Source: Plesiomonas shigelloides (GTDB taxonomy: Bacteria; Pseudomonadota; Gammaproteobacteria; Enterobacterales; CAMTGL01). Taken from it: 64,000 nt of DNA. How positions within the stretch are numbered: the stretch's first letter is position 1; each line of letters opens with the position of its first letter. The position numbers and the translations under genes were made by a program. Location: assembly GCF_900087055.1 (NCBI RefSeq), contig NZ_LT575468.1:1612001-1676000 (forward strand). The letters are read 5' to 3'. This document shows, in pieces, positions 1 to 64,000 of this stretch. The notes beneath the pieces are model-generated. The model was not told where the DNA came from and searched no databases. It was given only the letters and a program-made list of their open reading frames with translations.

Positions 1-199
1 ATGTTGGCATAGCTCCTGAGGTCACTGCAGCACTATGCGATTCCCAATGCGCACTCACCATCATGATCGCTGACGGTTTCGAAATCTGTTTGGCTATCGT
101 TTGTAGGCACGAAACCATCTGCGCATGTTGAGGATCGCCAAGGAGGGGTAATGGGCCACCGCCGTGAGAAATGAAGAGTGCTCGGTGTTGGGTAGCCAT
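1..199 (-). CDS. DODA-type extradiol dioxygenase, N-terminal part (window edge)
   Basis: The reading frame starts at the ATG at 199-197 and runs without a stop to the window edge, giving about 66 residues. It begins MATQHRALFISHGGGPLPLL and contains a VSAHWES motif near residue 50. The early SHGGGP segment and the VSAHWE motif are hallmarks of the LigB/DODA family (YgiD-like 4,5-DOPA dioxygenases), whose metal site uses these histidines. Family members are about 260 residues, so most of the gene lies left of the window. It points against the attC direction. The substrate cannot be predicted. Confidence 0.75.
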   Translation of the reverse strand, partial: MATQHRALFISHGGGPLPLLGDPQHAQMVSCLQTIAKQISKPSAIMMVSAHWESHSAAVTSGAMPT

Positions 200-209
200 A
201 TACAAATTC

Positions 210-240
210 CTATTGGTCAGAATTGAATGCTATTGGTCAG
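210..240. promoter_or_regulatory. Direct repeat upstream of the dioxygenase gene
   Basis: The 11-mer CTATTGGTCAG occurs at 210-220 and again at 230-240, exactly 20 bp apart and on one DNA face, ending 10 bp before the start codon at 199. Direct repeats two helical turns apart in front of a catabolic gene suggest a regulator site, but no regulator gene is visible. The rest of 241-350 holds nothing I recognise. Confidence 0.3.
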
Positions 241-350
241 TATAGTCTTTTGCTAGCACTCAAAACTGCGTCTGCGCGTCAAAATATCAGAGAAAAATTT
301 AAGGCAGTTCGGTGAGTCTTCTATACCAAGCTTCTACCAGCATCGGTTCC

Positions 351-473
351 GGTTAACAAAGAGCTAAAGTAGGGACATTTTGAAATGGGCATTCGCTGCG
401 CGAATTTTATGCCCATTTCAAACCGCTGCGCACGCAAGCGTGCTGCGCTATGCCCCTTAGCTAAATGTTATCT
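351..473 (+). repeat. attC site 1 (VCR-like)
   Basis: The site runs from an inverse core ending TTAAC to the core site GTTATCT at 467-473. The long hairpin (arms TTTGAAATGGGC / GCCCATTTCAAA) and the small hairpin (GCACGC aa GCGTGC) are both present. The match to V. cholerae-type repeats is the TAACAAA start, the GGGAC box and the GCCCCTTA box. Confidence 0.93.
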
Positions 474-892
474 GAAAGGCGAATTTAATAGGCTTTCGTG
501 GTTTAAATTTCAGGTCATAGTCATTTTACTTTTAGCGGCGTAATTGTATTTTTTCTTCGATTTAGTGCTTTTGTCGAATGGTGAAGTTGTCTTGGCTACA
601 TTTCCCTAGAGTGAATATCGTATTCTTTCCAGTCAGTTGGTTCTGCTGCTACGGGTAGTTTTGGCATAGCATGGCTTGCTGTAACTGAGAAATTGTATTC
701 TTTCCTGTTGGATACATGGTTTTTAGCCGCACGAAATCAGTGCTTTTTCGCACAATTGAAACCGAATGGTCGAGTTACGTGGAAGTTCATCTGTAGAATA
801 GGGGCATTACAGTGCACGCCGAGCAAAATCGTTTTTACTTAAGGCGGTTACGTTGGTCGGCAGAAGCCAGCTTTTAGCAACCTTGGGGTTTC
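474..892 (-). pseudogene. TRPF/WKEY repeat-protein cassette, copy 1 (degenerate)
   Basis: On the minus strand this cassette carries the family motifs RKEYNFSV, AMPKLPVAAEPTD, WKEYDI and, in other frames, the KKEYN end. Compared with the copy at 1052-1285 it lacks the TFAYTAETATRTFANYVQ block; the frame jumps straight from AEPTD to WKEYDI and soon stops. This looks like a deletion between similar repeat units. No other gene is visible in the cassette. Confidence 0.55.
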
Positions 893-1015
893 AGATAACA
901 AGAAATTCAAGCAGGGACATTTTGAAATGAGCATTCGCTGCGCGAAATTTACGCTCATTTCAAACCACTGCGCACGCAAGCGTGCTCTGTTATGCCCCTT
1001 AATTAAATGTTATCT
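893..1015 (+). repeat. attC site 2
   Basis: AGATAAC at 893-899 to GTTATCT at 1009-1015. It is of the GAGC/GCTC stem subtype (ATGAGC / GCTCAT). Confidence 0.93.
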
Positions 1016-1051
1016 GAAAGGCGAATTTAATAGGCTTTCGTGGTTTAAATT

Positions 1052-1285
1052 TCAGTCCGTAGACAAGCTAGTTTTCGTGGCGCAATTGTATTCTTTCTTC
1101 GGTTTAGCTTCAGAGTCGAATGGTCGAGTTGTCTTGGCCACTGTGCTATTTACGTAAATATTGTATTCTTTCCATTCTTGAACACAGTTGGCGAATGAGC
1201 GTGTTGCAGTTTCAGCGGTATAGGCGAATGTAATCCAGCTTTCTTTCCCGTCAGTTGGTACTGCTGTTGCAGGGTGATCAGGCAT
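1052..1285 (-). CDS. TRPF/WKEY tandem-repeat protein, copy 2 (best preserved frame)
   Basis: This 77-residue frame begins MPDHPATAVPTDGKESWITF and contains TFAYTAETATRSFAN, WKEYNIYVNSTVAKTTRPFD and a terminal KPKKEYN. The same motif order is open upstream of the ATG for 24 more codons (FCATTYHANSKKEYDFPVSANHA) back to a TGA, so the true start is uncertain and may be missing. The repeating unit is roughly W-K-E-Y-[ND]-[IF]-x-V followed about 15 residues later by T-R-[PS]-F. I do not recognise the family. It reads against attC. Six other cassettes here (copies 1 and 3-7) are homologous. Confidence 0.4.
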   Translation of the reverse strand: MPDHPATAVPTDGKESWITFAYTAETATRSFANCVQEWKEYNIYVNSTVAKTTRPFDSEAKPKKEYNCATKTSLSTD

Positions 1286-1509
1286 AGCATGGTTTGCGGA
1301 AACTGGAAAATCGTATTCTTTCTTGCTGTTAGCATGGTATGTGGTTGCACAAAATCAGTGTTCTTTTGCACAATCTAAGTCGAATGGTCGAGTCACGTGA
1401 TAAATCATCGGTAGAATAGGGTAAGTTTAGGCTCGCCGAGGAAAGCTGCTTTTACTTAAGGCTGTTACGTTGGTCGGCAAAACCCTGCTTTTAGCAACCT
1501 TGGGGTTTC

Positions 1510-1632
1510 AGATAACAAGAAATTCAAGCAGGGACATTTTGAAATGAGCATTCGCTGCGCGAATTTTACGCTCATTTCAAACCACTTCGCACACAAGCGT
1601 GCTTCGTTATGCCCCTTAATTAAATGTTAGCT
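1510..1632 (+). repeat. attC site 3
   Basis: AGATAAC at 1510-1516 to GTTAGCT at 1626-1632; GAGC/GCTC stem subtype. Confidence 0.93.
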
Positions 1633-2202
1633 GAAAGGCGAATTTAATAAGCTTTTGTGTGTTAAATTTGAGCACTACGCATAGCTTATTGTCACGGCTC
1701 AATTGTATTTTTTCTTCGATTTACCTTTTGCGTCGAATGGTTGAGTTGGCTTGGCTGCTTCATCGTTTAAGTAAATATCGCATTCATTCCAGTAGCGTAT
1801 TCGGTGGAGTCCGGTAAAGTTGCCGATGCATCTTCAGCGTTCACTGTAAGTCAGTATTCTTTCCATTCCTGAACATTGTTTGCGAATGGCCGCGTTGAAG
1901 AATCTGTGGTTTAGGAGAATGTAATCCTGTTTTCTTTCCAGTCAGCGGGTGCGGCTGCAACTAACAGTTTTGGCATAGCAAGCTTTGCAACAACTGCAAA
2001 ATGGTATTCTTTCCTCTTGTTTGCATGGTGTTTAGCTGCTCGAAATCAGCGTTATTTTTCACAATTGAAGGCGAATGGTCGAGTCACGTGCATCATTGCG
2101 AATAGAATAGGGAAAGTACAATGCTCGCCAAGGTATATTGTCCTTACTTAAGGTTGTTTGGCGGGTCGGTAAGTGTAGTGTTTTTAGCTGCCTTGGGGTT
2201 TC
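1633..2202 (-). pseudogene. TRPF/WKEY repeat-protein cassette, copy 3 (degenerate)
   Basis: The minus strand carries recognisable pieces of the family: RKEYHFAVVAKLAMPKL, STRPFANNVQEWKEY, WNECDIYLN and KPTQPFDAKGKSKKKYN. Several stops and frameshifts separate them. It has one more repeat unit than copy 2 and is the closest relative of copy 5 at 6709-7277. No intact gene was found in the cassette. Confidence 0.55.
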
Positions 2203-2324
2203 AGCTAACAAAAAACTCAACAGGGACATTTTGAAATGGGCATTCGCTGCGCGAATTTTACGCCCATTTCAAACCACTGCGCATGCAAGCATGCTACGTT
2301 ATGCTCCTTAGTTAGAAGTTATCA
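2203..2324 (+). repeat. attC site 4
   Basis: AGCTAAC at 2203-2209 to GTTATCA at 2318-2324. The small hairpin is GCATGC aa GCATGC instead of GCACGC / GCGTGC, a paired change that keeps the stem. The box GCTCCTTA replaces the usual GCCCCTTA. Confidence 0.92.
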
Positions 2325-2370
2325 GGAAGGCACCTAACTTGTTTTTTAGGTGAATGCGATATTAGTAATA

Positions 2371-2395
2371 TTGCCGTAGTAGGGTGCTACGGCAA
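2371..2395. repeat. Recurrent CCGTAG hairpin, copy a
   Basis: TTGCCGTAG, a 7-base loop, then CTACGGCAA. Related hairpins occur at 10966, 12889, 14943, 15891 and 18732, always near the left end of a cassette and downstream of a minus-strand gene. It may act as a terminator, but there is no U-run. Confidence 0.5.
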
Positions 2396-2501
2396 AAGAA
2401 TGAGGTTTAAGATGTCAACTATGCAAGCTTAGGTCGGAACACGGAGCACAAAGTTTAATGCCGCTTGCTTGGTGACCACGTGTCACAATGTGCATAATAT
2501 A

Positions 2502-2987
2502 TCATTCTCGATGGCTCCGTTTAATTAAAAAGTAGCAACCACCAAGGCTAAGAATAATAACTCCCAGACCAATAATAGAGACAGGGTCGTATTTGTCTAG
2601 GTCTAATAAGATCACTTTTCTTGAAACGGCAATCACTCCCACCAGGAGAACCACTTCGGCATGAACAATATTTCTTTTGAAATACATCTCCACGGTTTCC
2701 ATTAATTCAAAGCCTATTAGAATTATAAAAACAAAGCTGAATAACTTGAAAAGCTCATCAATTTCTAAAAAAAGAACGTTGTCAGTTGAGTTGAAAATCT
2801 CTTGGAATAATACAATTGATAATTCTATGACAGAGGATAATACGATTATCACCATCAAAAACAGCACGACAAGAGACATCCATCTTTTTACTGTTTTTGT
2901 TATTGATACTGCTTTATCTATCTTTTCGTCAATCAAGGTGTATCTCCATTCATGCACAACATCGCCATTACACCGAAACCATTCCAT
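2502..2987 (-). CDS. PsiE-like (phosphate-starvation-inducible) membrane protein
   Basis: The 161-residue product has four hydrophobic segments, roughly residues 38-60, 80-98, 112-128 and 138-155. The blocks FELMETVEMYFKRN and HAEVVLLVGVIAVSRKVILLD match the PsiE family (PF06146), whose function is unknown. No ribosome site precedes the ATG at 2987. A TTG at 2936 (…TLIDEK) has GGAG seven bases upstream and would give a protein near the 136-residue E. coli length. It is the only gene of its cassette and lies antisense to attC; 2988-3125 is AT-rich and may hold its promoter. Confidence 0.7.
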   Translation of the reverse strand: MEWFRCNGDVVHEWRYTLIDEKIDKAVSITKTVKRWMSLVVLFLMVIIVLSSVIELSIVLFQEIFNSTDNVLFLEIDELFKLFSFVFIILIGFELMETVEMYFKRNIVHAEVVLLVGVIAVSRKVILLDLDKYDPVSIIGLGVIILSLGGCYFLIKRSHRE

Positions 2988-3125
2988 ATAGTAGCGTTAC
3001 ATAGATTTGGCGTCATCTTATGTAATGGACTAATTTGCGTTGCATATAAGAATTTTGATATACCTATCTTGTTAGGCATAATGTTAATATGGAAATATGC
3101 GTAATTATCTAAATGTCTTGTTCCG

Positions 3126-3247
3126 TGATAACAAAAAATTCAACAGGGACATTTTGAAATGGGCATTCGCTGCGCGAATTTTACGCCCATTTCAAACCAC
3201 TGCGCACGCAGGCGTGCTCCGTTATGCCCCTTAATTAAATGTTATGA
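3126..3247 (+). repeat. attC site 5
   Basis: TGATAAC at 3126-3132 to GTTATGA at 3241-3247; GGGC/GCCC stem subtype. The cassette to its right has a near-identical second copy after attC 19. Confidence 0.93.
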
Positions 3248-3344
3248 TTTCATTAGAACTATGCTGTTTTCTTCAAAGCTACAACAAATCGTGTTACCTT
3301 TTAGCCAGTTTTACAGGGTATCAAATAATGCATGGAGCTGCATG

Positions 3345-3899
3345 ATGAGGGCTTTTTTTCTTGGTGCTTTACTGGTTCTTCAACCGACAGTCTCAATGAG
3401 TACTGAAAATACTCAAATCTCATCAGAGGTTACGAGGTCTTCTGCTATTCCTGAGTTCAAAGATTATCCTTCTTCTGCACCTTATATTGGCCCAGCAGGG
3501 AAGTTAATAAAAAACTCAGAACTATCTAAAACATTTCCAACTCGACTAAGCAAAGCAATGGCTGAACCACCAGTAATTGCAGGTGAGTATGTTATTACTG
3601 GTTGGGGGTGTGGTGGAGCTGGTTGCTACGTTGAAGCATTAGTGAATAGGAAAACCGGGCAAGCGGTTGAGACCACGTTTAATGCATATAATTTGTGGCA
3701 AGAGAACGAGAATGGAGAAGGTGAGGATTTACGAGTTGGTGAGTGGATTGACTCGTACAATCTTAATAGCCGATTAGTTGTTACATCGAAAGTTGCTGAG
3801 GGCATTGATGATGGCAACTCACGAGAATATCTAAAAAACTATTATGTCATAAATGGTAATGTTCTAGAGCTAATCAAAACTGTCAAAGAGAGCAAATAA
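3345..3899 (+). CDS. Exported protein with WGCG..GC motif (duplicate copy A)
   Basis: This 184-residue protein has an N-terminal signal peptide (MRAFFLGALLVLQPTVSMS). The mature part carries FKDYPSSAPYIGPAGK, FPTRLSKAMAEPPVIAGEYVITGWGCGGAGC and VNRKTG. Secreted proteins with an F-x-DYP start and a [AG]-x-YV-x-T-x-WGCG-x-x-C core are common in proteobacteria but have no assigned function, as far as I know; the two cysteines may form a disulfide. The start was chosen for GGAG at 3334-3337; longer frames run back through attC. The gene is sense to attC. Its paralogue is at 16852-17406. Confidence 0.75.
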   Translation: MRAFFLGALLVLQPTVSMSTENTQISSEVTRSSAIPEFKDYPSSAPYIGPAGKLIKNSELSKTFPTRLSKAMAEPPVIAGEYVITGWGCGGAGCYVEALVNRKTGQAVETTFNAYNLWQENENGEGEDLRVGEWIDSYNLNSRLVVTSKVAEGIDDGNSREYLKNYYVINGNVLELIKTVKESK

Positions 3900-3930
3900 C
3901 TTATTTTTTAGGAATGTCAGTGCCCTAAAA

Positions 3931-4053
3931 TCATAACAAAAAGCTCAAGCAGGGACATTTTGAAATGGGCATTCACTACGTGAATTTTGTGCCCATTTCA
4001 AACCGCTGCGCACGCGAGCGTGCTACGCTATGCCCCTTAGCTAAATGTTATCA
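3931..4053 (+). repeat. attC site 6
   Basis: TCATAAC at 3931-3937 to GTTATCA at 4047-4053. The hairpin tip is changed to ATTCACTACGTGAAT, keeping pairing. Confidence 0.93.
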
Positions 4054-4094
4054 GGAAAGGCATTTAACCTATATTTTTGGCGAATGTAAGTTTT

Positions 4095-4172
4095 GTAAAC
4101 ACCACATAGTAGGTTACTCATTGGTGCGACATAGCAGCGGAAATTTTGCCATTCGCACCATAGTCGTTAGCT
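4095..4172 (-). repeat. Possible inverted, decayed foreign attC after the GNAT gene
   Basis: Read on the minus strand, AGCTAAC (an R''-type box) follows the GNAT stop codon by 5 bases, then comes a stem GGTGCGA / TCGCACC with a long loop. No convincing R' box closes it. The position directly behind an antisense gene matches the clearer case at 14990-15046. Confidence 0.35.
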
Positions 4173-4177
4173 AGGCT

Positions 4178-4603
4178 TCATTGCGTGTAACCATCGGTTG
4201 CTGCTTTCGATGGATCTGAAAAAATTGCCATGGCGGTATTCATGCGACGAAATCCGAACTTCTCATAAAACGACTCCCGACCAGGAACGGCATATAGGAT
4301 GATCTTTCGATGTCCCTTGGAAAGGCTAACCAGCCTTTGTATGATCTCTTTCCCAAGGCCTTTTCCCTGATAAGCAGGGTGAACCACGATGTCGCAAAGA
4401 TAAGAGCAGTCAACGCCGTCAGCCACAGCGCGTCCGGCTGCGATGACCTTATCTTCATAGAGCGCAATACACTTGAACATGCTATTTGAATAAGCGGTCT
4501 TCAACCACTCACTGCTCTTGATACCAAGAGGAGCAATGCGATAAAGCTCTGACATTTCATCCCAATCGAGCACATCGATAGATTGGATCCATTGAATTGG
4601 CAT
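4178..4603 (-). CDS. GNAT-family N-acetyltransferase (cassette)
   Basis: The 141-residue product has the single GNAT fold: the acetyl-CoA motif A is VHPAYQGKGLGKEII (about residues 73-87) and the C-terminal part is ESFYEKFGFRRM with the usual tyrosine. The acceptor substrate is unknown. The ATG at 4603 is preceded by AGGAGA. The gene is antisense to attC. Its upstream region (4618-4773) is homologous to the region upstream of the unrelated gene at 15041-15529, which points to a shared, transferable promoter segment. Confidence 0.85.
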   Translation of the reverse strand: MPIQWIQSIDVLDWDEMSELYRIAPLGIKSSEWLKTAYSNSMFKCIALYEDKVIAAGRAVADGVDCSYLCDIVVHPAYQGKGLGKEIIQRLVSLSKGHRKIILYAVPGRESFYEKFGFRRMNTAMAIFSDPSKAATDGYTQ

Positions 4604-4617
4604 AATGTCTCCTATGA

Positions 4618-4773
4618 AGCTTAACAGCGTATTATGCGGAAAGTTTCAGTATAGAACTCGGTATGTACTCTGAGTCTCCAGATGTAACGTTCTGCCGTGT
4701 ACTGAGTAGTAGTTTTTGCTGTGTAAGCAGAGTTAGCTCGTGCTTTGAGTACGCAAAATGAGCATCGAGTTCC
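4618..4773 (-). promoter_or_regulatory. Shared cassette right-end / promoter module, copy A
   Basis: The segment is homologous to 15555-15717: both contain AACAGC, TATTATGCGGAAAGTTTC, ACTCTGAGTC and GCTTTGAGTACGCAAAA in the same order. Both lie directly upstream of an antisense gene and end at an attC. A CATAAT -10-like box is present on the minus strand. Promoter activity is inferred. Confidence 0.4.
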
Positions 4774-4774
4774 A

Positions 4775-4824
4775 TGATAACAAAAAATTCAAGCAGGGAC
4801 ATTTTGAAATGGGCATTCGCTGCG
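4775..4824 (+). repeat. attC site 7, left half only
   Basis: TGATAAC, the GGGAC box and the left arm of the main hairpin up to CATTCGCTGCG are intact. The sequence then switches at 4825 to TCGAATGAGTGAGTTGCCTT, which is internal sequence of a TRPF cassette. The right arm and R' are missing, so this junction cannot act as a normal attC. Confidence 0.85.
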
Positions 4825-5294
4825 TCGAATGAGTGAGTTGCCTTGGCTACTTAATCGTTTACGTAAATATCGTTTTCTTTCCCGTAGCGTGATCAGCGCA
4901 GACCGCCCAAGTTGCCGATGTAACTTCAGTGTTCACGGTAAGTCAGTATTCTTTCTAACCCTGTACATTGTATGTGAGCGGTCGCGTTGAAGTGTCTGCG
5001 GTGTAGGCGAATGTAATCCTGTTATCTTTCCAGTCAGCTGGTTCGGTTGCAACTGAGAGTTTTGGCATAGCAAGTTTTGCTACAACTGCAAAATCGTATT
5101 CTTTCCGACTGTTTGCATGGTGTTTAGCTGCACGAAATCAGCGTTCTTTTGCACAATTGAAGGCGAATGGTCGAGTCACGTTCATCATTGCGAATAGAAT
5201 AGGGCCAGTACAATGCTCGCCAAGCTCTATTGTCCTTACTTAAGGTTGTTTAGTGGGTCGGCAAGTCTAGTGTTTTTAGCTACCTTGGGGTTTC
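4825..5294 (-). pseudogene. TRPF/WKEY repeat-protein cassette, copy 4 (5'-truncated)
   Basis: The left part of the cassette is lost in the fusion to half attC 7. The minus strand keeps RKEYDFAVVAKLAMPKLSV, EPADWKDNRITFAYTADTSTRPLTYNVQ followed by a stop. No other gene is visible. Confidence 0.55.
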
Positions 5295-5416
5295 AGCTAA
5301 CAAAAAACTCAACAGGGACATTTTGAAATGGGCATTCGCTGCGCAAATTTTACGCCCATTTCAAACCACTGCGCACGCAGGCGTGCTCCGTTATGCCCCT
5401 TAGTAAGAAGTTATCT
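5295..5416 (+). repeat. attC site 8
   Basis: AGCTAAC at 5295-5301 to GTTATCT at 5410-5416. The hairpin loop has GCGCAAATTTTAC. Confidence 0.92.
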
Positions 5417-5445
5417 GTATTTAACTCATTAATAGTTCATCTAAG

Positions 5446-6466
5446 TTATTTTTTAGAAGTAGGCTTGTACCAATTACAATCTGCCGCTTGGTTAGATGAG
5501 CAAGTGAATTTTTTTCCTCTACAAAAAATTGGATTTGAACGATCATACCCTCGATTTTCGCCATGAAAATTACATAGAAAGCAATTTCGTATTTTTACCC
5601 CACGTTTTGATGCAAGCTCTACTTGTTGAACGAATAGTGCACCACTAACCTCTGTTAACTCGAATAGTTCATTGTCTTGTTCACGATGGTCTTTTATAAA
5701 ATTTGAATATATGATTTTTCCATTGTTTCTTAAGAGAAGAGAATAGTGAGAAGCAAAGGTGGAATATTGTAATATTGATTTCCCTGATGAATAAACAAAA
5801 AAGCCGTAACACTTATTCTTAGCACATTTACATTCAGCATCTGTTATTGCAGTTGTTGAATGGTTAAATCCTATAAACATGGCGTCATTTTTTGATAAAT
5901 GAGCTTTGGAAATTTTCTCAATATCACTTCCATCTTCAAGTGGTATTTCAATTATACGATTCCCCGATGATGACTTTTCCTGTGATAGAAAGTGAGTTAC
6001 TGCTATTTCAATATATTTTGTCATTGGGAAATCCTTTACGGCTAATAAGTAAATCAGGAGTGAATTGGTTGTCACGAGTTTCTATGGTGATATCATGATA
6101 GTAATCGGTTAGGTCATATGTTTTTTCTACGCTACCCAAATCGCAGTTAGTCAAAATTAAAGGTCTGAACTTTTCGCATTTCTTTTCTGCCTCTAGGGTG
6201 ATGTAAAATGGGGCGTTATTTTCCAGACACCTTTTGTATGTTTCAAAGAAAACAGTTTTTCCTAGGTTATGCAAGTATGTCTCACCATTACATTCTATTT
6301 TTACTTTGTGTGCAAAATGCGGTTGTTTATGTTCCCCGTTAACTTTGGCGGTAAGTAAGTTCCCGCAACCTAGGCAAGTGTAGGTGTCTGTTACAGGTTT
6401 ATTAGCAATATCATCAGCAGAAATTATTCTTCCATCTGATTGTTTTGCGAATTTATACTTTGCCAT
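5446..6466 (-). pseudogene. CoiA-like nuclease-family gene, frameshifted
   Basis: Two overlapping frames form one gene. Frame 1 (6466-6008) starts MAKYKFAKQSDGRIISADDI, has the zinc-ribbon CLGCGNLL, then HFAHK and TPDLLISRKGFPNDKIY, then stops. Frame 2 resumes at TKYIEIAVTHFLSQEKSSSGNRIIEIP and runs to 5446 with a cysteine-rich end (NCFLC, CRGKKFTC). DLLIS..IEIAVTHF is the PD-(D/E)XK-like core of CoiA-related proteins. The break is at the AAAATATATT run near 6015-6025 and fits loss of two bases or gain of one. It is a pseudogene, a sequencing error, or (less likely) a recoding site. The gene is antisense to attC. 6467-6585 upstream holds nothing I recognise. Confidence 0.65.
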
Positions 6467-6585
6467 GTATTCGACCTGTAGATTAAGCAGCGTTGTGCGT
6501 ATTTAAATTTTAAATAACATGGTGGTTGGCTCTTATAAATCATGTCAAAATTTTATTTTTGTTGTTTGGGTTTGGTTCACAGAAC

Positions 6586-6708
6586 AGATAACAAAAAGTT
6601 GAACAGGGACATTTTGAAATGAGCATTCGCTACGCGAATTTTGTGCCCATTTCAAACCGCTGCGCATGCAAGCATGCTACGCTATGCCCCGGTAACTAAA
6701 TGTTAGCT
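6586..6708 (+). repeat. attC site 9 (hybrid stem)
   Basis: AGATAAC to GTTAGCT at 6702-6708. The left arm is ATGAGC but the right arm is GCCCAT, so the main stem has a mismatch unlike all other copies. The small hairpin is GCATGC / GCATGC, and GCCCCGGTAAC replaces GCCCCTTAA. It looks like a recombinant of two subtypes. Confidence 0.9.
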
Positions 6709-7277
6709 GAAAGGCGAATTTAATAGGCTTTTGTGGGTTAAATTTGAGCACTAGGCATAGATTATTGTCACGGCTCAATTGTATTTTTTCTTCGATTTAC
6801 CTTTTGCGTCGCATGGGTGAGTTGGCTTGGCTGCTTCATCGTTTAAGTAAATATCGCATTCATTCCAGTAGCGTATTCGGCGTAGTCCGGAAAAGTTGCC
6901 GATGCATCTTCAGCGTTCACTGTAAGTCAGTATTCTTTCCATTCCTGAATATTGTTTGCGAATGGCCGCGTTGAAGTTTCTACGGTGTAGGAGAATGTAA
7001 TCCTGTTTTCTTTCCCGTCAGCTGGTTCTACTGAAACGGGTAGTTTTGGAATAGTAAGGTTTGCTACAACTGCGAAATCGTATTCTTTCCTCTGGTTTGC
7101 ATGGTCTTTAGCTGCACGAAATCAGAGTTCTTTTGCACAACAGGTGGCGAATGGTCGAGTCACGTGGAAGTGTGGGAATAGAATAGGGCAAGTACAATGC
7201 TCGCCAAGGTCTATTGTCCTTGCTTAGGTTGTTTGGTGGGTCGGTAAGTGTAGCGTTTTTAGCTACCTTGGGGTTTC
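6709..7277 (-). pseudogene. TRPF/WKEY repeat-protein cassette, copy 5 (degenerate)
   Basis: Nearly the same sequence as copy 3 (1633-2202) throughout, including the left end and the right end before attC. The same repeat pieces are present on the minus strand, interrupted by stops. No intact gene was found. Confidence 0.55.
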
Positions 7278-7399
7278 AGCTAACAAAAAACTCAACAGGG
7301 ACATTTTGAAATGGGCATTCGCTGCGCGAACTTTACGCCCATTTCAAACCACTGCGCATGCAAGCATGCTCCGTTATGCCCCTTAGTTAGAAGTTAGTT
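7278..7399 (+). repeat. attC site 10
   Basis: AGCTAAC at 7278-7284 to GTTAGTT at 7393-7399. The small hairpin is the GCATGC variant. The toxin stop codon lies 17 bp to the right. Confidence 0.92.
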
Positions 7400-7415
7400 T
7401 GCGGAAAGAAATTGA

Positions 7416-7913
7416 TTACTCATCTAGGCTAGATCTGATGTCTGCTATTGTGATGAATAGTTTATTATCAGTCTCAGTAAATGGCGTGAATCCATATTTC
7501 GTATAGAAATTCTCGGCACCATCTTTTGCATCAACAATGATTACAGGAAAGGCTACGGTATTACTTGCTTGCAGCAACTTCTTTAGTGCATCGATTAATA
7601 ACCATTCACCAATGCCTTTTCCTTTGTAACGCTTATCAATGGCTAACCGAGCAATCAAACCACCTGATGTAGACGATTGGTGTTTCTTCTGGAGTTGCGG
7701 TGGTAATGCTTTAAGATCTATCGGTGTCATAGTTAGCGTATAAAAGCCAACTATGATCCGTGGGTCGTTGTCATCTTCCAGCACAAAGGTGCGTGAGTTG
7801 TCGCGTTTTGCCTGCTGGCTCGCCATCACCTTGAGATAGTTATTCAATGCATCGACACCACAATCAAAGTGATGTCTTTCATGTTTACTTTTATCAAGTA
7901 GTACGGTTTCCAT
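7416..7913 (-). CDS. GNAT toxin of a TacAT-type toxin-antitoxin pair
   Basis: The 165-residue protein has the features of tRNA-acetylating GNAT toxins: N-terminal FDCGVDALNNYL, the IVGFYTLTMTPIDL strand, the acetyl-CoA site LAIDKRYKGKGIGEWLL (about 92-108) and NFYTKYGFTPF with the catalytic-type tyrosine. Family members acetylate the amino group of aminoacyl-tRNA and stop translation; this activity is inferred. Its ATG overlaps the antitoxin stop as TAATG, so the two genes are translationally coupled. Both are antisense to attC. Confidence 0.88.
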   Translation of the reverse strand: METVLLDKSKHERHHFDCGVDALNNYLKVMASQQAKRDNSRTFVLEDDNDPRIIVGFYTLTMTPIDLKALPPQLQKKHQSSTSGGLIARLAIDKRYKGKGIGEWLLIDALKKLLQASNTVAFPVIIVDAKDGAENFYTKYGFTPFTETDNKLFITIADIRSSLDE

Positions 7914-8185
7914 TACAGGGTTTTGTCCTTATAACGTGCGGCAGCAGCTTTGAGTTTGTCATTAGATTTGGCGGGTTGATCCAGAGCTTCAACCAGAAGC
8001 ATGGCATCGCGTTGACTGAGCTTAAGTGCTTGTTCACGTTCGAGGATTTGTTTTGCTTTTTCAATGGCAGCATTGAGCACAAACGAGTTGATGCTGGACA
8101 TACCGGCCAATGCAGCTGCCTTAGTGAGCAGATCTTGTGTATCAACGTCAACACGAGCGGTGATACGAGGTAGTGTAGTTGCCAT
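7913..8185 (-). CDS. DUF1778 (TacA-like) antitoxin
   Basis: The 90-residue product starts MATTLPRITARVDVDTQDLL, the ribbon-helix-helix DNA-binding part, followed by AAALAGMSSINSFVLNAAIEKA and a C-terminal toxin-binding tail. The ATG at 8185 has GGAGG a few bases upstream, so the longer frame to 8272 is not used. RHH antitoxins of this family repress their own operon, and a palindrome suited for this lies at 8204-8220. Confidence 0.9.
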   Translation of the reverse strand: MATTLPRITARVDVDTQDLLTKAAALAGMSSINSFVLNAAIEKAKQILEREQALKLSQRDAMLLVEALDQPAKSNDKLKAAAARYKDKTL

Positions 8186-8203
8186 AAGTCCTCCGTACAT
8201 CAG

Positions 8204-8254
8204 TGTGTCAAAATGACACATGTATAGTATAGAGGTTGTCTGCAAAGTGTTCAA
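8204..8254 (-). promoter_or_regulatory. tacAT promoter with overlapping operator
   Basis: On the minus strand a -35 box TTGAAC (8254-8249) and a -10 box TATACT (8231-8226) are separated by exactly 17 bp. Just downstream, at the expected transcription start, is the palindrome TGTGTCA aaa TGACACA (8204-8220). This is a textbook layout for antitoxin autorepression and shows an antisense cassette with its own promoter. Confidence 0.7.
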
Positions 8255-8274
8255 TGGAAACCCCGAAGGCATGC

Positions 8275-8396
8275 AACTAACAAAGAGTTAAGCAGGGACA
8301 TTTTGAAATGGGCATACAATTCGCGTAGCGAATGCCCATTTCAAATCGCTGCGCACGCAGGCGTGCTACGCTATGCCCGGTAACTAAGTGTTATGT
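8275..8396 (+). repeat. attC site 11 (hairpin inverted)
   Basis: Boxes AACTAAC and GTTATGT (8390-8396) are intact. The main hairpin reads GGGC ATACA ATTCGC gta GCGAAT GCCC, so the unpaired 5-base bulge is on the left strand instead of the right. This is the reverse complement of the usual hairpin. Confidence 0.9.
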
Positions 8397-8484
8397 GCTT
8401 GTGTGAAAATGCTCTATCTAAGAAGCATTAAGAATGGTAAAAAGCTAATCATATAATTTGAACTGTGAGTTACACGGAGTGTAT

Positions 8485-8895
8485 ATGATCTCACGAGAAT
8501 CCATACTCAGAGTTGCGCGGCCAACAGATAACCTAGATAAAATTAAATATATGTATATGACTGGCCTTGGATTTTCATTACTTGGTGAGTTTTACGATCA
8601 TGATGGTTTTGATGGCGTCATCTTGGGGCATGACAATCACAATTATCATTTAGAATTTACTCATCACAAAGGTCAAGTTGTAGGCTGTGCGCCAACAAAA
8701 GATAATCTTCTAGTCTTTTACGTTCCTAATAATGCAGAGTGGGCGAGTGGATGCTCACAAATGGCTATGGCCGGATTTAATGAGACTAAATCATATAATC
8801 CATATTGGGATGTGGTTGGTAAAACCTTTGAAGATATTGATGGCTATCGAGTTGTGCTGCAAAATCGGCAGTGGGTAACATCACCACGCACATAA
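8485..8895 (+). CDS. VOC-family protein (YycE-like)
   Basis: The 136-residue product has the paired beta-alpha-beta-beta-beta modules of glyoxalase/bleomycin-resistance proteins: RVARPTDNLDKI, GLGFSLLGEFYDHDGFDGVILG, YHLEFTHHKG, DNLLVFYV and GKTFEDIDGYRVVLQN. It resembles Bacillus YycE; metal use and substrate are unknown. The ATG at 8485 has GGAG at 8476-8479, better than an upstream TTG at 8458. The gene is sense to attC and its stop overlaps the attC 12 inverse core. The 90 bp before it may contain the promoter. Confidence 0.85.
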   Translation: MISRESILRVARPTDNLDKIKYMYMTGLGFSLLGEFYDHDGFDGVILGHDNHNYHLEFTHHKGQVVGCAPTKDNLLVFYVPNNAEWASGCSQMAMAGFNETKSYNPYWDVVGKTFEDIDGYRVVLQNRQWVTSPRT

Positions 8896-9012
8896 CAAAA
8901 AATTCAAGCAGGGACATGTTGAAATGAGCATTCGCTGCGCGAATTTTACGCTCATTTCAAACCACTTCGCACGCAGGCGTGCTCCGCTATGCCCCTTAAT
9001 TAAATGTTATCA
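8890..9012 (+). repeat. attC site 12
   Basis: ACATAAC to GTTATCA at 9006-9012. One change, ACATGTTGAAATG, lies in the main stem. GAGC/GCTC subtype. Confidence 0.93.
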
Positions 9013-9065
9013 GGAGATCAGCTTATGCACTGCATTTAGCTAATATAACCTTATGCACTAATATC

Positions 9066-9980
9066 TTAATTACATGGGCTCTTTTGTTTCATTTTTTTAT
9101 TTGCAAGCCAAATAACTACAGCAAAAAAAACAGCAGCTCCAATTAAAATTACGTTTGTTGTAGTGGATGCTTTAAAGTGAGACATCCATTGTGTATATAA
9201 ATGAATTATGGAGAATGTCGCTGAAATGTTTAAACACCATCGATTTTTGTGTTTCCATGACCACAGCATCGTTATCAATAGCATAGCAGTCCACATTAAT
9301 GAAAACGCAGATTGTGGTATGATTTGTATTAGGCTTTCTACAAACATAGTACTCAACCAAAATCCAATGTTAGCCAAAATCAGGCTGGTTTTTAGTGCTG
9401 TAATTGTTATGCTTTTGTATTCTGTTTTCACTTTCGTCGAAATTACATAAAGTACAATGGTTAATGTGCTGAAAATGATAATAGTGGTAGAGTATTCTGG
9501 CATTATAAACAAATACCTTGGGATATAGTCGTATTTATCCGCGCAGGCACTAGCAGAAACCATCAATACGCTAAGGCATGAAAGTAGGCTACTCTTTGAA
9601 AATATACTAATCAAAGTGAGTATGATGGTTACGGTGACAAACGAGATGAAATTGTTATTTGTAATAGAAGCAACTCCTAAACCGGCGATTAACGATCCAA
9701 TTAAAATGCATGTGTTAGAAATAGTTTTTCATTGCTTAAATCTACTGCGCAATAATAATAGGCCAGTAAAAAGTACACATAATCCAACTGTAATTACCGT
9801 GGTTGTTGTTGGGAATCTAACAAGAATGAAATAACTAGCCATTATGGTTAATAGGCCAATTAGAAGATTTAGTGCTAGATAATTTTTTGTTTTTCCTGGT
9901 AACATAGTAAGTTTGTCATACTCAGCTTGCGTAATACAACCCTTGCTTAATAGTTGTTCTAGGTCTAGCGTTTTTTTCAT
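9066..9980 (-). pseudogene. DUF2157-like multi-pass membrane protein, nonsense-interrupted
   Basis: One frame of 305 codons runs from the ATG at 9980 to the stop at 9066 with a single in-frame TGA at 9731-9729. The first part (83 residues) starts MKKTLDLEQLLSKGCITQAEYDKL, typical of the cytoplasmic head of DUF2157 proteins, and has two membrane segments. The part after TGA continues as a hydrophobic protein with about six more segments. A TGG-to-TGA change (tryptophan after RSRFKQ) is the simplest explanation. AGGGA precedes the start. The gene is antisense to attC and alone in its cassette. 9981-10163 shows nothing I recognise. Confidence 0.6.
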
Positions 9981-10163
9981 TTAAAATCCCTTGGCATTTT
10001 TCAAACAGAACTAAAAACAATACCAGCCTCAATACTAACTCGCCATCTTGTCATACATAATACAGCAAATGTTTGTGTTTCTAAATGATTTTAGTGGGGG
10101 AATGAAGTCGATATCCTTTATTGTTAGCTGCAACACATCTAGCCTTTCATTAATCGAGTTCCT

Positions 10164-10286
10164 TGATAACAAAAAGCTAAAGCAGGGACATTTTGAAATG
10201 GGCATTCACTGCGTGAATTTTATGCCCATTTCAAACCGCTGCGCACGCGAGCGTGCTACGCTATGCCCCTTAGCTAAATGTTATCT
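10164..10286 (+). repeat. attC site 13
   Basis: TGATAAC to GTTATCT at 10280-10286. The hairpin tip is ATTCACTGCGTGAAT, a compensated variant. Confidence 0.93.
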
Positions 10287-10322
10287 GAAAGGCGAATTTA
10301 ATAGGCTTTCGTGGTTTAAATT

Positions 10323-10574
10323 TTAGGCCGTAGCCAAGCTAATTTTCGCGGGGCAATTGTATTCTTTCTTCGGTTTAGCTTCAGCGTCGAATGGTCGAGT
10401 TGTCTTGGCTACAGTGCTATTTACGTAAATATTGTATTCTTTCCATTCTTTCCATTCTTTCCATTCTTGAACATAGTTGGCGAATGTGCGCGTTGCAGTT
10501 TCAGCGGTATAGGCGAATGTAATCCAGCTTGCTTTCCCGTCAGTTGGTTCTGCTGCAACGGGTAGTTTTGGCAT
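10323..10574 (-). CDS. TRPF/WKEY tandem-repeat protein, copy 6
   Basis: The 83-residue frame starts MPKLPVAAEPTDGKASWITF and ends in KPKKEYNCPAKISLATA. It is the closest relative of copy 2 and keeps the frame intact. A 9-bp unit (TTCCATTCT on the plus strand) is tripled near 10438-10468, giving WKEWKEWKEYN; the expansion is a multiple of three, which mildly supports coding. In-frame family sequence extends upstream of the ATG to a TGA, so the start is uncertain. Antisense to attC. Confidence 0.4.
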   Translation of the reverse strand: MPKLPVAAEPTDGKASWITFAYTAETATRTFANYVQEWKEWKEWKEYNIYVNSTVAKTTRPFDAEAKPKKEYNCPAKISLATA

Positions 10575-10799
10575 AGCATAGCTTGCTGCAACTGAGAAAT
10601 TGTATTCTTTCCTGTTGGACGCTTGGTTTTTAGCCGCACGAAATCAGTGCTTTTTCACACAATTGAAGCTGAACGGTCGAGTCACGTGGAAGTTCATCTG
10701 TAGAATAGGGGCATTACAGTGCACGCCGAGCAAAATCGCTTTTACTTAAGGCGGTATCGTGGGGCGGTTACTGCTTGCTTTTAGCAACCTTGGGGTTTC

Positions 10800-10922
10800 A
10801 GATAACAAGAAATTCAAGCAGGGACATTTTGAAATGAGCATTCGCTGCGCGAATTTTACGCTCATTTCAAACCACTTCGCACGCAGGCGTGCTACGCTAT
10901 GCCCCTTAGCTAAATGTTATCA
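10800..10922 (+). repeat. attC site 14
   Basis: AGATAAC to GTTATCA at 10916-10922; GAGC/GCTC subtype. Confidence 0.93.
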
Positions 10923-10965
10923 AAGTTAAAATCGGCTCAACTGTGTTATTCTCTTAGCTGATTAC

Positions 10966-10988
10966 CGCCGCAGCAAGATGCTACGGCG
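10966..10988. repeat. Recurrent CCGTAG hairpin, copy b
   Basis: CGCCGCAGC, loop AAGAT, GCTACGGCG with one mismatch, placed 11 bp past the stop of the GIY-YIG-like gene on the minus strand. It may be a terminator of that operon. Confidence 0.45.
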
Positions 10989-10998
10989 AATGAAGATA

Positions 10999-11526
10999 TT
11001 ATGATTCGGACTCCTCTTGTCCAAATATTCTGTATGTCGGGAAGTGTAAATTATCGTCATATAGATACCTAAATGCCGAAACTTCAGGTAATAGATTTCT
11101 TCTGTTACCCCAATTGTAGACATGAGTCTCTAGCGGAATATCATTACTGACGGTATTTATGTTTGATGAGTTCAATGCGGGAGAGTGTGTGAAGATTAGT
11201 AGCTTTTCTGCTACAGAGATCTGCTCGCTCCATTCTTTATCGGAAATTTCCTCATTTCCAGCAAACCGTCCAACATAAATTTTTAGCTCATTTTCATCTT
11301 GCACATATCCCCATTTAGTATGTTGAAGAATACGAACACCAAATGTTTGATATGTGGCTTGACCTATGTATAACAAGACATTTGAGCCATAAACTGTATG
11401 AACGCCATAGGCTTGATATAGGCCATAATCTTTTCCAGAGTTCATGCTCTTAATTTGTTCTAGTGAGTATGGGCCATCCCATTGGATATGTATCTTTTTC
11501 ATATTGCTAGTATTTATATTTGCCAT
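10999..11526 (-). CDS. GIY-YIG-like protein (cassette operon with Sir2)
   Basis: The 175-residue product carries GLYQAYGVHTVYG (about residues 35-47), LLYIGQATYQTFGVRILQH, IYVGRF and AEKLLIFTHSPALNSSNI. A GLYQ strand, an LYIG strand, a following R-x-L-x-x-H and a late acidic residue fit a divergent GIY-YIG nuclease fold, though GIY is replaced by GLY and the tyrosine-rich core is altered. The function is unproven. It lies 80 bp downstream of the sirtuin gene on the same strand and probably shares its transcript. No clear ribosome site was seen. Confidence 0.55.
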   Translation of the reverse strand: MANINTSNMKKIHIQWDGPYSLEQIKSMNSGKDYGLYQAYGVHTVYGSNVLLYIGQATYQTFGVRILQHTKWGYVQDENELKIYVGRFAGNEEISDKEWSEQISVAEKLLIFTHSPALNSSNINTVSNDIPLETHVYNWGNRRNLLPEVSAFRYLYDDNLHFPTYRIFGQEESES

Positions 11527-11606
11527 GTTCGTTAAGTAATTTTATAAATATAAAGTCATGTGATTTATTTGTGGGTGAGGTTTTTTTATGCGCTAGTTGT
11601 TCTCGC

Positions 11607-12314
11607 TTAGTAATTTGCTAGCCATTTAGTAACTAGATTAGGTACTGCGATGCTTGCTCGTTCTTGAATAAATTTAAACCCATAAGGTCGTTTTTGGGGA
11701 TGCAAGGAAATGATGATTTTTTCTGCTTGTTTAGGTGATAGCTTTAGCAGTGTATTTGTAGGGTATACAGAGAGAGATGTACCAATAACTAAAACCTTAT
11801 CAGCGGTAGATATGTGATGTTGGCATAGGTCAAAGTTGCGCACATCTTCACCAAATAGGACAACATCTGGGCGGAGTTGACGGTGGTCAGTTGCCAAGTC
11901 ACCAATAAAAATAGGTTTTCCGTTTAATTTTATTCGTGCAGTAGCGTCTTTTTCACTGTGTGCATAATCGATCTCACCATGCACATGTATAACTGTTTGT
12001 GATCCCGCTTTTTCATGCAGGTTATCTACATTTTGCGTTATTATGACAACTTCATACTTTTCTTCTAAACGCTGTAGTGATAAATGAGCCTCATTTGGAT
12101 CTGCTTTTAATGTTAGATCTCTTCTGTCATTAAAAAAATTAAGTACCGCGCCGGGATCGCGCTGCCAAGCATCAATGCTGGCAAGTTTAGTCCACGAAAA
12201 CCTCTGCCAGAGTCCATCTGAACTTCTAAACGTTGGGATTCCGCTTTCTGCACTGATTCCAGCACCAGAAAGAATAACAATCTTTTGTGTATGTGGTGAT
12301 TGTAAGCAGTGCAT
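11607..12314 (-). CDS. Sir2-family NAD-dependent deacylase lacking zinc cysteines
   Basis: The 235-residue protein has all NAD-binding and catalytic motifs of sirtuins: GAGISAESGIPTFR (17-30), TQNVDNLH (93-100), the catalytic HGE with His112, LRPDVVLFGE (147-156) and GTSLSVYP (178-185). The two Cys-x2-Cys pairs that hold zinc in most sirtuins are absent (only C3 and C164), so the small domain is probably zinc-free. Role: removal of acyl groups, or NAD consumption; the target is unknown. It is divergent from the cREC gene at 12409 across a 94-bp gap that must hold both promoters. Confidence 0.85.
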   Translation of the reverse strand: MHCLQSPHTQKIVILSGAGISAESGIPTFRSSDGLWQRFSWTKLASIDAWQRDPGAVLNFFNDRRDLTLKADPNEAHLSLQRLEEKYEVVIITQNVDNLHEKAGSQTVIHVHGEIDYAHSEKDATARIKLNGKPIFIGDLATDHRQLRPDVVLFGEDVRNFDLCQHHISTADKVLVIGTSLSVYPTNTLLKLSPKQAEKIIISLHPQKRPYGFKFIQERASIAVPNLVTKWLANY

Positions 12315-12408
12315 GTGAACTTCAAAAAATCCTTGTTGACATTATGTCGTATAAAGTCTATAGACCATATCATGATTCAGCTTATTGTAGTAGTCATATG
12401 GAGTTTGT

Positions 12409-12696
12409 GTGAGGATTTTTCTTGATGACGAACGGGTGACTCCACCCGGATGGGTTAGAACATACTGGCCTGATGAGGCTATTAAGCTATTAGACAAGGG
12501 GGGCGTGACAGAAATTAGCCTTGATCATGATTTAGGTGATGATACCCGTGGTACTGGATATGACGTCATAGTTTGGATTGAGGAAGCGGTAATAACGCGT
12601 GGTTTTATTCCGCCAATAATAAAAGTTCATTCAGCAAACTCTTCTGCTAAAGTTAAGATGCAACTCGGTATTGATAATATAAATAGATATAGGTGA
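12409..12696 (+). CDS. cREC-type receiver-like protein (cyclic-phosphate processing receiver domain)
   Basis: The 95-residue product starts with GTG at 12409 (GGAG at 12400-12403). It reads MRIFLDDERVTPPGW, YWPDEAIKLL, EISLDHDLGDDTRGTGYDV and PPIIKVHSANSSAK. The LDDER and LDHDLGDD acidic clusters and the HSANS motif are typical of cREC_REC domains, a receiver-like fold predicted to act on nucleotides or cyclic phosphates. It is sense to attC and divergent from the sirtuin in the same cassette. Similar one-domain proteins are frequent and nearly always hypothetical. Confidence 0.75.
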   Translation: MRIFLDDERVTPPGWVRTYWPDEAIKLLDKGGVTEISLDHDLGDDTRGTGYDVIVWIEEAVITRGFIPPIIKVHSANSSAKVKMQLGIDNINRYR

Positions 12697-12718
12697 GTTT
12701 TTCTACCAGATGTTATTT

Positions 12719-12841
12719 TGATAACAAAAAGTTGAAGCAGGGACATTTTGAAATGGGCATTCGCTGCGCGAATTTTATGCCCATTTCAAACCGCTGCGCC
12801 CGCAAGCGTGCTGCGCTATGCCCCTTAACTAAATGTTATCA
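12719..12841 (+). repeat. attC site 15
   Basis: TGATAAC to GTTATCA at 12835-12841. The small hairpin has one change (GCCCGC). Confidence 0.93.
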
Positions 12842-12888
12842 GGAAAGGCATTTAACCTATGTTTGAGTCGAATATAATAATTGTAAGG

Positions 12889-12910
12889 TTGCCATGGTAG
12901 AGTGCTACGG
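12889..12910. repeat. Recurrent CCGTAG hairpin, copy c (decayed)
   Basis: GTTGCCATGGTAG, AGTG, CTACGG; only the inner part still pairs. It sits left of the inverted Vibrio-type attC. Confidence 0.35.
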
Positions 12911-12929
12911 AAGATAGTAAGCATTACAT

Positions 12930-13057
12930 TTTTAACGTAGCATTAAGGTGTGAGCAGTACTACTACCAAACCTACTCATATCACTGTAAATAAAAAAACC
13001 AACGAAGACATCAAAAATGCCAAACGTTGGGAATTAATCTTAAATGCTTTGATATAT
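12930..13057 (-). repeat. Inverted, decayed Vibrio-type attC, copy 1
   Basis: Read on the minus strand this is CAAAGCATTTAAG…TTCCCAACGTTTGGCATTTTT…CTCACACCTTAATGC…CGTTAAAA, which I recognise as the layout of Vibrio attC sites (CAAAGCATTTAAGAG, CCAACGC, CTCACACCTTAATGCGGCGTTA). It begins two bases after the stop of the minus-strand gene at 13059. Both core boxes are degenerate. A better copy is at 18771-18898. Confidence 0.6.
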
Positions 13058-13058
13058 A

Positions 13059-13379
13059 TTAAATTGAATTACTTTCATATATTTCAAAGCTTGGTGCCTC
13101 TGAGTCACAGCCTTCTGGCTTGCTCAGCAGATAGATATCTTCTATGACTGCATACCCGTCAAAACCTGATCTTCTTGCGATTACTAACCATTCAAAAATA
13201 CCATGCTCAGACTCTGCGTAATAGATATCTTCCATAACATCATCATCCGGCTCTTTATAGCCGCTACTAGGTTCTTGACGAATTTTTCGGTTTTTTAAAT
13301 AAATATCATTAATCTCGAAAGACTCATTTCTGTAAGTATAACCTATAGAATAACCATTCCATTTTATTTGCCAAGCCAT
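13059..13379 (-). CDS. Hypothetical acidic protein (cassette)
   Basis: 106 residues starting MAWQIKWNGYSIGYTYRNES, rich in acidic residues and tyrosine, with no signal peptide or membrane segment. I do not recognise the family. AAAGGAAG lies upstream of the ATG at 13379. The stop codon is followed directly by an inverted Vibrio-type attC, so gene and site were probably one cassette that now lies backwards. Upstream 13380-13630 (251 bp) has a hairpin-forming CTAGCC…GGCTAG near 13401-13424 and otherwise nothing I can name. Confidence 0.6.
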   Translation of the reverse strand: MAWQIKWNGYSIGYTYRNESFEINDIYLKNRKIRQEPSSGYKEPDDDVMEDIYYAESEHGIFEWLVIARRSGFDGYAVIEDIYLLSKPEGCDSEAPSFEIYESNSI

Positions 13380-13630
13380 ATGAACTTCCTTTAAGTTTAA
13401 CTAGCCACTTCTCATATATGGGGGCTAGTTTTGGTAATTCAAGCCTATTTTTACACATAACAGCACTTTAAGTGGAGTTTCCCCTATAGCATAGTAATAC
13501 TTCCCATGCTTCCGGTTGCTGAAATGAAAAATATTATGCAATATTGAGTGTCGCATGCTGCCGTTTGGTTAATCGTTGGGTTGTGTGCAGGGTGTGAGAG
13601 TACACATTGCTGTGCAAGCATCGAATTCCG

Positions 13631-13753
13631 TGATAACAAAAAATTGAAGCTGAGACATTTTGAAATGGGCATTCGCTACGCGAATTTTACGCCCATTTCA
13701 AACCACTGCGCACGCAGGCGTGCTCCGTTATGCCCCTTAACTAAATGTTATCA
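13631..13753 (+). repeat. attC site 16
   Basis: TGATAAC to GTTATCA at 13747-13753. The GGGAC box is GAGAC here (…GAAGCTGAGACATTTTG). Confidence 0.92.
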
Positions 13754-13941
13754 GGAGTTGTGCGGAATTACCTTTTGTGGCGAATGCTAATTAATGATTT
13801 GGCGTGTATTGTGAAATCTACAAGTTGCAGGAGTGAACTGGGCGAATTTGCTGTGCTAGTTTGCAAACAAAACATTACATAAAGTGTAACCCTCTGATTT
13901 ATCGAACTAGTTAAATTGCTTGCATGTGATGTGGTTTACTG

Positions 13942-13960
13942 TAGTGTGAAATGTACACTA
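13942..13960. promoter_or_regulatory. Imperfect palindrome upstream of the methyltransferase gene
   Basis: TAGTGT, 7 bases, ACACTA, 57 bp before the start codon and next to an AT-rich stretch that could hold the -10. A regulator site is possible but not supported by any neighbour. Confidence 0.25.
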
Positions 13961-14016
13961 ATTTTGTCATCTATAAAAATATATGACTTAGTTAATCTAA
14001 CCAACTTAAGGCATAT

Positions 14017-14706
14017 ATGACTAATAAATTGCGACTTCGCTATCAAACGATCGAGATTGGTAGCCATGACATGCATCTGTGCACTTTACGTGATAAGCAG
14101 CAGTTCTCTGATCCAAAAGATGTAGCGCGTGATCTAGGCATATCATCTGCAACGTGGCCAATCTTTGGCGTAGTGTGGCCATCAAGTCTTGTGCTTGCTC
14201 ATCACATGCTCGATTTTGACATTTCAGGCAAGCGGATATTAGAAGTTGGTTGTGGTATGGCAGTAACGAGTCATTTACTTAACAAAAGAAATGCGGATAT
14301 TACGGCGACAGATTATCATCCAGAGGTACAGCAATTTTTAGATCGCAACACTCAGCTTAATGACGGTGAAAATATTGCATTTGAACGTCTTGATTGGGCT
14401 GGTGAAGATAGTCATTTGGGATTATTCGACGTTATCATTGGCAGCGACTTACTTTATGAAGATGAGCATGTGGATTTACTCGCAGGATTTATCCAAAAAC
14501 ATGCAAATCAGCAGTGTGCGGTCATCATTGTTGATCCTGGCCGTGGAAGAAAAAGTAAGTTTAGTAAGAAAATGGTTGAGTACGGATTTGGCTATGATCA
14601 TATCAAACCTGAACATACAGAATTTTTAAGTAAAGATTTCAATGGCTATATATTGAGATTTTACCGTGGTTTTGTTGATGAAGTTAACAACACCATAAAC
14701 GCTTAA
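14017..14706 (+). CDS. METTL21-like SAM-dependent methyltransferase (cassette)
   Basis: The 229-residue protein has TWPIFGVVWPSSLVLAHHM before motif I, GKRILEVGCGMAV (71-83), the acidic ribose-binding TATDYHPE, and FDVIIGSDLLYEDEH. This order, with a WP motif before motif I and a D-L-L-Y motif IV, fits the lysine methyltransferase family PF10294; the substrate is unknown. AAGG at 14008-14011 supports the ATG. The gene is sense to attC. The 263 bp before it probably carry its own promoter. Confidence 0.8.
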   Translation: MTNKLRLRYQTIEIGSHDMHLCTLRDKQQFSDPKDVARDLGISSATWPIFGVVWPSSLVLAHHMLDFDISGKRILEVGCGMAVTSHLLNKRNADITATDYHPEVQQFLDRNTQLNDGENIAFERLDWAGEDSHLGLFDVIIGSDLLYEDEHVDLLAGFIQKHANQQCAVIIVDPGRGRKSKFSKKMVEYGFGYDHIKPEHTEFLSKDFNGYILRFYRGFVDEVNNTINA

Positions 14707-14770
14707 TATTTAGAGTTAGTTCGTATATTTTTAGCTTACTCCAAAGTTGCTGAGCCTGCATCTAGCTCCG

Positions 14771-14893
14771 TGATAACAAAAAGCTCAAGCAGGGACATTT
14801 TGAAATGGGCATTCACTACGTGAATTTTATGCCCATTTCAAACCACTTCGCACGCAAGCGCGCTTCGCTATGCCCCTTAGCTAAATGTTATCA
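14771..14893 (+). repeat. attC site 17
   Basis: TGATAAC to GTTATCA at 14887-14893. The tip is ATTCACTACGTGAAT, as in attC 6. Confidence 0.93.
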
Positions 14894-14942
14894 GGAAAGG
14901 CATTTATTTAATGTTTTCGGCGCATGAGAGAATTGTAATATT

Positions 14943-14962
14943 GCCGTAGTAGGTACTACGGC
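14943..14962. repeat. Recurrent CCGTAG hairpin, copy d
   Basis: Perfect 9-bp arms GCCGTAGTA / TACTACGGC around GG. The flank CGGCGCATGAGAGAAT…AATGAGAAATATTATA is shared with copy f at 18732. Confidence 0.55.
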
Positions 14963-14989
14963 GACGGCGAATGAGAAATATTATATTCT

Positions 14990-15046
14990 TGACTATAAGC
15001 TAAGCGGCGCAGCTTGCTGCGTCCGCTCTTGAGCGCCTTGTTAGCT
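14990..15046 (-). repeat. Inverted foreign attC-like site fused to a minus-strand gene
   Basis: On the minus strand the stop codon TAA of the gene at 15041 is part of AGCTAACAAGGCGCTC, a typical R'' and L'' start of an attC. It is followed by a stem GCGGACGCAGC / GCTGCGCCGC. The closing R' box is not recognisable. The type differs from all 22 host attC sites. Confidence 0.6.
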
Positions 15047-15529
15047 CTTGGTTATCTTTTTAAAGCAGTGATAAATCTCACCATCACTCTCATCTTTTAG
15101 TGACAGCTCTGTTTTTGATAACTTTAATATTTGTGCTGATTCACTAATATTTTGAGGGAACATTTTTTCAAGATTCATTATATTGTCGAATTCTGGATGA
15201 CTTACATTTACTAGCTTTATCTCTGCGGTTGTAGATATGAGATAACCATCTTTTATTTCCCAACTTCCACTATCTGCATATAAATACTCCAGCTCAGGGA
15301 GTTCAGGATAGTTTAGTTTCATGTTGCCAAGGCTATTAAATTTTCCATTTCTAATATATGTTGAATCTACTTCATATGATATTTTTCCCGCATCTTCCTC
15401 TATAACTACTTTGCAGTTCCAAGTTCCGTAAAATAATTTGCTTTTATCTATTTCAATTTCAGAATTATTGGCACGTGCTGAAGATGATGCGATTAAAAAA
15501 GTTAAGATTAAGTAAATTAGAGGTTTCAT
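15041..15529 (-). CDS. Secreted hypothetical protein (cassette)
   Basis: 162 residues with a signal peptide (MKPLIYLILTFLIASSSARA). The mature part has KLFYGTWNCKVVIEEDAG near the start and IYHCFKKI at the end, so two cysteines may pair; the pattern of short strands resembles small lipocalin-like or META-type domains, but I cannot name a family. AAAAGGAAG precedes the ATG at 15529. It is antisense to attC and ends in its own inverted attC-like site. Confidence 0.7.
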   Translation of the reverse strand: MKPLIYLILTFLIASSSARANNSEIEIDKSKLFYGTWNCKVVIEEDAGKISYEVDSTYIRNGKFNSLGNMKLNYPELPELEYLYADSGSWEIKDGYLISTTAEIKLVNVSHPEFDNIMNLEKMFPQNISESAQILKLSKTELSLKDESDGEIYHCFKKITKS

Positions 15530-15554
15530 AAACTTCCTTTTGATTGTATAGAGC

Positions 15555-15717
15555 TAACAGCATATTATGCGGAAAGTTTCCTTATAGTAACGTGGTATGC
15601 ACTCTGAGTCACCAGATTAAAGTTATGTAGTGTGCTGCGTAGTGATTTTAATTGTGAAAGTAGAGTGGCTCATGCTTTGAGTACGCAAAACACATTGCAG
15701 AGTGGGCATCGGTTCCA
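15555..15717 (-). promoter_or_regulatory. Shared cassette right-end / promoter module, copy B
   Basis: Homologous to 4618-4773 although the genes it precedes are unrelated. It begins 25 bp upstream of the 15529 start codon and ends at attC 18. Confidence 0.4.
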
Positions 15718-15840
15718 TGATAACAAAAAGTTAAAGCAGGGACATTTTGAAATGGGCATTCGCTACGCGAATTTTATGCCCATTTCAAACCACTTCGCAC
15801 GCAAGCGTGCTTCGTTATGCCCCTTAACTAAATGTTATCT
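15718..15840 (+). repeat. attC site 18
   Basis: TGATAAC to GTTATCT at 15834-15840. Confidence 0.93.
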
Positions 15841-15890
15841 GGAAGTGTATTGAATTCATAATTACTGCGAACGTAATTACTTGTAATAGT

Positions 15891-15910
15891 GCCGTAGTGA
15901 ATACTACGGC
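15891..15910. repeat. Recurrent CCGTAG hairpin, copy e
   Basis: GCCGTAGT, GAAT, ACTACGGC, perfect 8-bp arms, about 10 bp past the stop of the acetyltransferase gene on the minus strand. Confidence 0.55.
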
Positions 15911-15918
15911 GAATGTTT

Positions 15919-16467
15919 TTATTGGTCTAATTCTTTAATTGTTTTTGCTGGCGTGCCGCCGACTAACGTATCCGGCGGAACATCTTTTGTGACAACAGAG
16001 CCAGCGGCTATCACTGAGCGTGCGCCAATAGTTACGCCCTGACAAATCACCACATTTCCTCCGATCCATACGTCATCTTCAACCACGATTGGTAGGCTGC
16101 TGCATTCCCAGTTTCTACGCTGTTTGTAATTAAGTGAATGTGTAGGTGTGTAGAACTGAGCGTTGGGGCCAATCAGTACGTTGTTTCCGATAGTAATCGG
16201 GGCATTGTCGAGCATTGTAGCGCCCATATTGATGAATGTATTATCACCAATAGAAATGGTTTTACCGTATTCACATAAGAAGGGCGGGCAAATGACAGAG
16301 TCTCTACCTACATGTTTGAGTAGCTGAGCAACAAACGGTTTTCCATCCTCAAATTGATGCGAATTGATCTTTTTGAGCAGGGTAAATGCTTGTTTTCTCT
16401 GTATCCCAAATTCAGGGCTAAAGGCATCATACTCCAAGCCTAAGCACATCTTTTCGAATTCAGTCAT
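15919..16467 (-). CDS. Maltose/galactoside O-acetyltransferase-type enzyme (cassette)
   Basis: The 182-residue protein has the N-terminal helical Mac domain (EKMCLGLEYDAFSPE) and a left-handed beta-helix with hexapeptide repeats (ISIGDNTFINMGATMLDNAPITIGN, VWIGGNVVICQGVTIGARSVIAAGSVV). The catalytic-type histidine lies in PTHSLNY, and GGTPAKTIKEL closes the helix. Such trimeric enzymes move acetyl from acetyl-CoA to sugars; the sugar is unknown. GGAG lies upstream of the ATG at 16467. It is antisense to attC. The 165 bp between it and attC 19 must hold its promoter. Confidence 0.88.
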   Translation of the reverse strand: MTEFEKMCLGLEYDAFSPEFGIQRKQAFTLLKKINSHQFEDGKPFVAQLLKHVGRDSVICPPFLCEYGKTISIGDNTFINMGATMLDNAPITIGNNVLIGPNAQFYTPTHSLNYKQRRNWECSSLPIVVEDDVWIGGNVVICQGVTIGARSVIAAGSVVTKDVPPDTLVGGTPAKTIKELDQ

Positions 16468-16632
16468 AGTGTCTCCATCTCAACAACAGTTCAGCAACTC
16501 AACTGGGTTTGTGATAGTACCAAACGCCTGAAATTATACTGTGACTGGAGCGGCATCATGCAGTCTGTTGGAAAAGAAGAGTAAGGTAGGGTGTTGGGGC
16601 GGAAACATTGTGCTTTTAGCAGCATCGGTTCC

Positions 16633-16754
16633 AGATAACAAACAGCCAAACAGGGACATTTTGAAATGGGAATTTGCTGCGCAAATTTTACGCCCATTTC
16701 AAACCACTGCGCACGCAGGCGTGCTCCGTTATGCCCCTTAGTAAGAAGTTATGA
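16633..16754 (+). repeat. attC site 19
   Basis: AGATAAC to GTTATGA at 16748-16754. The tip is AATTTGCTGCGCAAATT. Confidence 0.92.
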
Positions 16755-16851
16755 TTTCATTAGAACTGTGCTGTTTTCTTCAAAGCTAGAATAAATCGTG
16801 TTACCTTTTAGCCAGTTTTACAGGGTATCAAATAATGCATGGAGCTGCATG

Positions 16852-17406
16852 ATGAGGGCTTTTTTTCTTGGTGCTTTACTTGTTCTTCAACCGACAGTCT
16901 CAATGAGTACTGAAAATACTCAAATCTCATCAGAGGTTACGAGTTCTTCTGCTATTCCTGTGTTCAAAGATTTTCCTTCTTCTGCACCTTATATTGGTCC
17001 AGCAGGAAAATTAATAAAAAATTCAGAACTATCTAAAACATTCCCAACTCGACTAAGCAAAGCAATGGCTGAACCGCCGGTAATTGCTGGTGAGTATGTT
17101 ATTACTGGTTGGGGGTGTGGTGGGTCTGGTTGCTACGTTGAAGCATTAGTGAATAGGAAAACCGGGCAAGTGATTGATACCACATTTAATGCATATAATT
17201 TGTGGCAAGAGAACGAGAGTGGGGATGGTGAAGATTTACGAGTTGGTGAGTGGATTGACTCGTACAATCTTAATAGTCGATTAGTTGTCACATCAAAAGT
17301 TGCTGAGGACGTTGATGATGGCAACTCACGCGAATATCTAAAGAATTATTATGTCATAAATGGTAATAGTCTAGAGCTAATTAAAACTGTTAAAGAGAGC
17401 AAATAA
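16852..17406 (+). CDS. Exported protein with WGCG..GC motif (duplicate copy B)
   Basis: 184 residues, almost identical to the product of 3345-3899; differences include FKDFPSS for FKDYPSS, WGCGGSGC for WGCGGAGC and VIDTTF for AVETTF. The homology covers the entire cassette, from the GTTATGATTTCATTAG left end to the TAACAAA at its right end, so a whole-cassette duplication is likely. Signal peptide, GGAG site and start are as in copy A. It is sense to attC. Confidence 0.75.
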   Translation: MRAFFLGALLVLQPTVSMSTENTQISSEVTSSSAIPVFKDFPSSAPYIGPAGKLIKNSELSKTFPTRLSKAMAEPPVIAGEYVITGWGCGGSGCYVEALVNRKTGQVIDTTFNAYNLWQENESGDGEDLRVGEWIDSYNLNSRLVVTSKVAEDVDDGNSREYLKNYYVINGNSLELIKTVKESK

Positions 17407-17435
17407 CTTATTTTTAGGAATGTCAGTGCCTAAAA

Positions 17436-17520
17436 TAATAACAAACAGCTCAAGCAGGGACATTTCAAACCACTGTGCACGCAAGCGTGCTCCGCTATGC
17501 CCCTTAGCTAAATGTTATCT
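17436..17520 (+). repeat. attC site 20, short form without the main hairpin
   Basis: TAATAAC to GTTATCT, 85 bp. GCAGGGACATTT joins ATTTCAAACCACTG directly, so the long hairpin is lost between two ATTT copies, while R'', L'', the small hairpin, L' and R' remain. Confidence 0.9.
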
Positions 17521-17750
17521 GAAAAGCGAATTTAATAGGCTTTCGTGGTTTAAATTTCAGACCGTAGTCAAGCTAGTTTTCGTGGCGCAATTGTATTCTT
17601 TCTTCGATTTAGCTTCAGAGTCGAATGGTCGAGTCACGTGATCAATCATCGGGAGAATAGGGTAAGTTCAGGCTCGCCGAGGAAAACTGCCTTTACTTAA
17701 GGCTGTTACGTTGGTCGGCAAAACTCTGCTTTTAGCAGCCTTGGGGTTTC
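17521..17750 (-). pseudogene. TRPF/WKEY repeat-protein cassette, copy 7 (internal deletion)
   Basis: The left end and the right end of the family are present, but the middle is missing. The junction falls in TCGAATGGTCGAGT, the sequence that encodes the TRPF motif and that occurs at both sides of the lost part in full copies. Deletion by recombination between the two repeats explains it. Confidence 0.55.
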
Positions 17751-17873
17751 AGATAACAAGAAATTCAAGCAGGGACATTTTGAAATGAGCATTCGCTGCG
17801 CGAATTTTACGCTCATTTCAAACCACTGCGCACGCAAGCGTGCTTCGTTATGCCCCTTAATTAAATGTTATCA
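17751..17873 (+). repeat. attC site 21
   Basis: AGATAAC to GTTATCA at 17867-17873; GAGC/GCTC subtype. Confidence 0.93.
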
Positions 17874-17941
17874 AGAAATTGTCTAAATCAACATTTGCGG
17901 TGGTGGTGAATAGTTGTGATAGGATTATCTGAAGTAAGACA

Positions 17942-17970
17942 GTGCCAATAAGCGGCTAAATTATTGGCAC
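17942..17970 (-). terminator. Hairpin downstream of the Nudix gene
   Basis: Perfect 10-bp arms GTGCCAATAA / TTATTGGCAC around a 9-base loop, 8 bp past the Nudix stop codon on the minus strand. There is only a weak T-rich tail, so termination is likely but not certain. Confidence 0.5.
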
Positions 17971-17977
17971 GATTCTC

Positions 17978-18379
17978 TTAGCTAATCATCGAATTTTTCT
18001 CTAGCCACTCTAAAGTTACTAATGTTGCGAGAGAACAAATGCTCTTATTGTCCGCACCAATGAACTTTAATTCTTCAATTTCTGACTCAGGATGTAGATG
18101 GCCGCTGTAATCAGATAAGTAGCAAGTTAACTTAACAGTAACACCTTCATCTTTTCCGTCCGCTTGCGCTTCAAATGTACCAGTGTATTTTATGGTTTCA
18201 GGTATTAAATCAACGTCTAGCTCTTCTTTTATTTCGCGGAGTAGGGCTTGCTCATCTGATTCACCAGATTCGCGCTTACCACCTGGCAGATAAAATAGTG
18301 ATTTGCCTTTTGACCTAACGGTTAAAAGTTTACCGTCACGAATGAGTATCCAAGCTAATTTATCAATTATCATTTTCAC
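17978..18379 (-). CDS. Nudix hydrolase (cassette)
   Basis: The 133-residue protein has a Nudix box GGKRESGESDEQALLREIKEELDV at about residues 33-56. It fits G-x5-E-x7-RE-U-x-EE-x-G-U except that aspartate replaces the last glycine. The box is preceded by FYLPGG. The enzyme should cleave a nucleoside diphosphate linked to another group with Mg2+; the substrate is unknown. Alternative starts are at 18379 and 18373. It is antisense to attC; 18380-18559 holds the likely promoter. Confidence 0.85.
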   Translation of the reverse strand: MKMIIDKLAWILIRDGKLLTVRSKGKSLFYLPGGKRESGESDEQALLREIKEELDVDLIPETIKYTGTFEAQADGKDEGVTVKLTCYLSDYSGHLHPESEIEELKFIGADNKSICSLATLVTLEWLEKNSMIS

Positions 18380-18559
18380 TAACCTAAATTTGGTTGCAGA
18401 ATAGGACTATATTCGCGGTTTGATATACTATATTGCTGAGACTTTTACCATAGCATAGGCTGCTAGTTGTGAAGTTAGTATACAAATTCTGCCATTGATA
18501 GAAAGTTAGCCTGTTATTTGGTGCTATGTATTTTGGTTGCTTTGTTAGCTGCGGATTCT

Positions 18560-18682
18560 TGATAACAACAAGTTCAAGCAGGGACATTTTTAAATGGGCA
18601 TTCGCTGCGCGAATTTTATGCCCATTTCAAACCGCTGCGCACGCGAGCGTGCGCAGCTATGCCCCTTCGCTAAATGTTATCA
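18560..18682 (+). repeat. attC site 22 (last of the array)
   Basis: TGATAAC to GTTATCA at 18676-18682. GCCCCTTCGC replaces GCCCCTTAGC, and TTTTTAAATG replaces TTTTGAAATG in the stem. Confidence 0.92.
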
Positions 18683-18731
18683 GAAAAGGCATCAAATTAA
18701 TATTTTAGACGCATGAGAGAATAGTAGTATT

Positions 18732-18752
18732 GCCGTAGTAGCGTACTACGGC
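18732..18752. repeat. Recurrent CCGTAG hairpin, copy f
   Basis: GCCGTAGTA, GCG, TACTACGGC. The flanks match copy d. Confidence 0.55.
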
Positions 18753-18770
18753 GAATGAGAAATATTATAC

Positions 18771-18898
18771 CTTTAACGCCGCATTAAGGTGTGAGCAACG
18801 CTACCACGAAAGCCAACCATACCACCGTAAACACAAAACCCAACGATGGAATGAAAAATGCCAAGCGTTGGGAATCACTCTTAAATGCTTTGTATTAG
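18771..18898 (-). repeat. Inverted Vibrio-type attC, copy 2
   Basis: On the minus strand it reads ACAAAGCATTTAAGAGTGATT, then CCCAACGCTTGGC, CGTTGGG, CGTGGTAGCG, and closes with CTCACACCTTAATGCGGCGTTAA. This is the known arrangement of Vibrio attC repeats. R'' is damaged (TAATACAAA) and R' is GTTAAAG. It points against the 22 host attC sites. Confidence 0.65.
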
Positions 18899-18948
18899 TG
18901 GCGATTAAAAATTACCCCACCTCACAGTCGTCAGCCATCACCACACCC

Positions 18949-19881
18949 CTAACCATTACAAATATACCCATACAGCCGCAATGTATCTTCCAAAGAACAC
19001 AAGCGAGTCCCTAGATTAAGCGTTGCGGCACTACCGGCTGCGACGCCAAAGCGTACGGTATCAATGAGATCTGCGTCTTGAGATAGTTTTAATGTCATTG
19101 CGCCAACCATGCTGTCACCCGCGCCAACAGTACTCATTTTTTTCACCGGTGGTGGCACGACTTGCACGCAATGATCACGGTCTACGGCCAGTGCCCCTTG
19201 TGGCCCGAGTGACACCACTACGCGCTCGGCGGCGCCAGACAGCACTAACTCTTTGGCTGCATTGCGCACGTCATCAGGATCTTCCAAAGTTCGACCAATC
19301 AGTGCAGAGAGTTCATTTTGGTTCGGTTTGACCAACGCAATACCGCCTAAATCTAAACATGCTTTTAGGGCATCGCCAGAGCTATCGATGATGCACTGGA
19401 GACCGTTGGCTTTTGCTTGTTGCACCAGTTCGATTAATTTTTCTAACGGTGTGCCGGGAGGCAAACTGCCACTAATAACCAGAATTGAACCGGTAGGTAT
19501 GGAATTGACACGCTCTGCCAGTTGGGCAAACTCAGATTGGCTTAACTGTGCTCCAGGCATCACAAAGCGAAATTGTTCGCCGCTGCTGTCTACATGGACA
19601 TGCAGATTTTGCCGTGTCCAATCGGCAGTAGTTAAGGCCTCGGTCTGAATCCCTTCGCGATCAAGCAGTTCTTTGAGATGCTCGCCTGTGGGGCCGCCGA
19701 TGGGAAAAATCGCATGAGCTTGACCGCCCAGATAGACGATAGCGCGCGCAACATTAATTCCACCGCCGCCCGGTTCAAATACCGGTGCGGTACAGCGCAG
19801 TTTTCCTTCCGGATACATTTTGGCCGTGGTGGTTGCGCTGTCTAATGAAGGAGACAACGTTAACGTGAATATCTCGGTCAT
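18949..19881 (-). CDS. pfkB: 6-phosphofructokinase II (PfkB)
   Basis: The 310-residue product matches E. coli PfkB along its length, including IYPEGK-like MYPEGKLRCTAPVFEPGGGG, INVARAIVYLGG, TRQNLHVHVD, FVMPGA and ISGSLPPG. The ATP-site and catalytic motif is STVGAGDSMVGAM near residue 250, with the catalytic aspartate. It phosphorylates fructose 6-phosphate in glycolysis. It is the first chromosomal gene beyond the integron, and its 3' end faces the array, so array expansion or loss would not remove its promoter. Confidence 0.95.
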   Translation of the reverse strand: MTEIFTLTLSPSLDSATTTAKMYPEGKLRCTAPVFEPGGGGINVARAIVYLGGQAHAIFPIGGPTGEHLKELLDREGIQTEALTTADWTRQNLHVHVDSSGEQFRFVMPGAQLSQSEFAQLAERVNSIPTGSILVISGSLPPGTPLEKLIELVQQAKANGLQCIIDSSGDALKACLDLGGIALVKPNQNELSALIGRTLEDPDDVRNAAKELVLSGAAERVVVSLGPQGALAVDRDHCVQVVPPPVKKMSTVGAGDSMVGAMTLKLSQDADLIDTVRFGVAAGSAATLNLGTRLCSLEDTLRLYGYICNG

Positions 19882-20118
19882 GATAATACACCCTTAATGG
19901 TTGTCATGAGCGCACGACATGGCGCGTGAGCGGGGCGGATACGAAACTGTGCATCTATAAGCCGCGTCTCTAGAAGCTATGCATCTAAGTAAAGCATATA
20001 ACCGAGAACTGATGAGCTGGCATGTAAAAGAGTGTGATGTTGCGTTGAGATATCCCTGAGCAGGCGGCTTCGTGTATAAATGAATCAATCAATTTGGAAA
20101 ATCAGACAGGGAAAGCAA

Positions 20119-20607
20119 ATGAACATATCTATCCAAAAAATCACACCACATGATGATGCAGCGATTTGCCACATTATCAAAACCGTTGGCGCTGAGTTTG
20201 GGGCAATTGGGGACGGTTTTGGTCCTTCTGATGCCGAAGTACTGCATATGAGCGAACATTACTGCGCTTCAATGCAAAGCCAATATTGGGTAGCACGTAT
20301 TGATGGCGTGGTGGTGGGCGGCTGTGGCATTGCGCCATTTAATCACAGTACAGAGACCTGTGAACTGCGTAAGCTCTTTTTACTGCCGGAAGGTCGAGGC
20401 TGCGGGTTGGGGCGGCAATTAGTACAGCGATGTTTGTCTTTCGCCCAAACGCAAGGGTTTACTCAGTGTTACCTCGATACCTTAAAAAGCATGCATGCGG
20501 CGATTTCCCTGTATGAATCTTTAGGATTTGAGCATTTAGCTCAACCGCTAACGGGTACGCCACATTGTGGTTGTGATGTTTGGATGCTAAAGAAAATCAA
20601 TAAGTAA
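20119..20607 (+). CDS. GNAT-family N-acetyltransferase
   Basis: 162 residues, starting MNISIQKITPHDDAAICHI after AGGGA. Motif A is LRKLFLLPEGRGCGLGRQLVQRCL, and the C-terminal part is AISLYESLGFEHL. The sequence order, with GPSDAEVLHM and CGIAPF, resembles YhbS/PhnO-like small acetyltransferases, but no substrate can be named. It is monocistronic. The gap 19882-20118 carries the promoters of pfkB and this gene; I see nothing else in it. Confidence 0.85.
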   Translation: MNISIQKITPHDDAAICHIIKTVGAEFGAIGDGFGPSDAEVLHMSEHYCASMQSQYWVARIDGVVVGGCGIAPFNHSTETCELRKLFLLPEGRGCGLGRQLVQRCLSFAQTQGFTQCYLDTLKSMHAAISLYESLGFEHLAQPLTGTPHCGCDVWMLKKINK

Positions 20608-20681
20608 ATGAATACGGGGAAGTGCAGCCTGCTGTCGTACATCCCCTTTATTACTGCGTTTTATAAATTGCAGCACTGAAT

Positions 20682-21290
20682 TTACTGCGATTTTTGCTCC
20701 AGCAGCGGCTCAATAAATGCAGCCACTTTATCGCGGATCAGTGGCTGCGCCTCGGCTGTTGGGTGGATCCCATCTCTCATCATCATTTCCGGTTTTAATG
20801 CAATATCTTCTATAAAGAAAGGGAGCAGAGGCAGGCTGTATTGCGTGGCAAGCTCAGGGAAGATTTGCTCGAACTGTCTCAGATAACGCGCACCATAGTT
20901 GCGAGGAAGTTGAATCTGGGTTAATACCACGTGAGTCTGTTGCGCTTTAGCCAACTCAATCATTTGGGTGAGGTTTTGGCGCACAAGGGCTGGGGTAAAG
21001 CCGCGCAGGCCATCATTACCACCCAGTTCAATTAGCAACCAGTCGGGTTGATGCTCAGTAAGCAGAGCGGGTAAGCGATTCAATGCACCTTGCGTTGTTT
21101 CACCGCTGACACTGGCATTAATCAGAGAGTGGTCGGTGCCCTCGGAATGCCATTTTTGCTGTAGCAATGCCGGCCAACTTTGCTCTGCCTGCATTTGATA
21201 ACCGGCACTGAGGCTGTCGCCAAGAATCAGCAGTGTCTGGGCATGAACGGATGAAACCCATAAACACAAGGCAAACAGGATACGTGCCAT
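20682..21290 (-). CDS. tesA: Multifunctional acyl-CoA thioesterase I / lysophospholipase L1
   Basis: The 202-residue protein is a GDSL hydrolase: short signal peptide (MARILFALCLWVSSVHA), LLILGDSLSAGYQM with Ser26, GGNDGLRGF, and the C-terminal DGIHPTAEAQP that supplies Asp and His. It matches E. coli TesA, a periplasmic esterase. The ATG at 21290 has GGGAG 8 bases upstream. It is divergent from ybbA, and the two start codons overlap in CATG, so each promoter must lie inside the other gene. Confidence 0.93.
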   Translation of the reverse strand: MARILFALCLWVSSVHAQTLLILGDSLSAGYQMQAEQSWPALLQQKWHSEGTDHSLINASVSGETTQGALNRLPALLTEHQPDWLLIELGGNDGLRGFTPALVRQNLTQMIELAKAQQTHVVLTQIQLPRNYGARYLRQFEQIFPELATQYSLPLLPFFIEDIALKPEMMMRDGIHPTAEAQPLIRDKVAAFIEPLLEQKSQ

Positions 21291-21978
21291 GAATTCAACT
21301 CCCATTATTGTTGTCAGGGGCCTTGGCAAATCAGTGCGTCTTGGCCAAGAAACTCTCACTATCCTTGAAGGTATTGACTTACAAGTCAATAGCGGCGAAA
21401 CCGTGGCGCTAGTCGGCGCCTCCGGCTCGGGAAAATCCACTTTGTTAGGGTTATTGGCGGGGTTGGATTTGCCTTCCGTCGGTAGCATCAGCATCTTAGG
21501 GCAATCGCTCACCGAACTGGACGAAGAAGGGCGTGCGAAATTACGTGCAGAGCAGATCGGCTTTGTATTCCAGTCATTTTTACTGCTTCCCACCATGACC
21601 GCACTTGAGAATGTCATGTTGCCGGCGGAGTTACGGGGTGAGACCGATTGTGAGCCTCGCGCCCGTGCGTTACTGGAATCCGTTGGCCTTGGCGATCGTT
21701 TACATCATTTACCTCCGCGCTTGTCGGGTGGGGAGCAGCAGCGAGTGGCGATTGCGCGTGCGTTTATGACGCGACCGCGTTTATTACTGGCGGATGAGCC
21801 GACCGGTAACCTCGATAGTAAGACCGGTGAAAAGGTGATTGAGTTGCTGTTTGCCCTTAATCGTGAACATGGCACCACGTTAGTAGTAGTGACCCACGAT
21901 CGTGAATTGGCGAGCCGCTGTCAGCGTCAGGTCGTGATGGTTGCTGGCCATGTGGAGGGGCATGATGTATCGGCATGA
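21289..21978 (+). CDS. ybbA: ABC transporter ATP-binding protein YbbA
   Basis: 229 residues with Walker A GASGSGKST (43-51), FVFQSFLLLPTMTALENV, signature LSGGEQQRVAIARA, Walker B LLLADEPTGNLD and the H-loop VVVTHD. It belongs to the LolD/MacB-like group and pairs with the YbbP permease that follows. AGGA stands 8 bases before the ATG. The 129-bp gap to ybbP is longer than usual and has no gene. Confidence 0.92.
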   Translation: MNSTPIIVVRGLGKSVRLGQETLTILEGIDLQVNSGETVALVGASGSGKSTLLGLLAGLDLPSVGSISILGQSLTELDEEGRAKLRAEQIGFVFQSFLLLPTMTALENVMLPAELRGETDCEPRARALLESVGLGDRLHHLPPRLSGGEQQRVAIARAFMTRPRLLLADEPTGNLDSKTGEKVIELLFALNREHGTTLVVVTHDRELASRCQRQVVMVAGHVEGHDVSA

Positions 21979-22107
21979 TCGCGAAAATTCTGCGCACCGC
22001 TTACCGCCAAAACCGGCCATACACCTAATAATGAGCCTAACCATAACTCGTGCAAACCGACATTCGGCTAGTCTTCATCATAAAGAACTATGCGGAGGGA
22101 TGAGCAT

Positions 22108-24555
22108 ATGACGCAATGGCGATTAGGCTGGCGTCTGTTGCGCCGTGAAGGGTTTAGTGGTGAGCTACGTTGGTTTGTGTTAGCACTCGCGCTGAGTGTG
22201 GCCAGTGTTCTGAGCGTGGCGCTGGTGGCCGATCGCCTTGGCGCAGGGCTTAAAGCGTCAGGGCGTGATTTTATCGGCGCGGATCGCGTATTGCGAACGG
22301 CAACGCCAATCCCAGCGGCTTGGTTACAGCAAGCAACGCAAGAGGGATTAGCTGTACAAACCACCGTCAGCTTTAACAGCATGCTGTTTCACGGCGATGC
22401 GCTGCAGTTGGCGTCAATCCGCGCTGTGCCTGATGGTTTTCCTTTCTATGGCCGCTTAGAGTTAACGCCTAAACGGCCGCCAAAGCCCGGGGAAATCTGG
22501 TTGTCGACCAGAGTGATGCAGCTGTTGGATGCTAAAGCCGGTAACGATATTGAGGTTGGCAATACCGTGTTGCGGGTAGCGGGTCTTTTGGGAGAAGAGC
22601 CCGATCAAGGCTTTAGTCCTTTCTTACTGGCTCCGCGTGCCTTGATCCATAGTGCGGATATTGAGGCTACCGGCGCTTTGTTACCGGGGTCACGTCAGCA
22701 ATGGCGATACTTGTTTAAAGGCACAACCGAAGAGCTGAACCGTTATGCCAACTGGCTAACCCCGCAGTTACAAGCCGGACAAAAATGGATTTTACCGGAT
22801 GACACCGAATCCCAAGTGGGGCGCTCTTTAGGCAATGCCGAACGCTTTTTCCGATTGGCTTCGTTGTGTGGCGTATTACTCGGCGCGCTGGCTATGGGGA
22901 TTGCGGTGCGGCACTTTGCCGAGCGGCAGACCAACATGGTGGCTTTGCTTAAAACCTTGGGTGCGTCGCGCGCCAGTTTATGGCAATTGATGGGATGCTT
23001 ATTATTTTCACTGACATTGCTGGGCGCGCTGTTAGGCGTGGTTGCGGGCACTGCGATGCAGTGGGTGACCTTGCAATTACTCGGTGAACTGCTGCCTCCT
23101 GATTTGCCGGCGCCGTCATGGCGGCCTTTTGCGCTAGGCATTGCGGTGGCATTTTTCATCACCGCATTATTGGCGTTGATCCCGTTCTTACGCTTGCTGA
23201 AAGTACCGCCGCTGCGGGTATTGCGCCGCGAACTGGAGGCCGGTATTCCCAGTTGGTTTGCCATTCCTGTCGGGTTGCTTGGGCTATTTGCATTGGTCTG
23301 GGGATTTACCGCCGATGTGCGCTTGGCACTAGGGCTAGTCGGCGGTATGGGCATATTGATGGGGCTGCTTGCTGCCGTGGCTGCGTTATTGCTCCGCTTG
23401 AGCGCACGCATCAAAGGGCCACATGCCTTGCGATTGGCGCTGTCACATCTTTCCCGTGAGCGCGCCAGTGGGCTGTTTCAATTAGCCGGTTTTGCGCTGG
23501 CGTTAATGCTGCTCGGTTTGCTGTGGGCGGCGCGTACTGACTTGTTGGATGAGTTTGCTGCCCGTTTACCGGCTGATGCGCCTAATCGCTTTCTGGTCAA
23601 TGTGGCTGAGGATGAACGTGATGCAATTGGGCAAGCGTTGCACGCCGCCGGAGCGGTGATGTCTGACTTTTACCCTGTGGTGCGAGGGCGTTTGACACAT
23701 ATTGCCGGTGAAGCTGTTGGCGAAGGCGCGGATACTGGGCGCGAAGGTGTCGATCGAGAACTGAACTTTACCACCACGGGTACCTTACCGGCTGATAATC
23801 AGGTGACCAGCGGCAAATGGTTGCAAGGTAAGGGGGAAGTCTCGGTTGATAGCGAATTAGCCAAGCGCCTAAACATTCAACTTGGCGATATGCTCGGTTT
23901 CACAATTGAAGGTCGCAGCTTCGAGGCGCGCGTGACCAGTTTGCGTAGTATCAAGTGGGATAACATGCGTCCGAATTTTTATATGATCTTCTCGGACGAT
24001 TTGCTGGCGCCATTCTCGCGCACGTGGCTCGGAAGTTATCGCTTACCAGAGAGCGGACGGGCCGCGGAAATTGAACTTATCCGCCAACATCCGACGGTCA
24101 GCCTGATTGATGTCGATGATTTGATCACGCGTTTATCGCGGGTATCCGAGCAAGTCAGCCGGGCATTGGCATTGATGCTGGGGTTAGTGACCATTGCCGC
24201 TTTACTGGTCTTGCTGACGCAGACGCAGGCCAGTATGGCCAGTCGCCGTCGCGAGCTTTTATTGATGCGTATGCTGGGGGCCGGTAGCCATTTGCTGGGT
24301 AACATGTTGCGTTGGGAGTTGGTAGCCAGCGGTGTACTCGCCGGCTTGTGTGCCGCCACCGTAGTAGAACTCAGTTCGCTGGCGCTGCAGTGGTGGTGGT
24401 TTGATGGACAATGGCAACTGCATTGGGATATCTGGCTGGGCTTACCTTTATTTGGCGCGGTGTTGATTACACTGACCGGACAAGGTATGCGTCGGCAGCT
24501 GTTGGCCGGTACGCTGAGTGAACGATTACGAGGCTTAGGGCAAGAGTTACTGTGA
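22108..24555 (+). CDS. ybbP: FtsX-like ABC permease YbbP
   Basis: The 815-residue protein has one N-terminal membrane segment, a large periplasmic domain, then two FtsX-type blocks (around residues 250-360 and 660-800) and a hydrophobic pair in between, the usual 10-helix layout of YbbP/LolE-like proteins. GGAGGG at 22094-22099 selects the ATG at 22108 over 22090. With YbbA it should form a type VII ABC complex, which moves no solute through the membrane but acts on periplasmic or lipid substrates; the role of this pair is still unclear, and the tesA neighbourhood, as in E. coli, hints at lipids. Confidence 0.9.
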   Translation: MTQWRLGWRLLRREGFSGELRWFVLALALSVASVLSVALVADRLGAGLKASGRDFIGADRVLRTATPIPAAWLQQATQEGLAVQTTVSFNSMLFHGDALQLASIRAVPDGFPFYGRLELTPKRPPKPGEIWLSTRVMQLLDAKAGNDIEVGNTVLRVAGLLGEEPDQGFSPFLLAPRALIHSADIEATGALLPGSRQQWRYLFKGTTEELNRYANWLTPQLQAGQKWILPDDTESQVGRSLGNAERFFRLASLCGVLLGALAMGIAVRHFAERQTNMVALLKTLGASRASLWQLMGCLLFSLTLLGALLGVVAGTAMQWVTLQLLGELLPPDLPAPSWRPFALGIAVAFFITALLALIPFLRLLKVPPLRVLRRELEAGIPSWFAIPVGLLGLFALVWGFTADVRLALGLVGGMGILMGLLAAVAALLLRLSARIKGPHALRLALSHLSRERASGLFQLAGFALALMLLGLLWAARTDLLDEFAARLPADAPNRFLVNVAEDERDAIGQALHAAGAVMSDFYPVVRGRLTHIAGEAVGEGADTGREGVDRELNFTTTGTLPADNQVTSGKWLQGKGEVSVDSELAKRLNIQLGDMLGFTIEGRSFEARVTSLRSIKWDNMRPNFYMIFSDDLLAPFSRTWLGSYRLPESGRAAEIELIRQHPTVSLIDVDDLITRLSRVSEQVSRALALMLGLVTIAALLVLLTQTQASMASRRRELLLMRMLGAGSHLLGNMLRWELVASGVLAGLCAATVVELSSLALQWWWFDGQWQLHWDIWLGLPLFGAVLITLTGQGMRRQLLAGTLSERLRGLGQELL

Positions 24556-24674
24556 GGCGTAGGGAATATCGCGCGTAATATTCGTATGCTGAAGGTGTCG
24601 CTGTCCGGTCATGCTGGGCAGCGCATTATCCTGGCTTTGTGAAGTGGCGTTGTGCTGTTAACCGGTAGTGAGCA

Positions 24675-24956
24675 TTACGCAGTGATGCGGTTATTGCGTA
24701 CTAAGGCGCGCCGTACGTTTTTACACATTTTTCCGAACTGATTGAGATCATCAAAGCTGGGTGCGATCCCCCGATCTAGCTGATGTTGCCAGTATTGCAA
24801 TTCAGTATCGACCAAATCCATCAGCTTTTTCGGACATCCGACACAGGAGTTATCCGGCCCACAGGTAAAGGTATCTTGCTGATACAAAGGGAATTCGGCT
24901 TTTACCGCATCGATGATTTGTTGCATTGCGGTGATGCGATCAGGTTTGATAGACAT
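24675..24956 (-). CDS. Conserved hypothetical protein with C-x6-C-x2-C motif
   Basis: 93 residues; TFTCGPDNSCVGCPKKLMDLVD holds three cysteines that could bind metal together with the later MCKNVRRAL cysteine. The rest is helical, with no signal. GGGGAG precedes the ATG at 24956. Similar short proteins occur in related bacteria, as far as I remember, without known function. Confidence 0.65.
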   Translation of the reverse strand: MSIKPDRITAMQQIIDAVKAEFPLYQQDTFTCGPDNSCVGCPKKLMDLVDTELQYWQHQLDRGIAPSFDDLNQFGKMCKNVRRALVRNNRITA

Positions 24957-25036
24957 ACATACTCCCCAGTCATTCTCCCCATTAACAACACCAACATAAA
25001 ATACGAAGGCTGTGCGTATATTTAGGTTGTTTATCT

Positions 25037-25056
25037 CTGAAAATAACTGTTTTCAG
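25037..25056. promoter_or_regulatory. Inverted repeat between the Cys protein and crystallin genes
   Basis: CTGAAAA, TAACTG, TTTTCAG followed by AAAA, in the 329-bp gap 24957-25285, which contains no gene. It could be an operator or a weak hairpin. Confidence 0.25.
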
Positions 25057-25285
25057 AAAACGGTTGGTTTGAGAGGCTGATCGGATTCAAACGAACACTC
25101 AAATTTAGCGGTGTATTGTATCGAACGATGCAAAATAGTCTATTTTCTGTGAGATTGGAGATATTGTCTCGGTCGGTTACTTAAGATTTGTATTGTGTGC
25201 TGGTTTATTTGTTTCGTGCGAAAGATAACGTTGAACGCGGGCGACACCTAACTAGTAACTTGAAAATGCGGCCCGCACTCTGAGA

Positions 25286-25852
25286 TCAGCGCTTTAAAAT
25301 GCGGATTGAGCGAATCTTATTATCAAAATCAATCGCTTCCTGATCACCGCCCTGACGGGTGTAGTAGCCACCGGTGTAGCTGATACCCTCATAGAAGCGG
25401 ACCGTCCAGCCATCAGGAATACTGAAGGAAGAGAGCCGATCCGCGAAACCATGACGGGCAAGATCCGGCATATCACGGCTAATCGCCAATGATGCGCCGC
25501 GCTGGTGGCTGCCATCAAAAATCATCAACACGTTTTGTGCGTGGCCATCATCCTCGTCTAATGAGGTGGCTGTGCATACGGCATCTTTGGTTTTACAGAA
25601 AATACTGCCGTTACCTTGCCCTTGCTCACAGCGTTGGCTCACTTTGTGGCGAGCGCTGCGCTCTGAGCGGCCGGCATCAGCGTACACATCACTGAATGGG
25701 GTCAGGGTGCATACATAGATGCGTTCACGGTAGGCTGGGCGTGAGGTTGGCTCATACACCGGATCTAACCCGATATTTTGATTGATGATAATCGATGCAT
25801 CGGCGCAGCCAGCTACGGCGAGGAGTAAAATCCCAGATAATTGCTTGACCAT
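25286..25852 (-). CDS. Beta/gamma-crystallin-like lipoprotein
   Basis: The 188-residue product has a lipoprotein signal (MVKQLSGILLLAVAGC) with Cys16 as lipidation site. Four cysteines follow in the middle part. The C-terminal half, ASLAISRDMPDLARHGFADRLSSFSIPDGWTV and RFYEGISYTGGYYTRQGGDQEAIDFDNKIRSIRI, has the Y/F-x-x-x-x-[FY]-x-G and SS/IRS patterns of beta/gamma-crystallin folds. It is probably periplasmic or surface-bound; calcium binding is possible. The frame is open upstream to 25990, but only 25852 gives the signal. Confidence 0.7.
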   Translation of the reverse strand: MVKQLSGILLLAVAGCADASIIINQNIGLDPVYEPTSRPAYRERIYVCTLTPFSDVYADAGRSERSARHKVSQRCEQGQGNGSIFCKTKDAVCTATSLDEDDGHAQNVLMIFDGSHQRGASLAISRDMPDLARHGFADRLSSFSIPDGWTVRFYEGISYTGGYYTRQGGDQEAIDFDNKIRSIRILKR

Positions 25853-25988
25853 AAATGACCTTGTATTACAAATGGGGCGAGAGAATTGCATAAATAGAGA
25901 CGAATGACCAGTGTTTGCTGCGTGATATGCGGCAAATTGTGGTGAAAAAGAAGTAGCGAAGAGGTGGAAAAATGCATTTAAAAGAGAC

Positions 25989-26045
25989 AAAAATGCCGCG
26001 GTGTACAGGCCGTGATGTTGATGTCACTGGCCAGCACAACGCGGC
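25989..26045 (-). terminator. katG terminator
   Basis: On the minus strand: outer stem GCCGCG / CGCGGC, inner stem CTGGCCAGTGA / TCACGGCCTG, then ATTTTT. It lies 28 bp past the katG stop. Confidence 0.75.
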
Positions 26046-26073
26046 GGGAGTGCCGATTTATTCGCTAAGAGTA

Positions 26074-28263
<2,190 letters not shown>

Positions 28264-28808
28264 TCATTTCCAGTATGAAACGCATTGCTGCCATGGTTAA
28301 CATGCCAACACTCATCAACGCTAAGGGCCTCTGAGCCCTAGGTTTGAAGCGCATGTTCAGCCATAGCTGAAATCATTATGCAGAACATCAAAAAGCTTTC
28401 TTGCCTGCTTACTTAGCGCAGGCGCAAACAACGTTATGCTGATGTGCATGTACATAAAAACACTGCAAGTATAGGTAGAGAGTGGCCAGTTTGCTGACGA
28501 CACTCCACCATTTAGATGGCGCTTTCACAAACATGCCGTCACCTCTGTGTAGCACAACCTCGAAACGCTAACACTGCTGTATGACCAAAAGTGTTATGCG
28601 GTGCAGCTTCTTTGGTTTTGCTATAAGTCGCGGCGTTTTAATCTGTTACAAGGCATGTTGTGCTGATTGAACTGTGGTTGTCGGAATCTGAATATGCGCG
28701 TAATTGATCACGAGAAAAGAGAATGGCTAAGCGCGGGATAGGATGCTGGAGTCAGCCACGTAATCCGCTTATAGTGCGTTTTTTAGGGATAGGACAGGGA
28801 TATTCAAG

Positions 28809-29324
28809 ATGCATATTGTTTGTGAAACCGCACGGTTGCGAGTGCGACATTTTACCGATGCCGATACCGCATTTATTCAACACTTGCTGAATGAGCCGGC
28901 ATTTTTACAATATATTGGTGACAAACAGGTTCGGGATACGGCAAGTGCATTGAGCTATATTCAGCACGGGCCACAAGCGTCTTACGCGCAACACGGTTTT
29001 GGTTTGAATTTGGTTGAGCTTAAAGCCTGCGGTACCCCTGTGGGGATGTGTGGCCTGTTACAGCGTAACGAGTTGGATTTGCCCGATCTGGGTTATGCCT
29101 TCTTGTCGGCGCACTGGCGTCAGGGCTATGCAAAGGAAGCGGCGCTGGCCGTGTTAGACAATGCTCGTGAACAGCATGGCGTCCACCAAGTGTTAGGCAT
29201 CACATTGCCAGACAATATTGCATCTAATCATCTGCTTACCGCCTTGGGGTTTGCGCCTCATGGCACCATCGCACTGTATGGCTCGGAAAATAATCTCTAT
29301 CTGCGTACACTGCAGCCGCGCTAA
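28809..29324 (+). CDS. RimJ/RimL-type GNAT acetyltransferase
   Basis: 171 residues with the RimL-like start ETARLRVRHFTDADTAFI, LPDLGYAFLSAHWRQGYAKEAALAVL as acetyl-CoA motif, and DNIASNHLLTALGFAPHG. The acceptor is probably a protein N-terminus or an amino compound, but this is not certain. AGGGAT precedes the ATG. The next GNAT gene begins 38 bp downstream, so the two are likely co-transcribed. Confidence 0.85.
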   Translation: MHIVCETARLRVRHFTDADTAFIQHLLNEPAFLQYIGDKQVRDTASALSYIQHGPQASYAQHGFGLNLVELKACGTPVGMCGLLQRNELDLPDLGYAFLSAHWRQGYAKEAALAVLDNAREQHGVHQVLGITLPDNIASNHLLTALGFAPHGTIALYGSENNLYLRTLQPR

Positions 29325-29362
29325 CACGCGCCCCGCATATAACATGATTAGGGACACGTGCA

Positions 29363-29809
29363 ATGAAGATAGAAATCGGCACCTTAGATGATGTGCTGCA
29401 GGTCGATTCGGGGATCCCCGAATTTGATGGCCGGACAACGCGTGCACTGTTAGAAGAGCGTTTGGCTGGTAAGTCGACGTTGATCTTAATTGCGCGAGCA
29501 GAAGGAAGAGCGGTTGCCTACAAACTGGGCTATGCGATTTCTGAGTGCGAGTTTTACAGTTGGCTAGGCGGTGTATTGCCAGAATATCGCCGCAAGGGCA
29601 TCGCCAGTGAGCTGCGTCAAGAGCAAGAAGCGTGGGCGCGCGAGCAGGGGTATCACTGCGTGAAGGTGAAATCGATGAATCGTTATCCGGCGATGCTGCA
29701 GTTGCTGATTGCCAGCGGCTACCACATTGTCGGCTACGAAGAAAATGCGTTAGTGCCAGAATGTGGGGAAGGAAAAATCCTGTTTCAGCGCATGCTGCAA
29801 GCATGTTGA
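29363..29809 (+). CDS. GNAT-family N-acetyltransferase
   Basis: 148 residues: ILIARAEGRAVAYKLGY, FYSWLGGVLPEYRRKGIASELRQEQEAWAREQG (motif A) and KVKSMNRYPAMLQLLIASGYHIVGYE. The R-Y-P-A-M-L pattern occurs in a small group of GNATs without known substrate. It is the second gene of a GNAT pair. Confidence 0.82.
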   Translation: MKIEIGTLDDVLQVDSGIPEFDGRTTRALLEERLAGKSTLILIARAEGRAVAYKLGYAISECEFYSWLGGVLPEYRRKGIASELRQEQEAWAREQGYHCVKVKSMNRYPAMLQLLIASGYHIVGYEENALVPECGEGKILFQRMLQAC

Positions 29810-29892
29810 GTGCTGTTATAGTTTATTGAGTTACTCTAAATTTAATTTAAATAAATCAACATAATACATAAATTTACACACGGAATTTGTTC

Positions 29893-30792
29893 ATGAAAGT
29901 ATTGGGTCGGACTTTTTTTCGCGCCGCTGCGGTAGTGATTTCTTGCTGGTCATTCGCGGGTTTAGCGCAGAGTTCCTTGGTTAAGGCGCAGGATACTGCG
30001 GCGTTATCCGCGCAAGTGAAATCGGTGGAGCAGACATTAGGGGCACGTGTGGGGGTATCTGTATTTATCCCCAGTCAAGGCGTGGTGTGGAATTACCACG
30101 GCGATCAGCGTTTCCCGATGATGAGTACGTTTAAAACGTTGGCTTGCGCTAAAATGCTGACGGATGTTGATGCGGGTAAATTGGCATTGAAAGATACCGT
30201 TAAGGTTCGCAGTGAAGATCTCATGGAGTATTCACCGGTATTGCGTCCACTGGCAGGTACGGATATCACCTTACAAGCGGCGTGTCAGGCAACCATGGAA
30301 ACCAGTGATAATACCGCCGCTAATTTGGTGCTTGAAAAAATCGGTGGTCCTGCTGCGCTAACAGCATACTTGCAGTCAATCGGTGACAACGTCACAAGAT
30401 TGGATCGCAATGAGCCAACACTCAATGAAGCGGCCAAAAACGATCCGCGAGATACCACCACGCCGAATGCGATTAACCACACCTTGAACACATTGGTGCT
30501 CGGCGAGACCTTATCTAGCACTTCACGTCAGCAGCTGAAAACGTGGATGCAAGATAATAAAGTGGCGGATGGATTGTTGCGCTCCGTGCTGCCTCAAGGC
30601 GTTCAGATAGCCGATCGCTCTGGTGCGGGTGGTTTTGGCTCCCGTGGGATCACCGCGTTGGTTTGGTCTGCGCAACAAGAGCCGATGTTTGTCTCTATCT
30701 ACCTGACGCAAACCGAAGCGACCTTTGATGAGCGTAATGCCGCGATTGTAACTATCGGCAAAAGCATATTTGATACATTTTTGACCCGCTAA
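29893..30792 (+). CDS. Class A beta-lactamase, CARB (carbenicillinase)-like
   Basis: The 299-residue precursor has a signal peptide of about 25-33 residues. Active-site motifs are STFK (Ser78-Lys81), SDN (138-140), EPTLN with the general base Glu174, and RSG (242-244). Arg in the first position of the last triad, with RSGAGGFGSRGITALVW, is the mark of the CARB/PSE group, where most class A enzymes have KTG or KSG. Cys85 and Cys131 fit the usual disulfide. It should hydrolyse penicillins, carbenicillin included. It is chromosomal here, with no cassette site beside it. The start is ATG at 29893; a TTG at 29887 also exists. Confidence 0.92.
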   Translation: MKVLGRTFFRAAAVVISCWSFAGLAQSSLVKAQDTAALSAQVKSVEQTLGARVGVSVFIPSQGVVWNYHGDQRFPMMSTFKTLACAKMLTDVDAGKLALKDTVKVRSEDLMEYSPVLRPLAGTDITLQAACQATMETSDNTAANLVLEKIGGPAALTAYLQSIGDNVTRLDRNEPTLNEAAKNDPRDTTTPNAINHTLNTLVLGETLSSTSRQQLKTWMQDNKVADGLLRSVLPQGVQIADRSGAGGFGSRGITALVWSAQQEPMFVSIYLTQTEATFDERNAAIVTIGKSIFDTFLTR

Positions 30793-30815
30793 ACGGTATT
30801 ATTACCGCAATAACG

Positions 30816-30841
30816 AAGGCAGCCAGCATGGCTGCCTTTTT
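30816..30841 (+). terminator. Beta-lactamase terminator
   Basis: AAGGCAGCCA, GCA, TGGCTGCC and a run of five T, 24 bp past the stop. Confidence 0.9.
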
Positions 30842-30892
30842 GTCTGTATTTTGTACTGCATGCCGCTTATATAAAACGAACGCGTTGAGTTT

Positions 30893-31378
30893 ATGATGAA
30901 AATTGAATGCCTGAGTGCACATCCACACCTGATTGACCATATTGCCCGCTGGCATTTCGATGAATGGCATTCGCTATACCCGGATCGCACCCTTGATGAT
31001 TTTGCCGCTGACCTGCGCGAATCTCTGGGGGAGCACGCGGTACCGTCAACGTGGCTGATTTTCCATCAAGGTGAACTCTCGGGCACTGCGGCGGTGCTGC
31101 AACACGATATGGAAACCAACCGCGAACTCACACCTTGGCTGGCGAATGTCTATATTAAGCAAGATAAACGTGGGTTAGGACTGGGGCGTAAGGTGGTGCA
31201 TCATGTGATGAGTGCGCACGGTAAACAGAGTGATGAGCCGCTGTTTTTGTTCACAGAAGATCAGCAAGCGTTTTATCAAAGTATGGGCTGGCAAGAAATC
31301 AAACAAGAATGCTACGCAAACAAACCGGTGTCCGTGATGCAGTTTATACCCGCATCTCGTACCGATATTGTGGCGTAA
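30893..31378 (+). CDS. GNAT-family N-acetyltransferase
   Basis: 161 residues: ARWHFDEWHSLYPDRTLDDF, an early W-H-x-x-W segment, WLANVYIKQDKRGLGLGRKVVHHV as acetyl-CoA site, and QAFYQSMGWQEIKQE. The opening is like a family of GNATs annotated only as acetyltransferase. Two ATG codons in a row (30893, 30896) are possible starts; ribosome site weak. Confidence 0.82.
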   Translation: MMKIECLSAHPHLIDHIARWHFDEWHSLYPDRTLDDFAADLRESLGEHAVPSTWLIFHQGELSGTAAVLQHDMETNRELTPWLANVYIKQDKRGLGLGRKVVHHVMSAHGKQSDEPLFLFTEDQQAFYQSMGWQEIKQECYANKPVSVMQFIPASRTDIVA

Positions 31379-31494
31379 CCCAATAGGTATTTACGTGACA
31401 CTGTCACTTTCATGCGATTGTCTCAAACCATCACGCTCAATCACAGAAAACAGGTTTTCGGCGCCATAGTCTGGGAAAAGGGGGAACAGCAAGC

Positions 31495-31956
31495 ATGCCA
31501 AATTTAGATAATCGTATCCCGCCACCACTGATTGCAGCGAGTGCCGCCTTGCTGATCGGGTTACTGTCATTTTTACCCGGGCATTTTCCGTTGCCGCATG
31601 GCCTACGTATCGCGCTTATGATTGCGCTGTTCGCTATGGGCATATTACTGGGAATTGGCGGTGTGATAGCGTTTAAGCGTGCACAGACCACGGTAAATCC
31701 ACTCAAACCGGAAACGGCATCTGCCTTGGTGGTTGGCGGCGTGTACCAATATTCTCGCAACCCAATGTATACCGGTTTAGCCCTCTGGCTGGTGGCCTGG
31801 GCATTGTATCTGGATTCAGTCATCGCGTTAGCTGGGGTAGCCGTATTTGTTAGCTACATGACCCGTTTTCAGATTAAGCCAGAAGAGCGGGCGATGCAGG
31901 CTTTGTTTGGCACGCAATTTGAGTTGTATAAAGCACGAGTTAGGCGTTGGTTATAA
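31495..31956 (+). CDS. Isoprenylcysteine carboxyl methyltransferase-family membrane protein
   Basis: 153 residues with about four membrane segments. The SAM-binding signature of the ICMT/PEMT group is VVGGVYQYSRNPMYTGLALWL (about 80-100), and the second motif is KPEERAMQALFGTQFELYKARVRRWL. It methylates a membrane-associated substrate; which one is unknown in bacteria. GGGGGAA precedes the ATG. A 13-bp palindrome GTGACAcTGTCAC lies 88 bp upstream. Confidence 0.82.
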   Translation: MPNLDNRIPPPLIAASAALLIGLLSFLPGHFPLPHGLRIALMIALFAMGILLGIGGVIAFKRAQTTVNPLKPETASALVVGGVYQYSRNPMYTGLALWLVAWALYLDSVIALAGVAVFVSYMTRFQIKPEERAMQALFGTQFELYKARVRRWL

Positions 31957-32034
31957 GCGCCTTATCAGTCTACTGTGTGGCATACGTTGACATGTGTTAG
32001 ATAAACAGCCCCCATAATAAACTTTCACACGAGT

Positions 32035-32066
32035 AAAGGCAGTGCATGTAGCGCTGCCTTTATTCT
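32035..32066 (+). terminator. Terminator after the ICMT-family gene
   Basis: AAAGGCAG, 11-base loop, CTGCCTTT then ATTCTTT. Confidence 0.8.
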
Positions 32067-32402
32067 TTGTGCCTACAGCGCTACCTCTGATGGGGTAGAT
32101 TCAGCTTTATTAGTCTACGAAATGACTAACTGTCTGCTTATCAAGATTAATTTTTCAGCACTCACACAACATAATGCGTTTTTTTTAAGGATCGGGGATT
32201 AATCTCACATCCTGATACTGGTTTTTGCTTTCAGGGTTTGATATACCGAAATCAGAGGCAACACGGAGCATGACAGAGCGGAGGTATTGCGCATAAAACT
32301 GGGGAGATGCAAGAGGGCAACGTTCTCTTGGTTCCGACATCTCTAATGCAACTGTGGGTATGCGGGCTTCCGACATACCGGGCTATCCGTAAGGAGGGCA
32401 TA
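32067..32402. other. Leader region of the HTH gene
   Basis: No gene in 336 bp. Close to the HTH gene a hairpin GGTATG / CATACC with loop CGGGCTTCCGA stands 14 bp before the AAGGAGGG ribosome site. TTCCGACAT occurs twice (near 32333 and 32368). This could be a translational control region, but I do not recognise a known riboswitch. Confidence 0.3.
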
Positions 32403-32846
32403 ATGCTGGTAAGTAAACACGGGATTGGTGGCGTCGGCATGCATGATGATGGATGTGACTACACCGCAGTAATCTTAGATCGGCAAAATGCCGCAGCGAG
32501 AGCCAGAACGCGGACGGGGTTTCGTCCCGCAGTAAAACCGGTAAAAGTCTCTGATATTTCTGTACCTGAAATCGCACAGGTTTTTTTGGGTGACAGAATG
32601 ACCTTTTCAAGAGGTATTCTTGAAGGTATCTATCACCTACAAATGCTAGGGTATTCCGCTGAAACGATAGCGGAGCGAACGGGGATTGGATTGATCACCG
32701 TGAAAGATATCCTACGTCGAAAAACAAACTCTCACCGTGCGGCGTTCAGTGCTGCTTCTGTAAAGCCGTTGTCTAGCGAACGGGCAATTTTTGATTTGAT
32801 CCGTATAGCTGATGAGAGAGATAGGCAAGAGCGTCGAGTCAGTTAA
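32403..32846 (+). CDS. Small HTH-like protein of unknown function
   Basis: 147 residues, start fixed by the strong site AAGGAGGG at 32391-32398. The N-terminal part has many arginines (AAARARTRTGFRPA). The C-terminal part, ILEGIYHLQMLGYSAETIAERTGIGLITVKDILRRKT, reads as a helix-turn-helix, and a helical tail ends in RDRQERRVS. A DNA- or RNA-binding role is plausible. I do not recognise the family. Confidence 0.6.
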   Translation: MLVSKHGIGGVGMHDDGCDYTAVILDRQNAAARARTRTGFRPAVKPVKVSDISVPEIAQVFLGDRMTFSRGILEGIYHLQMLGYSAETIAERTGIGLITVKDILRRKTNSHRAAFSAASVKPLSSERAIFDLIRIADERDRQERRVS

Positions 32847-33127
32847 TACGTCACTCTTGTTTTCAGCTACGGTGGTTTTGCGCCTCCGTAGTTGATACTA
32901 AATGTTTCAATTCGTATCCATTTATTTACTCATCGTTTGCTAACTGGCGTTATCTCGCAAAAAATAATTGTCTTTATACTTAGTTTATTCGTTGTGTAAT
33001 AATTGAAAGGTTGTTTTGTTTTATCTCGCTCTATCTCTTTTCTATATGGAAAAGGTGTTTTATAAATGAGCTGGTATAAAAATAATAATTAGGCATCATG
33101 TTGTATATTGAATAGAAGATATGCGTT

Positions 33128-33403
33128 ATGAGTGGACACTCTTGGGTATGTATCAGGTGTAAAATGCCAGCCATCCATGGAACAGGATTACAAAAACTAC
33201 GTAAAAACCTTCTCACGTTTAGAGGCATTTTTGCGCTCATAACGTTTGTTCTTGCCGTGTTTTTCTTTGTTCTTCTCGTATTACAATTACGAAAAGATGA
33301 GGCCATGGATTATGAAGCGCTGACGTATTGCTGGGATCTGGGTATTTCAGCTGCGTTTATGGCATTGCTTAGCATTATTGCAATAACCAAAGCGGTTTTT
33401 TGA
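33128..33403 (+). CDS. Small two-segment membrane protein
   Basis: 91 residues. It has an N-terminal CIRCKM pair of cysteines, a membrane segment GIFALITFVLAVFFFVLLVLQL (about 33-54) and a second one near 72-90. There is no clear ribosome site. It is probably real because of its composition, but the function is unknown. The flanks 32847-33127 and 33404-33627 are gene-free. Confidence 0.45.
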   Translation: MSGHSWVCIRCKMPAIHGTGLQKLRKNLLTFRGIFALITFVLAVFFFVLLVLQLRKDEAMDYEALTYCWDLGISAAFMALLSIIAITKAVF

Positions 33404-33627
33404 TTGCTTAATCATTGTGACTGGCAACAGGCTTACTAAGATGTTCAACGGAGGATAAATGCCGTTTAGCATGTTGGTGAGCCTGTTTGCGTTTGATACG
33501 GAATAATCAAGAACGTAGGCATAAAGCGGTTATGAGTTGATTTTATTGGTGACCAGATGATTGCTATGTCACTGATTGGAAAGTAAATAATAGCTAGGTA
33601 AACTTAGGATAACAAGGAAGATTGGCA

Positions 33628-34290
33628 ATGGGGGATGTAACCGTACTGTGGCATGTCGCTGTGATTTGGGGATTAGCTGTACTGACTCCTGGTGCGAATG
33701 TGCTGTTAACCTTGAATACTGCGTTGACGCAAGGTCGTCACAGTGCGTCTTGGGCTGCATTGGGCGTAACTAGCGCGGTATTTATCTGGGCTCTCTTAGG
33801 TGTGTCTGGTCTGCTTTTGCTCTTCAAAACATTCCCTTGGTTGCTCTACCTGGTGCAAGGTGTGGGTGGATTATATTTACTCTATTTAGGTTATAACAAG
33901 TTGTACAAGGTCGTGTATGAAATAATTAAACGACGCGCAGTAAAAATAGATCCAGTGCCACTGACAACAAGCATAACACCTGTGTATTCGGTTGCGCCAT
34001 CAACGAAATCAATGTTTAAAACAGCGATGGTAACCAGTCTTATTAATCCTAAAACAGGTCTTTTTGTCCTCAGTCTTTTTTCTGTTACGCTTCCTGATGT
34101 ATTTCCTGCCACGCTGGCATCACTGGTTGTGATCATTATGTGTTGCATTACACTTATGTGGCATATGACGTTGGCGGTGGTGTTTTCTAAATCCACGGCC
34201 AAAAATGTATATCACAAAGCATTTATTCCCATTGAACTTTGCTGTGGTGGATTGTTCACTTACTTTGGATTAAGAATATTATTAGGTTAA
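33628..34290 (+). CDS. LysE/RhtB-family exporter
   Basis: 220 residues with six predicted membrane segments. The family signature LTPGANVLLTLNTALTQGRHSASWAALGV (about 19-47) and LLYLVQGVGGLYLLYLGYNKL are present; INPKTGLFVLSLFS matches the NPK motif in the second half. Such proteins export amino acids or related compounds; the substrate is unknown. AAGGAAG stands 7 bases before the ATG. Confidence 0.88.
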   Translation: MGDVTVLWHVAVIWGLAVLTPGANVLLTLNTALTQGRHSASWAALGVTSAVFIWALLGVSGLLLLFKTFPWLLYLVQGVGGLYLLYLGYNKLYKVVYEIIKRRAVKIDPVPLTTSITPVYSVAPSTKSMFKTAMVTSLINPKTGLFVLSLFSVTLPDVFPATLASLVVIIMCCITLMWHMTLAVVFSKSTAKNVYHKAFIPIELCCGGLFTYFGLRILLG

Positions 34291-34940
34291 ATCACTCATC
34301 TTGCCGTTGTAGCCCTAATCTTGTTCTTGAACTGGCCGTCTTGTTTAAATGTATAGCGAGCCGGGGATTTGCAGGATAATCTAACGAGTTGTGATTTATC
34401 TCATCCTTCGACGACTTCTCCCTTCGGATATCACTTTTTGACTGGCAAGTTCACCAACCTTAACTAAACTCAATAGTGGGTATTGAAAGATAATACCTTT
34501 ATTCGGATTACCTATAGAGACTTATAGATGAAAGGCATCTGTTTTTGAAAGAAAAATCAAAGACATCTGCTGCAACATAGAAAAGCAACGCGTAAAATCG
34601 AAAGCGTAAGACATGTAATCAGATGGTAATTAAAGGTAACCGGCCTGTATACCCTGTTTGATGAATGGTGGTAATGTGACTCTAGGGCATGTTATCCCAG
34701 TTGGGAGCAAACACTTCTGGTATCTGAACGCTGAAATGCAGTTTGGTTTGAAGTGATCTCGCTGGAAGCAAATGATGACAGTCCACTTTTGAATGGTATG
34801 TGTGATGATACATGTCACGGAATACTGAACACCGCGGTTGTGGTGTCAGCGTCCGGAAACGTGTAACCAAGCAAAGGAAAGGAGGCGTTATCAGGGATTA
34901 TAGGTAAATCATTCAAACCAATCCTCAAAGAGGTGGCAGG
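34291..34940. other. Gene-free stretch upstream of the small membrane protein
   Basis: 650 bp with no credible gene on either strand and no tRNA-like fold that I could see. AGGAAAGGAGGCG at 34875-34887 looks like a ribosome site, but no frame follows it. Confidence 0.4.
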
Positions 34941-35090
34941 ATGCTGATTCCATTATCGTTAAGTGTTGTCGTGTTACTGGCTGTGGTAGGTTTGTTTATG
35001 ATGAACCGAAAATCCACGAGCAATGGTCAAATGGGTAGCTTCTATGGTGCGTCCAAAACACCATCAGGCTGGGATCAGGAAACTGATTGA
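34941..35090 (+). CDS. 49-residue single-membrane-segment protein
   Basis: The frame runs ATG at 34941 to TGA at 35088-35090. It begins MLIPLSLSVVVLLAVVGLFM, a clear membrane segment, followed by a basic MNRKST and a polar tail GSFYGASKTPSGWDQETD. AGGTGGCAGG lies directly before the start. The positive-inside rule puts the tail in the cytoplasm. Its stop is 15 bp before the -10 box of the putative long RNA. No family recognised. Confidence 0.6.
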   Translation: MLIPLSLSVVVLLAVVGLFMMNRKSTSNGQMGSFYGASKTPSGWDQETD

Positions 35091-35101
35091 AAACGGTAAT
35101 T

Positions 35102-35110
35102 TGATATACT
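35102..35110 (+). promoter_or_regulatory. Extended -10 promoter
   Basis: TG-A-TATACT, a good extended -10 motif; no good -35 is seen. Transcription would start near 35117. Confidence 0.55.
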
Positions 35111-35116
35111 AATGTT

Positions 35117-36014
35117 TGATTAGTGAATCAACGCGATGCGGTCATAAGGAGGGTGACAAAAGGAAGCATAACTCGCGTATCCTTGCTAGCAACAGCAGGA
35201 AAATCCTAGCCTAGCGGCAAGTGACAAGAAGCAACAGCAAGATGCAGGAAAGCTAAGCAAGAAACGCAAGCTAGATATGGTAAACAGCGTAAATATGCTC
35301 AGGAAAGTAGAGTAAGCAGGAAGTAAAGTCAGTAGTACGTATCAGTGATAAGTAAACGTTATACTGTAATGCGTTACCGGCCATGTAAGGCTTCACGTGA
35401 AGATGGCCATCAGGTAAGTGCATGGGGTAATTGACCGGACAGTCAAACAGTAAAATGCAAAGTACCAATACAGCGAGTCTGTAGCTAATACACCTTGTTA
35501 TAAGGGTATAACTCAAGTGATAGCACATGAATCAACATGCTGTTGTATCGCAAACGAGTGAGCAAAAACTGTAACGTTAAACGTAAAGATACAAATCGGT
35601 CAAAACTGACGTTAAATGAGATAAAGCAAAGCAACAAGGTAAAAGTTAGTAAAGCTAAATCGAAACGAAACGCAATGAAAATCAAACACGTAAGGCCTGA
35701 TTTACGAGCTAGCAATTAGCTAACGGAATCAGTGAAGTCCGGCAGTTACAGATGTTAAACGTAAAACAATCTGGCTGAAGGGGCCAAACGAGTCTGGAGA
35801 TAGGTTGGGCGTGTTATTGTTGTAGTGATACGGCAATGAGACGAGATGAGAATAGCGACATAATCCGTTGTTAAGTTGAGGTTTTGTGGTACGAGTAATA
35901 ACCGGTGAAGTCCTTGGTGGTGGAAAACATTGCTGATGACTTTAGTGATTAACGTAAACATCGATAGTATGTACACCTAAAACCGGAATCGCTGATAGAG
36001 GATTCCGGTTTTTT
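35117..36014 (+). ncRNA. Candidate long structured RNA (about 0.9 kb)
   Basis: Between an extended -10 box and a strong terminator lies about 900 bp with frequent stops in all frames, an A/G-rich plus strand and several stems. These are a 5' hairpin TTGATT AGTG AATCAA (35116-35131), a compound hairpin TTACC-GGCCAT-CTTC / GAAG-ATGGCC-GGTAA (35374-35417), and CTTG-TTATA aggg TATAA-ct-CAAG (35494-35517). GTTAAACGTAAA occurs twice (35577-35588, 35754-35765). The 60-residue frame at 35537 is very basic, lacks a ribosome site and is probably not a gene. I do not recognise a known RNA class. Transcription is inferred. Confidence 0.45.
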
Positions 36015-36015
36015 A
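35980..36015 (+). terminator. Strong intrinsic terminator of the candidate RNA
   Basis: AAAACCGGAATC, loop GCTGATAGAG, GATTCCGGTTTTTT. The 12-bp arms are perfect and end in T's. Confidence 0.92.
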
Positions 36016-36094
36016 TTGGCTATGCTTTGTGAACTGACTTTGTGAGCGAGCAGTGTGAACGGTTGCTTCTCAGCTGCTTTTCTCTGTGGCGCTG

Positions 36095-36556
36095 TTAATA
36101 CACCCAGTCTTTCAACTTAAATTGCATCGTATGTTGCCCATCCGTCAGATGAAGAATCTGGTTTTGCCATGTCAGCGTTGCCCCTTGCTGTAGCATCTGG
36201 GTAAACATTGCGTCAAATTTCTCCCATTCGGGATTCGCACAATTTTGTTGCGTTAGCGGGCGAAGGTCACTGACGATCCGTTGTCCATCAATGAGGTAAG
36301 TGCCTTGTAGCTCATGACAAAAGGTCGCTCCCAGTTGGCTATTCTCATAAAAATCGATGCCGGGATACATAGTGTTGCCTTGTTGAACCGGAGTCTGGTC
36401 AACCTGAGTCAACACAAAATGACGATGCGCTAGCATTTGTGGCGTGATCAATGACTCTGACGCAGAGGATGTTGCTATTGCGTTTGCTGATGTGGCGGCG
36501 GTGTTGGTGCATGCGGTCAGTGTTAACAAGGGGAGGAGTAGCAGCAGTTTGTTCAT
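36095..36556 (-). CDS. META-domain (HslJ-like) lipoprotein
   Basis: 153 residues with a lipoprotein signal MNKLLLLLPLLTLTAC, Cys16. The rest, AHRHFVLTQVDQTPV, GIDFYENSQLGATFCHELQGTYLIDGQRIV and the late FDAMFTQMLQQGATLTW, follows the META/HslJ pattern (RHWxLxxVDG…). The family is linked to heat or drug stress. The start was placed at the signal peptide; the frame is open further upstream. It is divergent from the membrane protein at 36778, with 221 bp between. Confidence 0.75.
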   Translation of the reverse strand: MNKLLLLLPLLTLTACTNTAATSANAIATSSASESLITPQMLAHRHFVLTQVDQTPVQQGNTMYPGIDFYENSQLGATFCHELQGTYLIDGQRIVSDLRPLTQQNCANPEWEKFDAMFTQMLQQGATLTWQNQILHLTDGQHTMQFKLKDWVY

Positions 36557-36777
36557 AAGGTCGGCCAGCGATTTAATTTGCTTAGTAAAATAATCAGTTC
36601 CAGAGTGTTGGCTCTCTGTAATCTTGATGCGACATAATATGAAAATCATACCTTAAATCTGCAAGCGAAATAGCACTATTCTGACTTGGCTGCGCTTTAA
36701 TGATAAATCCTTTTGTGATGGGCTAAGGCCAAATTATAATCTCTCTTTTCTTGTGGATGCGGTGAGATCTCGTTCAT

Positions 36778-37476
36778 ATGCTGAATGTGTTGGATTTTGT
36801 GTTTCCAGTATTACTGGGCATTGCGGTGATGGTCAATGTGATCATGGCGGTGGTTCTGTGGAAGGGGCAAATCTGTCCGGGGCAGCGTCGTCGCTTGATT
36901 AAGCAGGGGCGTGGGTTGACGGTTTTATGGTTGTCAACGTTGGCTGCGGGTGCCGTTTCTCTAGAAAATTCAGTATTGGTATTTTTGGTTGCTGTAGCGG
37001 GGATTGCGTATGAATTTTCTCGCCACCAGCCAGTGCGAGCACGAAATGCATTGTTTGCTTCAGCGATAGTCGGCGTGTTTGCATTTATAGCTGCGCTGTT
37101 TGTGCTGCCGGCGAAAGCGGTGATGGTGGTCAGTTTGCTGACATCTGGCGCTGCAGTAACACATACGTTGATGGTTTCTGCACGTTGTCGATTACAAGCA
37201 TTTTACCGTCTATTACCTGCGACGGGGTTATTGGGTATTTTAGCCGCATGTGCTGAAGCAGTGCGATCCGCACTTAATGTAAATCTTATCAATGCCGTTT
37301 CTGCACAATATGCAACCGCAGGGGCATTGCTGATGCTGGCTGTTGCATTTGTCATTTGGATTTGGCCTGAGTTTAGTAAAGAGAAGCCTGGATTGGGTCG
37401 AATGGCGGTTGTAAGCACTATTTGTGTGATAAGTAACTTGTTTAATGGTGCGATTAATATTGGATATTGGATTTAA
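36778..37476 (+). CDS. Multi-pass membrane protein of unknown function
   Basis: 232 residues with seven or eight hydrophobic segments; basic loops (CPGQRRRLIKQGRG, SRHQPVRARN, SARCRLQAFYR) lie between them. I do not recognise a named family. It is monocistronic. 37477-37660 behind it shows nothing I can name. Confidence 0.6.
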   Translation: MLNVLDFVFPVLLGIAVMVNVIMAVVLWKGQICPGQRRRLIKQGRGLTVLWLSTLAAGAVSLENSVLVFLVAVAGIAYEFSRHQPVRARNALFASAIVGVFAFIAALFVLPAKAVMVVSLLTSGAAVTHTLMVSARCRLQAFYRLLPATGLLGILAACAEAVRSALNVNLINAVSAQYATAGALLMLAVAFVIWIWPEFSKEKPGLGRMAVVSTICVISNLFNGAINIGYWI

Positions 37477-37660
37477 CTTACTTTGATTGCTTATTGCATG
37501 AATGTAATGCGGATATCGGTTTTGAGATAAGACGAGCCATAATCTCACAGATTAATTGTAGTATTAATGCGGTGAAACTATTTAATAGAGTTAGCGCTGA
37601 TGTATTGACCGCTGGGGCAATATAAAGGGTAGGGTAACAGGCCGATCCTTGGCCAGTGGT

Positions 37661-38269
37661 TTACTTACTTTTTAATCCAAACAGCAGATAAAGCATATTA
37701 CGTAATTCAGCAAAATAATCATCTAACTGCGCTGTGCTGTCTCGTGAGCAATCACGCAGTACAGCCGTTACAATCAGTGGGATCATTCTACGGATAGTGG
37801 GTAAGCGGCTCTCATCAAAATGAGGGTTTAAATGAATAATCAAATTACCCCAAACATCAGATAACCATTCATTTTCCAGCTCATACAGGTTATGCAGCTC
37901 TGGTGTAATCGCTACAGAAGACCATACAGCCTGATAGCCGGGTTCTTTACTCAGAAAATGGATATGTACGTTCAGTAGAGCGTTAATCAGCTCTTCGCCA
38001 TCCAATCGTTGATCTCTGACCTGACGGAATTGCTCGCGGAGCTTTTCCAGATGGCTTAGAGCCAGTGCATGAATGACTGAGGTTTTATTAGGGAAGTATC
38101 GGTACAGTGAAGTCCGAGTAATACCCGCATGATTAGCGATATCACCAGGGTTAACCGCATCAATACCTTTCTGGTCGAATAGTTCTGCTGCAGCATCCAA
38201 GATGCGTTGAACGCGCTCCCGGCTACGGCGTTGTAGTGGTTGTTGTCGCTGCACGACGTGATTCCTCAT
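37661..38269 (-). CDS. TetR-family transcriptional regulator
   Basis: 202 residues; the HTH RERVQRILDAAAELFDQKGIDAVNPGDIANHAGITRTSLYRYFPNK occupies about 17-62. The ligand domain is of an AcrR-like type. There is no adjacent target gene, so the regulon is unknown. The 438 bp upstream, 38270-38707, hold its promoter and the ldhA 3' region and no gene. Confidence 0.88.
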   Translation of the reverse strand: MRNHVVQRQQPLQRRSRERVQRILDAAAELFDQKGIDAVNPGDIANHAGITRTSLYRYFPNKTSVIHALALSHLEKLREQFRQVRDQRLDGEELINALLNVHIHFLSKEPGYQAVWSSVAITPELHNLYELENEWLSDVWGNLIIHLNPHFDESRLPTIRRMIPLIVTAVLRDCSRDSTAQLDDYFAELRNMLYLLFGLKSK

Positions 38270-38647
38270 GTGTTGTGATTTTATCGGTGACCACTGTTCG
38301 AACTTGTTTTATCACAATTGGTGTTGTTTTATTTATAAAGCTAGAAGCGAAAGCTTGAGTTCGTCAAATAGCATTTGAATAAATCGTTCAATGTATTTTT
38401 GTCGGGTTTCCGACAGCATTGATATCAATTTCCATTCATAAAAGTAACGGTATTCGACGAATTGACATGTTTTGCCTATATTCTGCGCAAAAGAAGGCAT
38501 AACTTAGCAGAAAATCAGAAACAAACAAGCGGGAGTATAGTGTCGTATCTCACGGATATTTCAGCGTTATTTTTAAGACAGTGTGTTTTAAAATTAATTA
38601 ACTTAATGAAATATCTTTAGTTCTTTGAGGAGGGCTTGGGGAAAATA

Positions 38648-38686
38648 GGACAGGAGGTATACAACCCCCTGTCGATAATTTTTTTT
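38648..38686. terminator. Terminator downstream of ldhA, possibly bidirectional
   Basis: GGACAGGAGG / CCCCCTGTC with one mismatch, loop TATACAA, followed on the plus strand by eight T and on the minus strand by CTATTTT. It lies 22 bp past the ldhA stop. Confidence 0.6.
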
Positions 38687-38707
38687 GGTCAGAGCTCGGA
38701 TGTCGGA

Positions 38708-39700
38708 TTATATTTCGACTTTATTTACACAGTGTTTTGTTTTAACGAACTCTGCGATATTGCTCAGTGTGGTTTCGGCGATATTGGTCAGCGCTTCTTC
38801 GGTCAAGAACGCTTGGTGACCGGTGAACAGTACGTTGTGGCATGCCGACAGACGACGGAACACGTCATCCTTGATCACGTCATTGGATTTGTCTTCGAAG
38901 AACAGATCGCGTTCATTTTCATACACATCCAGACCCAGAGAGCCAATCTGCTCTTGCTTCAAGGCTTCGATAGCATCTTGAGAGTTCAGCAGAGCACCAC
39001 GACTGGTGTTGATGATCATCACGCCTTTCTTCATCTTGGCAAACGCATCAGCATTCAGCAGGTGGCGATTTTCCGGTGTCAGCGGGCAGTGCAGTGAAAT
39101 CACATCTGACTGGGCAAACAGGGTATCAAGATCCACATATTTACCACCGAGTTTAGCCACTTCAGGGTTTTCGTACGGATCAAAGGCCAGCAGATTCATG
39201 CCAAATCCTTTCAGGATACGCATGGTGGCAATACCGATTTTACCGGTACCGATGATCCCCGCGGTTTTACCGTGCATATTAAAACCGGTCAGGCCTTCCA
39301 GTGAGAAGTTGGCATCACGGGTGCGCTGGTAAGCGCGGTGAATCCGGCGATTCAGGGTCAGCATCATACCGACTGCATGTTCTGCGACGGCTTCCGGGGA
39401 GTAAGCAGGCACACGCACGACGGTGATACCGTACTCTTTGGCAGCTTCCAAATCGACGTTATTAAATCCGGCACAGCGCAGAGCAATCAGTTTGATCCCC
39501 TGTTGAGCAAGTACCTGAATAGCTTCACGATCGGCGGTATCGTTCACGAAGATACAGACAACGTCAGCGCCTTCGGCCATCCGCGCGGTTTTTGCATCAA
39601 ATTTAAAGTCGAAAAATTCGAGATTAAAGCCAAAATCCTGATTTACCAGGCTGAAAAACTTACGATCGTATTGTTTGGTACTGAATACAGCGATATTCAT
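38708..39700 (-). CDS. ldhA: Fermentative D-lactate dehydrogenase
   Basis: 330 residues matching E. coli LdhA from end to end, with LRCAGFNNVDL, VPAYSPEAVAEHAVGM, the NAD fold GIIGTGKIGIATM, catalytic R in NTSRGALLN, E in YENERDLFFEDKS and H in TGHQAFLTEEAL. It reduces pyruvate to D-lactate in anaerobic growth. GGAG 9 bases before the ATG at 39700 is better placed than for the GTG at 39706. Confidence 0.95.
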   Translation of the reverse strand: MNIAVFSTKQYDRKFFSLVNQDFGFNLEFFDFKFDAKTARMAEGADVVCIFVNDTADREAIQVLAQQGIKLIALRCAGFNNVDLEAAKEYGITVVRVPAYSPEAVAEHAVGMMLTLNRRIHRAYQRTRDANFSLEGLTGFNMHGKTAGIIGTGKIGIATMRILKGFGMNLLAFDPYENPEVAKLGGKYVDLDTLFAQSDVISLHCPLTPENRHLLNADAFAKMKKGVMIINTSRGALLNSQDAIEALKQEQIGSLGLDVYENERDLFFEDKSNDVIKDDVFRRLSACHNVLFTGHQAFLTEEALTNIAETTLSNIAEFVKTKHCVNKVEI

Positions 39701-39849
39701 GGTCACATTCTCCGCAACTCAAGCTGTAATTAAATTACAGAAATAATTGATGCAAATCAAATAACGTGCCAGGTTGCACTGTAAGTAGACGTTAACAAAG
39801 GTGTACAGCTCTAATTTATGTTATTTATTTTCATGAATTGGCGAGAAAA

Positions 39850-39974
39850 CCCGCAGCTACAGAACCCACAGCGGTGTTGGCTGCGTTCATTCACCCCAAT
39901 CACGTAGTTTGCCTATGCTCATGGGGATTCACTCACTGGCCGCCCACCTGCAACTTAACGTTGTTTGGGTATAT
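39850..39974. repeat. ERIC-like palindromic element
   Basis: The core CATTCACCCCAATCACGTAG…CTATGCTCATGGGGATTCACTC matches the conserved halves of enterobacterial repetitive intergenic consensus, known from the ERIC-PCR primer sites (CTGGGGATTCAC and GACTGGGGTGA). The flanks GTTGGCTGCG and GCCCACCTGCAACTTAA…GGGTATAT also fit. The element sits in the gene-free region 39701-40393 between ldhA and the CBS gene. Confidence 0.75.
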
Positions 39975-40393
39975 CTACTCTCGTCACTTAATGTTTCTAC
40001 ACATCATGTTTCTACACACGGCTCGCCATACTTTCCAATCAATGCTGAACTTCAATCTCTATCGGTAACCTCGGCACGAGTCCCGTTTAAGTATGGATGA
40101 TGCCAGATACACGGTGAGTGGTGCGTCTGTGAAATTCTTTGCCTAGGTCATCGGGTTCACACTTTACGGACTATACACTGGCTTTATGGACTCTTGAGTC
40201 TCGCTACTGTTGAGAGTGTCGTGGTCGCATTTTGCTGCGTGCTGACGGCGCGTTGCGGCTCAAATCACCGACAATGTTCAAATAAGCTGGGCTGGTGACT
40301 TTGTTATCTGCTGAACCTTGTCTATCTTTAGAAGAAAATACCGAACATTATTCTTTGCTGCCGTGTTTTCTTTCGCTAGAAGAGGGGATTGCC

Positions 40394-40807
40394 ATGGAGT
40401 CCATTAAAGTTGCTGATTATATGCATCGCAAGATCGTGACACTGTCACCCAAAATGACGCTGACGGGTGCGCTAAAGGTTCTGCTGGATAATCAGCTGAC
40501 TGGCGCTCCGGTGGTTGATGCGCACGGTATGTTGGCCGGATTTATCTCCGAACAAGACATGATCAAACGCTTGCTCAGTGCGTCGTACCATAACAGTGAG
40601 TTTTCCTATGTGTCTGATTTGATGCGAACCGAAGTCCTGACGGTTGCTCCTGATGACTCTGTGGTGGAGATTGCACAGATGATGGCGCAACAAAAACCGA
40701 AGATTTATCCGGTTTGTCTGGATGGTCGTGTGGTGGGCATTATAGATCGCCATGACATTATGCGCGCTATATATAACCATCTTTCCAAGAATCACAATGT
40801 CATATAA
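40394..40807 (+). CDS. CBS-domain protein
   Basis: 137 residues forming one CBS pair: VADYMHRKIVTLSPKMTLTGALKVLLDNQLTGAPVVDAHGMLAGFISEQDMIKRL and VSDLMRTEVLTVAPDDSVVEIAQMMAQQKPKIYPVCLDGRVVGIIDRHDIMRAI. Such modules bind adenine nucleotides and regulate partners. GAGGGGA stands before the ATG. The frame runs upstream to 40295 without a start signal. Confidence 0.88.
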   Translation: MESIKVADYMHRKIVTLSPKMTLTGALKVLLDNQLTGAPVVDAHGMLAGFISEQDMIKRLLSASYHNSEFSYVSDLMRTEVLTVAPDDSVVEIAQMMAQQKPKIYPVCLDGRVVGIIDRHDIMRAIYNHLSKNHNVI

Positions 40808-41017
40808 CTGAGTTGGTTTATGGCGGTAGTGATATTGACTGTTCATTGCGCACAAGTTCGGAGTTTTCCATTGTGCCGTTCCGAGCTGTGCGCTTGGTCC
40901 AAAAATAGATATCTAATTGATTCATTATGTTTTTCTGACATAACTCACGGCGATTTTTCCCCAGTCTGAGATGATATCCGTAACTTTTTTATGGATTATT
41001 AAAGACGGTGGTTACGC

Positions 41018-42442
41018 ATGGATAGAGAAACCTACGGTTCATGGCGGTTTTGGCTCAAAACCTTGCCCTTTTTGTTGTTTATCCTCATTTTATTAGCTCC
41101 TTCCGACTGGTTTATGATGCCGGGCTTGACCACCATCGAGCAGCGCGTGATTGCTATTTTTGTCTTAGCCGCGCTCTGTTGGATCCTCGAACCGATTCCT
41201 ATCTATGCCACTTCAGTGCTGATTATCGTGCTGGAATTACTGCTGATCTCCGATAAATCGATTTGGCTGGCATTGCCCGCAAACGATGAACTGGCATTCG
41301 GCACCCAGCTGGGTTACCAAGAGATCATGGCGACCTTTGCCTCGCCAATCATCATGCTGTTTCTGGGCGGGTTCTTTCTGGCCATGGCGGCGACCAAATA
41401 CCGCCTTGACGTGAACTTAGCCCGGGTTCTGCTCAAACCGTTCGGACGTAACCCACGCAACGTGATGATGGGGCTGATGGTGGTGACGGCAGTGTTCTCG
41501 ATGTTTATGAGTAACACAGCGACTACGGCCATGATGTTGTCGATTTTGACGCCGGTGCTGGCGGCGCTGCCGGCAGGGGATCGCGGACGTGTAGCGTTTG
41601 CACTGTCTATTCCCGTGGCGGCGAATATTGGCGGGATTGGTACGCCGATTGGTACGCCACCGAATGCAGTTGCGCTCAAGTATTTGACCGGTGAGAACGC
41701 GATTTCCTTTGGTGAATGGATGATGTTCGGCGTGCCATTTGTGATGGTGATGCTGGTTATCAGCTGGATCTTGCTCAACACCTTCTATGCTTCGGAACAA
41801 AAAGAAATTGATGTTCAGATTCGCGGTAAGTTTTTGAAAACCGGTAAAGCCTATCTGGTGTATGTCACCTTTATTGCGACCGTTTTGCTATGGATGTTTG
41901 GCAGTGCGCACAACATGAACTCCTACGTGGTGGCGCTGATCCCAGTGGCGGTGTTTGTCTCTTCCGGGGTGATCACCCGTGATGACATGAAAAAGATGTC
42001 GTGGGACGTGCTCTGGTTAGTATCGGGCGGTATTGCGCTGGGCTTGGCGTTGGAGAAAACCGGTTTAGCGGCACGCTTGGTGCACAGCATTCCGTTTGCT
42101 GACTATCCGGCGGTTGCAGTGCTGTTAGGAGCGGTTGCGCTGACCTTGATCATGGCTAACTTTATGTCACACACTGCCACGGCCAACTTGTTGTTACCAC
42201 TGATGGCGGCGCTGGCGGGGACGGTTTCAGGGTTGAATGAAGTCACACTTATCTTGGCGGTGACTTTTGCCGCATCCTTAGGGATGGCGCTGCCGATCAG
42301 TACGCCGCCTAACGCTCTGGCCCATGCCACGGGAATGGTGGAGTCATCACAAATGGCAAAAACCGGCACGTGGCTTGGCATCATCGGCGTGGTGCTGTGC
42401 TTGATGATGTTGGCGCTGCTTGGGCAGTTGGGGGTGATCTGA
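41018..42442 (+). CDS. DASS-family (SLC13) sodium/dicarboxylate-type symporter
   Basis: 474 residues with about 11 membrane segments. The first SNT motif is MSNTATT (165-167), the repeat is MSHTATA (384-386), and each is followed by a GTPxGTPPN-type loop (208-216; LPISTPPN). This is the layout of VcINDY. The substrate should be a dicarboxylate or a similar anion. It is the first gene of an operon with its own two-component pair, and its stop overlaps the kinase start as TGATG. Confidence 0.92.
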   Translation: MDRETYGSWRFWLKTLPFLLFILILLAPSDWFMMPGLTTIEQRVIAIFVLAALCWILEPIPIYATSVLIIVLELLLISDKSIWLALPANDELAFGTQLGYQEIMATFASPIIMLFLGGFFLAMAATKYRLDVNLARVLLKPFGRNPRNVMMGLMVVTAVFSMFMSNTATTAMMLSILTPVLAALPAGDRGRVAFALSIPVAANIGGIGTPIGTPPNAVALKYLTGENAISFGEWMMFGVPFVMVMLVISWILLNTFYASEQKEIDVQIRGKFLKTGKAYLVYVTFIATVLLWMFGSAHNMNSYVVALIPVAVFVSSGVITRDDMKKMSWDVLWLVSGGIALGLALEKTGLAARLVHSIPFADYPAVAVLLGAVALTLIMANFMSHTATANLLLPLMAALAGTVSGLNEVTLILAVTFAASLGMALPISTPPNALAHATGMVESSQMAKTGTWLGIIGVVLCLMMLALLGQLGVI

Positions 42443-43851
42443 TGCCCGTATCTGCAACGCAACCGACTGTGTTTGAGCGCATTATCCGCGATTATTTCAC
42501 GCATCCGGCGCAGCGGGTCACCTTGCTGCCCGGTGATGTGCTGATGGACCAAGGCGAGTTCAATGAGCGGCTCTATTACGTGCATTCTGGGCAGCTGATC
42601 GCCACGGTCAGTGCGCCGGATGATGTGGGGGAAGAGGAGCAAGCCGAGCTGTTTTTGGCAAGCCCGGGCACCTTTATCGGGGTGCACAGTTTCTTCTCTT
42701 ATCGACTGGTGGCCTCTAGCCGCGTAGTCGCGCAGACGGAGGCTGAGCTGGCGTGGATAGATATCCGCACGCGACCGGTCGATCCTGAATTGCACGGCAG
42801 CTTGAGTGAGCAGTTTATGCCGGTGATCGTGGAGGAGTTGCAGCGTCGGCAATGGCGTTTGAGCCAGATGGCGCGTGAGCGCGAGGCTGCCAACCGCCGT
42901 TTGCATATGGCGGAGAAGCTCTCGACGCTCGGGCAGCTGGCTGCTGGCTTGGCGCATGAGTTGAATAATGCCGTCGGAGTACTGGCGCGCAAATCCGATT
43001 ATCTGAGCGGGGTGTTGCGGATTTTGCTGCAGGAGAAATCGCCGTCGTTGATCAGTTGGTTTGACCGAGGTCAGCAGACCGGACAAACCGCATCAAGCTC
43101 GGTGGTGCGCCAACAAGCGGCGGAGTTGCGTCGTCGTTTTGGGTTAGCGCCGGAGCAAGCGAAAACCTTGGCGCGCGCATTGGATGATGGCGCTATCCCG
43201 ACCGAATTACCACAGCCGCTCGAGGGCGCGTTGCAGCTCTGGGAGATCGGGCGTGATTGCTATGACATGCAACTGGCGGCGTCTCATGCCTCTGGCATCG
43301 TCAAATCGGTGAAGCAGTTAGGCGGTGGCGATTATCAGCGGCAGTGGGGAATTGATGTCAATGAATCTGTCCGCGAAGCCTTGGCGCTACTGCAAAGTCA
43401 TTTGCGTGAGGTTAATGTTGATTTGAATCTGGGGCAATTACCGCCTTTGTATGGAAATACCACCGAACTGGTGCAGGTTTGGGTCAATATCATCAAAAAT
43501 GGTTGGGATGCGATGAAAGATGCGCAAACCCCAGATCCCACCATCAAAATTTCTACCCGTGCCGGTAAACGCTCGATTCAGATTTCACTGGCCAACAATG
43601 GCCCGATGATCCCTGAAGAGGTGGCGGCGCGTATTTTCCAGCCCAATTTTACGACCAAAACCATGTCGGCGCGTCGCCAAGGGCAAACGGTCGGGTTGGG
43701 GTTGGGTTTGTATATCGTTAAGCGCTTGGTGGAGAGTTATGGCGGAGACTTACTCTTGAAAAGCACGCCAGAATATACCCGTTTTCGAGTTCGGTTGCCG
43801 CTGCAGGCGGAGCCGCTGTCATCGCCAGAACGCCATGATGACGATGAATAA
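42442..43851 (+). CDS. Sensor histidine kinase with cNMP-binding-like N-terminal domain
   Basis: 469 residues. The N-terminal 110 residues (RVTLLPGDVLMDQGEFNERLYYVHSGQLIATV, PGTFIGVHSFFS) look like a cyclic-nucleotide-binding beta-roll used as a sensor. A coiled-coil linker (about 125-160) leads to the phosphoacceptor site LAAGLAHELNN (His172). The ATPase has NIIKNGWDAMKDA, NNGPMIPE and GLGLGLYIVKRLV. There is no membrane segment, so the kinase is cytosolic. It is translationally coupled to the transporter. Confidence 0.88.
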   Translation: MPVSATQPTVFERIIRDYFTHPAQRVTLLPGDVLMDQGEFNERLYYVHSGQLIATVSAPDDVGEEEQAELFLASPGTFIGVHSFFSYRLVASSRVVAQTEAELAWIDIRTRPVDPELHGSLSEQFMPVIVEELQRRQWRLSQMAREREAANRRLHMAEKLSTLGQLAAGLAHELNNAVGVLARKSDYLSGVLRILLQEKSPSLISWFDRGQQTGQTASSSVVRQQAAELRRRFGLAPEQAKTLARALDDGAIPTELPQPLEGALQLWEIGRDCYDMQLAASHASGIVKSVKQLGGGDYQRQWGIDVNESVREALALLQSHLREVNVDLNLGQLPPLYGNTTELVQVWVNIIKNGWDAMKDAQTPDPTIKISTRAGKRSIQISLANNGPMIPEEVAARIFQPNFTTKTMSARRQGQTVGLGLGLYIVKRLVESYGGDLLLKSTPEYTRFRVRLPLQAEPLSSPERHDDDE

Positions 43852-43918
43852 TTGCGTGTTTGCGGCAGGCGAAACGGGTGTGTGCTGGAGTTGGTGGTGA
43901 GTTAGCCATTATCGAGGC

Positions 43919-43952
43919 TAGTAGCGAAGCTAATTATTTATCTTCGCTACTA
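43919..43952 (+). promoter_or_regulatory. Intercistronic hairpin between kinase and response regulator
   Basis: Perfect 11-bp arms TAGTAGCGAAG / CTTCGCTACTA around a 12-base AT-rich loop, in the 182-bp gap. No T-run follows. It could be an RNA stability or partial attenuation signal that lowers or separates expression of the regulator. Confidence 0.45.
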
Positions 43953-44033
43953 ACATCAGCCTTCGCGGCATAACCGCAACACCCTACGTGAGCCTGTGCT
44001 GGCACAAGCAAAGGGATTTTACAGGAGGTCAAA

Positions 44034-44510
44034 ATGGAAAAGCTGTATCTGATTTGTGTGGATGATCAGCGAGATGTGCTGAGCGCTGTCGTCAGAGATC
44101 TCGAAAAGCTGAGTGACTGGGTCTGTATTGAAGAGAGTGAGTCCGCCGATGAAGCGGCGGGGTTAATGGACGAACTCGATGCCGAAGGTTGTCCGATTGC
44201 GTTAGTGATTTCCGATCATATTATGCCGGGCAAAAGCGGGGTCGATTTTCTGGCCGATATTGCCCAAGATATGCGCTTTATCCAAACCAAAAAGATTTTG
44301 CTGACCGGACAGGCATCTCACAAAGACACTATAGATGCGGTGAACCGAGCGCGTATTCAGCACTACATTGAAAAACCGTGGCAACCGGAGCCGCTGTTGG
44401 CAATTTGCCGTAAATTGCTGACCGAGTATCTGTTTGATACCGGTATGGATGTCACGCCTTATATTGAGTTTGCCGACCAAGCGGTGTTGCTGGAGCGTAT
44501 GCGCGACTAG
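44034..44510 (+). CDS. Response regulator, receiver domain only
   Basis: 158 residues: acidic pocket VDDQ (Asp10, Asp11), phosphoacceptor Asp61 in LVISDHIMPGKSG, Thr91 in LLTGQ and Lys114 in IEKPW. The C-terminal 40 residues form no known output domain. It probably acts by protein contact with the neighbouring kinase or transporter. AGGAGGT precedes the ATG. Confidence 0.9.
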   Translation: MEKLYLICVDDQRDVLSAVVRDLEKLSDWVCIEESESADEAAGLMDELDAEGCPIALVISDHIMPGKSGVDFLADIAQDMRFIQTKKILLTGQASHKDTIDAVNRARIQHYIEKPWQPEPLLAICRKLLTEYLFDTGMDVTPYIEFADQAVLLERMRD

Positions 44511-44535
44511 CACCATCTTGATTGCCGCAGACAAA

Positions 44536-44565
44536 ATGAGCCCCAGTATTGGGGCTCATTTGTTT
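44536..44565 (+). terminator. Operon terminator after the response regulator
   Basis: ATGAGCCCC, loop AGTATT, GGGGCTCAT then TTGTTT. Confidence 0.9.
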
Positions 44566-44607
44566 CGGTATACCCGATTTTCCGGCAGTGATTCTCTTTA
44601 TTGCGTG

Positions 44608-45405
44608 TTATTCGCGGTACAGCTTCACCAGCTCAGGATCGAGTACCCCTTGCGGGGTGAGTGTGACGCGCAGGCTCATCATCAGCATTAAAGTGGATGA
44701 CAAAGTGGTGCAAGCCAGCAGTGAGAGCATCACCAGAATCTGGTATTTAATTGCCAACAAAGGGCTATTACCGCCCAAAATCTGGCCGGTCATCATGCCC
44801 GGTAACGAGACAATCCCCAGCGTTGCCATCGACAAAATTGTCGGCGACCATGCCGAGCGCATAGCTTGGCGGACGTACGGTAAGGCGGCTTCCCACGGCG
44901 TTGCACCCAGCGACAGATCCATCATCCACATCGGTTGTTGGTTGACGACGGCGCGATAAAAACGATCTAACACCAGATAGTTCGCGGTGAGGGCATTACC
45001 CAGTAACATACCGGCTAGCGGGATGGCAAAGCGCGCATCAAACCACGGCGTAGGCTGCAAAATCACCACCAGCAAATAGCCGAGGATCAGCAATGCGCCG
45101 CAGCTTATTCCTGCGAAAACCGGCAAGAATAAGCGCTTACGTGGCAGTGGGGTGCGTTTGATGGCGTTGGAGGCGGCGGCGCTCATCATCACCAGCAGCC
45201 ATGCAGCGTTGACCCACAGATTATTCAGTTTAAACAGATATTCCAAATACACGCCGATCAGCGCCAGCTGCACAATCATGCGCAGGCTCGACTTCACAAT
45301 GTCTTTGCCCAGTTTCAGTTGTAACCAGCGGCTGAGAAGCAGCGGAATACCCAGCAATAACACACCGAGCGCGACATCGGTCCAACTGACAAATAACTCA
45401 TCCAT
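44608..45405 (-). CDS. fetB: Iron export ABC transporter permease FetB
   Basis: 265 residues with about seven membrane segments, including SSLRMIVQLALIGVYLEYLF, GMLLGNALTANYLVLDRF, the EALPYVRQAM-like EAALPYVRQAMRSAWSPTIL and GIVSLPGMMTGQILGG, the UPF0014 (YbbM/FetB) signature. With FetA it exports iron and protects against peroxide stress in E. coli. The gene overlaps the end of fetA by 8 bp. Confidence 0.9.
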   Translation of the reverse strand: MDELFVSWTDVALGVLLLGIPLLLSRWLQLKLGKDIVKSSLRMIVQLALIGVYLEYLFKLNNLWVNAAWLLVMMSAAASNAIKRTPLPRKRLFLPVFAGISCGALLILGYLLVVILQPTPWFDARFAIPLAGMLLGNALTANYLVLDRFYRAVVNQQPMWMMDLSLGATPWEAALPYVRQAMRSAWSPTILSMATLGIVSLPGMMTGQILGGNSPLLAIKYQILVMLSLLACTTLSSTLMLMMSLRVTLTPQGVLDPELVKLYRE

Positions 45406-46063
45406 GCGCCAGTACCTGCAATTGTTGGTTTTCGATATGCCAATGTTGGTTGCAGAAGGCCACCATATCGGGGTCATGGGAGACGCTGAGCAGCGTACAA
45501 CCTAATTGCTCGAGCAGGGCAAACACGCGCTGCTTGCTATCGGCATCCAAGGCTGAGGTGGGCTCATCGGCAAACAAAAACGGACGGTTCAGCTGCAAGC
45601 AGCCGGCTAGCCCGATACGTTGCCGTTGTCCGCCAGAGATATCTGCCATGCGCTGTTGCAAGGTCTCCGGCTCTAAGCCAAGTGCGGCCAGCAGCGCTTG
45701 TGGCTGGCAAATGTCTGGCGGTGTGGTGGCGGTGGCTTGATTGAGCTTAAAGCTGCGCAAGCGCTCCAGATAAGTATCTACCTGCATATCCAGTGGCGGG
45801 ATCTGCTGTGGTAGGTAGGCGATTTTTTGCCGAATAGCCTGCTGCGTGAGCGGAGACACTGGTTGGTCAAACAGCCAGACTGTACCGCTGTCGGCCGGAT
45901 ACATACCGGATAAAATTCCCAGCAGGGTGGTTTTGCCGCTGCCGGACATCCCCGTTAGCGCGACGCGTTCAGCGCGGCGAATTTCGGCTGAAAACGGAGC
46001 AATCAAGGGCTGTCCATTCAGCGCAACGCTAACCTGATCGGCGCGTAATACCGTATTGGTCAT
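45398..46063 (-). CDS. fetA: Iron export ABC transporter ATPase FetA
   Basis: 221 residues: Walker A GMSGSGKTT (38-46), signature ISGGQRQRIGLA, Walker B FLFADEPTSALD and SVSHDPDMV. The pairing with fetB identifies it. The start at 46063 is chosen by alignment with ATPases of this group; the frame is open to 46108, and no good ribosome site is seen. Confidence 0.88.
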   Translation of the reverse strand: MTNTVLRADQVSVALNGQPLIAPFSAEIRRAERVALTGMSGSGKTTLLGILSGMYPADSGTVWLFDQPVSPLTQQAIRQKIAYLPQQIPPLDMQVDTYLERLRSFKLNQATATTPPDICQPQALLAALGLEPETLQQRMADISGGQRQRIGLAGCLQLNRPFLFADEPTSALDADSKQRVFALLEQLGCTLLSVSHDPDMVAFCNQHWHIENQQLQVLAHG

Positions 46064-46252
46064 AAGTGATGTGTAATGATTCGTGGAGTGATGAGTGAGA
46101 GTATGCATCTGGCTCGTATCAAGCGTGCTAGGCGATTGACCGAGCAGATGTTTTCTGGATAAGCATCATGCATGGAATAGGTCAGGTAGACAAGTTTCTG
46201 CGCACTTTATTCATACAAATCGTATCTGTAATTCATTCAAATTAGCGCATCT

Positions 46253-46672
46253 TTAGGTTGCGGGCTCGTTGGGGGACGAAGGCGGTGTTTGTGTTGTTGA
46301 TGCTTTAGTGACTGAAGAGGCATCAGTGTTACGCGCATTACGGCCAAAGGGCAGGATTTGTGCCTGTTGCCCCATAAACTCGCCAGGGCGGTTCAAAACC
46401 TGTTGCAACGTACCGAGTTGACGCATCAGCAAGCGATTCAGTAACACGCAGGTGTGCAGAGGATTTTTGCCGGTCGAAATGCAGCGGTCAATGTGGCCTT
46501 GCAAAGCACGCAAATGCGGTTGCGAGCGTGGTGAGGCGGCATTAATTAGCGATTCGGCATGCGCATGACGCAGCTTTTCCAAGGCTTGCGGGTCTTCTTT
46601 GGCCAAACGCACTAACTCATCAAACGAAGGTAACGGCAGGTTCGGCGATGCGGATGTTGCTGACGATGTCAT
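46253..46672 (-). CDS. DUF3135-family protein
   Basis: 139 residues. LPSFDELVRLAKEDPQALEKLRHAHAESLI and LRALQGHIDRCISTGKNPLHTCVLLNRLLMRQL fit DUF3135, a small helical family of unknown role in marine and enteric gammaproteobacteria. The C-terminal tail is rich in Ser, Thr and Pro. GAGGGTGAAGG precedes the ATG. The 356 bp upstream of it are gene-free, apart from AAGTAC…GTACTT near 46738-46754. Confidence 0.7.
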   Translation of the reverse strand: MTSSATSASPNLPLPSFDELVRLAKEDPQALEKLRHAHAESLINAASPRSQPHLRALQGHIDRCISTGKNPLHTCVLLNRLLMRQLGTLQQVLNRPGEFMGQQAQILPFGRNARNTDASSVTKASTTQTPPSSPNEPAT

Positions 46673-47037
46673 GGCCTTCACCCTCTGATTCGCTCCAGCG
46701 GTTCTGTTGTATACCGCTTTCTACACATTTCACACTTAAGTACGTAGGGTACTTGCTCTGAGTATTAGCGCAGTCTGCGGGTTTTGCCATGTTGCACGAG
46801 AGTTGTGTCTGTTGTGGGAGCTTTAAGTCAGCGAACCCAAGTACATTGGGCAAGACTTTTGTATGGCGATGATGAAATAGCGCTACATTTTCGGATGGAA
46901 TGTCAGATGATTCACAGATGACGGCAAAGTTACACACAGGTTCTGTGGATAAAATTGGGAAAAGTGATGAATTCAGGGTTCAGCTAATTGAAAATAAAGA
47001 ATAAATAAAAAGAAAAGAGGCAGCGTTCTGATAGAAC

Positions 47038-47060
47038 AAAAAAAAGCCCGCAATGCGGGC
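47038..47060 (-). terminator. Terminator downstream of the DoxX gene
   Basis: On the minus strand GCCCGC, ATT, GCGGGC followed by eight T. Confidence 0.9.
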
Positions 47061-47095
47061 TCGAGTAAGAATCTGATCTAGTTTCTCATCGGTTA

Positions 47096-47476
47096 TCACG
47101 CAGATTTGCGTTTGTGATCCCAGCTCAGTGCACTGGCGCCATATTGCACCATCATCAGCAGACCACCGGCCATTGCGATGTTTTTCATGAACATAATCAT
47201 TTGCATACCATCTTGTGGATGCAGGTGGAAAATCACAGCGCTTGCCACACAGAACAGCGCCAGTGCTGCGGAGATGAGGCGTGTCTGGAAGCCCACCAGC
47301 AGCGCAATACCACCACCGAGCTCCAACAAGATCACCAGCGGTAACAAGAAACCCGGTAAACCAACAGATTGCATGTAGGCCTCGGTTCCGGCATAACCGG
47401 CGCCCAGTTTGCCCCAGCCAGCGATGATGAAGATTTGTGCCATCAGAGCACGAGCGAGTAAATCAATGAATCTCAT
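47096..47476 (-). CDS. DoxX-family membrane protein
   Basis: 126 residues, four membrane segments. The family motif is ALMAQIFIIAGWGKLGAGYAGTEAYMQSVGLPGFLLP, then ELGGGIALLVGFQTRL. Close relatives are YphA/YqjF-like proteins tied to redox and disinfectant stress. AAGGAA stands before the ATG. The azoreductase gene upstream on the same strand has a similar stress role and may be co-transcribed across 129 bp. Confidence 0.85.
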   Translation of the reverse strand: MRFIDLLARALMAQIFIIAGWGKLGAGYAGTEAYMQSVGLPGFLLPLVILLELGGGIALLVGFQTRLISAALALFCVASAVIFHLHPQDGMQMIMFMKNIAMAGGLLMMVQYGASALSWDHKRKSA

Positions 47477-47605
47477 GGGATGTTCCTTCTATTCCTGCAA
47501 CCTTGAATGCGTCTGTAAAAAGCATGTCCTGCAATAAAACGGTATTGCGATGGAGCCTTTCTTATTGTGTTGTTGCTTGTATTAAGCGGATGTGACTGAC
47601 GCCAG

Positions 47606-48235
<630 letters not shown>

Positions 48236-48447
48236 TTACTGCAACATCATCCCTCGTTGTTTATTCAATTTACGCGAAATATCGGTGCGAAAAAGCGCAA
48301 AAAATCGCGCTCATTTTTCTAAAAAATAGAATGATTTGGTTATCGCTCGGCACGAGTGGACTGTGTAATCGGGGGGAAGAGGAGAGAAACGTGGAGAGAA
48401 ATTCAGTGGTGATGGATGTGGTAAAGTGACTAGCAAGAAAAGGAATA

Positions 48448-48484
48448 ACTCACCGCCGGCCATATATGGGTACCGGCAGTGAGT
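48448..48484 (-). terminator. Probable terminator of the LysR gene
   Basis: ACTCACCGCCGG / CCGGCAGTGAGT with one mismatch and a 13-base loop, followed on the minus strand by TATTCCTTTTCTT. Confidence 0.55.
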
Positions 48485-48499
48485 GAATACGTGCGCAGA

Positions 48500-49399
48500 T
48501 TAACAGCGCAGTAGCGATTCTGGCTCGCTTGGCTCGGCGTCGGTTGCCGTACCGTGCGTAAAATGCTGGATGATTTGCTGAACGGCCGGATTGCGCGCGG
48601 CTTCCACGCTATAACACCAGCCGATGCGACGCGATAGGGCGAGCTCTGGCACCGGACAATGCAGCAAGGTCGGCCAATCCGCTAACAAACTTTGTGGCAG
48701 CAGCCCAATACCTAAACCCGCATTAAGCATAGCGGCCAATTGCTGGTGGTTGTCGGTGGTGCCTTTGGGGGTTAACACCAGTGAGTGCTGCGACAACACG
48801 CCCATAATACGCTGATAACTGGCACTGGCGTGGCAGGCCAACCATTCTTGTGCGGGAACGTCGGCCAGCGTCAGCGATTGCTCCGAACTTATTGCTTCCC
48901 GCACTAGCTGCGCAAAGGGATGTCGTGCTGAAACGGCCAGATGGTAGGCATCATCCAGCAGAGGGAAGAACAGGTCATCGTCACACAGGGCGTCATCGCG
49001 ATCAATGCGCATATCACCAGCGCAGCCTTGTAGCAATGTCAGTTGTAATCCGGGAAGGGCAGCATAGCACTCGGCTATCAATTGGCTTTGCCAGTATTGC
49101 CCCAGATCGGCCATCAACCCCACTGACAAACTCACCGCACCACCTTGCTGTGCAAACAGCGTGGGCAGGTTTTGCAATTCATTCACCAAGCGGCGGGCGC
49201 TCGGATACAGTCGGCGGGCTTCATCCGTCAGTGCGACGCCTTTGGGTTGCCGAATGAACAGGGTGACATTGAGCTGCTCTTCTAGCTGGCGAATGCTGGC
49301 TGATAAAGCCGGTTGTGATACGTGGCAACGCTGCGCGGCGGCAGTCATATTTTTTTCTTCAAACACGGCGGTAAACGCACGCAACAGACGGTAATCCAT
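48500..49399 (-). CDS. LysR-family transcriptional regulator
   Basis: 299 residues; winged HTH MDYRLLRAFTAVFEEKNMTAAAQRCHVSQPALSASIRQLEEQLNVTLFIRQPKG in the first 55, followed by a standard effector domain. It is upstream of azoR on the same strand and could control it or the SDR gene at 49925. The 525-bp region 49400-49924 is gene-free and must hold the promoters. Confidence 0.9.
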   Translation of the reverse strand: MDYRLLRAFTAVFEEKNMTAAAQRCHVSQPALSASIRQLEEQLNVTLFIRQPKGVALTDEARRLYPSARRLVNELQNLPTLFAQQGGAVSLSVGLMADLGQYWQSQLIAECYAALPGLQLTLLQGCAGDMRIDRDDALCDDDLFFPLLDDAYHLAVSARHPFAQLVREAISSEQSLTLADVPAQEWLACHASASYQRIMGVLSQHSLVLTPKGTTDNHQQLAAMLNAGLGIGLLPQSLLADWPTLLHCPVPELALSRRIGWCYSVEAARNPAVQQIIQHFTHGTATDAEPSEPESLLRC

Positions 49400-49924
49400 A
49401 GTGATAACTGTTTTTTATTTCTAATCGGCTTGTATCGCCAGATTGTATCAAATTTCTCGGGGCGATATACCGCAAAAATGCCATTCACCTTATTTTGCTA
49501 TCGGTATTGATTATCACTGTGGGCGTAACTTGCTTTCATTTGGTGAAAAATGCGTCATTTATGGGGCGAGAAATTCGTTGCTATAAATCTTGTACGGTCT
49601 GTTTTCGCTATATCGTTGAGGTGTGGCGAAATATTGTTCGCATGGTAATCAAACAGGCCAATATTGCGACAGCTAGCAATCTTTTTCAGGCGTCCGCAGA
49701 GAGTGATAGAGGCTTTTGTCATAGGTTTTAGTTATGTTTGTCAGTGTTTTTTCCCATTTCAGTCTCATTTCTTACGGGGATATAGTACGCCACATCGAGC
49801 AGACACAGATTATGCGATTACTCTTGTTTATAGGGCGCTGTTTAATACCGTGTCTCTCACGTGATGTCTTGAGCTGTTTTGAGGCATCACTGCAATTTAT
49901 TTGAAATATTTAATTGAGGTAGCC

Positions 49925-50653
49925 ATGAAAGACTCTAAATCCCTGATCGTGATCACCGGTGCAAGCTCTGGGATCGGTGCCGCCACTGCGCGTCTGCTGT
50001 CATCTCGCGGTTACCCATTGCTGCTGTTGGCGCGTCGTGTTGATCGTCTGCAAGCGCTGAATCTGCCAAACACCCTGTGCTGTCAGGTTGACATCACTGA
50101 TGGTGAAGCGGTGAAAGCGGCGATTGCGCAGGCCGAAGCGCAGTTCGGTCCGGTCGATGCACTGATTAACAATGCCGGTGTGATGCTGCTGGGTAATATG
50201 GCCGAGCAAGATCCGAAAGAGTGGCAACAAATGCTGGATGTTAACGTGAGCGGTTTGCTGAACGGGATCCATGCCGTACTGAAAGGGATGCGCGAGCGTA
50301 AGAGCGGCACCATCATCAACATCAGTTCGATTGCTGGTCGTAAAACCTTCCCTGACCACGGCGTGTATTGCGGTACCAAGTTTGCGGTACATGCGATTAC
50401 CGAAGGGCTGCGTGAAGAAGTGGCGATGGACAATGTCCGTTGCATCACCATCGCACCAGGTGCGGTAGAAACTGAGCTGCTGTCTCATACCACCAGCGAT
50501 AGCATCAAAGAAGGCTATGAAGCGTGGAAAACGGAGATGGGCGGCGTAGTGAAAGCTGAGCAAATTGCCGAGGCGATCCGCTTTGCTTACGAGCAACCAC
50601 AATCGTTGTGTATCCGTGAAATCGTTCTGGCGGCAACACGTCAGCAGCCGTAA
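49925..50653 (+). CDS. Short-chain dehydrogenase/reductase (YdfG-like)
   Basis: 242 residues: NAD(P) site TGASSGIGAAT, NNAGVM, and the catalytic Ser-Tyr-Lys set in NISSIAG and YCGTKFAVH. The C-terminal part, with GGVVKAEQIAEAIRFAYEQP, matches classical SDRs that act on 3-hydroxy acids or small alcohols. GAGGT stands before the ATG at 49925. Confidence 0.9.
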   Translation: MKDSKSLIVITGASSGIGAATARLLSSRGYPLLLLARRVDRLQALNLPNTLCCQVDITDGEAVKAAIAQAEAQFGPVDALINNAGVMLLGNMAEQDPKEWQQMLDVNVSGLLNGIHAVLKGMRERKSGTIINISSIAGRKTFPDHGVYCGTKFAVHAITEGLREEVAMDNVRCITIAPGAVETELLSHTTSDSIKEGYEAWKTEMGGVVKAEQIAEAIRFAYEQPQSLCIREIVLAATRQQP

Positions 50654-50745
50654 TTTAGCGCAAAAGCAAAAGAGTGGCGCGATAACATAATGCAACTTGA
50701 TGAGGTGGCTCAATTTAGCCAATAAACTGAGTCACTTGATTGATA

Positions 50746-50781
50746 AAGGCGAGGGAGAGCGAGACTCCTTCGCCTTTTCTT
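50746..50781 (+). terminator. SDR gene terminator
   Basis: AAGGCGA-g-GGAG, loop AGCGAGA, CTCC-t-TCGCCTT then TTCTTT. Confidence 0.85.
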
Positions 50782-51030
50782 TATGGCTTTCCCTGTTTAC
50801 GACTGTACCGTTTATTACTGCGCATTAGCTTTCCATCATTCCACGTGTTTTCCCATCCCTTATTTTAATCTCCTCTCCATATCATCTCCCGTGCATAATG
50901 GTTAATACGCGGTTCAGACTCTGCAGGTTAGAGTGCTGTAATCGGGTAAAATCGCGCATACACGCGGCAACGCTGTTGGCATAAGGATGCTGACCTGTGG
51001 CGTGTTTGAATTTCGTGTACAGGAGTCTGC

Positions 51031-52854
51031 ATGTTGTATCCCAAGCGCCATTATTGGCGGCAAACGCTCGGAGCTATCCGAACTTGCGGCAGAAAACTGA
51101 TCGAGTTTGAGCTGGTCTTTGCCCTGATTTCTGCGGGGGTGATGGTGCCGGCGTTCGGCTGGTTGCTGAATCATCTGATTGCCCGTAGCGGTAATGTCAC
51201 AATCACCAATTACGATTTGGTGGATTTTGCCATATCGCCCTATGGCGGTTTGTTCATTCTGACGGCGCTGTGCAGTGGCTTTACGCTGTTTTTTACCCAG
51301 CGTGCTGGGGTGACGATTTTGGCCGCCTCCGGATTGTACGGTTACCCGATTGGACCGGTGCGCGCATTGGTGTTTGCTCTTGGTCGCTTACCCGTATTTC
51401 TGCGCTTAGGGATCTTGTATGCCGTGACGCTGCTGGCGCTCAGTGTGCCTTTTGCCGGTTTGGGTTACCTGCTGTTTAGCCTGTTGCTGCAAGGGCATGA
51501 CATCAATTACTACCTCTATTACAAACCGATGGAGTGGTATTTGGCGCTCGGCGGCGGCGCTGTATTAGCGCTCGGTTATGCCATCTTGGTGCTGCATTTG
51601 TGGGCGCGAACGGCGTTTGCGTTGACCATTATGGTTAGTGAGCCGGTAAATGTGGTGACGGCATTGCGCCGTAGTTGGCGGTTGAGCGCGGGCCATGAAA
51701 TGGCGATTGTGTGGCGCGCGGGTGGCTGGTGGTTGTGGGTTGGCGCAGTGGCGTATCCGCTGATCCGCTTGATTTCCTGGAGCGCCGATCAGCTACTGGA
51801 TCAATTAGCTCTTAATCTGTCTGCCGAGGTGACGTTTCTGGCGTTAGTCTCCGCGCTGGTGTTTATGCTCAGTGCCGGTTGGTCATTGCTGGGGATGTTT
51901 GGCGAAGCGTACATTATCCAATTGTTGTATCGTGATTTTGGCGAAAAACCGGCTGGCTTGGAGCGTTTGGGACGCGAAGCGGTGAAGCAGGCATCCGATT
52001 TGTCGGTGCGCACCTTAGGCGGCGTGTTGACCGGTGCATTTGTAGTGATGCTCGGATTGGGCATTTATGCACTGAGTGGCGAGCCGCAGCGCGATGAAAT
52101 TCTGATCACCGCGCACCGTGCGGGGGCTGCGCGAGGCCCAGAAAACACCGTGGCGGCATTGCGCCAAGCCATTGCTGAGAAAGCCGATTATGCTGAAATT
52201 GATGTGCAAACGGCCGCAGATGGTGAATTGGTGGTGCTGCACGATGCGGATTTGATGCGTATTGCTGGCGATCCGGCGCGCGTTGCCGAATTGAGCCACG
52301 AAGAGATCCAACAGCGCGATGCTGGTGCTTGGCATAGCGAAGCATTTCGTGGTGAACCTGTGCCGACATTACGCCAAATGTTGGATGAGGCGCGTGGGCG
52401 TATCGGTCTGAATATCGAGCTTAAATACAACCGTCCAGATCCGACATTGGCGGCGGCGGTAGTGGCGATGCTGCAAAAAGAGGGGATGACCCAGCAGGTG
52501 GTAATTACTTCTTTGGAAGCCAAAGCCATCGAAGAGGTGCGAAAACTTGATCCATCAATTCGTACCGGATTGATTGTGACGCAGTCTATTGGCGATCCGA
52601 TTAAAGCCGATACCCAGTTTTTGGCCGTGAATCAGAGTGTGGCGAATGAGAAGTTTATCGCGCGTGCACACAAAGGTGGCAAGCAAGTGCATGTGTGGAC
52701 TGTCAACAATCCACGTCAGATGATCCGGATGCTGGCGCTGGGGGCGGATGTGCTGATCACGGATTACCCGCAAGAAGCTGCGGATATTCGGGCGCAGTGG
52801 CTGGCTCTGTCACCGGTCGAGCAAACGGCGCTGCGCTTGCGCTATGTCCTGTAA
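51031..52854 (+). CDS. Membrane glycerophosphodiester phosphodiesterase
   Basis: 607 residues. The first 350 hold about eight membrane segments (GDPD membrane domain). The C-terminal TIM-barrel domain has AHRAGAARGPENTVAALRQAI, EIDVQTAADGELVVLHD, IELKYN and VNNPRQMIRMLALGADVLITDYP, with the catalytic His pair and metal-binding Glu/Asp. It should cleave phosphodiesters of glycerol lipids at the membrane. AGGAG precedes the ATG. A 12-bp tandem repeat begins at its stop codon. Confidence 0.9.
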   Translation: MLYPKRHYWRQTLGAIRTCGRKLIEFELVFALISAGVMVPAFGWLLNHLIARSGNVTITNYDLVDFAISPYGGLFILTALCSGFTLFFTQRAGVTILAASGLYGYPIGPVRALVFALGRLPVFLRLGILYAVTLLALSVPFAGLGYLLFSLLLQGHDINYYLYYKPMEWYLALGGGAVLALGYAILVLHLWARTAFALTIMVSEPVNVVTALRRSWRLSAGHEMAIVWRAGGWWLWVGAVAYPLIRLISWSADQLLDQLALNLSAEVTFLALVSALVFMLSAGWSLLGMFGEAYIIQLLYRDFGEKPAGLERLGREAVKQASDLSVRTLGGVLTGAFVVMLGLGIYALSGEPQRDEILITAHRAGAARGPENTVAALRQAIAEKADYAEIDVQTAADGELVVLHDADLMRIAGDPARVAELSHEEIQQRDAGAWHSEAFRGEPVPTLRQMLDEARGRIGLNIELKYNRPDPTLAAAVVAMLQKEGMTQQVVITSLEAKAIEEVRKLDPSIRTGLIVTQSIGDPIKADTQFLAVNQSVANEKFIARAHKGGKQVHVWTVNNPRQMIRMLALGADVLITDYPQEAADIRAQWLALSPVEQTALRLRYVL

Positions 52855-52905
52855 ATAGTCCTGTAAATGGTTCTGTAACCAGTTCTATAACTGGCTCTAT
52901 AAAAG
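52846..52905 (+). repeat. 12-bp tandem repeat with five in-frame stops
   Basis: Five units: GTCCTGTAAATA, GTCCTGTAAATG, GTTCTGTAACCA, GTTCTATAACTG, GCTCTATAAAAG. The stop codon of the phosphodiesterase lies in unit 1, and since 12 is a multiple of 3 each unit repeats Val/Ala-Leu-stop in the same frame. Confidence 0.8.
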
Positions 52906-52980
52906 CACGGCCAACCCTGTAAATCTCTCCGATATAAGCGTCGGTGCTAGTCATGCATCGGCGCTGAGACTTTAGTCTAT

Positions 52981-52992
52981 ATTGTCGACAAT
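52981..52992. promoter_or_regulatory. GntR-type operator palindrome
   Basis: ATTGTCGACAAT, a perfect palindrome with the TTGT…ACAA ends usual for FadR/FCD-type GntR proteins, 103 bp before the gntR start. Autoregulation is likely. Confidence 0.6.
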
Positions 52993-53012
52993 TTTCTTGA
53001 GTTACTGCATTA

Positions 53013-53034
53013 CTGATGCTTAATTAAGCATCAG
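53013..53034. promoter_or_regulatory. Perfect 22-bp palindrome upstream of gntR
   Basis: Arms CTGATGCTTAA / TTAAGCATCAG without a spacer. It could be a second operator or, in RNA, a short hairpin. Confidence 0.5.
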
Positions 53035-53094
53035 AGTACGGGTGCAGTTGCATAATCTCATGCGCTGCTGAATCCGTGTCGACAGGAGCGCAGG

Positions 53095-53850
53095 ATGGCG
53101 TCGTCCTCTTCATCACTTTCATTTTCTACATCTTCGCGTGTAACGGTTGAGCACCCGTCGAGTTACGCAGCAGCGCATGCTACGGAGATGCTGACCTTGC
53201 CACTGCGTGATGCCACTAAAGCTGCAAGTCTGACCGACAGTTTGCGTGAGGCAATTGTCAGCGGTGAAATAGCTGCCGGAAGCAAGCTGTCTGAGCCCGA
53301 GCTGGCACGCCGTTTTGGGGTGAGCCGTGGGCCGCTGCGTGAAGCCATGATGAAGATGGAATCGCTGGGATTGGTCGAGCGGGTGGCACATGTCGGCGCA
53401 CGCGTTGTGACGTTGTCACTGGCGCGTTTAAGTGAATTGTACGCCGTGCGCGAGGCGCTCGAAGGAATGGCGGCGCGGTTGGCGGCAGAAAATATTACCC
53501 CTGAGCAATTGCAAGCCTTACAGCAATTGCTGAATACCCATTGTGACTACATTCGTGATGTTGATGGTGCGTCTTATTTCCATCAGCAGGGCGATTTTGA
53601 CTTTCACTACCGGATTATTCACGCCAGCGCGAATCGTCGTTTGATTACGCTGTTATGCGATGAGTTGTACCACCCATTACGCATGTACCGCAGTCAGGCA
53701 CCGACTAGCCATTCCCGTCCGCAAGCGGCATTAGAAGAACATCGCCAGATTTTAATGGCGGTAGCCGCCGCCGATGGGGAACTGGCAGAGCTGCTGATGC
53801 GTCGCCATATTGCGCGCAGTCGCAAGCTGATTGAGCAGCAACTGGCCTAA
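53095..53850 (+). CDS. GntR (FCD) regulator of the methylcitrate genes
   Basis: 251 residues. A serine-rich N-terminal extension of about 35 residues precedes the winged HTH SLREAIVSGEIAAGSKLSEPELARRFGVSRGPLREAMMKMESLGLV. The FCD ligand domain follows (YAVREALEGMAARLAAE, DFDFHYRIIHASANRRL, HRQILMAVAAADGELAELLMRRHI). It begins the prp cluster, as in Shewanella and Vibrio relatives where a GntR protein replaces the sigma-54 PrpR of enterics. AGGAG stands upstream. prpB begins 37 bp downstream. Confidence 0.9.
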   Translation: MASSSSSLSFSTSSRVTVEHPSSYAAAHATEMLTLPLRDATKAASLTDSLREAIVSGEIAAGSKLSEPELARRFGVSRGPLREAMMKMESLGLVERVAHVGARVVTLSLARLSELYAVREALEGMAARLAAENITPEQLQALQQLLNTHCDYIRDVDGASYFHQQGDFDFHYRIIHASANRRLITLLCDELYHPLRMYRSQAPTSHSRPQAALEEHRQILMAVAAADGELAELLMRRHIARSRKLIEQQLA

Positions 53851-53887
53851 TTATCCACAACACTGACAGCGACAAGGAGAGATGCTG

Positions 53888-54820
53888 ATGTCCATCCGAG
53901 ACGGTCTGAAGCAAGGAAAATCGCCCGGCGCGCGTTTTCGTCACGCAGTCGCGCAAGGTAATGCTAATCATGGTGGCCCCCTTAAAATTGTAGGCGCCGT
54001 GAACGCCTATTGCGCCTTAATGGCGGCGCAATCAGGTCATCAAGCACTGTATTTGTCTGGTGCTGGGGTTGCGAACGCCTCATTTGGATTACCGGATTTA
54101 GGCATGACCTCATTAGACGAGGTGCTGACGGATGTGCGTCGTATTACTGCGGTGACCGATGTACCGCTACTGGTGGATATTGATACTGGCTTTGGCGGCG
54201 CGCTCAATATTGCCCGCACTATTCGCGAGATGGAGCGCGCTGGCGCGGCGGCGGTGCATATTGAAGATCAGGTGAGTCAGAAACGCTGCGGCCATCGCCC
54301 GAATAAAGCGGTTGTGAGTCAGGCAGAAATGGTGGATCGCATTCGCGCCGCCGTGGATGCACGCACCGATCCTGATTTTGTGATTATGGCGCGTACCGAT
54401 GCCTTAGCCGTTGAGGGCATGGATGCGGCCATTGAGCGCGCATTGGCTTGTGTGGCAGCTGGTGCTGACATGATTTTCCCTGAGGCGATGCAAACCTTAG
54501 CGCAATACCGGCGTTTTGCCTCGGCTGTCGGTGTGCCGGTACTGGCGAATATCACTGAATTTGGGCAAACCCCGTTGTTTGAATGTCGAGAGTTGGGCGA
54601 GCAGGGCGTGGCGATGGTGCTGTATCCCTTAACTGCTTTTCGCACCATGAACCGCGCGGCAGAGAGGGTGTATCAGCATTTAGCGCAGGCGCAATCGCAG
54701 GTCGCGCTTGTGGATCAAATGCAAACGCGCGCCGAGCTATACCACTATCTGGATTACTTGCGCTATGAGCAAACCTTAGACCGGTTATTCAGCCAAGATG
54801 CCGAAAAAAGCGCCCTTTAA
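53888..54820 (+). CDS. prpB: 2-methylisocitrate lyase
   Basis: 310 residues of the isocitrate-lyase superfamily. The catalytic loop KRCGH is at 132-136, and the metal site DIDTGFGG and IEDQ are present. It splits 2-methylisocitrate to pyruvate and succinate, the last step of propionate breakdown. GGAG at 53876-53879 fits the ATG at 53888, not the one at 53882. Confidence 0.95.
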
Positions 54821-54967
54821 TAACGGTACTTAATTCTGAATATATTTAAAGCATAACGAGTATGACATCTAGAGCGCAGCGCGGCGGTGCCCTGAACCTA
54901 CAGGCATCGGATGTCCTGGTCTGCCTCTCCGAATATGCAGTTCTCACTGATACGGAAGGAATGGATT

Positions 54968-56104
54968 ATGACAAGCTCTCCAACATCGGCAGCGCTGGGT
55001 GGCGCAGGATTACGCGGACAAAGTGCAGGGCAAACAGCGCTCTGTACCGTCGGGAAAAGTGGTACTGGATTAACCTATCGCGGTTATGACATCAGCGATT
55101 TGGCGCGTTTTGCCTGCTTTGAGGAAGTGGCCTTTTTACTGCTGCGCGGCCATTTGCCCAACGAGCAAGAGCTAGAAGCCTATCGCCAACATCTGGTGGC
55201 ATTACGTGGCTTGCCGGAAAAACTGCGCATAGTCTTAGAACACATTCCTGCCTCCGCGCATCCGATGGATGTGATGCGTACCGGTTGTTCCGTGCTGGGG
55301 AATTTGGAGCCGGAAACTGATTTTTCGCAACAAGTGCACGCTGCCGAACGCTTATTGGCCGTGTTGCCTGCCATGATTTGCTACTGGTACCGCTTTAGCC
55401 ACCAGCATGTGCGAATTCGCACTGATTCGCCAGAAATCAGCACTGGCGGCTATTTCCTGCATCTGCTTTACGGCTATCGCCCTGATCCTGAATTTGTACA
55501 AGCCATGCACTGTTCCCTGATTTTGTATGCCGAGCATGAGTTTAATGCCTCGACCTTTGCCGCACGCGTGTGTGCGTCAACGCTGTCTGATTATCATTCG
55601 GCTATTACGGCGGCGATCGGTACATTGCGAGGGCCATTACATGGCGGCGCGAATGAAGCGGCCATGGAGATGATTGAACGGTTCACCAGCGCAGAAGACG
55701 CCGAGCAGGGGATTTTAGACATGCTGGCGACGAAGGCGAAAATCATGGGATTTGGTCATGCCATCTATCGAACCCATGATCCGCGCAATGCCTTAATCAA
55801 AGCATGGGCGCAAAAGCTGGCAGAGAAAACTGGAGACACCCGCTATTACCCAGTATCTGAGCGTATTGAGACGGTGATGATGCGTGAAAAAGCGCTGTTT
55901 GCGAACGCCGATTTCTACCATGCCAGTGCGTATCACTTTATGAAAATTCCCACACTGTTGTTCACCCCCATTTTTGTGCTCAGTCGGGTAACTGGTTGGT
56001 CGGCGCACATTTTCGAGCAGCGCGCTAATAATCGCATTATCCGCCCCAGCGCTGATTATATCGGCCCTGAGCCGCGCAGTTGGTTGCCCTTGGCTGAGCG
56101 ATAA
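54968..56104 (+). CDS. prpC: 2-methylcitrate synthase
   Basis: 378 residues of the citrate synthase family: LTYRGYDISDLA, HEFNASTFAARV with catalytic His, GPLHGGANEAAMEM, and GFGHAIYRTHDPR with the second His, then the Asp region and RPSADYIGP with the substrate arginine. It joins propionyl-CoA and oxaloacetate. AAGGA precedes the ATG at 54968. Confidence 0.95.
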   Translation: MTSSPTSAALGGAGLRGQSAGQTALCTVGKSGTGLTYRGYDISDLARFACFEEVAFLLLRGHLPNEQELEAYRQHLVALRGLPEKLRIVLEHIPASAHPMDVMRTGCSVLGNLEPETDFSQQVHAAERLLAVLPAMICYWYRFSHQHVRIRTDSPEISTGGYFLHLLYGYRPDPEFVQAMHCSLILYAEHEFNASTFAARVCASTLSDYHSAITAAIGTLRGPLHGGANEAAMEMIERFTSAEDAEQGILDMLATKAKIMGFGHAIYRTHDPRNALIKAWAQKLAEKTGDTRYYPVSERIETVMMREKALFANADFYHASAYHFMKIPTLLFTPIFVLSRVTGWSAHIFEQRANNRIIRPSADYIGPEPRSWLPLAER

Positions 56105-56265
56105 GGTAGAGCGCTAATTGATGGATGAGAAGATCCAAGACTATCAATATAAGTCATCATCCAGTGATTGGCTGTTTTCAATAGCAAGAACGCGCGCTGT
56201 AGTAAAAATATCTAATATCAATATCTTATCACGCATAAACGCTATACCCGACAAGGAGTTCAACC

Positions 56266-57807
56266 ATGCACGGAATCAATCAAGCGGAAATAAACCAGCG
56301 ACCAGCGCCAGATGCCTTACTGTGCCAAATTGCCGATTATGTGATGGATTGCACCGAGCCATCCGCCGAAGCATTAGCCACGGCGCGTTATTGTTTGCTC
56401 GATACGCTCGGCTGCGGATTACTCGCGCTGCGGTTCCCTGAATGCACCAAGCACTTGGGGCCGCTGGTGGAGGGCACATCCGTGCGCCACGGTGCGCGTG
56501 TTCCGGGGACGTCACACGAGCTGGATCCGGTCACCGCCGCATTTAACATCGGCTGCATGATCCGCTGGTTGGATTACAACGATACGTGGTTGGCTGCCGA
56601 GTGGGGGCATCCCTCTGATAATTTAGGGGCTATTTTGGCGGTGGCTGATTATTTGAGCCGCAAAGCCGTGGCGCAAGGCAACGCTCCACTGACTTTACGC
56701 GATGTGCTGGTGGCCATGATTCAAGCGCATGAGATTCAAGGCGTATTGGCCTTGGAGAACAGCTTTAACCGTGTCGGGTTGGACCACGTGTTGCTGGTGC
56801 GTGTGGCATCCACGGCGGTGGTGACATGGCTGTTAGGCGGTGATCGTCAGCAGGTGATCGATGCTTTATCACAAGCGTGGGCCGATGGCGGCGCATTACG
56901 GACTTATCGCCATGCACCGAATGCAGGTTCACGTAAATCGTGGGCGGCCGGTGACGCCACTTCACGCGCGGTACGTTTGGCGATGATCACCATGAAAGGG
57001 GAAATGGGCTTACCGTCGGTGCTCAGTGCGCCGCGCTGGGGTTTTTGCGATGTGTTGATGCATGGTGAACCACTGCGAGTGAGTCAGCCTTTTGCGTCTT
57101 ACGTGATGGAAAATGTGCTGTTTAAAATCTCGTATCCGGCAGAATTCCATGCGCAAACTGCCGTGGAGTGCGCGGTAACGTTACACCGTAACGAATCATC
57201 GCGTTATCTTTCTCAGCGTGGTAGTGAACAACCGGGCATTGAAGATATTGAACGTATTGAAGTGACGACCCATGAGTCAGCTGTGCGGATTATTTCCAAA
57301 ACTGGCGCGCTGGCTAATCCCGCCGATCGTGATCACTGCTTGCAGTACATGATTGCAGTGCCGTTGTTGTATGGTACGTTGACCGCCGAGCATTACGAAG
57401 ATGCATTCCACCGTGCTGACCCGCGCATTGATGCGCTGCGTGAGAAGATGGTGGTACGCGAAGACAGTGCCTATTCCCGCGATTATCTTGACCCGAGTAA
57501 ACGTTCGATTGCCAATGCGGTGCAGATTTTTTATCGCGATGGCTCATGCAGTGAGCGAGTTGCGGTGGAATATCCGGTCGGGCATCGTCGTCGTCGGGAA
57601 GAGGGCATCCCGTTATTGCTGGCCAAATTTCGCGCTAGCTTGCAAACTCGATTCCCGGCGGCACAATGTGCGCGTATTCTGACTCAGTGCGGTGTAGACG
57701 ACGCCAACAAGGGGGATCTCGGACACTCTGCAAACGCTACAAATTCGTTGGACGCGTTTGCCGCGATTCCGGTTAACCAATTTATGGATTTGTGGGTGAT
57801 TAACTAA
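56266..57807 (+). CDS. prpD: 2-methylcitrate dehydratase
   Basis: 513 residues in the MmgE/PrpD family, longer than average at the C-terminus. Key blocks are [77 protein letters not shown] and [16 protein letters not shown]. It makes 2-methylaconitate or, in the enteric type, directly 2-methylisocitrate. AAGGAG precedes the ATG. No prpE or acnD/prpF follows, so propionyl-CoA must come from elsewhere. Confidence 0.94.
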
Positions 57808-57853
57808 GTCTACTCGCATAGAAACTCCAGCATAGAAAATTCAAATCGTGAAA

Positions 57854-57916
57854 ACTGGCGCGTCCTTTAACCATTAAGCTAATTGGCGAATGTGTTAATG
57901 GGGGCGTCAGTTTTTT
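57854..57916 (+). terminator. prp operon terminator
   Basis: Outer stem ACTGGCGC / GGCGTCAGT with a G-T pair, inner stem CCATTAA / TTAATGG, then six T. Confidence 0.75.
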
Positions 57917-58094
57917 ATCTGCTTGTTAATCCTCTTCCGTTCACTCTCTTTAGGGCGAGTGGGCGAGTTGTATCCGTTTTCCTTAATCGTTTGTGATCAC
58001 GACATTTTTCATCTGTTAATCTTTACAACAAGAGTCGTTCTGAATTCACCCATTTTGCTTTATGGTAGAGCTGAATTTGCAAAGGGAGTGTGGC

Positions 58095-59528
58095 ATGAGA
58101 AAGTGTCTGGTTATGGGCGCGGCGGGTTATATCGGATCTTACCTTGTCCCACATCTGCAAGCGCAGGGGTATCAGGTGGTGGCAGGAGCACGGCGTCCGT
58201 GCCGTTTGCCAGAGGGCGTGGAGTTTCGTCTGGCCGACAGCCTCAAACCGCGGACCTTACAGGTTGCATTAACCGGCATCGACACCGTTTTTTATCTGGT
58301 GCATGCCATGGGCTCAGGCGCTGAATTTCACCGTTTAGAGCAGCAAGGGGTGAAGAACTTTGCGGCGGCAGCGCACAAGGCGGGGGTACGACGCATCATC
58401 TACCTTGGGGCGATTCAGCCCGAATCTTGCCACAGTCGACATCTTAATTCGCGCCGTTATTGCGGTGAGCTATTTCGAGCTTCAGGAGTCCCAACCGTTG
58501 AACTGCGGGCGGGGATCATTATCGGGCCTGGCTCTGCCGCGTTCGAGGTGATGCGCGATCTGGTTTATAACCTGCCATTAATGGTCACACCTAAGTGGGT
58601 GCGTTCGCGTACGCCCCCGATTGCGCTGTCGAACTTGCTCTACTATTTGACCGGTCTGATTGAAGCTGAGGGAATCGAAGGACAGATTTTCAATGCTGCT
58701 GGCCCAGAATTGCTCAGTTACCAGCAGCAGTTACAGAAATTTGCCGAGCACATTGGTAAGCGTTGCCCGATTATTCCGGTGCCGTTTTTGAGCCCGAAAT
58801 TATCGGCGTGGTGGTTGCAGTTTGTCACCTCGGTACCGCAACCGGTGGCAAAAGCGTTAGTCGGCGGGCTTAAACACGATATTCCTGCCGATGATGCGGC
58901 GTTACGTGCGCTATTGCCACAAACCTTGCTGAGCTTTGATCAGGCGCTGGCGGAAAGTTTGGCGTTGGAGCAAAAACTTGGTGCGGAGCAGCAAGGGCAG
59001 GAAACCCCGTTAGGGCTACGCTGGCGTCATCCTGAATATGGTTTTTACGATCGCACCGCCAGTGGCGAAGCGCTCTGTTTAGCCAGTACCGATACGGTGT
59101 GGCAAGAGCTGCAATTACTCGGTGGCGAACAGCGATACTTTTACATGAATGAGCTGTGGGTGATCCGTGAGTGGATGGATCATCTGATTGGCGGGCCAGC
59201 GTTAACGCGCGGTCGAACCAATCCGGATAAATTTGTGAAAGGCGATATGCTCGATTCTTGGCAAATTTTGGGCGTTGATGAAGGGCGGCGGTTAGATTTG
59301 CTGTTTAATATGAAAGCGCCGGGTGTGGGGCGATTAGAGTTTCTGATTCTTCCCGAAGAGTCAGGGCTAACGCGCATTCGCGTAACCGCCCATTGGCACC
59401 CACAGGGCGCGTGGGGATTGGCCTATTGGCTGGCTATGTTGCCGTTTCATCTGTTTATCTTTCAAGGGATGACCGAGGCTATCGCCAAGCAAGCCGAGCA
59501 GCGCGCCGGCATTCCTGTGATGGATTAA
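58095..59528 (+). CDS. NAD(P)-binding SDR protein fused to DUF2867
   Basis: 477 residues. The N-terminal Rossmann part has MGAAGYIGSYLVPHLQAQGYQVVAGAR and VRRIIYLGAIQPE (YbjT/complex I NDUFA9-like). The C-terminal 150 residues (FYMNELWVIREWMDHLIGGPALTRGRT, GDMLDSWQILGVDEGRRLDLLFNMKAPG) are DUF2867, a START-like fold. The fusion is common and its role unknown, maybe quinone or lipid handling. GGGAG selects 58095. Confidence 0.85.
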   Translation: MRKCLVMGAAGYIGSYLVPHLQAQGYQVVAGARRPCRLPEGVEFRLADSLKPRTLQVALTGIDTVFYLVHAMGSGAEFHRLEQQGVKNFAAAAHKAGVRRIIYLGAIQPESCHSRHLNSRRYCGELFRASGVPTVELRAGIIIGPGSAAFEVMRDLVYNLPLMVTPKWVRSRTPPIALSNLLYYLTGLIEAEGIEGQIFNAAGPELLSYQQQLQKFAEHIGKRCPIIPVPFLSPKLSAWWLQFVTSVPQPVAKALVGGLKHDIPADDAALRALLPQTLLSFDQALAESLALEQKLGAEQQGQETPLGLRWRHPEYGFYDRTASGEALCLASTDTVWQELQLLGGEQRYFYMNELWVIREWMDHLIGGPALTRGRTNPDKFVKGDMLDSWQILGVDEGRRLDLLFNMKAPGVGRLEFLILPEESGLTRIRVTAHWHPQGAWGLAYWLAMLPFHLFIFQGMTEAIAKQAEQRAGIPVMD

Positions 59529-59537
59529 TGAAAAAAT

Positions 59538-59577
59538 AAAGGGATAAACACCAAAACGGTTTATCCCTTATTGTTTT
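59538..59577 (+). terminator. Terminator after the SDR-DUF2867 gene
   Basis: AAGGGATAAAC, loop ACCAAAACG, GTTTATCCCTT, then ATTGTTTTT. Confidence 0.85.
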
Positions 59578-59626
59578 TAGCTTTTAAGCCGGTTTCTCGG
59601 CTAGTGACATTATCGCGGCAGCAATA

Positions 59627-60607
59627 TTAACCGCGAGCATTCCAACGATACATGCGCCACGCTTTTTGCTGGGCTGGGGTGAAGAAGGTCCAGGCGATAA
59701 AGCGGCTGATTTTCTGCCCTTGTGACATTTCGATAGTTTTCACTTCGGTCGCGCCCACTGCGCTCAAGGCTTCATACAGCGCTGGCAAACTGGTCTTTTT
59801 CGATACCAATGACGTAAACCAGAAACACTGACCGGCAAATTCGCGGCTTTCGTGGATCATATCACTGATGAAACGCACTTCGCCGCCATCGCACCACAGC
59901 TCATTATGCTGACCGCCGAAATTGAGAGCCGGCTGGGCATCAATGGTATTGGCATTACCGCGCGAGACTTGATTGTAGGCCAACTTGCTGCGCTTACGCT
60001 GGGTCGTTTCTGCCGCTTCCTGCGCAGAGGCATGGAATGGCGGGTTGCACAGGGTGAAGTCAAACATTTCGCCCGGCTGAATAATGCCACGCAAAATGTC
60101 GCTAGGCTGAGTTTGGGTACGCAGCGTAATCGCTGATTGCATGGCTGGGTTGCGCTCTAAAATAGCCTCAGCAGACGCGATGGCGACAGTATCAATCTCC
60201 GAACCGACCATATTCCAGCCATAGCTGTGATGGGCCAGCAGCGGATAAATCAGGTTCGCGCCAGTACCGACATCCAAACCGGTAATGCGTTTACCTTTCG
60301 GAATTCGACCTTGATTGGCTTCGGCCAGCAGATCAGCCAGATGGTGAACATAATCGGCACGCCCCGGAACCGGTGGGCAGAGGTAGCCTTCAGGAACATC
60401 CCAGCCTTCAACTGCATAAAAATGCTTCAGCAACGCCCGGTTCAGGGCTTTCACTGCATTTGGATCAGAGAAATTGATGGAATCGGTGCCATAGGCGTTG
60501 CGCTGGACATAGTTGGCCAGCTCTGGGCTTGCTTCGGTCAGCGCCGCGAAGTCATACGAAGAGCGGTGCAGGTTACGTGGGTGCAGATTAGATTTGGTGT
60601 CACTCAT
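59627..60607 (-). CDS. rlmF: 23S rRNA (adenine-1618-N6)-methyltransferase
   Basis: 326 residues: N-terminal LHPRNLHRSSYDFAAL, SAM motif GLDVGTGANLIYPLL, the N6-adenine motif NPPF in FTLCNPPFHAS, and HNELWCDGGEVRFISDMI. The ladder of motifs matches E. coli YbiN/RlmF. It acts on the large ribosomal subunit rRNA. The gap 60608-60836 is shared with the divergent mannosidase gene. Confidence 0.93.
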   Translation of the reverse strand: MSDTKSNLHPRNLHRSSYDFAALTEASPELANYVQRNAYGTDSINFSDPNAVKALNRALLKHFYAVEGWDVPEGYLCPPVPGRADYVHHLADLLAEANQGRIPKGKRITGLDVGTGANLIYPLLAHHSYGWNMVGSEIDTVAIASAEAILERNPAMQSAITLRTQTQPSDILRGIIQPGEMFDFTLCNPPFHASAQEAAETTQRKRSKLAYNQVSRGNANTIDAQPALNFGGQHNELWCDGGEVRFISDMIHESREFAGQCFWFTSLVSKKTSLPALYEALSAVGATEVKTIEMSQGQKISRFIAWTFFTPAQQKAWRMYRWNARG

Positions 60608-60836
60608 CAGGATGTCTGGATTTCAGGCTACAAAGATTGGCAACAATAATAGCGGAAAACCGGACATCTTTCGCATTTATCGTTGTTTCTCGGCTTAGGT
60701 GGTGTTTTGCGCGTCGGTTACTGGCCATGTGTCACTCATGTTTGTGGCCTGCTTCTTTAAAATGGGTCACATACTGTGCGTATTGCGCTACGTAATGGAA
60801 TGAGAAGAACAGCAAGCATTCGGAGAGGATCTCATT

Positions 60837-63482
60837 TTGCCGACACTAAATTTACACGGTAATAGCTTACACGGGGAATGGACGCTGACATCGCCGCAGC
60901 ACCCTCAGATTCACACGCGTTGCTCGTTGCCGGGCGATATCCACAGTGCCTTGTTAGAGGCTAATTTGATCCCCGATCCCTATTTTGCCTGTAATGAACA
61001 GCAGGTGCAGTGGGTAGGGGAAAGTGAATGGCATCTGTCTCGTACCTTTACCTTATCTGTGCACGAATTGTCGGCCAGTCGGCTGCTGCTGGGTCTTACC
61101 TTTGTCGATACGATGGCGACGGTATGGGTTAATGGGCAGGTAGTCCTGCAGTGCCACAATATGTTCCGGCGTTTTGAGGCAGATATTTTGCCGCGGGTCG
61201 TGGCAGGGGAAAACCAAATCCAAATTCGGTTGTTGCGTAATGACGTGGAAGCTGCGGATCGGGCGTCGCGCCTGCCTTTCCCTATCCCTTGGGCGCAGGG
61301 GAATAATCAGATTCCGCACATGAATTTGCTGCGTAAAACCCAATGTCATGCCGGTTGGGATTGGGGGATCTGCTTATTGGTCAGTGGCGTATATGGCGAG
61401 ATCTCGCTAGAACCGGTATTTGCCGTTCAGCCGTTGCAAGTGCGTACCGAACAAGAGTGGCGAGCCGATGGCAGTTGCCGCTTGCACGTAGATTGTACCT
61501 ATCAGGTGGATAAAGAGAATGTGCCGTTAGTTGCGCAAGTAACCTTGCTCTCACCGACATTCTTAGCTCAGGGAAACAGACAAGACAATTCGCAGCATCA
61601 GGTAGAGCAGATCCATCTTGAGTTACCACCACAGCCTTGCGGCGAAGGGCGTTTTTGCCATCGCATTGATATTGCACATCCCCAGCGTTGGTGGCCGGCA
61701 GGCTACGGCCCACAGCCACTGTATACGCTTCAGGTAACTTTTATTGATGTTAGCGCACCAGATACTGACGCGCCGATTACTGCGCGCAAAAAGTTGATTG
61801 AAAAGCGTATTGGCTTACGCCAGTTAGAGCTGATAACGGAAGACGATGCAATTGGCAGCAGCATGCTGTTTCGGGTCAATGGCCGAGCAATCACCGCCAA
61901 GGGTGCTAATTGGATCCCGCTCGATGCACTTCCGTCGCGTCACACGCCAAAGCGTTATCGGCGCTTACTTGAAGATGCAGTGGCCGCCAATATGAATATG
62001 TTGCGCGTATGGGGCGGCGGCATGTATGAGCAGGATATCTTCTACGATCTTTGCGACGAGCTGGGTTTACTGGTGTGGCAAGATTTAATGTTCTCCTGCG
62101 CGCTGTATCCCTCAACCCCTGAATTCTTACTCGATGTTGAGCATGAGGTGCGTTATCAGGTGCAGCGTTTAGCCGACCATCCATCACTGGCGTTATGGTG
62201 TGGGGATAACGAGGTGATTGGCGCGATTGGCTGGTATCCAGAATCCCGTGAACAGCGCGTTAAATACACGGTGAATTACGATCGCCTTAATCGTCTGTTG
62301 GCCAAAGTTGTTGAGCAGGAAGACCCGTCGCGCCGCTTCTGGGCCAGCTCGCCGTGTAATGGGGAGTTAGATTTTGGCGATGCATGGCATGATGACAACC
62401 GTGGCGATATGCATTTTTGGGATGTGTGGCACTCCGGTAAATCCTTTGATGCTTACCACAGCGTGAAACCGCGTTTTTGCTCCGAGTTCGGTTTTCAGTC
62501 ATGGCCATCGTTGCCCACCGTGAAATCCTTTGCCGAGCCGGATGAGTGGAATATCACTTCGCCAACATTTGAACAGCATCAGAAGAACGGGCGGGGCAAC
62601 AGCATTATCACGGAGATGATCACGCGCTATTTTCGCTTCCCGATCAGCTTTGAACAGCAGCTGTACTTAAGTCAGGTGCAACAGGCGCTGGCTATTAAAA
62701 CGGCAGCGGAATACTGGCGAGCTTATAAGAATCACTGTCGCGGCATTTTGTTCTGGCAGCTCAATGATTGCTGGCCGGTGAGTTCGTGGTCAAGCATTGA
62801 GTATTCAGGGCGCTGGAAATTGCTGCATCACCATGCCCGTCATTTCTTTGCGCCGTTAATGGCGACCTTTATTCATGAACCTTTTGCCCATGAACCTAAT
62901 GCGCAAGGCCAGCCGATGTTAACGTTGCATCTGGTTAATGATCGGCATGCCACGCAATCGCTGCATGGGGAAGTATTGCAGATCAGCTGGCAAGGAGATG
63001 TGTTACAGCGGTGGCCGCTAACATGTACCGCTGCGCCAGATAGCTCTGCACCAATTTGGCAAATTCCGCTGCCCGAGCGTAATACACGTAACGCCTCTGG
63101 TAGTACGAATGCGTCAGAAAGCGAGGCGCGACGGGGCTTTTATCATGTGGTTCTGCACTCGGAGTCACCAAACCATCAGGCTAATGAACGCATTGAAAAC
63201 AGCTTCTATCCCGATGAGTTTAAGCGTTTACCGTTGCAACCGGCGCAGATTGAGTACTGTATTAGCGGAGATGATCAAGGTAGCTATATCGAGTTGTGGA
63301 GTCAGCATCCGGCGCTGTTTGTGCATGTCGAATATAGCGGCGAAGGGCGTTTTGAGGATGCAGGGTTTACCTTACTGCCTGAGGCTATAGGAGGGCGTCG
63401 TCGTTTACGCTTTATCGGCTCTGCAAGTTGTGCGGAATTGGCAGCAGGCGTGAAGGTTTACGATTTGCGTTCGACTTACTGA
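60837..63482 (+). CDS. Beta-mannosidase (GH2)
   Basis: 881 residues. It has an N-terminal jelly roll, two Ig-like domains and a TIM barrel with general acid/base Glu459 in WCGDNEVIG and nucleophile Glu550 in RFCSEFGFQ. The pattern WDWG at 174-177 and RVWGGGMYEQDIFYDLCDELG mark the GH2 mannosidase group. No signal peptide, so it works in the cytosol on imported mannosides. The start is TTG at 60837, with GGAGAGGA 7 bases upstream; no ATG lies nearby in frame before the conserved domain. Confidence 0.92.
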   Translation: MPTLNLHGNSLHGEWTLTSPQHPQIHTRCSLPGDIHSALLEANLIPDPYFACNEQQVQWVGESEWHLSRTFTLSVHELSASRLLLGLTFVDTMATVWVNGQVVLQCHNMFRRFEADILPRVVAGENQIQIRLLRNDVEAADRASRLPFPIPWAQGNNQIPHMNLLRKTQCHAGWDWGICLLVSGVYGEISLEPVFAVQPLQVRTEQEWRADGSCRLHVDCTYQVDKENVPLVAQVTLLSPTFLAQGNRQDNSQHQVEQIHLELPPQPCGEGRFCHRIDIAHPQRWWPAGYGPQPLYTLQVTFIDVSAPDTDAPITARKKLIEKRIGLRQLELITEDDAIGSSMLFRVNGRAITAKGANWIPLDALPSRHTPKRYRRLLEDAVAANMNMLRVWGGGMYEQDIFYDLCDELGLLVWQDLMFSCALYPSTPEFLLDVEHEVRYQVQRLADHPSLALWCGDNEVIGAIGWYPESREQRVKYTVNYDRLNRLLAKVVEQEDPSRRFWASSPCNGELDFGDAWHDDNRGDMHFWDVWHSGKSFDAYHSVKPRFCSEFGFQSWPSLPTVKSFAEPDEWNITSPTFEQHQKNGRGNSIITEMITRYFRFPISFEQQLYLSQVQQALAIKTAAEYWRAYKNHCRGILFWQLNDCWPVSSWSSIEYSGRWKLLHHHARHFFAPLMATFIHEPFAHEPNAQGQPMLTLHLVNDRHATQSLHGEVLQISWQGDVLQRWPLTCTAAPDSSAPIWQIPLPERNTRNASGSTNASESEARRGFYHVVLHSESPNHQANERIENSFYPDEFKRLPLQPAQIEYCISGDDQGSYIELWSQHPALFVHVEYSGEGRFEDAGFTLLPEAIGGRRRLRFIGSASCAELAAGVKVYDLRSTY

Positions 63483-63903
63483 GTTGTGATGTCTAAAAAC
63501 GTGATTTATACGCATTTACTCTGAATTGATTACTGCATTCTGAATCGCCACCAATAAACTAGACCCTTCATAGGCTAAGCGCAGAAGTACTTAGCTCGAA
63601 AGAAGGGACACAAGGGATACAAGAAGGGAAGCGCGGCCTGCTCACACAGGCCGCTTTTTTTATGTCCGTCTTTTGTCGCTGTAGCTCCCTTTGGTAGATT
63701 GCTATTGGCTCATTCAGCACTTGGTGAGATAGGTGTTATCCTTGCACTTGATTGAATTATCCCTGCTCATAAAACAATCTATAGATAAAACAAACACCTA
63801 AACGGCAGAATAATTTATTCTTAATTAAACAACCGTTTAAAACGGATTAAGTGCTTAGCTAATTTTCACCATGCCGCACAACTGTGCGGAGTAAAAGACT
63901 GCC
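63483..63903. other. Gene-free gap between beta-mannosidase and TonB receptor
   Basis: The stretch has the mannosidase terminator and AT-rich sequence with no gene. AAACAACCGTTTAAAACGG near 63827-63844 forms a small stem. Confidence 0.4.
63633..63661 (+). terminator. Terminator downstream of beta-mannosidase
   Basis: GCGGCCTG, loop CTCACA, CAGGCCGC, seven T. Confidence 0.92.
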
Positions 63904-64000
63904 TCAAAATTGATAGCTGGCTGAGAGTTTGAGATTACGCCCAGGCTCCAATGTGCCGTATTCCGGTGCGCCCCAGTAGAAACCGAACGCGGTCGGTTCG
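63904..64000 (-). CDS. C-terminus of a TonB-dependent outer membrane receptor
   Basis: The last 31 codons before TGA (63906-63904) read EPTAFGFYWGAPEYGTLE then PGRNLKLSASYQF. An E-P-G-R-N-x-x-L-S-x-S-Y-x-F end is the final beta strand of TonB-dependent receptors, with the terminal Phe needed for outer-membrane insertion. The rest lies beyond the window. A sugar or iron-complex ligand is possible. Confidence 0.65.
   Translation of the reverse strand, partial: EPTAFGFYWGAPEYGTLEPGRNLKLSASYQF

Follow-up and report, generated by a model that had tools for sequence, protein, structure and literature searches.

A segment of the plus strand from 34516 to 36002 stands out from the 64-kb window (the whole stretch of DNA analyzed, part of a genome that consists of a single contig of 3.406 Mb) by carrying the strand composition of this genome's known RNAs, and it is our best estimate of an untranslated-RNA unit. 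We give about an even chance to the reading that one plus-strand transcript of ~1.5 kb is made here, comprising a leader, a 49-residue membrane-protein open reading frame (ORF), an untranslated tail, and a terminator. The locus lies in the 1.8 kb between a LysE-type transporter gene upstream (33622-34290, +) and a META/HslJ-type lipoprotein gene downstream (36095-36649, −), where the 49-aa ORF (34941-35090, +) is the sole credible gene. A Shine-Dalgarno sequence, GAGGTG (34930-34935, +), is located 5 nt upstream of its ATG. As judged from the residue pattern, the product has one predicted N-terminal transmembrane helix at residues ~2-22, and it ends in a hydrophilic, acidic C-terminal tail of 27 residues. 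If transcribed as one unit, the RNA would carry a short ORF that is predicted to be translatable; such an ORF is a property of dual-function RNAs and small-protein mRNAs. From these features, together with those described below, we infer the transcription, the boundaries, and the function of the unit.

The sequences on both sides of the ORF are non-coding. Three-base periodicity was 0.1-0.6 in the region, whereas 15 genes from the window gave values of 2.8-15; codon periodicity was also absent from two 900-nt tiles that cover the leader, with starts at 34300 and 34450. The tail (35091-35978, +), which is either a 3' untranslated region or a separate non-coding RNA, showed a periodicity of 0.5 and a purine content of 61%. 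When its broken plus-strand frames were compared with Pfam, with X placed at the stops, no family match was obtained; on this result and the absence of periodicity, we rejected a decayed gene. As described in the initial annotation, the plus strand is purine-rich and dense in stops immediately after the 49-residue ORF, which ends at 35090. Stop triplets amounted to 79 in 900 nt, compared with 65.8 (SD 4.7) in dinucleotide shuffles (p 0.002), and purines made up 61.2% of 35116-36015 (+). A 304-kb sample that includes the window and has a mean of ~51% G+C contained 5808 other strand-windows of 900 nt, none of which reached either value.

The strand composition was evaluated with a skew score trained solely on RNAs of the same genome, namely a 23S rRNA fragment, RNase P RNA, and two CsrB RNAs. 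These known RNAs mostly have more A than T and more G than C, with nearly no 80-nt stretch in which C exceeds G, and the same signature was found in the 35091-36015 stretch and in the 0.5 kb preceding the 49-aa ORF. The proportion of 80-nt windows with C>G was 2% in the leader (34445-34940) and 3% in the tail; the known RNAs gave 0-3%, and the window as a whole had a median of 47%. The maximal segment with this composition (A>T, G>C) was 34516-36002 (+), with a score of about 40.2-40.3. It was the one outstanding segment of the window, in which the next segment scored 13.7, and it ranked first among all segments of a 704-kb sample (~21% of the chromosome), although the score is also high for some purine-rich protein genes, such as L019:5630-8095 at 38.4. 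The 23S fragment (30.2) and the csrB genes (25.4 and 21.1) all scored below it. The left edge of the segment is ~425 nt upstream of the 49-aa ORF and ~600 nt upstream of the promoter proposed in the initial annotation, and the right edge lies within the terminator.

Only the combined skew singled out the locus; G>C alone or A>T alone failed to do so. Because the plus-strand G excess spans 32220-37641, the G excess at the locus is partly a regional replication-strand skew. Greater specificity lies in the A excess, which flips at the terminator, such that the best minus-strand segment of the window in an A/T-only scan begins at 36003. These properties bear on an explanation without any dedicated RNA function, in which the LysE-type gene and the 49-aa ORF form an operon, the long spacer and 3' region are passively transcribed to the next terminator, and the skew results from replication bias and drift. 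Such passive transcription would be consistent with the regional extent of the G>C skew, the lack of homologues in the collections searched, and a modest fold that is equal on both strands. However, the purine content and the stop density are outliers in the 304-kb sample, as is the combined skew in the 704-kb sample. Moreover, the A excess ends at the terminator and runs counter to nearby genes, in which T is in excess, and the sense strands of ordinary tandem intergenic gaps show no purine enrichment (48%). We consider passive transcription alone a rather unlikely account of the locus.

Other purine-rich, non-coding segments were observed in the genome. L022 8065-8534 (−) (G000 1788065-1788534) is stop-dense, has 64% purine, and scored 19.9; it follows a hypE-like gene and runs across a hairpin terminator, and no Rfam match was obtained in L022. 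A 662-nt segment, L046 17153-17814 (−), scored 17.2 and had no Rfam match there. L040 4570-4960 (−), also with no Rfam match, forms a ~0.4-kb leader of a small ORF that, judged by eye, precedes a peptidase-U32-like gene, and it is a candidate regulatory leader. Local alignments between the 34516-36002 locus and further non-coding segments that are rich in purine were no better than those of shuffles, and no sequence kinship with L022 8065-8534 was found.

The proposed transcript would end at an intrinsic terminator (35979-36014, +) that had already been reported in the initial annotation and is oriented for the plus strand. It consists of a 12-bp perfect stem (arms 35979-35990 and 36001-36012) followed by T6, with a folding energy of −17.6 kcal/mol and a z score of −4.3, and only 1 of 200 shuffles was as good. 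Upstream of it, no strong intrinsic terminator was found on the plus strand between 34290 and 35979. The absence of coding signal, the strand signature, and this terminator provide good, though indirect, support for a plus-strand RNA that is untranslated and ends at 36014. Within the leader, alternating AGATG, CATCT, CATCT, and AGATG blocks are located by a TTTTT run (34526-34546 and 34563-34627); these blocks may be fortuitous, or they may pair as a weak terminator hairpin or in alternative ways.

The start of the RNA is less simply placed. The initial annotation had proposed a separate 0.9-kb non-coding RNA that is transcribed from its own promoter at 35102-35110 (+) and ends at the terminator; the 49-aa protein would be its neighbor or partner. 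Of all promoter-like sites in the region, the best is indeed located there, an extended −10 element (TGATATACT; TG-A-TATACT) with a poor −35, and the tail alone has the top purine content and stop density of the 304 kb. However, 1.6 sites as good as this one are expected by chance in the same length. A sigma-70 consensus scan returned 3 sites, compared with 5.9 in shuffles, and 35102-35110 was not among them. Support for a dedicated promoter thus did not exceed chance level. In addition, no strong intrinsic terminator separates the ORF from the tail, the signature and the fold continue upstream through the leader, and the first 450 nt of the proposed RNA fold no better than shuffles. A separate 0.9-kb RNA appears somewhat unlikely to us, and while the untranslated status and the end at 36014 were retained from the initial annotation, its boundaries are probably wrong. 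Because the skew segment starts upstream of the proposed promoter and spans the 49-aa ORF, we favor one ~1.5-kb transcript as the likely unit. This transcript would start near 34.45-34.52 kb, or arise by read-through from the LysE-type gene, whose end is at 34290. No promoter better than chance was found across the region, which counts against the one-transcript model.

Folding was analyzed by comparison with shuffled sequences. All of the elements cited in the initial annotation, including the extended −10, the 5' hairpin, the compound stem, the second stem, and the 12-bp terminator, are present in the sequence. The stems upstream of the terminator, however, did not exceed the shuffle range: z was +0.25 for the hairpin TTGATT-AGTG-AATCAA (35116-35131, +), −1.7 for the compound stem (35369-35423, +; 16 of 200 shuffles as good), and −0.7 for the second stem (35488-35509, +). 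The best local hairpins, apart from the terminator, were one located shortly before the ORF, with the core ACACCGC..GTGGTGT (34785-34880, +; z −3.45, 0 of 200 shuffles as good) and the stable hairpin CGTGTTATTGTTGTAGTGATACGGCAATGAGACG (35810-35843, +; z −3.7, 1 of 200 shuffles). In 450-nt tiles, the last third of the tail reached z −4.1, whereas the first 450 nt of the proposed 0.9-kb RNA gave z −0.6, the median of background tiles. The structured character claimed for the RNA therefore applies to its last third but does not apply to its 5' half. It also extends to the leader (34491-34940, +; z −3.7), which lies outside the unit claimed at first; this upstream continuation (34.5-34.94 kb) of the strand signature, with a stronger fold, had been overlooked. 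When the whole 0.9 kb was folded, z was −3.1 for the sense and −3.25 for the antisense strand. Since the antisense folds as well as the sense, fold energy alone cannot name the strand.

A structured leader in front of a short hydrophobic peptide is also reminiscent of type-I-toxin-like loci, in which folding of the leader, perhaps together with an antisense RNA, would restrain the 49-aa peptide (type I toxins are reviewed in PMC8309996). The size of the product, its single N-terminal membrane helix, and the leader may be likened to mRNAs of the hok/tisB type. Against this explanation, no minus-strand promoter above chance was found over the leader or the ORF, the protein had no Pfam match above the cut-off and no NCBIfam match, its 27-residue tail is hydrophilic and acidic, and the 0.9-kb tail of the transcript greatly exceeds those of known cases in length. 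We regard a toxin function as very improbable.

Relatives of the locus were searched at the levels of RNA family, DNA, and protein. No match at gathering score was obtained with Rfam 15 in the window, and a permissive scan returned only chance-level matches, the best with an E value of 0.3. The absence of a match to known large RNAs, which had been judged by eye, was thereby borne out by the complete Rfam 15 collection. The locus DNA is single copy in its own genome, and no relatives were found in the genus, the family (two genomes in the collection searched), 296 genomes of the order, phages, plasmids, or Escherichia coli. Exact sequence patterns of the locus were not found in viral contigs, and single-sequence covariance models of the leader, the middle, and the 3' part detected only the locus itself among 395 genomes. 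The sole same-genus genome in the collection is 75% complete and showed no nucleotide similarity across 14 kb around the locus, so absence from it says little. The 49-aa protein likewise had no relatives in the genus, the family, GTDB contigs, viral contigs, phages, or plasmids; against the 395 genomes of the order, it gave only weak matches (E 0.016-0.08), which were taken as transmembrane-like chance matches. When neighboring proteins were used as synteny anchors, none was found in GTDB contigs, and the META protein had one match elsewhere, at 31%. Within the collections searched, the locus is lineage-restricted.

Other features were observed in the same window. A chromosomal class A beta-lactamase-type gene is located at 29887-30792, where the listed ORF starts at TTG, and its closest plasmid relatives have <60% identity. 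Between 1 and 19000, ~20 attC/VCR-like repeats (core TAACAAAAA..TTCAAGCAGGGACATTTTGAAATGGGCATTCGCTGCG) separate small ORFs, an arrangement that resembles the cassette array of a chromosomal integron; cassettes are duplicated at 3159-3899 and 16798-17406.

We compared the locus with described RNAs. It resembles the CsrA sponges of the CsrB/CsrC and RsmY type in being purine-rich and C-poor and in carrying AGGA motifs, six of which are clustered in 200 nt (35145-35324, +; p 0.007 versus shuffles). These motifs are confined to the first fifth of the tail and are weakly CsrA-site-like, and their clustering hints at contact with CsrA. Sponges of this type carry numerous GGA motifs, placed mostly in hairpin loops and spread over the entire RNA; the locus has an ordinary number of GGA triplets, 12 in 925 nt, as many as are found in 19% of windows. 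A CsrB-type identity was rejected: the RsmY model aligned at 35246-35349 with 16.6 bits (E 0.3), compared with a gathering score of 57, and two good CsrB genes already exist elsewhere in the genome. The latter two are arranged in tandem ~1 kb apart (G000 2631208-2632538). GOLLD and ROOL share with the locus their size class and the lack of a coding frame; however, the locus has no Rfam match, no tRNA in the window, and no phage relative.

OLE RNA, with its membrane partner OapA, resembles the proposed unit in that a long RNA and a membrane protein are encoded side by side. The locus differs from it in being an orphan with a modest fold and no match to any Rfam model. The OLE-like partnership suggested in the initial annotation is an analogy, and the small protein may more simply be a product of the same transcript. 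A lineage-specific giant RNA of ~1.5 kb that encodes its own small membrane partner in its middle and forms a membrane-linked ribonucleoprotein, unrelated to OLE or other described large bacterial RNAs, seems to us improbable. Dual-function RNAs and small-protein mRNAs with long regulatory untranslated regions share with the proposed transcript the arrangement of a short ORF in a much longer, partly structured, untranslated RNA, although here ~1.4 kb of putative untranslated RNA surrounds 147 coding nt. The locus fits no described large-RNA family and cannot be filed under one; any likeness goes no further than to a dual-function RNA or to a small-protein message whose untranslated regions are very long.

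In the single-transcript reading, a structured leader of ~0.45 kb would be followed by the 49-residue single-pass membrane protein and by a C-poor, A-rich tail of 0.92 kb. The leader would most likely control access to the ribosome-binding site of the small ORF and so probably tune its translation. The tail may keep the message intact and localized, or may also act as an RNA, which would make the transcript a dual-function messenger. Rho loads on C-rich, G-poor RNA, and the tail, being C-poor relative to G, is expected to be a poor Rho substrate. The low C relative to G, although part of the G excess is regional, would allow RNA polymerase to escape Rho termination while crossing >1.4 kb of untranslated sequence, and the tail would persist untranslated.

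A skew scan learned from the genome's own stable RNAs thus placed this locus as its top match and also recovered the 23S rRNA and csrB genes, providing a simple, homology-free search for orphan RNAs, though some purine-rich protein genes rank high as well. If transcribed as proposed, the locus would be an orphan skipped by annotation and would represent an unusually long untranslated RNA tied to one small protein in an enteric-type bacterium.

Follow-up and report, generated by a model that had tools for sequence, protein, structure and literature searches.

A single-domain response regulator as a candidate regulatory partner of a DASS transporter in Plesiomonas shigelloides and its relatives

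Introduction

Two-component systems mostly act via gene expression. The locus studied here raises the question of what a response regulator without an output domain acts on when it is encoded beside a histidine kinase and a transporter. It lies in a 64,000-nt stretch of Plesiomonas shigelloides DNA, called the window below. A preliminary description of this DNA had proposed that a DASS transporter, a cytosolic kinase with a cNMP-like sensor and a lone receiver form one unit, and that the signal may control the transporter directly at the protein level. No prior report of such a pairing of transporter and lone receiver was found among the open-licence papers listed by searches aimed at it.

Results

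The locus encodes a DASS transporter, a soluble kinase and a lone receiver

The three genes described for 41018-44565 are present there, consecutive on the forward strand at 41018-44510. The first (41018-42442) encodes a DASS/SLC13-type secondary transporter of 474 aa, which scores 274.2 bits with TIGR00785 (cut-off 198.6) and has PHO90 (146 bits) and VcINDY (136 bits) as its closest solved structures. In the tree it belongs to a clade, termed type A, that separates as a monophyletic group from 21 type-B sequences (support 0.949). According to the cited sections on DASS sodium-coupled symporters, SNT motifs are the substrate/Na+ motifs of these proteins (PMC9098524). The first motif is SNT in the window transporter, in 104/104 type-A and in 21/21 type-B sequences. 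The second is SHT in the window transporter and in 88/104 type-A sequences, the other 16 and all 21 type-B sequences having SNT. VcINDY from Vibrio cholerae and yeast PHO90 belong to the same transporter family; VcINDY shares the first SNT motif of the window transporter but has SNT at the second, whereas PHO90 has the same SHT.

The transporter stop codon TGA and the kinase start codon ATG overlap by one base (TGATG, 42440-42444), the TGATG named in the preliminary description. The second gene (42442-43851, forward strand) encodes a histidine kinase of 469 aa. As the preliminary description had it, the kinase is cytosolic: no segment reaches the hydrophobicity of a membrane helix (highest 19-residue mean 0.99). 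The structure model (mean pLDDT 84.5, pTM 0.49) places, in order, a cNMP-like beta-roll, a long helix with His172, a three-helix insert, helix 2 and the ATP-binding domain, the last being detected as HATPase_c with 67.7 bits (Pfam). The phosphoacceptor His172 (codon CAT, 42955-42957) lies in the H box GLAHELNN and is present, like Asn175 and Asn176, in 87/87 aligned rows. Asn353 of the N box is equally invariant (87/87), and the motifs FQPNFTTK and GLGLGL are invariant or nearly so, so that H, N, F and G boxes are all present. The DxG box of histidine kinases usually has Asp. Here it has Asn in 79/87 and Asp in 8/87 rows, the one departure from otherwise intact catalytic motifs.

The sensor domain (residues 26-106, 42517-42759) is conserved and matches cNMP_binding (PF00027) with 29.4 bits, barely above the gathering cut-off of 27.5. 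The phosphate-binding cassette of cyclic-nucleotide domains, as in CRP, contains Glu and Arg. In the pocket region, the kinase family has the motif GVHSFF instead of G-E. No Arg is conserved near the expected place, where position 94, in a register to CRP set by eye, is Thr in 71/87 and Arg in 5/87 rows. The term cNMP-like sensor is thus right for the fold, but the motif in the pocket differs from that of cyclic-nucleotide domains. Because the pocket is without this Glu/Arg signature, a cyclic nucleotide is not favoured as the kinase ligand.

The third gene (44034-44510, forward strand) is preceded by a strong ribosome-binding site of its own (AGGAGGT) and encodes a single-domain response regulator of 158 aa. 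Response_reg (PF00072, 48.8 bits) was the only Pfam family detected at E ≤ 0.01, DNA-binding domains included in the search, and the receiver was therefore rightly described as having no output domain. The phosphorylation residues D10, D11, D61, T91 and K114 are all present, the Asp61 codon (GAT, 44214-44216) being intact. In the structure model (mean pLDDT 92.1), helix 5 (118-136) is followed by an extra helix (149-156), and the C-terminal extension (about residues 137-158) is conserved. In Foldseek searches with the kinase and receiver models, the 50 matches listed for each were diverse kinase cores and receivers, with no closer relative among them.

Just upstream of the transporter gene, a CBS-pair protein is encoded on the same strand (40385-40807; PF00571, 95.8 bits). 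Its homologs occur in 26/80 related loci, and we regard it as a neighbour and a putative member of the locus. No sigma-70-like promoter was found by a scan of 40700-44700. Downstream of the receiver gene, an inverted repeat with perfect 10-bp arms followed by TTTGTTT (44536-44566) looks like a terminator; it was read from the letters and had not been listed by the automated scan.

A perfect 11-bp hairpin (43919-43952) lies in the 182-nt gap between the kinase and receiver genes. Allowing up to 3 mismatches, the search gave one match in the window, whereas 100 shuffles averaged 0.00 matches, and the pattern of the 8-bp inner stem has a single site genome-wide. The gap as a whole folds with z = -3.23 (1/200 shuffles equally good). 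The strong hairpin of the preliminary description is therefore real in the window, but it is not common to the 80 related loci examined. In these loci the two genes overlap by a median of 14 nt, and the largest gaps (71-218 nt) occur in four of them. Rfam gave two matches at E ≤ 1, which score 18.5 and 18.1 bits where the gathering scores are 50 and 42. Since most related loci have no gap and the Rfam scores lie below gathering, the hairpin was rejected as a conserved control element.

The conserved core is the transporter and the receiver

Co-occurrence of the three genes was examined in two ways. Among the best 80 related kinase loci, the receiver is present in 80/80 and the transporter in 76/80, so that the trio recurs around the kinase. 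Across 219 genomes of the order, however, close type-A transporters have a neighbouring receiver in 42/46 cases and a neighbouring kinase in only 16/46, and 26/46 have the receiver without the kinase. The trio as an indivisible unit is thus rejected, and the conserved core is the transporter and the receiver. The four type-A transporters without a neighbouring receiver belong to one genus. Among the paralogous type-B transporters, only 2/48 have a receiver alongside (Fisher 2e-19 for type A versus type B, the genomes not being independent). Within about 6 kb, other gene families recur in at most 26 of the 80 related loci. No transporter-receiver fusion was encountered in the course of these comparisons.

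Could the receiver serve another pathway, the transporter being merely a co-regulated neighbour? The 78 stand-alone receiver homologs include 39 close to a type-A transporter and 51 close to a kinase, many of the latter away from the transporter; 4 have neither nearby. Three genomes retain the receiver without a transporter match: G011 and G035 keep the long kinase and the receiver (no transporter at E ≤ 1e-60), and G172 keeps the receiver with neither. These cases speak for another pathway. The receiver nevertheless stays with type-A transporters that have no adjacent kinase, it is rare beside type B, and it remains by the transporter in tandem transporter-receiver-transporter arrangements (4 loci) and under altered gene order (2 loci). 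We consider a role in another pathway unlikely. The persistence of the receiver beside the transporter even in kinase-less species instead suggests direct action on the transporter.

In a class-wide set of 357 genomes, neither a type-A transporter (E ≤ 1e-100) nor a stand-alone receiver (E ≤ 1e-17) was found beyond the window's own genome; among the genomes listed for this set, three besides that one come from its order. The remaining matches were four to the receiver, all within open frames of 635-913 codons, and two partial ones to the kinase. Isolated copies occur in Desulfovibrio, four Akkermansia MAGs, a Nitrospinia MAG and an Oceanospirillales MAG, the MAGs being possibly mis-binned.

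The receiver is retained after loss of its phosphorylation site

In a genus represented by 20 genomes, Asp61 is kept in 12/12 genomes with the long kinase paralog and replaced by Gly in 6/7 receiver-bearing genomes without it (p = 2.6e-4, ignoring kinship). Among these 12 long-kinase matches, three run across a stop codon, and in one the first 191 residues are missing. The Asp-less receivers fall at two separate places in the receiver tree, which implies about two independent loss events. With dN/dS of 0.061/0.734 and 0.016/0.247, they are under purifying selection. Three kinase-less genomes of the Vibrio family retain Asp61.

We then compared the two faces of the receiver, assigned by hand from predicted secondary structure, using the positions that at least 90% of 98 reference receivers have in common. 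In the larger Asp-less clade (3 distinct sequences), 10/10 positions are kept on the face opposite the phosphosite and 10/24 on the active face. The pattern is the opposite in receivers next to the long kinase (n = 9), where 2/10 and 20/24 are kept, respectively. In the smaller Asp-less pair (G114, G138), the active site has decayed little (20/24 kept, p = 0.30). In five receivers beside a short kinase, with no full transporter ORF in the locus sequence examined, 0 or 1 of the 10 far-face positions is changed. The window receiver deviates at 2/10, V140 and A147.

These losses bear on two further explanations. The locus might be an ordinary two-component operon in which the receiver serves as phosphate sink or as relay intermediate, with gene expression as the end point. 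In favour of this, many genomes contain two paralogs of the kinase together with two types of receiver, and DifD is a known phosphate-sink receiver in the part of the literature cited (PMC12802240). A sink, however, needs a phosphosite, and six retained receivers of the 20-genome genus have none; this explanation is highly improbable. Alternatively, the signal could run in reverse, the transporter sensing flux or substrate and reporting to the kinase, much as DctA reports to DcuS, with the receiver as the adaptor. Gene linkage is equally expected in that case, and transporters acting as co-sensors are known, as the cited excerpts describe (PMC4280142). Yet receivers without the phosphosite remain by the transporter where no family kinase was found, so that no such kinase is left for them to report to, and within about 6 kb the 80 related loci showed no conserved output gene. 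A reversed signal is accordingly quite unlikely.

Discussion

We lean slightly towards a reading in which the lone receiver is dedicated to the type-A DASS transporter as its regulatory partner; the receiver would bind by its far face and tune transport through phosphorylation of Asp61. That transporter and receiver persist without kinase and phosphosite is consistent with protein-level control of the transporter. Against this reading stand the receivers without a transporter match or near neither partner, the four type-A transporters without a receiver, the far-face conservation in loci with no full transporter ORF, the two far-face departures of the window receiver, the limited active-site decay of the smaller Asp-less pair, the kinase-less Vibrio-family genomes that keep Asp61 and the defects in four long-kinase matches. 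In such a mechanism, the receiver would bind the transporter, or a component that cannot be separated from it, via the face opposite the phosphosite, with a contact patch probably formed by residues around 79-85 and 137-148. Where the kinase is present, phosphorylation of Asp61 would shift this contact and transport would thereby be tuned. The cytosolic kinase probably senses an internal cue via its cNMP-like domain, which does not appear to be built for a cyclic nucleotide. Binding between receiver and transporter, the direction of control, phosphotransfer from the locus kinase, the ligand and the substrate are all what we infer from sequence comparison. Tentatively, as a possibility that falls somewhat short of probable, the receiver may have turned into a dedicated subunit that regulates an elevator-type secondary transporter, bound by its far face and phospho-switched in some species, which lost its phosphosite in about two kinase-less lineages yet was kept in a phosphorylation-independent role.

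The genome comparisons favour direct action of a lone receiver on a secondary transporter. A natural control comes from species that have kept the receiver but have neither the kinase nor the phosphosite, and the locus offers a way to test how single-domain regulators recognise their targets. It may also offer a way to test how vibrios and their relatives may tune the uptake of dicarboxylates or other anions without new protein synthesis.

DcuR is a DNA-binding regulator, and the kinase and regulator of KguS/KguR are of types unlike those here. The resemblance to DcuS/DcuR with DctA is that a C4-dicarboxylate transporter is tied to a two-component system; in the excerpts cited, DcuS is membrane-bound and DctA is its co-regulator (PMC4280142), whereas our kinase is soluble, with no hydrophobic segment, and our regulator has no output domain, a DNA-binding one included (Pfam, E ≤ 0.01). 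KguS/KguR of uropathogenic E. coli likewise tie two-component genes to alpha-ketoglutarate use and transport (PMC3694859, PMC5318444), but the transporters are controlled transcriptionally in the sections cited (PMC5318444). In EpsW-EpsZ of Myxococcus xanthus, as far as the cited part of the account extends, a single-domain regulator is encoded with its membrane-protein target, which it controls post-translationally, and the input system is separate (PMC12802240). That target is a phosphoglycosyl transferase rather than a transporter, the interaction is experimentally supported whereas ours comes from comparison, and the same part of the account mentions no phosphosite-less versions, which exist here (PMC12802240). 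What the two share is a regulator encoded with a membrane target and a separable kinase, as in the 26/46 type-A transporters described above.

A transporter-kinase-receiver run with an exceptional gap

Three co-oriented genes occupy 41018-44510 in the order DASS transporter (474 aa), kinase (469 aa) and receiver (158 aa). The start of the kinase gene overlaps the transporter stop by one base, confirming the one-directional run with a coupled start proposed in the preliminary description, and the receiver gene follows after a 182-nt gap. A gene for a CBS-pair protein (40385-40807) precedes the transporter gene by 210 bp; genes for a UPF0014 membrane protein and an ABC ATPase, presumably a Fet-type pair, converge on the receiver gene from the minus strand (44608-46108).

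Genome contigs were scanned with the kinase and the best 80 of 392 loci were retained. Their hosts are Vibrio, Photobacterium, Aliivibrio, Shewanella and a few relatives; isolated copies turned up in Desulfovibrio, Akkermansia, one Nitrospinia MAG and one Oceanospirillales MAG. A receiver ORF was present in 80/80; the four loci without a transporter ORF are three from Neiella and the Nitrospinia contig, which begins about 340 bases ahead of the kinase match. The kinase and receiver genes of these 80 loci overlap by a median of 14 nt. The gap and hairpin of the window are therefore exceptions among related loci, and the hairpin, previously described as a feature of the unit, is not a conserved one. 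A CBS-pair homolog lies upstream in 26 of the best 80 loci. The Akkermansia transporters (L095:4105-5940 and loci L096-L098) measure 580-612 aa, compared with 474 in the window; the additional sequence near the start of the L095 protein matches no Pfam family with confidence.

The transporter and the receiver form the conserved core

We searched 219 genomes of the order, each at least 95% complete, with each of the three proteins, scoring up to 7, 17 and 7 candidates per genome, and compared their positions. Transporters at least 60% identical to that of the window were termed type A, less similar paralogs type B, and genes within 2.5 kb neighbours. A receiver neighbours 42 of the 46 type-A transporters, 26 of which have no adjoining kinase, and is missing at 4; it neighbours 2 of 48 type-B transporters. 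The expected co-occurrence of all three genes thus holds when viewed from the kinase (76/80 loci) but not from the transporter, since the kinase adjoins only 16/46 of type A. Stand-alone receivers number 78: a type-A transporter is close to 39 of them, a kinase to 51 and neither one to 4. Type A forms a single clade relative to 21 type-B sequences (support 0.949). The conserved core is the transporter and the receiver. Transporter-receiver-transporter tandems occur in four loci and the receiver-first order in two. Across 357 genomes of the class beyond the order, neither type-A transporters (E <= 1e-100) nor stand-alone receivers (E <= 1e-17) were found except those of the window itself. Two remnants (L106:3057-3860, L120:3225-3988) were also seen: in genome G107 a kinase fragment and a receiver share one reading frame, and in G152 a receiver fragment comes after a transporter fragment.

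The kinase has a cNMP-like domain with an atypical pocket

The kinase is soluble by hydropathy and its catalytic boxes are present, although the Asp usual in the DxG box of histidine kinases is replaced by Asn in 79/87 aligned rows. Its structure model (mean pLDDT 84.5, pTM 0.49) has a beta-roll at residues 25-107, a 74-residue helix bearing the phosphoacceptor His172, an insert of three helices (201-247) and a second long helix preceding the ATP domain; the solved structure that matches it best is the ZraS kinase core. The beta-roll is cNMP-like, so a soluble kinase with such a fold, as first described, stands, but the pocket motif is of another type: the family motif GVHSFF occupies the place where CRP-type pockets carry Gly-Glu, which makes a cyclic nucleotide an unlikely ligand. 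Near the beginning of the second long helix, W267, G270, D275 and H282 are invariant and D272 and H274 almost so (the window kinase has Tyr for His274); this group may form a second sensing or metal site.

Adjacency and the intact catalytic residues suggest that the kinase would read an internal cue and phosphorylate the receiver. Less probably, signal flow is reversed, with the transporter informing the kinase.

A second, longer paralogous kinase family has open frames of 623-672 codons. It is accompanied by its own receiver in 30/40 loci and stands alone in 10/40, all from one genus. In 8 of these 10 genomes, receivers adjoin the transporter, and the lone long kinase is therefore likely the kinase of the transporter-side receiver. 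In Photobacterium (L020-L042, L051), the CBS-transporter-kinase-receiver run is preceded, at a distance of a few kb, by the long kinase gene on the other strand, an arrangement that clusters both kinases in 12/80 loci. Long kinases (L118:2959-4896, L042:193-2139 on the minus strand) have a receiver-like N-terminal region, which scored 45.7 bits with PF00072 in the tested Photobacterium copy and was unrecognised by Pfam in the other.

Receivers without the phosphoacceptor are retained

In that 20-genome genus, the receiver occurs in 19 genomes and the long kinase in 12 (a stop codon falls within three of these matches, and another is missing its first 191 residues). The phosphoacceptor Asp61 is present in the receivers of 12/12 kinase-bearing genomes, and Gly stands at 61 in 6 of the 7 receiver-bearing genomes without a kinase match; the exception, G172, also lacks a transporter match. 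Kinase absence and Asp61 loss are associated (Fisher p = 2.6e-4, uncorrected for kinship).

In the receiver tree, the Asp-less receivers fall into two clades. The first is nested among full-operon receivers, sister to those of three Vibrio-family genomes (G077, G194, G224) that lack a kinase match and whose receivers retain Asp61 with Ser in place of Thr91; the second (G114, G138) sits among the transporter-receiver pairs of the genus. Asp-less receivers adjoin a transporter in 5/5 fully fetched regions (L110, L112, L121, L123, L125); for the sixth, from G579, the receiver match alone was examined. For two pairs of Asp-less receivers, dN/dS was 0.061/0.734 and 0.016/0.247, and for their transporters 0.044/0.881 and 0.024/0.650; dS was saturated in two comparisons involving G087. 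Purifying selection on the Asp-less receivers continues.

The two receiver faces decay in opposite ways

Faces were set from predicted strands and helices, the active face comprising the beta-to-alpha loops and the opposite face the alpha-to-beta loops plus the C-terminal extension; positions in neither were excluded. The positions considered were those with at least 90% conservation across 98 reference receivers; a group was scored as keeping a position when more than half of its members had the consensus residue. In the larger Asp-less clade (three distinct sequences), 10/24 active and 10/10 opposite positions are kept (p = 0.0017), whereas nine receivers beside the long kinase, untied to a type-A transporter, keep 20/24 and 2/10 (p = 0.0009). 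Both contrasts stay at p < 0.02 at cut-offs of 0.85 and 0.95. Those for the three kinase-less Asp61 receivers, which are also among the 98 (15/24 and 10/10, p = 0.034), and for the G114/G138 pair (20/24 and 10/10, p = 0.30) miss 0.05 at these cut-offs. Since the long-kinase-side receivers form their own clade, ancestry may account for some of this contrast.

The far-face positions are D49, D79, R81, F82, T85, A106, G137, Y140, L147 and D148, at two of which the window receiver differs (V140, A147). In transporter-less genomes, changes number two (G011), three (G172) and none (G035). Linkage, retention and selection suggest that this face would contact the transporter and alter uptake; less probably, the receiver has an unrelated target. 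If it does contact the transporter, the contact would still be useful where the kinase is missing, perhaps as a fixed setting or through another input.

Substrate and comparison with known systems

At the second substrate motif, 88/104 type-A transporters have SHT, as does the phosphate transporter PHO90; the other 16/104 and 21/21 of type B have SNT, as does VcINDY, whose SNT motifs touch substrate carboxylates according to excerpts of PMC9098524. The specificity of type A is possibly other than plain C4-dicarboxylates. Excerpts of the open-licence literature, searched for a pairing of DASS transporter and receiver or for such a kinase, contained no report of the present system; the nearest mechanism described there is EpsW acting on EpsZ (excerpts of PMC12802240).
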